From a virus, in the IMG/VR virus record IMGVR_UViG_3300001533_000259, positions 1-26,044 of that record: DNA of 26,044 nt. One strand, 5' to 3'. The notes under the pieces are model-generated. The model saw only the letters and a list, made by a program, of their open reading frames with translations, did not search any database and was not told the DNA's origin. Every line of letters begins with the position of its first letter. The first letter of the stretch is position 1. A program made the position numbers and the translations under genes. This document shows, piece by piece, positions 1-26,044 of the stretch.

Positions 1-12
1 TCTCCTATGGAG

Positions 13-132
13 AGTTTATAGTTAATTTGTTGTTTTCTCTTTTGATTTTACAACAGGTCGGGGCATGACTCCCGACCTTTTAACTATAAAATCTTAGAGA
101 ACATCACTGTTGAAGGAAGTGACCACCTATAA
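13..132 (-). repeat. 120-bp direct repeat, left copy; candidate structured leader RNA
   Basis: This block matches 25517-25636 at 119 of 120 positions (the difference is at 42 versus 25546). Read leftward it starts at the expected start site of the promoter at 138-166. It holds a 7-bp GC-rich stem (GGTCGGG 56-62 with CCCGACC 71-77), an 11-bp outer inverted repeat (TTTATAGTTAA 15-25 with TTAACTATAAA 80-90) and a competing pairing (GATTTTA 44-50 with TAAAATC 87-93, extended by TTCTCT 35-40 with AGAGAA 96-101). The outer stem and the competing pairing share positions 87-90, so they cannot form together. A switch-like 5' leader is my inference. The GC stem followed by TTTT could instead act as a rightward terminator. 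Confidence 0.75.
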
Positions 133-276
133 CTAATAATATAATTAATTATTGTAATAAAATCAACAACTTTTTTAACTTTTTTAACTTTTTTGGTTAA
201 ATTATATATTCTCGGTGGAAAAATATATAAATATTATTATAAGAACAGGTCATAAATAATAACAAGGAGAATAATT
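133..276. other. Divergent control region between leftward leader and HNH gene
   Basis: This non-coding, very AT-rich stretch carries the leftward promoter (138-166), the A-tract triplet (168-194), a TATAAATA octamer at 226-233 and a CATAAATA motif at 251-258 just before the ribosome binding site AAGGAG of the HNH gene. The octamers resemble T4-type late promoter cores, but such strings are expected by chance in sequence this AT-rich. I see no gene here. Confidence 0.45.
138..194 (-). promoter_or_regulatory. Leftward sigma70-type promoter with phased A-tracts
   Basis: On the minus strand TTGATT (161-166) and TATATT (138-143) are separated by 17 bp, and the predicted start falls at about 131-132, the edge of the 120-bp repeat. 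Directly upstream of the -35, positions 168-194 are three perfect copies of AACTTTTTT, which are A-tracts spaced 9 bp apart on the leftward strand and resemble an UP element or curved DNA. The coincidence of repeat edge and start site is the best support. There is no experimental evidence. Confidence 0.5.
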
Positions 277-837
277 ATGAGCAAGATTAAAGAGAAATTT
301 GTGTGGGTAAACGGTTTTGAAGGAAAATACATGATAGGTGACTACGGGACATTGATGAGTTTTATAGTGCAAACCGGTAGATACGGGACTGGTTATGGCA
401 CAAGGTCAGAGGGGAAAGTTTTAACTCCATTAATTAGTAAAGATGGCTATTGGCGTTATGCGTTATATGATGGAGTAAATAAGAGGCCAAAACAATACAC
501 TGCTCATCGATTAGTCTACACTAATTTTATAGGAGATGCTCCAGAATTTGATAATAAAGGTAATTATCTTGATATATCTCATGTAGATCACAACAAGGAT
601 CATAACTGGGTAACAAATCTTGTCCTGGAAACACACAAAGATAATCTGAATCGAAATTATTCGCATCTAACTAAACCTATTGCTTGTTATGCATTGGATG
701 GGCAACTAATTAAAAAATATCCATCCGTAAAATCTACAAGTGATGATGGGTACGAAAAAACAGGCATCCGCAAAGCAATGAGAGATAATAGACCTTATAA
801 AAAAATGGTTTGGAAATTCTTAAAAAAGGAAAACTAA
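277..837 (+). CDS. HNH homing-type endonuclease with NUMOD4 and NUMOD1 domains
   Basis: A 186-residue protein probably acting as a site-specific DNA nuclease of a homing or free-standing type. Residues about 8-30 (WVNGFEGKYMIGDYGTLMSF) fit the NUMOD4 DNA-binding module. Residues 75-127 fit an HNH_3 nuclease: H77-R78, then HVDHNKDHN at 102-110, and N114 and N123 in the usual places. Residues 133-184 (KPIACYALDGQLIKKYPS... to VWKFL) fit NUMOD1, a helix-turn-helix DNA-recognition module. An AAGGAG site precedes the ATG at good spacing. It lies upstream of the small terminase gene, where phage HNH genes are common; some HNH proteins assist packaging, but the NUMOD modules favour a homing enzyme. 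No intron was recognised around it. Confidence 0.85.
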   Translation: MSKIKEKFVWVNGFEGKYMIGDYGTLMSFIVQTGRYGTGYGTRSEGKVLTPLISKDGYWRYALYDGVNKRPKQYTAHRLVYTNFIGDAPEFDNKGNYLDISHVDHNKDHNWVTNLVLETHKDNLNRNYSHLTKPIACYALDGQLIKKYPSVKSTSDDGYEKTGIRKAMRDNRPYKKMVWKFLKKEN

Positions 838-838
838 A

Positions 839-964
839 ATGATAGTAGCAATAGGATTAATTGTGCTTATTATTGCAATAACTATGCACGACGATTCACT
901 ATCAAGGATAGTGAATCGTATATATGGTAAAACGATCTACGGTAAAAAGAAAATACATAAATAA
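839..964 (+). CDS. Small single-pass membrane peptide, 41 residues
   Basis: An ORF too short for routine calling begins one base after the stop of the HNH gene. AAGGA at 826-830 lies 8 nt before the ATG. The product starts MIVAIGLIVLIIAITM, a clear hydrophobic segment, followed by a short basic tail ending KTIYGKKKIHK. Function is unknown; small membrane peptides of this form occur among phage holin-like and host-takeover proteins, but nothing here identifies one. A perfect 13-bp inverted repeat lies inside its coding sequence, and its stop codon is part of a 23-bp string repeated in inverse orientation at 23783-23805. Confidence 0.55.
   Translation: MIVAIGLIVLIIAITMHDDSLSRIVNRIYGKTIYGKKKIHK
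891..919. repeat. Perfect 13-bp inverted repeat, 3-nt loop
   Basis: ACGATTCACTATC (891-903) and GATAGTGAATCGT (907-919) are exact reverse complements separated by AAG. It lies within the small membrane peptide ORF and is not followed by a T-run, so it is not an ordinary terminator. It could be a protein-binding operator, an RNA processing site or an mRNA-stabilising hairpin. Confidence 0.85.
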
Positions 965-967
965 TAA
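945..967. repeat. 23-bp string shared in inverse orientation with 23783-23805
   Basis: Positions 945-967 are identical to the reverse complement of 23783-23805 and end in CATAAATAATAA. Both copies span the end of an open frame ending ...KKIHK followed by stop codons, in opposite arms of the window. Shorter versions (CATAAATAATAAC) occur at 251-263 and, on the minus strand, near 24000. It may be a conserved gene-end or promoter element, or the trace of a duplicated gene tail. Confidence 0.6.
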
Positions 968-1003
968 GTGGATATCTTAAAGATGTCCATTTATTCTCCT
1001 AAG

Positions 1004-1035
1004 CCTCCGTTTGGAAATGCTAAACGGAGGTTTTT
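1004..1035 (+). terminator. Rho-independent terminator before the packaging genes
   Basis: CCTCCGTTT (1004-1012) pairs perfectly with AAACGGAGG (1022-1030) across a 9-nt loop and is followed by TTTTT. It ends the transcript of the HNH gene and small peptide and isolates them from the promoter motif at 1045. A weaker imperfect hairpin (GGATATCTT/AAGATGTCC, 969-987) lies just upstream. Confidence 0.85.
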
Positions 1036-1044
1036 CTATTTAAT

Positions 1045-1060
1045 GACCTAATAGATATGA
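1045..1060 (+). promoter_or_regulatory. Phage late-promoter motif P1 (GACCTAATAGATATGA)
   Basis: This is one of four near-identical 16-mers in intergenic DNA, here 74 nt before the small terminase start and just after a terminator. It differs from the commonest form GACCTAATATATTTGA at two positions. No conserved -35 box lies upstream in any copy, which suggests recognition by a phage-encoded factor at a -10-like element. Confidence 0.65.
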
Positions 1061-1133
1061 CAGGGTCTTGAACTCGTAAATTTTACTAAATAAAAAGACA
1101 TGCACCGTGAGTGCCATAACCCAGGAGGTCTTT

Positions 1134-1583
1134 ATGTCTAATATCAAACAAACGGTTCCCGAAATAATAGCAATTCTTGATGATGCTATCGACAATTTCA
1201 CAAACTCAAAATATGCGCATTATTGGTCTTACCTCCAAAGTCGTGGTCTATATAGACAGCGCCTAAATTTTTATGTTAACACAAAACCTAATAAACAAAT
1301 CAAATCAAAGATGTACCTCCTTAGAGACCTGCAAGAACAGAAATTGATCGAAGGAGTCTTAAATAAACGATCAGACGTTAAAGACATAGGTTCGATGTTT
1401 TTACTTAAATGTAAATTTGGGTACATAGAAGAAGATAAGAGACAACAGAATGAGATTGCTCGTGAGAAAATTGAAAAAGAAAAAGAGCTTGACGGTGTTG
1501 GTAAACAATTAGATATTAAATTTACAATAGCCAAACACAGATCAGATGAGGACATCCAAACGTTAATTGATTCCGCGGAATAA
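1134..1583 (+). CDS. terS: Terminase small subunit
   Basis: A 149-residue protein predicted to bind phage DNA and present it to the large terminase. I start it at the ATG at 1134 because AGGAGG at 1123-1128 sits at ideal spacing; an in-frame GTG at 1107 lacks such a site. It is directly followed by the large terminase with a 3-bp gap. The segment DIGSMFLLKCKFGYIEED (mid-protein) matches the pattern seen in many phage small terminases, where a short helical stretch ends in a K-(F/Y)-G-Y motif. The charged helix after it (about residues 100-125) may form the oligomer stalk. The call rests mainly on position and this motif. Confidence 0.75.
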   Translation: MSNIKQTVPEIIAILDDAIDNFTNSKYAHYWSYLQSRGLYRQRLNFYVNTKPNKQIKSKMYLLRDLQEQKLIEGVLNKRSDVKDIGSMFLLKCKFGYIEEDKRQQNEIAREKIEKEKELDGVGKQLDIKFTIAKHRSDEDIQTLIDSAE

Positions 1584-1586
1584 CTT

Positions 1587-2816
1587 ATGTCTACTCATCA
1601 ATTAATGCTAATGCCCGAACAAGAATCATTCATTTTGTCCAATAAACCTATTATAGCGTATATTGGCGGCATAGGTGCTGGTAAATCTTGGATAGCGTGT
1701 GTTAAAGCCGTTAAAAATGCTCTAGGAGGTCGCAATCAACTCATGGTGGGGCTAACCTTCTCTCACGCACGAGATGTCCTTCTTGACACCTTAAAGAAGG
1801 TTTTAGACCTATTCGGCTTAATTGATGGTGGTCATTATAAGATTAACAAATCCAATCTGGAAATACAGATCATCAATAACACAAAGATTTACATAAAATC
1901 TGCCGAAATAGGAGACAAATTAAGAGGTTACAATGTTGCGGATGTTTATATTGATGAGAGTGCTTATCTCAAAGATGATACTGTGTTTCGAATCCTGCTT
2001 GGACGGATGCGCGAAGTTAACGATGCACAACTGCATTTAACAACATCACCAAGAGGATACAATTGGGTGTATGACATCGCTCAACAGGATGATTGTGACT
2101 ATATTAAAGTCTCAACATTCAAAAATCCATTTCTGCCTGATAATTATATCAAGAACATGCTGAAACAATATACCCGCACATACATACAACAGGAATTGTA
2201 TGCGGACTTTGTTAACATAAGCTCTGGTCTATTCCGCGCAGAATGGATCAAAGACTTTGCGAGTAACGAACAAATCATTAAAGATTATGGTAAAGCTAAA
2301 CGTGTGAGATTTTGGGATTTTGCATTCTCGGAAGAAGAAGGAGGAGACTATTCCGCAGGTGTGCTATTAGCTAAGATAGATGATAATTATGTCATTGAGG
2401 ACATTGTGCGTGTTAAACAAAAATACACGGATCTTAGGAAAACAATTATAAAGACCGCTATACAGGACGGTAGAGATGTCCAAATAGGATTTGAACAAGC
2501 AGGACAACAAAAGGGCATCATTGATGATTTATCAACTATCCGTGAGTTGTCTTTATACACAACAAAACCATTAAAAGTGTCAAAATATGGACATAAGCTG
2601 AAAAGAATTATGCCATTAGCGAGTTTGGCTGAGAATGGACATCTATATATATCACAAGGATGTAAGAATAAAAATGAAATCAAAAACGAATGCAATGCAT
2701 TAACTATGGATGATAGTCACACAAATGATGATATGGTCGATGCGTGTGCAAGTGCTTACATTTTATTTAATAGTGCTTATAACAATGCTCAAGGACATAG
2801 AACAAACATTTATTAA
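1587..2816 (+). CDS. terL: Terminase large subunit (packaging ATPase and nuclease)
   Basis: A 409-residue motor protein that cuts concatemeric phage DNA and pumps it through the portal. The Walker A motif is GGIGAGKS (27-34), Walker B ADVYIDESA with D123-E124, and a coupling motif TTSPRG lies at 152-157. The C-terminal RNase H-like nuclease shows candidate metal ligands D244 (RFWDFA), D254, E303 and D382/D385 (HTNDDMVDACASAY). All expected elements are present and the length is normal. The ribosome binding site is weak (GGAA), so translation is probably coupled to the upstream terS gene. Confidence 0.95.
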   Translation: MSTHQLMLMPEQESFILSNKPIIAYIGGIGAGKSWIACVKAVKNALGGRNQLMVGLTFSHARDVLLDTLKKVLDLFGLIDGGHYKINKSNLEIQIINNTKIYIKSAEIGDKLRGYNVADVYIDESAYLKDDTVFRILLGRMREVNDAQLHLTTSPRGYNWVYDIAQQDDCDYIKVSTFKNPFLPDNYIKNMLKQYTRTYIQQELYADFVNISSGLFRAEWIKDFASNEQIIKDYGKAKRVRFWDFAFSEEEGGDYSAGVLLAKIDDNYVIEDIVRVKQKYTDLRKTIIKTAIQDGRDVQIGFEQAGQQKGIIDDLSTIRELSLYTTKPLKVSKYGHKLKRIMPLASLAENGHLYISQGCKNKNEIKNECNALTMDDSHTNDDMVDACASAYILFNSAYNNAQGHRTNIY

Positions 2817-2828
2817 AAGAGGTAAATT

Positions 2829-4214
2829 ATGAGTGAGACAAGGATGCCTTCGGGCATCGTAGAATATTATAACGGATGGAGAGACATCACACCAACAAAC
2901 GATAATGTTTATGAATTTGTAACGCAATCTTATAAGGGTTCGGGTGGCTATGTTGACGGAAGTTATTTGAACATTTTTGACAAAGAATCAAATCTTGATA
3001 GACGTAAGAGATTAGTTTATTACAAAAATTATATCAAAGGAATTGTGGATTCATTAATAGTTCCTGTGTTTTCAGATGAAGCTATGAGAGAAACAGATAA
3101 TGATTTATTTGAAGCATTTTTAAATAATGTGGACAATAAAGGTCATAATTTGCAGGAATTCACAAAGATAATAGTTAAATTTGCACGCATTCATGGTGTG
3201 TGTTTCAGCGTTATGGATAATTTTAGTGTGGAAGCTATACCCGATACACAACAGGAAGCTATTAATCAACGCAAATACCCATATATTTATTATCGGACTG
3301 CGGATGAAGTCTATTCTTATTCAACTAATGAATTCGATTCACTCAATACAATAGCGTTTAACGATGGTCATATTGTGGATAATGAAGGTAAAAAGATAAA
3401 AGTATATCGTTTGTGGACAGAGGACTATAGTGTTAGATTTATTAACAAAGATGGTAATGAAATAGAAATAAGTGAACGCATTTATCATGAACTCGGTTTC
3501 TTGCCTATTATAGCTACTTATATCGACATAGAATCAGGTGTACTCCCTCATCCTCCTATATATGACTTGTGTCGCATGAACTACACAGTCTATAATATGG
3601 ACAGTGAACAACGTAATCTTGAGCGTTTGTGTGCGTTTCCGACGCTCACACTCCAAACAAAAGGACACGATATCAATATGAATATTGGTGCGGATTCTCT
3701 TATCACATACGGTAGTGAGTATGATGTCAATATTGGTGAACCTTCTTGGATTAGTCCTAGTGACGCTATATTGAAGGTCATAAATGACCTGTCAAATGAA
3801 GTAGTACAGAAATTAGTAGAGGCGTCCAATGTTCTAGGTGCTACAGCTATCAATACAGGTAATAGTGCTAAATCGGGTGTGGCATTATCATACGAATTTC
3901 TTGGACAAAGCTATGCTCTTAAACAAACCGCACGCATTGCTGAGAATTATGAAAAGATGGTTGCTATCATGTTCGGGTTATTTGTAAACACACCAATAGA
4001 TTACTATGTCCACTATAACGATAACTATCAACCATCACAAGATGAATTAACTAAGAAGTTGAATGTTATTGAAAGACTCATAGATCTCAACATTTCAGAT
4101 GTAGTTACAGCTGAATTGAAGAAAGAGCTTATCAAGGATGTTGCATCATATTATAAATTCCGTGCAGATAGCATGGATTTAGTACAATCTATTGCAACTA
4201 TGGACACTTTATAA
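2829..4214 (+). CDS. Portal protein
   Basis: A 461-residue protein expected to form the dodecameric ring at the capsid vertex through which DNA passes. It follows the large terminase, as portals do. Residues 55-80 (ESNLDRRKRLVYYKNYIKGIVDSLIVPVF) match the N-terminal pattern of SPP1 gp6-like/DUF4055-type portals. The C-terminal third carries long helices (VINDLSNEVVQKLVEASN, then GVALSYEFLGQSYALKQTA) that fit the stem and crown. AGAGGT precedes the ATG. Family assignment is by pattern, not search. Confidence 0.88.
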   Translation: MSETRMPSGIVEYYNGWRDITPTNDNVYEFVTQSYKGSGGYVDGSYLNIFDKESNLDRRKRLVYYKNYIKGIVDSLIVPVFSDEAMRETDNDLFEAFLNNVDNKGHNLQEFTKIIVKFARIHGVCFSVMDNFSVEAIPDTQQEAINQRKYPYIYYRTADEVYSYSTNEFDSLNTIAFNDGHIVDNEGKKIKVYRLWTEDYSVRFINKDGNEIEISERIYHELGFLPIIATYIDIESGVLPHPPIYDLCRMNYTVYNMDSEQRNLERLCAFPTLTLQTKGHDINMNIGADSLITYGSEYDVNIGEPSWISPSDAILKVINDLSNEVVQKLVEASNVLGATAINTGNSAKSGVALSYEFLGQSYALKQTARIAENYEKMVAIMFGLFVNTPIDYYVHYNDNYQPSQDELTKKLNVIERLIDLNISDVVTAELKKELIKDVASYYKFRADSMDLVQSIATMDTL

Positions 4215-4301
4215 CTATGTGTGTAGACACATTATATAAATATAATAAAAACGACACCTTGAGTGTCAAATGTAATCACAATTAATCCTTTGAGGTAAAT
4301 T
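4215..4301 (+). other. Short intergenic leader before the scaffold gene
   Basis: It contains a TATAAATA octamer (4235-4242), similar to T4-type late promoter cores, and a 5-bp hairpin GACAC/GTGTC (4253-4267), then TTGAGG as ribosome binding site. The hairpin lacks a T-run, so it is not a convincing terminator. Promoter activity is only a possibility. Confidence 0.3.
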
Positions 4302-5021
4302 ATGAGCTATGACCAATTCAGAGCTGAACAAACAGAAAAACTTAATACCATTTTTGAAGCACTTGATGCAGAAACATTGGATAAAGACAGTATTAAATCG
4401 TCCATTACGAGTGTGTTAGAAGCACAAGCGACATATGGAAAGACTCAATACGATAAGAAACAATCTCAAATTAAGAAGTTTGAGGAAGTATTGGACGCAA
4501 TCGGATATGAGGGTGAATCGGTTAAGGACTTCGCTAAGAAGTTCAAGGAGGACAAATCCGCAATCGATACAACAAAGACCGAGAAAGAACAACTTGTTGA
4601 ACGTATTAAAAGACTTGAGGCTGAAGATGCTCAAAGAAAAGAAGAGCAAAATAGACTTAAGGCAGAGAATGAAAAAAACATTATTACTAGTAAACTTACC
4701 GAAGCAATCGGTAATAGACTTAAAGGTTCCAAGTATATCATTAAAGATTTGATACGTGAGAATAAAGTGACGTTAGTAGATGGTGAAGTTATGTTTGTTG
4801 AAGGTGATGACGTAGTTCTGTTTGATAAAGGTGTCGAGAGTGTGTTAGAATCTAATGCTGATTTGGTTGTTAATAAGCAAAATGCGGGTATTAGCACAAC
4901 AAAAACTATCGATAATGATAAAAAATCATCAGGTTTGACATTAGAACAAATCAATAAAATGTCTCCAGATGAATTAAAAATACATATGTCGGAAATAAAG
5001 AAAATAGCAGGTGTCAGATAA
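4302..5021 (+). CDS. Head scaffolding protein
   Basis: A 239-residue, highly charged helical protein placed between the portal and major capsid genes, the usual place of the scaffold. Residues about 50-130 are rich in K, E and Q in a heptad-like pattern (TEKEQLVERIKRLEAEDAQRKEE), indicating a coiled coil, as in GP20-type scaffolds. The C-terminal 40 residues (LTLEQINKMSPDELKIHMSEI) form a basic-ended helix that may contact the capsid protein. It should assemble the procapsid interior and leave before packaging. There is no protease gene nearby, so removal is probably not by a dedicated phage prohead protease. Confidence 0.8.
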   Translation: MSYDQFRAEQTEKLNTIFEALDAETLDKDSIKSSITSVLEAQATYGKTQYDKKQSQIKKFEEVLDAIGYEGESVKDFAKKFKEDKSAIDTTKTEKEQLVERIKRLEAEDAQRKEEQNRLKAENEKNIITSKLTEAIGNRLKGSKYIIKDLIRENKVTLVDGEVMFVEGDDVVLFDKGVESVLESNADLVVNKQNAGISTTKTIDNDKKSSGLTLEQINKMSPDELKIHMSEIKKIAGVR

Positions 5022-5024
5022 AGT

Positions 5025-5040
5025 GACCTAATATATTTGA
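5025..5040 (+). promoter_or_regulatory. Phage late-promoter motif P2 (GACCTAATATATTTGA)
   Basis: The motif lies 56 nt upstream of the major capsid gene and overlaps nothing coding, starting just after the scaffold stop codon. It is identical at 15 of 16 positions to the copy at 18499 and at 15 of 16 to that at 8503. A private promoter for the most abundant virion protein makes biological sense. Confidence 0.7.
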
Positions 5041-5095
5041 AGGCATAAGCTATAAACTTTAATTTTCATAAATTATTTTAAAAAGAGGTAAAAAC

Positions 5096-5962
5096 ATGGG
5101 TTTCAGAAAATTAACAGATTTTATTCAGTCTGACGTAATCGTAGGAATGCTTCGTGACAAACTTGAAGCGTCTATGGTTGTAAGAAATGTTGTTAACGTA
5201 ACAACTAATTCCTCACTTGGTAAGGGTAGTTCATATAAAATTCCTGGTGTTGGAAATTTAACTGTAAATGCGTATGATGGTACTGGGGTAACTCCTGAAG
5301 CTGCAAGCATGGATGCCGCAACTATCTTTATGGATCAATATCCTTTCATCAACTTTTATCTCGAAGATAGTGATGTAAATGAAGTTAGTGCACTTTCTCT
5401 TGCAGGAGCATGGGCAGGTGAAGCTGGTATGCGTATAGCACAGACAATTGATGTTGATGTGTTGTCAGCAATTGATGCAAACGCACAGGCAGGTACAGGT
5501 ATTGGTGAAGCTGATAGCGGTATCGTTCTTGATACTTCAGCTAAAATCCTCAATTATGTTGAAGATTTTGCTACTCAGCTTAAAGAAGCCAACGTCGAAA
5601 CCGATGCTGTTATCGTTCTTCCTTCATTTATGGGTGTTGCTCTTTCTCGTGAGCTTGGTGTTAATGTTAACAACCAGAATGTGGCTGGACAGATTGAACT
5701 TGGTTTCGTTCAGAAACTTTTTGGTCTTGAGGTATACACATCTAATAATCTTCCTGCTGGTGTTGCTAGTGGACTTGCATCGGATGAATATAGTGTAATC
5801 GGTGGAAAACGTTCTGCATTCCATCTTATTGAAGGTCTTACTGTTGTTAAAAATGGTGATTCCGAAACTAAACCTGCAACTTGGAACCAATATGGTCAAG
5901 TGTATGGTCGTGGTTATTCACAAGAAAATGCTTGGTTAAAAGGTGTTGTTTCTAAGTCTTAA
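5096..5962 (+). CDS. Major capsid protein (HK97 fold)
   Basis: A 288-residue protein predicted to build the capsid shell. It opens with a short helix (FRKLTDFIQSDVIVGMLRDKL) followed by a beta-rich extended segment (SYKIPGVGNLTVNAYDGTGV) and a long spine-helix region, then a domain ending with TWNQYGQVYGRGYSQENAWLKGVV, a pattern typical of HK97-fold capsid proteins. It has its own upstream promoter motif and a strong downstream terminator, forming an isolated high-expression unit. It has more GCT/GGT/CTT codons than its neighbours, fitting high expression. No cleavable delta domain is obvious. Confidence 0.9.
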   Translation: MGFRKLTDFIQSDVIVGMLRDKLEASMVVRNVVNVTTNSSLGKGSSYKIPGVGNLTVNAYDGTGVTPEAASMDAATIFMDQYPFINFYLEDSDVNEVSALSLAGAWAGEAGMRIAQTIDVDVLSAIDANAQAGTGIGEADSGIVLDTSAKILNYVEDFATQLKEANVETDAVIVLPSFMGVALSRELGVNVNNQNVAGQIELGFVQKLFGLEVYTSNNLPAGVASGLASDEYSVIGGKRSAFHLIEGLTVVKNGDSETKPATWNQYGQVYGRGYSQENAWLKGVVSKS

Positions 5963-5986
5963 TTGATTTAGATAACACAAAAACAT

Positions 5987-6018
5987 AAAGGGATACCTAC
6001 ATGGGCATCCCTTTTTTT
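5987..6018. terminator. Terminator after the major capsid gene
   Basis: AAAGGGAT (5987-5994) pairs with ATCCCTTT (6007-6014) and is followed by a run of T. An outer pair AACACAAAAA (5974-5983) and TTTTTGTGTT (6013-6022) extends it, and the A-run on the left arm would allow it to work in both directions. Confidence 0.85.
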
Positions 6019-6067
6019 GTGTTTTATGTAACTACAACACCTAATACAGTAGAAGGATGATAAAACT

Positions 6068-7111
6068 ATGGCTAGAAATGAAAATAAATATGTGTCATTA
6101 AGACTTGGATGGGATAAATTCATAGATAAACTATCTACTAAATCCATCAATACTAAGATAATAGATAGTGGGTGGTCGGATAAGAAACTTGAATTAGAAT
6201 TATATACATTATTAACAAAGAATAATTTTGATACAAAAGGTTTTAAATTTGTATTGGATTCCGTTAAGATAGAGCACCCAAATATGACCAAAAAGGATTT
6301 CTTCAAGAAATACATATATCAGCGTGTTAATGGTGAGAAGATAAACATATTAGACAATATTGATAATAAAGCTACATCAATTCGTATGACTAAAAGATTA
6401 AGTAGAGATATGGGTGTGTTAGAGGGTCGTGTGAAGCGTTTAAGGATGTATAAAGACAACATAACACTAAAGAGTGTAGATGGATCTATTAATGATGTAA
6501 AACGAATTATAGACACTAATAAGACAGCTGAACGACATATACGCAATAAATTAGTGGATACGAATAAAGTACTCAAGAGAAAAGATCTTACATTTGCCGA
6601 GAAGAGAAATTTACGTAGAGATATTAAAGAATTGAAACGTGAGCTTAAAGTAACACAAAAGTCTAATAAAATATTATCTAAAAAATATAATAAATTTGTT
6701 GATTCGTATACTGATATGGATGAATCACGGTTATCTAAGAATTATAATAAACTATTGGGTGATATAGAAAGCGATATTGTAAATAAACAACAAAAAGTTG
6801 TATTTGACCAAGCACTTAGAAGTTCAGCATCATATCAAATGAAGCGTGTTGCACAAACAGAATATGTAAAGAGTGTTACGGAAGGTGATGTTGAGAAATT
6901 ACTCAATAAACAAGATAATAGTGATAAGAAATTATTGGTTAAATACACACTAAGTCCTAGTCACAACATTGTTGATATATGTGATGACCATGCAAATAAG
7001 GATAGTGGGTATGGCAAGGGTGTGTATTTGTTAGATAAAGCTCCTATTCCCGTTAGTGATTCGCACCCAAATTGTAAGTGCGAATTAATATATTATGGGT
7101 TCGAGGAATAA
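6068..7111 (+). CDS. Minor head protein (Mu gpF / SPP1 gp7-like C-terminus)
   Basis: A 347-residue protein. The C-terminal segment YTLSPSHNIVDICDDHAN followed by YGKGVY and VSDSHPNCKCEL matches the conserved end of Mu F-like and SPP1 gp7-like minor head proteins, including the H-P-N-C-x-C signature. The middle (about 115-215) is highly basic and helical, compatible with DNA contact. It may be ejected with or bound near the portal. Its position after the major capsid gene, not between portal and scaffold, is unusual but occurs. AGAAGGA provides the ribosome binding site. Confidence 0.82.
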   Translation: MARNENKYVSLRLGWDKFIDKLSTKSINTKIIDSGWSDKKLELELYTLLTKNNFDTKGFKFVLDSVKIEHPNMTKKDFFKKYIYQRVNGEKINILDNIDNKATSIRMTKRLSRDMGVLEGRVKRLRMYKDNITLKSVDGSINDVKRIIDTNKTAERHIRNKLVDTNKVLKRKDLTFAEKRNLRRDIKELKRELKVTQKSNKILSKKYNKFVDSYTDMDESRLSKNYNKLLGDIESDIVNKQQKVVFDQALRSSASYQMKRVAQTEYVKSVTEGDVEKLLNKQDNSDKKLLVKYTLSPSHNIVDICDDHANKDSGYGKGVYLLDKAPIPVSDSHPNCKCELIYYGFEE

Positions 7112-7113
7112 CT

Positions 7114-7512
7114 ATGGCAGATTTTGCTATAGATATAGTCGTTGAAGGTATCCCTACTGGTGGGTTTTTCAATACTTTAAAGAATTTCTTTAATGTTGAG
7201 CTAAGACAAGCGGAAAAAGAAATAGGTGATAAATTATTGAAAGATGCTCGTGAAGAACATAGATATACACACCAAACTCGTAACCTTAGAAATGCTACCA
7301 AGATAAAAGGTAGACTCACTATTAAAAAAGGTCTTGTATTATATGTTGATTTGAGAAAAGCAGACTATGCTGAGTATGTCATTAATGGACATGGTAGTTG
7401 GAAAGAAGATAATTTCATCTATGAAGCTGTAGAACGCAATAAATATTGGATTTATAATAGAGTTCAAAAGGCTATAGATGGAGCAGTAGTTAAATTTAAC
7501 AGACAAAAATAA
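7114..7512 (+). CDS. Head-tail joining protein (HK97 gp10-like)
   Basis: A 132-residue protein starting at the ATG at 7114, two bases after the previous stop with GAGGAA in front; a longer in-frame start at 7078 would overlap the upstream gene and lacks a site. The features are small size, a basic helical N-terminal half, a beta segment GLVLYVDLRKADYAEYVINGHGSW, and a C-terminal helix DNFIYEAVERNKYWI. This pattern (YAxYVxxGxG) recalls HK97 gp10-type proteins that finish the neck or tail end. Position between head and tail genes agrees. Confidence 0.7.
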   Translation: MADFAIDIVVEGIPTGGFFNTLKNFFNVELRQAEKEIGDKLLKDAREEHRYTHQTRNLRNATKIKGRLTIKKGLVLYVDLRKADYAEYVINGHGSWKEDNFIYEAVERNKYWIYNRVQKAIDGAVVKFNRQK

Positions 7513-7530
7513 ATAGTTAAGGAGTAAAAC

Positions 7531-7932
7531 ATGGCATTAGCTAATTATATTACAAGTGCAGATATAACACACGTACATCTAAAACAATTCCCAGAAGAGA
7601 TCCTTCAACCATATGTGGATGAAGCTAACGATCAATTAGAGGATATTGGACTACAAAAGGGTGTGTCCGCTTCCGAAATAGATACACCCGTTTCTATTGT
7701 TATTAAGCGTTATTTAAGTAATTATGTTGTTATGCGATTTGCACAAGACTCAATAGGTACGAATAATGTTGAAATTTCCGATGAAGATATGTATAAACGT
7801 ATGGCTGAGGAGTTTCAGATAATATCGGAAGGTCTCAAAGCACAGATCACACCTGAACTTCTTCGTGGTGTGTCAGAAAACAATCCGTCTTCTCGTAGTG
7901 TGTCTACTTGTAGAATTCATAGAACAGCATAA
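7531..7932 (+). CDS. Head-tail connector/adaptor protein
   Basis: A 133-residue protein in the connector position. It opens with a helical pattern (YITSADITHVHLKQFPEEILQPYVDEANDQLEDIG) followed by long helices (SIVIKRYLSNYVVMRFAQDS), as in gp6-like/gp15-like adaptor rings that bind below the portal. AAGGAG lies ahead of the ATG. The function is inferred from position and helical content, not from a diagnostic motif. Confidence 0.55.
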   Translation: MALANYITSADITHVHLKQFPEEILQPYVDEANDQLEDIGLQKGVSASEIDTPVSIVIKRYLSNYVVMRFAQDSIGTNNVEISDEDMYKRMAEEFQIISEGLKAQITPELLRGVSENNPSSRSVSTCRIHRTA

Positions 7933-7943
7933 GGTGGAGAATA

Positions 7944-8498
7944 ATGGCTGATAGAATAACTAATATTGAATCCGAAATAACTACAGCATTAGAAAGTATT
8001 GATAAATCAGTACAATATAGTGGATATACATTCTATACACAAACAGGAACCGTTTGTGTATATGATGAAGTATTGAGTCTTGGAAGGAACCTTATAGAGG
8101 ATACAACAGACTATAAGTCAGTGAACCATGTTGTAGAACAACAAGAATCAACAGGTATTGAGGGTCAAGAGTGGACTACAGGTCAAATTGCATACACAAA
8201 TAGAGTTGTGTATGAAATTAAATCTAAAGTTCATAATGTTGGTACGGAAAGCACAACATTATCTAATCCAAAGAATGCAATACGTATGAGAATGAATGAA
8301 TGTCTCAATGACTTATTGTATGTTTTTGGACAAAATTATCAATTAAATGGTCACGTTTCGTGGATTCGTTTTCTTGGTGCATATCGTGGATATGAGGATA
8401 TCACCAATAACCGTATTCAAAGTGGAATCTTAACTACTCAATGGGAAGTTGTATTTACTCAATCATTCAATAATCCAGATATCCCTGCGTGTGTATAA
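7944..8498 (+). CDS. Probable neck or tail terminator protein
   Basis: A 184-residue protein immediately before the tail tube gene, the usual place of the tail terminator (gpU-like) or tail-to-head joining protein. It has an N-terminal helix (ITNIESEITTALESIDKSV) followed by beta strands and ends with strands TTQWEVVFTQSF, compatible with the alpha/beta fold of those proteins. GGAGA precedes the ATG. No decisive motif is visible. Confidence 0.5.
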   Translation: MADRITNIESEITTALESIDKSVQYSGYTFYTQTGTVCVYDEVLSLGRNLIEDTTDYKSVNHVVEQQESTGIEGQEWTTGQIAYTNRVVYEIKSKVHNVGTESTTLSNPKNAIRMRMNECLNDLLYVFGQNYQLNGHVSWIRFLGAYRGYEDITNNRIQSGILTTQWEVVFTQSFNNPDIPACV

Positions 8499-8502
8499 AC
8501 TT

Positions 8503-8518
8503 GACCTAATATATATGA
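8503..8518 (+). promoter_or_regulatory. Phage late-promoter motif P3 (GACCTAATATATATGA)
   Basis: The motif lies 38 nt before the tail tube gene and begins five bases after the previous stop. It differs from GACCTAATATATTTGA at one position. Together with the terminator at 9675 it makes the tail tube gene a self-contained unit, as for the capsid gene. Confidence 0.7.
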
Positions 8519-8555
8519 CAACTTTTATTAATTAATAAAAAAAAGAGGTAACAAA

Positions 8556-9650
8556 ATGGCGTTTTTAAAAAGCTCGGAACTTTTCACTTATGTTATGGAA
8601 ACAGATGTGGGAGAATTCAACGCTTCTGTTTCTGCTACTGATATTGATATCAGACTTCGTGAAATGGATTGGACAAACGAAATTGAAAGAGATAACGAAT
8701 CAAGTGAATATATGACAGGAACTTGGTTTGGTAGTGACGAATCAATTGTTGGAAAAAAGATTATTAATGCATCATATTCGCTTAAAGTAGCTCCTGGTGA
8801 GTTTATTGCAAGTGATACAAATGCTATACACAAACTCAATTACTCAGATTTACTTCATAACTGTGGTCTTACAGAACTTGCATTATCTGCAACAGGTAGT
8901 GATAACACTCCTGCTTTATATGCATTCTATCCTGAACAAAACAATGCACAAAACACTATGAGTGTTGCTAGTATAATGTATGATGCGGAATCTGACACAT
9001 ATCAGATTGCACAGGGTGCTGGATGTATGTCTAACTTCTCTATTGCAGCTGAAGGTACTGCTATGCCTTTCACTATCTCATTCGATACACAAGGTCGTTC
9101 CGAGGGTGTTGTTGAAGCTGATGGATCTGATGATGTAGCTGAACTTGATGAAGCTAGTATTATGAGAACCGTTGCAGATTCAATGCGTAACACAATTATT
9201 AAAATAACTGATCTTGAAACTCAAGATGAAGTTGAATTTTGTGTTACATCAATCACAATGGAAAGTGGTAACGAACTCAATCAAATTGAGTGTCAGGCTA
9301 CCGAATCGGGTCTTGATTCTTTTATCATTACTAAAATCAATCCTTCTATCGTAATCGATCCATTGCTTAAATCCCTTAGTGACTTCGATTGGTGGAATGC
9401 AGTATCTACTGAAAGATTCTACAAACTTGAAATTGATTCTGAATATGTACATATCTTTGTACCTAGAGCACAGATCAATAGTAATAGTATTGGCGAATCT
9501 AATGGATTTATGCGTAATGAACTTACATTTAGACCACTTATCAATATTGATGGTGACGCTCCTACTTGGATTCCAAGTGGTAATGCTCCTTCTAATGTTA
9601 CAGAAATCCCTTATTTTCTTGGAATAGAGGAGAGATCCCCTCAATATTAA
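8556..9650 (+). CDS. Major tail tube protein
   Basis: A 364-residue protein predicted to polymerise into the tail tube. It has the typical mixture of beta strands with a central acidic stretch (EVEFCVTSITMESGNELNQIECQA) and sits between the connector genes and the tail assembly chaperone. It has its own promoter motif upstream and a strong UUCG terminator downstream, the same arrangement as the capsid gene, which fits the second most abundant virion protein. At 364 residues it is longer than many tube proteins and could carry an extra surface domain in the C-terminal third. I found no sheath gene. Confidence 0.8.
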   Translation: MAFLKSSELFTYVMETDVGEFNASVSATDIDIRLREMDWTNEIERDNESSEYMTGTWFGSDESIVGKKIINASYSLKVAPGEFIASDTNAIHKLNYSDLLHNCGLTELALSATGSDNTPALYAFYPEQNNAQNTMSVASIMYDAESDTYQIAQGAGCMSNFSIAAEGTAMPFTISFDTQGRSEGVVEADGSDDVAELDEASIMRTVADSMRNTIIKITDLETQDEVEFCVTSITMESGNELNQIECQATESGLDSFIITKINPSIVIDPLLKSLSDFDWWNAVSTERFYKLEIDSEYVHIFVPRAQINSNSIGESNGFMRNELTFRPLINIDGDAPTWIPSGNAPSNVTEIPYFLGIEERSPQY

Positions 9651-9674
9651 AAACATTTACCATAATGATTAAAT

Positions 9675-9706
9675 AAAGACTCTTCTTCGGAAGGGTCTTT
9701 TTTTAT
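9675..9706 (+). terminator. Strong UUCG terminator after the tail tube gene
   Basis: An 11-bp stem (AAAGACTCTTC 9675-9685, GAAGGGTCTTT 9690-9700, one G-T wobble) closes on the stable tetraloop TTCG and runs into T residues. It stops tail-tube transcripts before the regulatory genes that follow. Confidence 0.9.
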
Positions 9707-9748
9707 AGGGGAGAATATATAAATATGTATATACGGAGAGGAGTGCTA

Positions 9749-10177
9749 ATGGCTGAAAAGAAGAAAAAGACATATAAGTCCCCTGAAGAAATAATAGCAA
9801 GTCCATTATCACAATTAGCATTGAAATTCAAATATGAGACTAATAATAGAAAAAGAGACGCGCTATTCCTAAAAATTGCAGAACATTATATGCCGAAAAT
9901 AAAATCATATCTTATAAATGTACAACAACACAATATAGATGAATTCATACAAATATATTATATAGAAGTTTATAATGCATTACGGGCATGGAAACAAGCT
10001 AGTAATTTTGAAACATATCTATATATGTATATCAAAGCTGTGTATAGAAAGTTTATGAACAATATTAAAATATTTAAGAAGGATATAGATTATTGTTTTA
10101 TTTCGGAGTTGTCGGAAGATGAGGAACCGACATATGAAAATTTAGAGTTGTTCTATGATGCGAATATGACCGAATAG
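9749..10177 (+). CDS. Sigma-70 region 2-like protein, candidate late sigma factor
   Basis: A 142-residue protein; I take the ATG at 9749 because GAGGAG at 9738-9743 lies 5 nt before it. Residues 36-72 (RDALFLKIAEHYMPKIKSYL... then NIDEFIQIYYIEVYNALRAW) resemble sigma region 2.1-2.2, with D64-E65-F66-I67-Q68 in place of the core-binding D-(D/E)-hydrophobic-hydrophobic-Q signature. FETYLYMYIKAVYRKFMN (87-104) resembles region 2.3-2.4, which melts and reads the -10 element. No region 4 follows, so it would be a -10-only factor like T4 gp55. It sits oddly between tail tube and tail chaperone genes. A non-sigma helical protein remains possible. Confidence 0.6.
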   Translation: MAEKKKKTYKSPEEIIASPLSQLALKFKYETNNRKRDALFLKIAEHYMPKIKSYLINVQQHNIDEFIQIYYIEVYNALRAWKQASNFETYLYMYIKAVYRKFMNNIKIFKKDIDYCFISELSEDEEPTYENLELFYDANMTE

Positions 10178-10190
10178 GAGGGTTGGTTTA

Positions 10191-10403
10191 ATGAATAATA
10201 AAATAGAAATCACATTTGAATTATATTCAAGATTTAATAGCTTACGAGGGATCGATACACACACCAAATTCTTTGAGAAACTACTTGATGTATACCAAGA
10301 GTCCCTTAAACCAAAACAATCGATTGTAGAGGCTAATATGGGACCTAATAAAGATATAGTAAAACGAAAGCGTAATTCTAAAAAGGAGAATAGCAATGGC
10401 TAA
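10191..10403 (+). CDS. Hypothetical 70-residue protein after the sigma-like gene
   Basis: I do not recognise it. An excellent AGGAGGGT lies 8 nt before the ATG, and the gene overlaps the next ORF by 8 bp. The first half is helical (YSRFNSLRGIDTHTKFFEKLLDVYQ) and the last 25 residues are basic and disordered (KRKRNSKKENSNG). Being co-transcribed with the sigma-like gene, it may be a partner such as a co-activator, but that is inference from position alone. Confidence 0.6.
   Translation: MNNKIEITFELYSRFNSLRGIDTHTKFFEKLLDVYQESLKPKQSIVEANMGPNKDIVKRKRNSKKENSNG
10342..10350 (+). promoter_or_regulatory. Possible weak late-promoter core (GACCTAATA)
   Basis: The 9-bp core of the late-promoter motif recurs exactly here, inside the 70-residue gene and 46 nt before the tail assembly chaperone start. 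The downstream half is not conserved. A similar partial match (GCCTAAT, about 11248) precedes the tape measure gene. Both are weak. Confidence 0.25.
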
Positions 10404-10791
10404 AAGAAAAACTGAAGTGAAGATGACACCCGAAATTCTTGCAAAACTTAGAGGTGTGTCTGTTGTATCCGACACTATTGAATATGTTCATGAAATTGAA
10501 GATGTGCCATCTGAATTTCATCCCGTATTCACACTTAAATCATTCACCGTTTCAGATTCTCGTAAATTCAAAGAAGTATCAAAAAACGAAGAAGATTTAG
10601 ATGAAGTATTTGAAGATGTTCTCCGTACACACCTTGTTGGTTGGAAAAATCTTTATGATTTATCAACAGGAGAACCATTTGAATTTGTTGAGGATCCCGA
10701 TGGTGGTGCTGATAAGGATGCATATTATGCATTACCTCTTGGTTTAAGAGCACATATCCTTGGATTTCTACACTCACTATCTGGTATGTAA
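10396..10791 (+). CDS. Tail assembly chaperone
   Basis: A 131-residue protein in the classical gpG position ahead of the tape measure gene. The segment FHPVFTLKSFTVSDSRKFKEVS is the typical opening of phage tail assembly chaperones, followed by an acidic helical part and a C-terminal ALPLGLRAHILGFLHSLS. It should coat the tape measure protein during tube polymerisation. In many phages a -1 frameshift fuses it to the next frame, but here the -1 frame meets a stop at 10803 and a hairpin lies between, so the two are separate. AAGGAG at 10383-10388 serves the ATG. Confidence 0.75.
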   Translation: MAKRKTEVKMTPEILAKLRGVSVVSDTIEYVHEIEDVPSEFHPVFTLKSFTVSDSRKFKEVSKNEEDLDEVFEDVLRTHLVGWKNLYDLSTGEPFEFVEDPDGGADKDAYYALPLGLRAHILGFLHSLSGM

Positions 10792-10816
10792 TTATAACTA
10801 TGTGATTCGTTAACAC

Positions 10817-10838
10817 GGGAGGCATTGTCTCCCTTTTT
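10817..10838 (+). terminator. Weak terminator between chaperone genes
   Basis: GGGAG (10817-10821) pairs with CTCCC (10829-10833) across GCATTGT, followed by TTTTT. It is short for a terminator and may act as an attenuator lowering expression of the downstream genes relative to the chaperone. Confidence 0.6.
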
Positions 10839-10850
10839 ATAGGAGAATGT

Positions 10851-11252
10851 GTGAGTGAGTTATTAGAATATTTAGAGGATTGTATAGAGATTCTTGTGTT
10901 GATGCAATATGATCTTATACCATTTAGATGCCAAGATTGTGATGAATACACAATGACGAATAATAAGTGTGGTATTCCTTATGATGGTGTATCTGAACCC
11001 GTTATATACATTAGACATACACAAAAAGAATACTTTAGTTGTCCCGTATCTATGGTCCCCGATGTAATATTTCAATGGTATGACCATTATAGATTCATAA
11101 AAGAGTTCAATACACCAATGCAAGAAAGTGACACATCTTTATTATTTTGGTGGTTTGTTAAGACATATCAACGTGTTACTAATGAAATAGAAGCTAAAAT
11201 ACAAGAAGAAAAACAAAAACAAATGGATAAAAAGAAAAAGTTCCGTGCCTAA
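10851..11252 (+). CDS. Tail accessory protein with four cysteines
   Basis: A 133-residue protein between the tail chaperone and tape measure genes, a position usually held by the second chaperone (gpT-like). The GTG start follows AGGAG (10841-10845); the nearby ATG at 10848 is out of frame and reaches a stop after three codons. Cysteines C27, C30, C40 and C64 (CQDC ... C ... C) could bind a metal. The C-terminus is a charged helix (IEAKIQEEKQKQMDKKKK), in line with an assembly factor. The function is inferred from position. Confidence 0.5.
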   Translation: MSELLEYLEDCIEILVLMQYDLIPFRCQDCDEYTMTNNKCGIPYDGVSEPVIYIRHTQKEYFSCPVSMVPDVIFQWYDHYRFIKEFNTPMQESDTSLLFWWFVKTYQRVTNEIEAKIQEEKQKQMDKKKKFRA

Positions 11253-11295
11253 TCTTTATAGAATAATAGGTTAGTAATGTAATTAAGGATTATAT

Positions 11296-14157
11296 ATGAA
11301 AAATATAGAACTTGGCGTTAGAGTCGATTCTGGTAATGCTATTAAGTCTTTTGATAAATTATCGAATGAAATTAAAGATTTTTCTAAAGATGTACAAACA
11401 TCAGCTAAAAAGGCATCTTCTAATGTTAATAATTTCGGCAATGAAGTAACGAAAGGTTTTGGGGATATATCTAATGCACTAGGTCTGAATTCTGGTATTA
11501 TGGGTGATGTATCTGAAAAGTTTTCAAAATTAAAAGGTATATTCACTGGCGCTAGTGGTAGTGCTGCGACTTTAGCTGCGGGTATAGCTAGTCTTACCAC
11601 TGCATTAATAGCAGGAACTACTGCTTCAGTAGCATATGCAAACGCACAAATAAAAGTAGCGGGTGCTCTTGGTAAACTCAATAATATAACGGGAGTATCA
11701 ACAAACACACTCGGTAGACTTGCTAATATCGCAAAAGCTACAGGCAAAGATATGGATTTTGTTAGCGATATAGTCTTTGACTTCCAAGAAAAACTCGGTG
11801 ATGCTCGTTCAGGTAATGAAACATATGCTGAATCATTCAAAGCATTGGGTGTGGATATAACACAATCTACCGATGATGCATTGAAACAAACAATCACTAA
11901 CCTCGGAAATCTGGATGATAAGACACAAGCATCATTTAGAGGTATTGAGATATTTAGCGAAGCATACAAAGACTTAGGTGGTGCAATAGATCAATTTAAT
12001 AAAAAACCATTGTTTGATGATAAAATGATTAAAAGCTCAGGAGACTTACAAAAGTCTCTTGCTAATATTGATACAACATTTGCTACAGCATTGAATGATG
12101 CCTTGTCTCCTTTATCAGAAGCTCTTGCAGAAATAGCTAAAAATATACCAATTACTGAAGTTGAGATGTGGGGTAAGGGATTATCTTCCATTATGTCTAT
12201 ATTCTTGAAACTGGGTATGATTGGATTATCTGTTGTTGATGGACTCGTTAATGGATTCACATTCTTAACAGACACGGCTGCTCTTGCTTTTACTGCTATA
12301 TCTAATGTTGCTACACAAGCATGGGAAGGTCTTAAAGGATCATTTGATTTAGTTGTTAATGGTATTGTCACAGGTATATCTTGGGTCGGTGAGAAATTCG
12401 TAGACATCCTTGGCGGTCTGACTTCGGGTGTAGAGGGTCTTTGGGATAAGATTCCTGGTGGAGCACCACAATGGTTATCAGATATGAATGAACATTTAGA
12501 TGACACTAAAGACTTACTTAGCGACATTACTAAACAAGCTAGTGATCAACTTCACAATGATTTAGAAGGTAGTGCTGAAAGTATTACAGCTAATCAAGAA
12601 CTACATAATACGATTTATGGTAATGTGTTAGATGAAATGGCTATCAATCAACAGATGGCTGCCAAAAGACAACAAGCTATGTTGTCTTATATTGCTGGGA
12701 TAAATCAAGCTAAAGATGCTACCGATGATGTTGTAGATGCTACCGATGATGTTGTAGAGGTTACAACTAATCTTAATAATAACTTGGATATTAATAATAA
12801 AACAATTAAGGGAATAGTATCGGCTTCAAATGAAATGACCCAAAATCTTCTTAATAGTAGAGATGCTGCTAAAGAATTATACCAATCATTTGGTAATATT
12901 GGTAGTAAAGATACTCCTATGTTGAAATTTGATATTACTCCTATGAAAGAATATGCAAATGAAGCAGTTAAATTGCAACAGGAAACCGATAGTAAGCTAA
13001 TACAATTAGAAATTGAATATGGCGAAAAACATGCTGATCTTATGGATAAGGGTCAAGAATTAATAAAGAATGGTACTCGTGAAGAAATAAAAGCAAATAA
13101 TACAAAAATTAAAAGTTTAGATGACGCTTTTAAGTACCAAACAAAACTTATAAAACAAACTAGTCATCTAACTGAAGAAACTCTTATTCAGCAATCGGTA
13201 TACGAAGAACAACAAGCAACATACGAAAGAATGAAAACGGGTATGTCTAATGCTTTATTGTATATGACAGATGCTACTAAAAAAGCTAATACTGAAATTA
13301 ATTTGTCTAATCTTGAACAACAGTTAACCTTTATGTCTCAATTAGAACAAGGTTTAATTACTAAACAACAATATAACGAGTTGATGGTCCAACAAGAACA
13401 ATCCACGCTATCGGAACAACAACGTCATCGTATAGAATCATACCAAAGTGCTTTAAATACTGCTATGGAATTTTATAATCAAGTAACTAATATGGTTAAT
13501 TCATTCTTTTCTCTTTCACAAGCTAAACGTCAGAAAGATATTGATGATGAGAAGAAAAAGGGTCAAGATGCTATTAAGAATGCTAAAGTTTCTAATAAAA
13601 AGAAACAAGAGATGCAAGCCGCTCTTGATAAAAAACTTGAAGAAATGCAAGCTGAAGCTGATAGGAAGAAGAGGGCATCCGAAATTGCTAATGTGTGGGT
13701 TACTGTTGCGAGTTCTATTGTTCAAATGTGGGCTAAGTTCCTTTCCGCGTTCGCAGGGCCTCAGATTGGTGTAGGTATAGGTTTAGCTGCCGCTATGTCT
13801 GCGTTATTGATAGGTACTGCCATTGCACAAACAGCTGCTATCAATCAATATGAAAATGGTGGTGTTGCGGGTGGATTCCAAGGTGCTACACAAGGACCAG
13901 ATAATCAATTAGCTATGGTTCGTAGAGGTGAAATGATTCTTAATGCTCGTCAACAAAGAAATCTTTTCGAGGGTATCAATAATGGTACATTAGGTACATC
14001 AGGTGAACTTGTTGTTAATCGTGGAGATATAATAATTCAAGGTAATGTTTCCGAAGAACATCTTGATGCTATAAGACAAGTTGATGATGAATTCTTATTT
14101 AAACTTCGTGATGGTATTGAGACACTTCAAAGTTCTGGTGAAATATCATTCGCATAA
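11296..14157 (+). CDS. Tape measure protein
   Basis: A 953-residue protein that sets tail length and is released during DNA entry. It is by far the longest helical protein of the tail block and lies right after the chaperones. Hydrophobic stretches occur at about 88-120 (SAATLAAGIASLTTALIAGT), 298-337 and 820-848 (GVGIGLAAAMSALLIGTAIA); long coiled-coil regions rich in Q, E and K fill about 420-810. The end contains ENGGVAGGFQGATQGPDNQL then VRRGEMILNARQQRNLFEG, a common C-terminal signature. A 21-bp tandem duplication lies at 12715-12756. At about 0.15 nm per residue the tail would be near 140 nm. Confidence 0.92.
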   Translation: MKNIELGVRVDSGNAIKSFDKLSNEIKDFSKDVQTSAKKASSNVNNFGNEVTKGFGDISNALGLNSGIMGDVSEKFSKLKGIFTGASGSAATLAAGIASLTTALIAGTTASVAYANAQIKVAGALGKLNNITGVSTNTLGRLANIAKATGKDMDFVSDIVFDFQEKLGDARSGNETYAESFKALGVDITQSTDDALKQTITNLGNLDDKTQASFRGIEIFSEAYKDLGGAIDQFNKKPLFDDKMIKSSGDLQKSLANIDTTFATALNDALSPLSEALAEIAKNIPITEVEMWGKGLSSIMSIFLKLGMIGLSVVDGLVNGFTFLTDTAALAFTAISNVATQAWEGLKGSFDLVVNGIVTGISWVGEKFVDILGGLTSGVEGLWDKIPGGAPQWLSDMNEHLDDTKDLLSDITKQASDQLHNDLEGSAESITANQELHNTIYGNVLDEMAINQQMAAKRQQAMLSYIAGINQAKDATDDVVDATDDVVEVTTNLNNNLDINNKTIKGIVSASNEMTQNLLNSRDAAKELYQSFGNIGSKDTPMLKFDITPMKEYANEAVKLQQETDSKLIQLEIEYGEKHADLMDKGQELIKNGTREEIKANNTKIKSLDDAFKYQTKLIKQTSHLTEETLIQQSVYEEQQATYERMKTGMSNALLYMTDATKKANTEINLSNLEQQLTFMSQLEQGLITKQQYNELMVQQEQSTLSEQQRHRIESYQSALNTAMEFYNQVTNMVNSFFSLSQAKRQKDIDDEKKKGQDAIKNAKVSNKKKQEMQAALDKKLEEMQAEADRKKRASEIANVWVTVASSIVQMWAKFLSAFAGPQIGVGIGLAAAMSALLIGTAIAQTAAINQYENGGVAGGFQGATQGPDNQLAMVRRGEMILNARQQRNLFEGINNGTLGTSGELVVNRGDIIIQGNVSEEHLDAIRQVDDEFLFKLRDGIETLQSSGEISFA
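12715..12756 (+). repeat. 21-bp perfect tandem duplication in the tape measure gene
   Basis: Positions 12715-12735 and 12736-12756 are identical and encode DATDDVV twice, in frame. A recent in-frame slippage event in a disordered linker would lengthen the protein by seven residues, about 1 nm of tail if the segment is helical. Confidence 0.9.
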
Positions 14158-14167
14158 GGAGTAATAA

Positions 14168-14947
14168 ATGATTATTAGTGGAAATGGAATAACTACTCCA
14201 ATAGACGTAAAGATTGTAACCTATAAGTTCAATATCGATATGTCTATGAAATGGTTTGAGATGGGGGATGGGTCATACAAAGCGTCTGATAGAGGTTATG
14301 AGAATGACCACATCCTTTCTGAAATATCATTTCACGGAAAGATAGATTACATAAATAGTATTATAGAAGGACTTAAAAATAACCAAGGATCTGATGGTGT
14401 GTTAACATTAACAAGCATTGAAGAACCAATATTCGGTCATCATGTTGATTATACACAAACAGTAACCGCTGTTCTTGAGTCTATTGACATTAAAGAACAA
14501 AAGTCCCTTAATGGATTCTCATTAAAACTTATGTTACGTGCAGCGGAATTATCATTTCAATCTCTAGGTAATACTTTACCTGATTTGAAAGCATTGGAAC
14601 ACTCTTATGTCGGTGATACTGAATGGTCATTTTTAGTTAATAGTACATATAATAACCAATTCTATGGTACAAGTGGTACAATAAATATTAATGACTTTGA
14701 AGTAGAAAGGGGTGTGTTTGAAGGCACATTTACATTTAATGATGAGGATATGGCTAAATTGTTAGATTTCCAACGAACCACTCGATCATTACCTTTTACA
14801 TTACATACTATATGTGGTGTGGATTATCCATTCGGAACATTATCGGGTGTTGGTCCATATCAAGCGAAATTATATTCAATAACAAACATCAAGAGATTAG
14901 CTTCAAACTTTTGGAGCGTGAAATTAATGTTTGTACAAGAGTTTTAA
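14168..14947 (+). CDS. Distal tail protein-like
   Basis: A 259-residue protein following the tape measure gene, the place of the distal tail (Dit) protein that links tube to tip. It is beta-rich, beginning MIISGNGITTPIDVKIVTYKFNID and with repeated strand patterns up to FWSVKLMFVQEF. GGAG precedes the ATG closely. Position and general character support the call; no sequence signature is decisive. Confidence 0.6.
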   Translation: MIISGNGITTPIDVKIVTYKFNIDMSMKWFEMGDGSYKASDRGYENDHILSEISFHGKIDYINSIIEGLKNNQGSDGVLTLTSIEEPIFGHHVDYTQTVTAVLESIDIKEQKSLNGFSLKLMLRAAELSFQSLGNTLPDLKALEHSYVGDTEWSFLVNSTYNNQFYGTSGTININDFEVERGVFEGTFTFNDEDMAKLLDFQRTTRSLPFTLHTICGVDYPFGTLSGVGPYQAKLYSITNIKRLASNFWSVKLMFVQEF

Positions 14948-14957
14948 AGGAGATAAA

Positions 14958-17900
14958 ATGCCTGTAGAAAACAGTACAACTCAATATGCATTTAGAATTA
15001 TCACTAATAAAACTGTGGATGTACCAGATGTTGGTCTATATAATGGTGAAATTAGATTCATTACAGGAAGAAATAATATAGGATATACATTTGAAAATGG
15101 TGATCCTGCCGAGAATTTTCTAACTGGATATTTGATTAAAAACTCTATTAAATCAATGGGTGCTAAAATCGATATATCTACGGGTGGTAATTATAACACA
15201 CTCAATTCGTGTACAGTGACTATTGATAATACAACAAAATTTGCAACTAATTTATTAGCCAACGACGTATATATTATCAATAACGAAGTTCATATTTATG
15301 CTGTAATAGACGGAGTTATGTATCCTCGTTTTGGTGGTGTATTAAATGCTATGAGATACAATGAAAAGAATGTTGTATTTGAATGTAAAGATATTAATGA
15401 ACTTAACTTTAAACAAGTTCCTGAAAATGATAATAAAATTGTTACCATTGGTCAAATACCATATGTTAAATTGAAGAAACAAAGTGAGGGTGATAATATT
15501 GAATTTAATTCATTCTATGCTTTAAGATATTATCAAACAACATATGATGGTAAAAAATATCCACTTCTTGAATTATCTGTTAGCCATTCTTTTGCAGAAC
15601 AATATGGAGGAAAGGCAGATACATTAGTAAATATGTATATTCGTGCAAGAAAGACTACAGATGCTATTGACAAAGACTATGGTGATGCTATTAAAATCAT
15701 ATCTAATAGTGAAGCATATATATCTGATGATGTTACCTATACTATGAATATTATTTTAGATCATCCACTTGAAGATATATTGAGTGAAAATATGATCGGT
15801 GTTCTTTCATTTCCTACAGATTATTCTACACCAATATTAAAATATTCTCCGACTCTATTTAATCTTAATCCAGAGCCTGAGAGATATATATTTGATATAA
15901 TAAATATTACAACTAAATATTATATATCATCTAATCAAGTTGAATCTATAGAATTGGATGATGACGGAAAACCAATTGTATACATATATAATTCTGAACT
16001 TGATGATGGAATAAATAATCCTTGGACTAAAATAGATGCTACTATAGCATATGAAAATTCATCAAAAAATCCGTATATTATTTTAGTTAATAATACTTCT
16101 AATGTGGATGTTACTACATATAAAAAAGTTTCGTTTACTAATTGTAAATATAAGAGACATGATATACCATCGGTGACTCCTCCTGGTGGAGATTGGCTAA
16201 GTGACGGTACATATATGGATGTATCAACAAATGAAATAGTTTTTAAAAGTTTCAAAATTAATAATAGTCCTTGGTTAAGTGGTAGTAGATTCATTGATGG
16301 AGATTATACAACTGCGGGATTAGTTAATAGTCTTGGTGAACCATTAAATATAAGATGTAAAAAAGATGCAAACCCCTTTATATTTGATGACGTATTTAAT
16401 GTATTTAATGGTATAATGTTGGATTTAACGTTACCTGATGATTTTAATTATGATGACTGGGATAGTGTATATCTTGGTTGGGGTGTTCAATTTTCTAACG
16501 AACTCCTTGGATATAGTACAAATGTAAGAGAAGCTAAATTCTATTTTGATACATTAAATGTTATATATAAATATGGTATTGATTCTAGTATCTATAAAAG
16601 TTTTACTCTTCCTCCATCAAATAGATTAGAACTAGAATTGTTAATGTATGATAACGATTTAGAAGAGTCATATGCATCTCAATTATATACCGACTCAATA
16701 TATGATAATATAAGTGATTCATTTGCACAAATTATATTCTCTCCATTTATGGATGATAATGATACAATAACACAAGGTAAACAAATATTTGGTCCTTCAT
16801 ATTTAATTGGTGATGTATATAAGGATGAATATGATCCTGACGAAATCCCATATCCTATATTATCTGATGCATATATAGAATTAGAACAAGATCTCAAAGA
16901 AAATATGAAATTTGAGAATAATTTTGTATCTACAGATTTAAATGGAAATAAACATATGTATTTGTTTCCAAGAATGGATGTATATGATTATACGGATGCT
17001 GGTACGGAGAGCAATCCTGGTAATCTATTCGATGAATACCTTCTTGGATATAGAATATATGATTTACATCTTATATGTGAAAAGAATGTATCTTCAGATA
17101 CACTTTATGTTAAAATAAAAGGTGAGAAATTAATAAGTGAAGATATTCCAGTTGATAATGTCTATAATACATTCAGATTGTTATTTGAACAATATAATAA
17201 TTTCACAGATATCGAATATACAAATGTGGAAACTAATCGTGTTGATTGGGATTGTGCTAGAATAATAGATAAACCTATATCAAGTAAAGATTTACTTAAG
17301 AATTTAGCTCAACAATCTTTTGTTGGTATCTATACTAACCGTGAAGGTAAGATAGAGCTTGATGCGTTCTTTGATGATGTATTATTTGATGAAGATGATA
17401 ATGCTTATTGGAATCCTTACGGAAACCCAAATAAAGCAACATGGATACATGATAATTCTACGATCATTGATGGTTCTATTAAAAGTGTTAAAACAACTAA
17501 TGTATCTAAAATATATAATGACATCAATCTTAATTATGATTTTAATTATGCGTCTGGACAATTTAATAAAACATATTATTTAACAAAAGTTGATTCCCCA
17601 AGATTTGCTATAGATACAATAACACGAGCGTTAGATAATGTTCAGTTACCATCTACAATATCATCAGGGACTTGGAGAACGGATACAACATTTCCTGATG
17701 ATACGGATGTGAGTGTTATATACATACATGCTTTAAATAGTGATGATTATGACCAAAAAGAATCAATACTCAAATTGGCATTAGGTGATGAACTTATTAT
17801 TCAAAAGGATGAAAATAATTATTACAAATATTTATTGAATAGTGATCCTCAATTAGATGGTAGTGGATTTATAATATCTGCGGAAATCACATTATTAGAG

Positions 17901-18479
17901 AAATCAGGAATTATAAATTATCTTGATGAAGCTACTTTATATTTACCCGATTCTTATGAAAATTATACTAACATTCCTTCTTTTACTGATGCACGTGCAT
18001 TTTGGGAGAATGGTCATTTAACATGGTTGCAAAATAAAGTAGTAAATAATCTTCCTTCTACTTTAGCTAATTGTTTATGGTATAGAGATTTGAAAGAATT
18101 TGATGCAACTAATAATGGTGTATTGAATTCATCGATTCATTATTATATGGAAAAACTTGTGTTATGGATAACTAAAGCTAAAAATATGATTAGTTATAGC
18201 ATACCTATCAATAAAGATAATATTAAAATAGAATTGTTGGATAGAGTAACTTTTAAGGATATCTTGATTACAGATAATTATCCTATTTTGGGATGGGTTA
18301 CTGGTATTAATGATAATTTAGATAAAAATGTTATAGATATTGAAATAACAACTATTCCAACAGAATTAGTGCCGATATATAAAATAATCGATGAAAAACC
18401 TGATAATGTTGATGGTACTATTGATGAACAACCAACTCCAGATGATATTATCGATGAAGAATTTGATATGTGGGCATAA
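14958..18479 (+). CDS. Large tail tip / hub protein
   Basis: A 1173-residue protein starting at the ATG at 14958, where AAAGGAG lies 5 nt upstream; the longer TTG frame from 14931 overlaps the previous gene. The N-terminal 160 residues (YLIKNSIKSMGAKIDISTGG, VTIDNTTKF, RFGGVLNAM, FECKDINEL) look like a tail-hub domain of the Tal/gpJ type. The middle is beta-rich and strongly acidic, and a region near residues 760-880 (LLKNLAQQSFVGIYTNREGK) resembles the hub lobe that closes the tube. The end is an acidic P/D/E-rich tail. It follows the distal tail gene by 10 bp, as expected. Confidence 0.7.
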   Translation: MPVENSTTQYAFRIITNKTVDVPDVGLYNGEIRFITGRNNIGYTFENGDPAENFLTGYLIKNSIKSMGAKIDISTGGNYNTLNSCTVTIDNTTKFATNLLANDVYIINNEVHIYAVIDGVMYPRFGGVLNAMRYNEKNVVFECKDINELNFKQVPENDNKIVTIGQIPYVKLKKQSEGDNIEFNSFYALRYYQTTYDGKKYPLLELSVSHSFAEQYGGKADTLVNMYIRARKTTDAIDKDYGDAIKIISNSEAYISDDVTYTMNIILDHPLEDILSENMIGVLSFPTDYSTPILKYSPTLFNLNPEPERYIFDIINITTKYYISSNQVESIELDDDGKPIVYIYNSELDDGINNPWTKIDATIAYENSSKNPYIILVNNTSNVDVTTYKKVSFTNCKYKRHDIPSVTPPGGDWLSDGTYMDVSTNEIVFKSFKINNSPWLSGSRFIDGDYTTAGLVNSLGEPLNIRCKKDANPFIFDDVFNVFNGIMLDLTLPDDFNYDDWDSVYLGWGVQFSNELLGYSTNVREAKFYFDTLNVIYKYGIDSSIYKSFTLPPSNRLELELLMYDNDLEESYASQLYTDSIYDNISDSFAQIIFSPFMDDNDTITQGKQIFGPSYLIGDVYKDEYDPDEIPYPILSDAYIELEQDLKENMKFENNFVSTDLNGNKHMYLFPRMDVYDYTDAGTESNPGNLFDEYLLGYRIYDLHLICEKNVSSDTLYVKIKGEKLISEDIPVDNVYNTFRLLFEQYNNFTDIEYTNVETNRVDWDCARIIDKPISSKDLLKNLAQQSFVGIYTNREGKIELDAFFDDVLFDEDDNAYWNPYGNPNKATWIHDNSTIIDGSIKSVKTTNVSKIYNDINLNYDFNYASGQFNKTYYLTKVDSPRFAIDTITRALDNVQLPSTISSGTWRTDTTFPDDTDVSVIYIHALNSDDYDQKESILKLALGDELIIQKDENNYYKYLLNSDPQLDGSGFIISAEITLLEKSGIINYLDEATLYLPDSYENYTNIPSFTDARAFWENGHLTWLQNKVVNNLPSTLANCLWYRDLKEFDATNNGVLNSSIHYYMEKLVLWITKAKNMISYSIPINKDNIKIELLDRVTFKDILITDNYPILGWVTGINDNLDKNVIDIEITTIPTELVPIYKIIDEKPDNVDGTIDEQPTPDDIIDEEFDMWA

Positions 18480-18481
18480 AT

Positions 18482-18494
18482 GGTAGTTACTACC
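18482..18494. repeat. 13-bp palindrome before the fibre promoter motif
   Basis: GGTAGTTACTACC reads the same on both strands apart from its central base and ends 4 bp before the late-promoter motif at 18499. It could be an operator for fibre expression or the remains of a small hairpin. Confidence 0.5.
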
Positions 18495-18498
18495 CACC

Positions 18499-18514
18499 TA
18501 CCTAATATATTTGA
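18499..18514 (+). promoter_or_regulatory. Phage late-promoter motif P4 (TACCTAATATATTTGA)
   Basis: The motif lies 31 nt before the first fibre gene in the only sizeable gap of the tail-tip region. It differs from the capsid copy only in its first base. It would boost fibre transcription independently of the long tail operon. Confidence 0.65.
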
Positions 18515-18544
18515 AATGTAAATTATTTAAAAGGATAATAAAAC

Positions 18545-19912
18545 ATGGCTGATAAGAAAAAAGTATTAAGAGATACCCAACCAAGAGCTAATTTAATAAA
18601 TACATTACTCGCAAGACAATTAGGTGTAGCTAATGATGATAAATCTATAGGTTATAAAGATGAAACGGGTGTAATGTCGTTTTATACACCCGAAGGTGGA
18701 AATGCTACATTTAATGCGTTAGCTATCACTGGTTTAGGTGAAAGCGGATTCTTATCCGTTGATTCAAATGGTAATATTGGTGCAAGCACTATTGAGGGTG
18801 TAAGTAGTACATGGTTAGATCCTGTCATAAATTTCTATGATAATAGTTCTGCATTGCCTACAGCTCCTATTGATGGGGATAGATATATTGCTGAATCTAC
18901 AGCTAATACTTGGACTAAAGATTATGTATATCAATGGGATGATGCTAATACTGCATGGGTTGAGACACAAGTATCACAAGAGGGAGTTATGGTATATATC
19001 ATGGATCTTGATGACGTATACTATTTCACAGGTGCTATGTGGACGTTATGGAGTTCTGGTGTCGTTGCATTCTTAGGTTTAAATGACACACCAAGTTCAT
19101 ATAGCGGTCAAAATGGTAAGTATGTTCGTGTTAAAGCTACAGCTGATGGATTAGAGTTTCACGAATTAACCGAATTTACATACACTAATGCAACGGCAAT
19201 GCCTGAACAAGTTGGGGGATATGAAACAGGAACCACATTTACCGCTCAAACATTAAAACAAATATTTGACGGATTATTGTATCCATATCAATATCCTGCT
19301 TTTAGTTCTTTTATTTTTAGTGGATGGAGCACTACTCTTGAAGTTGGAGATTCTACTCCTAGTAATCCAACAGCAACATGGGTAACAAACAATGATGAGA
19401 ATGTTAATACAAATAGTATTGATATTGACGATGTTACAAGTGCTACAAACATTATAACAGGCACAGCTGATGACGGAACACAAGCTCTTACATATGGATC
19501 AATAACTAAAAATACTCCTATTTCTAATGTGTTTAGAATTACTGGTACAAATTCAAAATCACAAGATTTCACAAAGGACTATACAGTGAATTGGTATTGG
19601 AGAATATATGCTGGGACTTCATCAAATACGAGTCTTACTGAATCCCAAATTGAAGCGTTAACAGATTATACTTCATTGGCAAACTCATTTGAAAGAACAT
19701 ATAGCTTGAGTGCAAATAATTATAAATATATATGTTATCCTACTTCAATGGGTCTTGCTAATTCATTCATTGATGCCGATACAGGATTTGCCGTTGCAAT
19801 GGAATCTCCTGTTATTACATCAGTAACTAATTCTTTTGGTCAAACAACTAATTACTACGTATACCGTAGCACTAATCCTTTAGTTGCTGCCGTTAATATC
19901 ATAGTTTCGTAA
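18545..19912 (+). CDS. Tail fibre protein with DUF2793-like domain
   Basis: A 455-residue fibre. Residues about 90-175 (LPTAPIDGDRYIAESTANTW, YQWDDANTAWVET, GVMVYIMDLDDVYYFTGAMW) match the DUF2793-type pattern of phage fibres. Residues 215-330 (MPEQVGGYETGTTFTAQTLK, LLYPYQYPAFSSFIF, LEVGD) and the end (TSVTNSFGQTTNYYVYRSTN) match a widespread fibre C-terminal module that I have seen in other tailed phages. It probably contacts the host surface. The start has AAAGGAT and an upstream promoter motif. The receptor cannot be deduced. Confidence 0.75.
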   Translation: MADKKKVLRDTQPRANLINTLLARQLGVANDDKSIGYKDETGVMSFYTPEGGNATFNALAITGLGESGFLSVDSNGNIGASTIEGVSSTWLDPVINFYDNSSALPTAPIDGDRYIAESTANTWTKDYVYQWDDANTAWVETQVSQEGVMVYIMDLDDVYYFTGAMWTLWSSGVVAFLGLNDTPSSYSGQNGKYVRVKATADGLEFHELTEFTYTNATAMPEQVGGYETGTTFTAQTLKQIFDGLLYPYQYPAFSSFIFSGWSTTLEVGDSTPSNPTATWVTNNDENVNTNSIDIDDVTSATNIITGTADDGTQALTYGSITKNTPISNVFRITGTNSKSQDFTKDYTVNWYWRIYAGTSSNTSLTESQIEALTDYTSLANSFERTYSLSANNYKYICYPTSMGLANSFIDADTGFAVAMESPVITSVTNSFGQTTNYYVYRSTNPLVAAVNIIVS

Positions 19913-19922
19913 GGAGATAGAA

Positions 19923-21629
19923 ATGTCTTTAATAACTTCAAATATACCTGTAACGGGAACACTTACTCCATATTATACTGAAGATACATATGCAGTCACA
20001 ACAGAAACCTATCATAAAGGTGGGTTCAGAACTGTAGCTAATACTACTGCTAGGGATGCTATACCAACTGATAGACTTAAGGAGGGTATGATAGTAGCTG
20101 TGGAATCCGATTGGAAGGTTTATCAACTACAAAGTGGTTCTTGGGTAGAATGGAACCCTAGTAGCATAGTCACTGACCCTAATGCTGTACATTATAACAT
20201 AGCAGATGAATTCGATTCACAATCAACTATTAAGAGTTCTGTGGCGGATAATGATAGATTCTTAATAGAGGATTCAACGAATTCTTACGATAAGAAATAT
20301 ACCAACGCAACAACTATGAAAAATTATATGTTAAGTGGTATTACTCAAGGTCAATGGGGTTTAACTACTACACCAACAGGGTGGAATAGGCTATACCCTT
20401 TAAACTGGGTTACTAATGGGCGTTTAGATATGGCTCAAACTACATCTGCTGTTGATGGTTATAATGATACTTTACTATATGTACACGGTATACCTGACAG
20501 TGGTAATAATATTGGTGTAGATGCATCAGAAAAAGACGCTTTAGGTATTAAATTCCATACTGGAGATGGGGCGGGTTCTGAATATATGAAATTTCAGGGT
20601 ACTACTCATCCTAGTGCAGGTAGTGCAGTACAATACGATATGATTACACTCAAACAGGACACTGCTTACCACGTTACTGATATTCATTACTTCGGTTATA
20701 ATGTTAAATGGGATGTAGATTCTTCTGGTTGGAGTAGAAAAACAAATGGTACAGCTGGTTTATTCGAAATGAGTGATGATAACTTTCAGTGGTATAGAGC
20801 AATATCTGACTCCGAGGGTGCTACTCCTATTTGGATAGACAATTTTCGTTTCTTCCTTGGTGATGGCTTAGGTTCAGGGACAACTCCTCACTTTAATTTA
20901 GGTTCTTTTGATCCTATCACATTACCAGAAGCTAATACAAACATCAGAGGAGCGTCATACTCTCAAATAAGGTTTCCGTCGGATTATAACATTCAACTTC
21001 TTAGTAATGCTTATTTTGATGGTACTTGGAAGTATGGTAACGGTCCAAATATTCCAGCTTCACTTATACAATTAAATTCGGGAAATATAGAATTTCTTTC
21101 TGGTATAGGAGGCGATCCAGGTTCTTCTCTTAGCCTAACCCTTGACGGGAAAATCTCTTCTGATGGTTTAGTTTTAAAAAGTGGTGCTACAGTAAATGAA
21201 TTTAGTACCGATGGAACTTTAGCTGGTGATAGTGACACCGCAGTTCCTACTGAGAAAGCTGTTAAAACTTATGTTGATGGCAAATTACAAACTTTTAGTA
21301 AAACTATATCATTTGAAAAACCTGTTGCTGGTGATCAGTTTACAATGTGGTATTTGCGTGATGACATCACAATAACCGAGATTAGAGCGGTGTGTGTTAA
21401 AGATACAGGTACTCCAGACGTAGACTTAACGATAAGAAGTGCTACTGAAAGAGATTATTCTGGTGTACTTAATGCTACTTACAATGGTCTTTCAAATACT
21501 GTAGCAGGACAAACATTACCTTTAACAGTTGCAAATTTGGATGCTGGTGGATGGATTTGGGTTGATATTGATGAAGCAACTAATTCTCCGAAATCAGTTA
21601 CCGTAGATGTCAAATATATATTAAGGTAG
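19923..21629 (+). CDS. Tail fibre / receptor-binding protein
   Basis: A 568-residue protein, translationally close to the previous fibre with AAGGAG ahead. Residues about 35-80 (TARDAIPTDRLKEGMIVAVE followed by YQLQSGSWVEW) form a repeat module common in fibres. Residues near 420-450 (GTLAGDSDTAVPTEKAVKTY) are the classical linker before a trimeric helix, and the final 110 residues (ISFEKPVAGDQFTMWYLRDD ... VDVKYILR) look like a beta-sandwich carbohydrate-binding tip. It probably carries the receptor-binding tip. The stop is TAG, overlapping the next ribosome binding site. Confidence 0.7.
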   Translation: MSLITSNIPVTGTLTPYYTEDTYAVTTETYHKGGFRTVANTTARDAIPTDRLKEGMIVAVESDWKVYQLQSGSWVEWNPSSIVTDPNAVHYNIADEFDSQSTIKSSVADNDRFLIEDSTNSYDKKYTNATTMKNYMLSGITQGQWGLTTTPTGWNRLYPLNWVTNGRLDMAQTTSAVDGYNDTLLYVHGIPDSGNNIGVDASEKDALGIKFHTGDGAGSEYMKFQGTTHPSAGSAVQYDMITLKQDTAYHVTDIHYFGYNVKWDVDSSGWSRKTNGTAGLFEMSDDNFQWYRAISDSEGATPIWIDNFRFFLGDGLGSGTTPHFNLGSFDPITLPEANTNIRGASYSQIRFPSDYNIQLLSNAYFDGTWKYGNGPNIPASLIQLNSGNIEFLSGIGGDPGSSLSLTLDGKISSDGLVLKSGATVNEFSTDGTLAGDSDTAVPTEKAVKTYVDGKLQTFSKTISFEKPVAGDQFTMWYLRDDITITEIRAVCVKDTGTPDVDLTIRSATERDYSGVLNATYNGLSNTVAGQTLPLTVANLDAGGWIWVDIDEATNSPKSVTVDVKYILR

Positions 21630-21639
21630 GAGAATATAA

Positions 21640-21927
21640 ATGTACTATATTATAAGAAAAGTATATTCTAATGGCTCATCTATTGTGAGAGAGCCAATAG
21701 GATATGTAGAAAATAGCATAGATGAGAATTATATAGATAGCTCTAGTACTTTTGATAATTGGGTAGAAAGCAATAGGCAAGCTTTAGAAGATGGTATTCT
21801 TTTAGAAATTGAATATTTTGACTCAAATCCAGTATTTTATGAAGGTAGTTATAGTACTAAAGTTATAGATGGTATGGATCTAAAGTTAATTACTGATTTA
21901 GATAATCCAGGAGGAGAATTAGTATGA
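21640..21927 (+). CDS. Hypothetical 95-residue protein in the fibre cluster
   Basis: I do not recognise it. An acidic small protein starting 10 bp after the preceding fibre with AGGAG, and overlapping the next gene by 4 bp (ATGA), so its translation is coupled to both. It contains many S, D, E and Y residues and no membrane segment. A fibre chaperone or small tail decoration is possible from position only. Confidence 0.6.
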   Translation: MYYIIRKVYSNGSSIVREPIGYVENSIDENYIDSSSTFDNWVESNRQALEDGILLEIEYFDSNPVFYEGSYSTKVIDGMDLKLITDLDNPGGELV

Positions 21928-22571
21928 GTTTAACTTCAACGAATGTGTCAAGTAATGTAACGACTCCTGGTAATGTAGATATAACATTCTCTCACACACA
22001 TCCAGTAGGTTCAGATTGGATGGTAGCTCTTGTTTACTCACCTGTCGTTCCTGTCGTAGGAGCTGAGTATAATAATAGCTCTTTAACATTAGTTGACTCT
22101 ACTTTAATTAGTAATTATGGTTATTGGTATATATTTGCTGAAGATATGAGTGCTAATACTGGCACAAATACATTTAAAGTGGATTATGATACTGTTAATT
22201 ATAACCCCGTAATTACATCTGTTTATTCATTCTCTGATGCCAGTGGAGTTGCTAACGGTGGATTTCAAACTCTAGGTTCAGGTAATACTAATATAAAAAC
22301 TCTTAATGTTGCTGCTAATTCAAGAATTATAGCTGCTGGTTGGGCAGGTAACAATGTTGATGCCAATGTGGAAATACCTCAAGGTACAGTTCTTAGTTTA
22401 GATTTCAATCAATTTGCAAGTAACTATGGATGGGGAACAGTCTCGGCTAATTTAAGTTCTGGGTCTATAACTTTTGAAATAAATTCTAATGCTTCTCCTC
22501 AACTAGCATCTGTTGAAGTTCAAGAAGTTTCTGCACCTCCAACAACTCGTAGAATTTGGTCTTGCACCTAA
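21924..22571 (+). CDS. Beta-rich fibre/adhesin protein, upstream part
   Basis: A 215-residue beta-sandwich-like protein (VGSDWMVALVYSPVVPVVGA, VTSVYSFSDAS, LNVAANSRIIAAGW) typical of adhesive domains at phage tail tips. The last seven codons run into a stop at 22569-22571, but the +1 frame continues with a sensible structural-protein C-terminus (see next entry). I think the intact product would be about 289 residues joined near R210. Either a programmed +1 shift, a real mutation or a base error splits it. Confidence 0.65.
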   Translation: MSLTSTNVSSNVTTPGNVDITFSHTHPVGSDWMVALVYSPVVPVVGAEYNNSSLTLVDSTLISNYGYWYIFAEDMSANTGTNTFKVDYDTVNYNPVITSVYSFSDASGVANGGFQTLGSGNTNIKTLNVAANSRIIAAGWAGNNVDANVEIPQGTVLSLDFNQFASNYGWGTVSANLSSGSITFEINSNASPQLASVEVQEVSAPPTTRRIWSCT

Positions 22572-22794
22572 ACCTAATTTAACGAGTACAAAATTATATA
22601 GTAAGAGCGGAGAAATGTGGGTAAAGGACTCAAGTGGGAATGAAACTCAAATCTCACCACACAATGCCCAAGGAGAGGGGGAATATTATTCAAAAAATAC
22701 TAAAACAGGAAAAACTATAAAAATAAATATGGAAAAAATGATCCAATATTTAGAGGAATATCACGGTACTAAATTTATAGAGGAGATTGTGTAA
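22513..22794 (+). pseudogene. Frame-shifted C-terminal part of the preceding fibre protein
   Basis: This frame opens at 22513 without any ribosome binding site and overlaps the preceding gene. From 22555 it reads FGLAPKPNLTSTKLYSKSGE, MWVKDSSGNETQISPHN and a closing IKINMEKMIQYLEEYHGTKF, a pattern I associate with the C-termini of phage structural proteins (sheet, then a terminal helix that may aid trimer assembly). Joining the frames between codon R210 (22551-22553) and F at 22555, that is skipping A22554, gives a continuous protein. An internal ATG at 22615 could give an independent 59-residue peptide, but its GGAG is too close to be efficient. Confidence 0.55.
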
Positions 22795-23378
22795 TGGATT
22801 TAAGTAATATATTCACTTTAATTGATAAATATGGTGTTACGTCAAGTACTATTATATTGGTTATATTATACACATTAGCAATGATTATCATACAAATAAT
22901 TAAAAATAAAAATAATATTTGTAAACATGACGTAGTTCCATCCCAATTGAGAGTCTATAGGGATAGAGTTAATATATACAAAACTCTTGCTCTTAAAAAT
23001 TATGCTGAAGACCTTGATGAAGCTATAGAAAATGGTAATATAGTTATAAGTTCAGATGAATATCAAAATTTAATGATAAGAATGAGAGAATTGATTGGTG
23101 CTTCTTTCTATGATGCAGAGAATTATTTTAGAAGTTTAATCTATAATAATCATATCCCCGATCCAGAAACTTCCGATTTTAGTGAATATTGTGTTGAGAA
23201 ATACGGTGCACATCAAAACATAATTTGGAATTATTATGAAGCAAATTATAATAAGAAATTCTTTAAGTTAGAATTAAATCAAAGAAGGAAGAAGTTTGAA
23301 GAAAAGAATAATCAAGCATTTTCAGATTTTTGTGCTATGATGGAGAGATTATATGACCTCACGAACAAACGCAATTAA
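22794..23378 (+). CDS. Membrane-anchored protein, 194 residues
   Basis: It has one N-terminal membrane segment (about 16-35, SSTIILVILYTLAMIIIQII) followed by basic residues and a long charged helical domain with aromatic-rich motifs (YYEANYNKKFFKLELNQRRK). The start codon overlaps the previous stop (TAATG). The position after the fibres is where lysis genes often lie, but a single-pass protein with a 155-residue soluble domain is not a typical holin and no endolysin motif is present. The frame continues after the TAA stop for 30 more sensible codons (23379-23471). I leave the function open. Confidence 0.65.
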   Translation: MDLSNIFTLIDKYGVTSSTIILVILYTLAMIIIQIIKNKNNICKHDVVPSQLRVYRDRVNIYKTLALKNYAEDLDEAIENGNIVISSDEYQNLMIRMRELIGASFYDAENYFRSLIYNNHIPDPETSDFSEYCVEKYGAHQNIIWNYYEANYNKKFFKLELNQRRKKFEEKNNQAFSDFCAMMERLYDLTNKRN

Positions 23379-23471
23379 CAGCTTGTGTCTATTGCAGATC
23401 GGCTTTTTGAAATAGAGACAATTATGACTTTAGGAGACTACAATTTCTTAATGCCTTTGGGTGGTTTATAA
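23379..23471 (+). other. In-frame 30-codon extension beyond the TAA of the membrane protein
   Basis: Directly after TAA the same frame reads QLVSIADRLFEI, then ETIMTLGDYNFLMPLGGL and a second TAA two bases before the terminator region. The sequence has normal amino-acid composition and would make a natural protein end (NQQLVSIADRL if the stop were CAA). It may reflect leaky readthrough, a recent nonsense mutation or chance. An internal ATG at 23424 would give only 15 residues. Confidence 0.4.
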
Positions 23472-23472
23472 T

Positions 23473-23508
23473 AAAAAAAGGGAGTCAATTAAGACTCCCT
23501 TTTCTTTT
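23473..23508. terminator. Bidirectional terminator between convergent gene blocks
   Basis: GGGAGTC (23480-23486) pairs with GACTCCC (23493-23499) across AATTAA, flanked by a run of A on the left and TTTTCTTTT on the right. It ends both the rightward late operon and the leftward genes at 23548-25392. Confidence 0.9.
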
Positions 23509-23547
23509 AATCACAGACTGAGTAGTGGTTTATGATGCTATCATGCA

Positions 23548-23733
23548 TTATTCCTTAGATTCAAGTTCCTTGATTCTTTTAGTTGCAGATTCAGCATATA
23601 ATGCGATGTTCTTATAATTTCTTTTGATCTCCATCACGGTTGATATTAGATGGTCAAAGACATCTTCAAATGGTACCTTTTTTGGTTCTTTTGATGTATT
23701 TTCGTTAAGTTTTTTCTTCACTTCTTCACTCAT
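23548..23733 (-). CDS. Hypothetical 61-residue helical protein
   Basis: Leftward gene with AGGAG 8 nt before its ATG. The product is charged at the start (MSEEVKKKLNENTSKEPKK) and helical after residue 20 (FEDVFDHLISTVMEIKRNYK), ending in KRIKELESKE, which suggests a small coiled-coil protein. I do not recognise it. It is the last gene of the leftward block before the terminator. Confidence 0.65.
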   Translation of the reverse strand: MSEEVKKKLNENTSKEPKKVPFEDVFDHLISTVMEIKRNYKNIALYAESATKRIKELESKE

Positions 23734-23782
23734 GTTTAATCTCCTATTTGTTTATTACTATATTCAAAAAAGTTTAAATGTG

Positions 23783-23805
23783 TTATTATTTATGTATTTT
23801 CTTTT
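23783..23805. repeat. 23-bp string, inverse copy of 945-967
   Basis: It is the exact reverse complement of 945-967. On the leftward strand it continues as CACATTT, and the extended form CATAAATAAATAATAACACATTT recurs at about 23992-24010 where the polymerase gene ends. It lies 50 bp upstream of the 61-residue gene, so it may carry a promoter for it. Confidence 0.6.
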
Positions 23806-23833
23806 GTTTATCTATTCCAGATAAAAAATCAAG

Positions 23834-23932
23834 TTAAATTTCAACATCCATAATATAATTTTTATTATCCTCTACAATAGGCATAGGAGCCTCTACAATC
23901 GATTCTTTAGTCACACCGTTGTCTAACATCAT
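23834..23932 (-). CDS. Short leftward ORF, possibly the remnant of a longer gene
   Basis: A 32-residue frame (MMLDNGVTKESIVEAPMPIV... MDVEI). The same frame is open 22 codons further upstream (to 24000) reading STKQLKRTVKAQLSTVTKE with no start codon, and continues past its TAA for 15 codons (LDFLSGIDKQKKIHK) to a double stop at 23783-23788. The whole 24000-23786 stretch therefore looks like one protein of about 70 residues that has lost its start and gained an internal stop, or depends on unusual decoding. No good ribosome binding site is visible. Confidence 0.35.
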   Translation of the reverse strand: MMLDNGVTKESIVEAPMPIVEDNKNYIMDVEI

Positions 23933-24006
23933 TTCTTTAGTTACTGTGCTTAATTGTGCCTTTACCGTGCGTTTAAGCTGCTTAGTCGAAATGTGTTATT
24001 ATTTAT

Positions 24007-25392
24007 TTATGACACTCGTGATTGAACACCGAAATCTTGTGCCACTTCGTTCATTATGGTTATAATTTTTTTATCATCATTTCCATATAGAGCATCGTAC
24101 ACATAGATGCATAAATCGTTTTCATTTAACCTAGTCATAACTTCCTTCATCATGTCAACTTCTATTTTAAATAGCTTTCTTGATGTTACATAATGTCCAT
24201 GTGATTCTTTATCAGCAACTATGTTGCTCATCATAATAGGTGCTACTTCCCAATAATAATTCCATAATTCCATAATTTTCATGGATTCAATTCGTTTGTT
24301 GAAGAACGAAAGATGTTCTTTTTTAATGATATTGCGGGAAATCCCCGTAATATTTGACACATTAGTATGCACATCTCCTCCCAGTAAGGTTTTTTCTTGT
24401 TCAGAACCATACAATGATAAACAAATGTTTGGGTGTAAACTAGAATAGTCATATTCTTGTAATGGTTTATTATCTATTTTAATCAATCCACGAATCCATG
24501 ACGGCATAAGTGTGTAGGAATCTACAATTCGTCCTCCACTTCTATGATCACCAATGATAGGAATAATGTTACCACCTTTAGTTAATAGTTCAAACTTCTT
24601 AATGTTGTCCTCTACTAGAGAATATTTTCCAGACTTAAAATATGACGTTTTGTGTTTATTCTTAAACTTTAATATCTTTCCGTTCTTGAGAACTGTTCCT
24701 TCATTCGCTTTAGCCCATTCCAATAATTCTTTCTTTGATGGTAATTTTAAGTAACTGTAGGTATAAACAATGCGTTGGACAATTGGATGCGTGATTACTT
24801 TACTTATAGCTTTATAATGTAGATTAAGATAGGATTCTTTACCTTTATCTGTTTTGAGTGGATAATTATTCCAACCTTTACCATAGTATGCAGCACTGAA
24901 CCGATAGCCAAGAGCCTTACCATTATCACCATTCTCATCAGATTTACGATACACATTATCACATTCAATAATTGGTCCATTCTTTTTAGTTCCCTTTAAA
25001 AGAATATCAACAACTCGTTTATAGCCCTTAGCACCATCACCAAAGACTTCTTTGAGTTTAGACGAGTGGATGTAGGTGTACGGTCTTTCGGTGCTCTCTA
25101 ATGTGTCTATTTCGAGCTCACGATCGAACTCACGATATTGGGTGATCATAGATGCAAAGATCATTGCTTTATCAATTGCTTGTGGTTTAGTTCCAGCCTT
25201 CATCAATATTGTCATTGGTGCATGATTATAAAGTGTTCGATAAATCTTCTTAGGCGTGATTATCGTGGTTCCAAATTTGTTTAAAAACTCGGTTTCTGAT
25301 AGAGGGACATGCGGTAAAAAATGCTCATCGTGATTAAGCTCTATCCCACTACTGTATTGGGATAGAGCGTGATATGGTGTTGTTATTATCAC
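24007..25392 (-). CDS. Polymerase-like protein of the TV-Pol / family A / T7-RNAP group
   Basis: A 461-residue leftward protein. Motif A is LQEYDYSSLHPNICLSLYG with D315; a motif B-like helix ISRNIIKKEHLSFFNKR has R353, K357/K358 and F363-F364-N365; motif C is CIYVYDALYGND with D433. Before motif A lies GGRIVDSYTLMPSWIRGLIK, a lead-in I associate with the transposon-virus polymerases (TV-Pol) related to superfamily A DNA polymerases and T7-like RNA polymerases. No 3'-5' exonuclease motif is visible. It may replicate the phage, prime DNA or transcribe. The start is a GTG without a clear ribosome binding site, inside an overlapping leader ORF, so the true N-terminus is uncertain. Confidence 0.65.
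   Translation of the reverse strand: MIITTPYHALSQYSSGIELNHDEHFLPHVPLSETEFLNKFGTTIITPKKIYRTLYNHAPMTILMKAGTKPQAIDKAMIFASMITQYREFDRELEIDTLESTERPYTYIHSSKLKEVFGDGAKGYKRVVDILLKGTKKNGPIIECDNVYRKSDENGDNGKALGYRFSAAYYGKGWNNYPLKTDKGKESYLNLHYKAISKVITHPIVQRIVYTYSYLKLPSKKELLEWAKANEGTVLKNGKILKFKNKHKTSYFKSGKYSLVEDNIKKFELLTKGGNIIPIIGDHRSGGRIVDSYTLMPSWIRGLIKIDNKPLQEYDYSSLHPNICLSLYGSEQEKTLLGGDVHTNVSNITGISRNIIKKEHLSFFNKRIESMKIMELWNYYWEVAPIMMSNIVADKESHGHYVTSRKLFKIEVDMMKEVMTRLNENDLCIYVYDALYGNDDKKIITIMNEVAQDFGVQSRVS
25338..25368. repeat. Inverted arms around an 11-nt loop, orientation 1
   Basis: GCTCTATCCC (25338-25347) and GGGATAGAGC (25359-25368) are perfect 10-bp inverted arms around ACTACTGTATT. In the duplicate at 25855-25890 the loop reads AATACAGTAGT, its exact reverse complement. 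The segment lies in the 5' part of the polymerase frame (about codons 9-18). Confidence 0.85.
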
Positions 25393-25510
25393 TCACATTA
25401 ATGAGAGGGGATAGGGATAGGGATAGTGAACTAGAAGACCCACTAGAAGACCCACACTCACCACGCCTAGCTGGGATGTTTTTAGATTGTTTGTTTTTTT
25501 GATTTTTCAT
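25349..25510 (-). CDS. Leader ORF 1, overlapping the polymerase start
   Basis: A 53-codon frame beginning MKNQKNKQSKNIPARRGECG and continuing through S/G/L-rich repeats to a TAG inside the inverted-arm loop. The polymerase frame begins within it in the +1 frame (GTG at 25392). All three copies of the 49-bp element encode the same first 14 residues, and copies 1 and 3 differ by in-frame changes, which suggests that the frame is or was translated. It may be the original N-terminus of the polymerase, now out of frame, or a regulatory leader peptide. The 120-bp repeat lies directly upstream and there is no ribosome binding site. Confidence 0.4.
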   Translation of the reverse strand: MKNQKNKQSKNIPARRGECGSSSGSSSSLSLSLSPLINVSDNNNTISRSIPIQ

Positions 25511-25516
25511 TTCATT
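25468..25516 (-). repeat. 49-bp element, copy R1
   Basis: Identical to R2 (25710-25758) and R3 (25980-26028). Each holds an ATG for the MKNQ... frame, preceded by an overlapping two-codon frame ATG-AAA-TGA. R1 is joined directly to the 120-bp repeat. Confidence 0.95.
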
Positions 25517-25636
25517 AGTTTATAGTTAATTTGTTGTTTTCTCTTCTGATTTTACAACAGGTCGGGGCATGACTCCCGACCTTTTAACTATAAAATCTTA
25601 GAGAACATCACTGTTGAAGGAAGTGACCACCTATAA
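25517..25636 (-). repeat. 120-bp direct repeat, right copy; candidate structured leader
   Basis: It matches 13-132 with one substitution (25546). Read leftward it begins next to a promoter-like sequence (25644-25673) and ends immediately before copy R1 of the 49-bp element, so it would form the 5' untranslated leader of the polymerase transcript. All stems described for the left copy are kept. Confidence 0.75.
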
Positions 25637-25643
25637 ATATATT

Positions 25644-25673
25644 TATATATTTTTCTGTTGCGAATAATCTCAA
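25644..25673 (-). promoter_or_regulatory. Leftward promoter candidate for the polymerase transcript
   Basis: On the minus strand TTGAGA (25668-25673) and TATATA (25644-25649) are 18 bp apart, placing the start close to the edge of the 120-bp repeat. A 16-bp perfect palindrome TATAAATATATTTATA (25632-25647) overlaps the start region and could be an operator. Confidence 0.4.
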
Positions 25674-25677
25674 TTCA

Positions 25678-25752
25678 TCAGCAGTTACGCTCACCATGCA
25701 TAGCATGCATAGCTGGGATGTTTTTAGATTGTTTGTTTTTTTGATTTTTCAT
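25678..25752 (-). CDS. Leader ORF 2, short MKNQ peptide
   Basis: A 24-codon frame: the shared first 14 residues then MHAMHGERNC, with a 9-bp duplication (GCTATGCAT) producing the MHA-MH pattern. A second frame starting at 25697 (MVSVTADELRLFATEKYINI ...) overlaps it and runs into the 120-bp repeat, ending at 25608. That second frame looks like a natural gene start, perhaps cut off by insertion of the repeat. There is no strong ribosome binding site for either. Confidence 0.3.
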   Translation of the reverse strand: MKNQKNKQSKNIPAMHAMHGERNC

Positions 25753-25758
25753 TTCATT
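25710..25758 (-). repeat. 49-bp element, copy R2
   Basis: A third identical copy of the element, lying between the right 120-bp repeat and the truncated polymerase duplicate. The sequence after it keeps about 20 bp of diverged similarity to that after R1 and R3 (GGTGAGCG versus GGTGAGTG). Confidence 0.95.
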
Positions 25759-25890
25759 TCATCTTCTTAGGCGTGATTATCGTGGTTCCAAACTTGTTTA
25801 AAAACTCGGTTTCTGATAGAGGGACATGCGGTAAAAAATGCTCATCGTGATTAAGCTCTATCCCATCCCAATACAGTAGTGGAATAGAGC
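25754..25890 (-). pseudogene. Truncated duplicate of the polymerase 5' end
   Basis: In the frame of the intact gene it reads IELNHDEHFLPHVP followed by LSETEFLNKFGTTIITPKK, identical to residues 17-49 of the polymerase, then MK and a stop where it meets element R2. Upstream the frame is broken by the inverted loop, a 2-bp insertion and stop codons, and there is no start. It is a dead fragment left by tandem duplication or template switching. Confidence 0.85.
25855..25890. repeat. Inverted arms around an 11-nt loop, orientation 2
   Basis: GCTCTATCCC (25855-25864) and GGAATAGAGC (25881-25890, one mismatch) flank an extra ATCCC and the loop AATACAGTAGT, the reverse complement of the loop at 25348-25358. 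The extra ATCCC repeats the end of the left arm. Confidence 0.8.
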
Positions 25891-26022
25891 GTGATTTATG
25901 ATGTTGTTATTATCCCTCACATTAATGAGAGGGGGAAGGGATAGGGATAGGGAAATAGAAGACCCACACTCACCACGCCTAGCTGGGATGTTTTTAGATT
26001 GTTTGTTTTTTTGATTTTTCAT
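25858..26022 (-). CDS. Leader ORF 3, best translated of the three
   Basis: A 54-codon frame opening MKNQKNKQSKNIPARRGECG and ending ...ALFHYCIGMG. Unlike the other copies it has AGGAG motifs upstream (two AGGAGAT units at 26030-26044), about 8 nt before the ATG, so it should be translated. Compared with ORF 1 the low-complexity middle differs by whole codons and the shared frame is kept. Function unknown. Confidence 0.4.
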   Translation of the reverse strand: MKNQKNKQSKNIPARRGECGSSISLSLSLPPLINVRDNNNIINHALFHYCIGMG

Positions 26023-26028
26023 TTCATT
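25980..26028 (-). repeat. 49-bp element, copy R3
   Basis: Identical to R1 and R2. It is followed (leftward-upstream) by TCTCCTAATCTCCTA at the window edge, on which the first bases of the window (TCTCCTA) continue the same heptad if the molecule is circular. Confidence 0.95.
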
Positions 26029-26044
26029 ATCTCCTAATCTCCTA

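Follow-up and report, generated by a model that had tools for sequence, protein, structure and literature searches.

A predicted sigma factor reduced to region 2 and putative late promoters without a −35 element in a siphophage

The window, by which we mean the whole 26,044-base IMG/VR virus record that was analysed, carries the late region of a siphophage on the + strand (Table 1); late genes lacking a match were named from their position and their synteny with relatives. Between the gene for the tail-tube protein and a gene resembling a tail chaperone lies an ORF for a 142-aa protein with its own Shine-Dalgarno-like sequence. An intrinsic terminator precedes it, with 11 pairs at 9675-9700 followed by a T run (−13.8 kcal/mol, z −4.4), and the strong terminator that the initial annotation had placed 5′ of this gene is thus real. 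Strong terminators follow both the capsid gene (5985-6053) and the tail-tube gene, a weaker copy of the late motif described below coming after the capsid one, an arrangement which suggests that each of these high-copy proteins forms its own transcription unit. Near-identical direct repeats mark both ends of the window (13-135 vs 25517-25639; 123 nt, 98%), and further repeats lie around the start of a minus-strand gene (25244-25348 and 25761-25865; 25444, 25686 and 25956); they may reflect terminal redundancy, an origin-like region present in several copies, or an error of assembly. The 461-aa protein encoded on the minus strand at 24007-25392 contains DYSSLHPNI and YDALYG, which look like stretches of DNA polymerases, but it matched no family in Pfam or NCBIfam and gave no tblastn hit in phages.

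Table 1. Features of the window discussed in the text (single numbers are gene starts)
Feature	Coordinates	Strand	Remarks
Late motif ACCTAATAGATATGA	1046-1060	+	Upstream of putative TerS gene; 1 mismatch to ACCTAATATATWTGA
Putative TerS gene	1107	+	
TerL gene	1587	+	
Portal gene	2829	+	
Scaffold gene	4302	+	
Late motif ACCTAATATATTTGA	5026-5040	+	Upstream of major capsid gene
Major capsid gene	5096	+	
Probable weaker motif ACCTAATACAGTAGA	6039-6053	+	After capsid-gene terminator (from its predicted fold), upstream of head-morphogenesis gene; rank 6 among all window positions
Head-morphogenesis gene	6068	+	
Late motif ACCTAATATATATGA	8504-8518	+	Upstream of major tail (tube) gene
Major tail (tube) protein candidate	8556-9650	+	Left neighbour; 41% identical and syntenic in L006
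Intrinsic terminator	9675-9708	+	Between tail-tube gene and sigma gene
Shine-Dalgarno-like GGAGAGGAG	9735-9743	+	Of sigma gene; from sequence
Predicted sigma gene CDS	9749-10177	+	142 aa plus stop; region-2-only sigma factor
Sigma region 2 domain (regions 2.1-2.4)	9791-10090	+	Residues about 15-114; from HMM, structure matches and hhalign
C-terminal tail NLELFYDANMTE	10139-10174	+	Last 12 residues; low-confidence model
70-aa ORF	10191-10403	+	Next to sigma gene; no family match; absent in L006
Weak candidate motif	10343-10357	+	Upstream of 131-aa chaperone-like gene; same place as L006 motif (7990); rank 25, statistically unremarkable
131-aa tail-chaperone-like gene	10396-10791	+	Right neighbour; from position and size; counterpart of L006 8054-8476
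Chaperone-like gene	10851	+	
Tape-measure gene	11296	+	
Late motif ACCTAATATATTTGA	18500-18514	+	Upstream of fibre-like gene
Fibre-like gene	18545	+	
Further tail and fibre-like genes		+	

Sequence profile searches with the 142-aa protein as query recovered named matches that were sigma families throughout. NCBIfam TIGR02937, a two-domain model of 165 positions, was matched by residues 42-117 only at model positions 5-82 (E=8.1e-6), and Pfam Sigma70_r2 was recovered with E=2.7e-4 (21.1 bits vs a cut-off of 24), both scores lying under the curated cut-offs; PRK12518 (E 3.2e-5) and PHROG 351 (E 0.046) were also matched. As a yardstick, T4 gp55 reaches Sigma70_r2 at E=0.087 only and matches nothing in NCBIfam. 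A comparison with hhalign to four sigmas from one Selenomonadales genome and one from a phage (L028) gave Prob 93 and E 3e-7 over 81 region 2 columns, and a two-row profile run against PDB sequences retrieved sigmas in 11 of 11 matches, all of them weak (E 0.07-1.4). Aligned to host and phage sigmas, the DEFIQ stretch (residues 64-68) falls on region 2.2 and FETYLYMYIKAVY (residues 87-99) on regions 2.3-2.4, where the aromatics of FxTYxxxYIK are kept. The core-binding face is partly conserved: D64, E65 and Q68 are present, whereas the glutamate that follows the Q in primary sigmas and the next asparagine are not.

Predicted structures point the same way. A single-sequence AlphaFold model (pLDDT about 80 at residues 21-40, 56 overall) yielded weak E-values in Foldseek searches of the PDB (0.2-3), sigma-E region 2 on −10 DNA being among the very top matches; upon realignment to the PDB all matches with Z>5 were sigma factors, ECF region 2 leading with a best Z of 9.0, as against 4.8 for the best non-sigma match. 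Adding a relative from another phage (L022, below) raised the confidence: the two-sequence model had block pLDDT values of 65-86 across residues 21-100. Its best Z rose to 10.4, sigmas filled the first 41 places of the list, and the first non-sigma entry scored 4.2. The matches to PDB sigmas span residues 11-114, and the model is of low confidence beyond residue 105. Helical bundles may score by chance; so wide a gap between sigma and non-sigma Z-scores is not expected by chance. A search of a viral structure library gave no significant match, with some phage sigmas among the top ones.

No region 3 or region 4 family was found in the protein at E<=10 in the Pfam and NCBIfam profile searches. 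A tail of roughly 37 residues closes the ORF, in which the helix-turn-helix-bearing region 4 of a complete (ECF) sigma was not detected; a region 4 reached through a downstream frame change was considered and dropped, since no HTH-like reading is visible by eye in the other frames downstream of the ORF. The other window proteins that were scanned have no sigma match and no convincing match to a DNA-binding regulator. Profiles and predicted fold together confirm the 142-aa protein as a sigma-70-family region 2 domain with no region 4 detected. The reduced sigma of the initial annotation, with DEFIQ in region 2.2, a 2.3-2.4 stretch and no region 4, is hence borne out by HMMs, alignment and fold, including by the AlphaFold comparison with sigma region 2 that it had proposed.

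In its last 12 residues, NLELFYDANMTE, the protein resembles both the C-terminus of gp55, SLDFLYEAND (NLELFYDAN vs SLDFLYEAN), which is the clamp-binding epitope of that protein, and the bacterial clamp motif QL[SD]LF. The likeness to gp55 is the best among 83 ORF tails of the window and is equalled in 93/20000 and 38/3000 shuffles (0.5-1.3%), in a test picked after the sequence had been seen. The same tail aligns equally well with the region 4.1 helix of one host sigma (15/3000, 0.5%), a higher-scoring match to the gp55 tail sits at residue 24 of the protein and not at its C-terminus, and the sigma-like protein of L022 is without the NLELF tail. From its sequence the tail could be either a clamp-binding-like peptide or a region 4.1 stub, which we offer as a lead and not as a result. 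That a gp55-like late system evolved independently here, with the NLELF tail of a region-2-only sigma binding the host beta clamp and coupling late transcription to replication outside the T4 family, strikes us as a long shot.

The second component is a late motif with the consensus ACCTAATATATWTGA, present in four strong copies, all on the + strand and 44-70 nt upstream of late genes (Table 1). A 13-15-mer with at most one mismatch is common to 4 of 24 upstream regions, which none of 100 dinucleotide shuffles reached, and in leave-one-out searches of both strands the other three sites recovered each site among the top four places. There are no strong copies on the minus strand or in minus-strand genes. 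From −50 to +40 around the motif we found no second conserved block that could serve as a −35 element, and one isolated T at −13. Coarse k-mer tests that tolerate many mismatches did not reach significance, owing to the AT-richness of the DNA, and only the near-exact word tests are decisive for the motif. Copies entertained at 10343 and 11248 are unsupported, with weight-matrix ranks of 25 and 109. Shared by four upstream regions, unmatched in shuffles and free of a −35, the −35-less motif that had been reported, without its sequence, alongside the sigma in the same phage is therefore real.

Relatives of the window were found through the portal only; IMG/VR scans with TerL and the tail tube gave nothing. 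One of them, L006 (portal 39%, tail tube 41% identical), retains the order portal, tail tube, chaperone-like gene, the last two only 147 bases apart, and this gap contains a terminator (7945-7985, −17.3 kcal/mol) and the phage's own motif (7990). In the window, the sigma gene and the 70-aa ORF sit after the terminator that corresponds to the one of L006. Because L006 has its tail and chaperone genes adjacent, we take the sigma gene to be part of an inserted cassette: on this sequence comparison, it is a two-gene unit (142 aa + 70 aa) placed between the tail-tube terminator and the chaperone-like gene, and absent there in L006. The earlier picture of a gene hidden inside the tail operon is right in that it lies between tail genes, and is better replaced by that of such a cassette behind the tail-tube terminator. 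The 70-aa product, starting with MNNKIEITFELYSRFNSLRGIDTHTKFFEKLLDVYQESL, has a strand-helix-helix look like that of ribbon-helix-helix proteins, with no HMM support.

A whole-record search of the portal relatives detected sigma region 2 in L022 and L028 only. The 182-aa protein of L028 was rejected as a region-2-only form, being an ordinary small sigma that matches nearly the whole two-domain profile. In L022 (IMG/VR 3300007536_000006; 14.3 kb, portal 34%), positions 150-629 code for a 159-aa protein which the 142-aa protein matches at E 3.5e-5 in that record (26% identity across 72 residues); it matched 17 NCBIfam models, nearly all of them for sigma factors and practically all confined to its region 2, and shares FxTYxxxYIKxxxRK with the window protein. 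Its gene lies upstream of TerS/TerL, outside the tail region. With this second protein from L022, the group has at least two small region-2-only sigmas, each at its own locus. An IMG/VR scan with both sequences gave no third family member, and no close homologue of the 142-aa protein emerged from a protein scan of IMG/VR or from tblastn against phages and plasmids. Elsewhere in L022, a stretch of 1.15 kb without ORFs and with no Rfam match separates two chaperone-like genes (9129-10283; 59 bases in the window), and a gene for tRNA-Asn (GTT) is embedded in the head-gene region (6279-6353). The terminases of L006 (2-1216) and a further relative, L021 (562-1938), are of a type visibly different from those of the window (1587-2816) and L022, while portal, capsid and tail are related; this difference is a packaging module exchange.

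The relatives have motifs of their own. That of L006, TTCCTTTATATRTAGA, occurs at 3720, 4473, 6754 and 7990 (0.35 expected; 0 of 200 shuffles reach four), in L021 the same type precedes TerS (186) and the capsid gene (4165), and that of L022, GCATAATCYWATAAAGG, occurs at 4173, 7619 and 10260 (0.18 expected); the L006 and L022 consensus patterns were read from the very sequences in which they were counted, so both expected counts are optimistic. As L006/L021 and L022 have their own AT-rich motifs at the same late genes, a phage-specific late promoter seems to be general in the group, and such group-specific, AT-rich, −35-less elements would fit a phage-specific factor and its motif changing together. 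Both L006 and L021 carry the motif, and no sigma gene was found in their 6-9 kb, which counts against the pairing of motif and sigma but, these records being fragments, not decisively.

The presence of the motif without a sigma gene in the L006 fragment bears on a different explanation, namely that the motif belongs to a class of host promoters, for instance TAnnTTTG of Bacteroidota or a −10-only host promoter, the sigma-like protein acting elsewhere or being a recently acquired passenger. TAnnTTTG is a Bacteroidota promoter type, and TATATTTG, within two of the strong copies, fits it; the sigma locus of the window is, moreover, common to neither L006 nor L022. However, the motifs of L006 and L022 do not fit TAnnTTTG, and most window genes have strong Shine-Dalgarno sequences, which are unusual in Bacteroidota phages. 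An exact motif search across IMG/VR returned single background matches only, once per record, so the motif is not a widespread host promoter. We hold this explanation to be very unlikely.

In established sigma biology, region 2 binds to the β′ clamp helices and uses its 2.3-2.4 face to capture the −10 element and melt it. By analogy, the 142-aa protein would attach to these helices in the core RNA polymerase of the host, and the face formed by its regions 2.3-2.4, FETYLYMYIKAVYRK, would melt and read the −10-like ACCTAATATATWTGA element, so that the late promoters would need no −35 contact. A late specificity factor for ACCTAATATATWTGA is the simplest reading of the protein, although the motif could be read instead by a host factor or another phage factor. 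Overall, we favour, at a probability of about 0.62, a reduced sigma-70-family factor, consisting of region 2 only, that directs host RNA polymerase to the ACCTAATATATWTGA late promoters.

Phage proteins that bind RNA polymerase and block sigma are common, and the 142-aa protein might similarly act in host takeover, binding the β′ clamp helices and displacing the host sigma so as to stop host or early transcription without reading promoters. Such a competitor is quite unlikely in our estimate: a mere core-binding plug would not need the FxTYxxxYIK aromatics kept in both phage proteins, and some factor has to read the −35-less motif of the same phage, even though sigma2 is the part of a sigma chiefly responsible for binding core (PMC2988020). 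Alternatively, the sigma could be split, with the 142-aa protein giving region 2 and the 70-aa product, or a gp33- or SigO-like partner encoded elsewhere, giving the flap or upstream contact. There are precedents in RsoA (sigma2) with SigO (sigma4) of B. subtilis (PMC8103513) and in gp55 with gp33 of T4 (PMC2988020), and the 70-aa gene lies directly downstream of the sigma gene, both being absent in L006; but neither a sigma4 nor an HTH match was found in the 70-aa, 131-aa and 133-aa neighbours, and the sigma-like gene of L022 lacks such a neighbour, which leaves a split factor unlikely.

Returning to the favoured late specificity factor, its expression probably differs from the positive feedback loop previously suggested. 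That loop is unsupported: the best motif score within 9651-9748 is −1.3, beaten by 683 window places, and the terminator at 9675-9700 separates the sigma gene from the nearest upstream motif (8504), so that late self-activation would need read-through of the terminator. With the gene behind a terminator, equipped with its own ribosome-binding site and devoid of a late motif, expression ahead of late transcription, from a separate transcript driven by the host sigma, appears more likely than self-driven expression. Such an early transcript would also be sensible, since late promoters can fire only once the factor is present; we identified no clear host-type promoter upstream of the gene.

Among known systems, T4 gp55 establishes that region 2 can be enough for basal initiation, which the sliding clamp activates via gp33 and a C-terminal peptide (PMC2988020, PMC7892883). 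Both gp55 (structure 7d7c) and the 142-aa protein have sigma homology in region 2 only (PMC2988020, PMC7892883), with flanking ends predicted to be disordered and a short hydrophobic-acidic C-terminus, and both phages have late promoters without a −35, those proposed for the window carrying ACCTAATATATWTGA. The window protein is shorter (142 vs 185 aa) and, by profile scores, much nearer to cellular sigmas than gp55 is; neither a T4-type clamp nor gp33 was recognised in the 26 kb of the window. Homology to gp55 was rejected, as BLAST found no region 2 match and hhalign gave Prob 0.6%; gp55 is also missing from the fold matches listed, though that proves nothing. The parallel with gp55 drawn by the initial annotation accordingly holds for region 2 as the sole sigma domain and fails for sequence: given the profile comparison probability of 0.6%, gp55 is an analogue by architecture and not a detectable homologue. 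RsoA of B. subtilis is likewise a stand-alone sigma2 protein; unlike the phage gene, which adjoins no recognisable sigma4 gene, it is cellular and works with SigO from the same operon (PMC8103513). ECF sigmas (E. coli sigma-E, SigW) provide the best sequence and fold matches for the region 2 but have a region 4, of which none was detected here. The 159-aa protein of L022 is region-2-only like that of the window, with a longer C-terminus, another locus and a different late motif in its phage. This second region-2-only protein, the group-wide late motifs and the sigma gene as an inserted cassette are the new elements of the present analysis. If the favoured reading is true, the group would offer a minimal system in which to ask how a lone region 2 chooses and opens promoters, and whether late transcription ties to replication outside T4, and the pairing of a cellular-like region-2-only sigma with −10-only promoters in unrelated small phages would mean that the solution seen in gp55 arose more than once.
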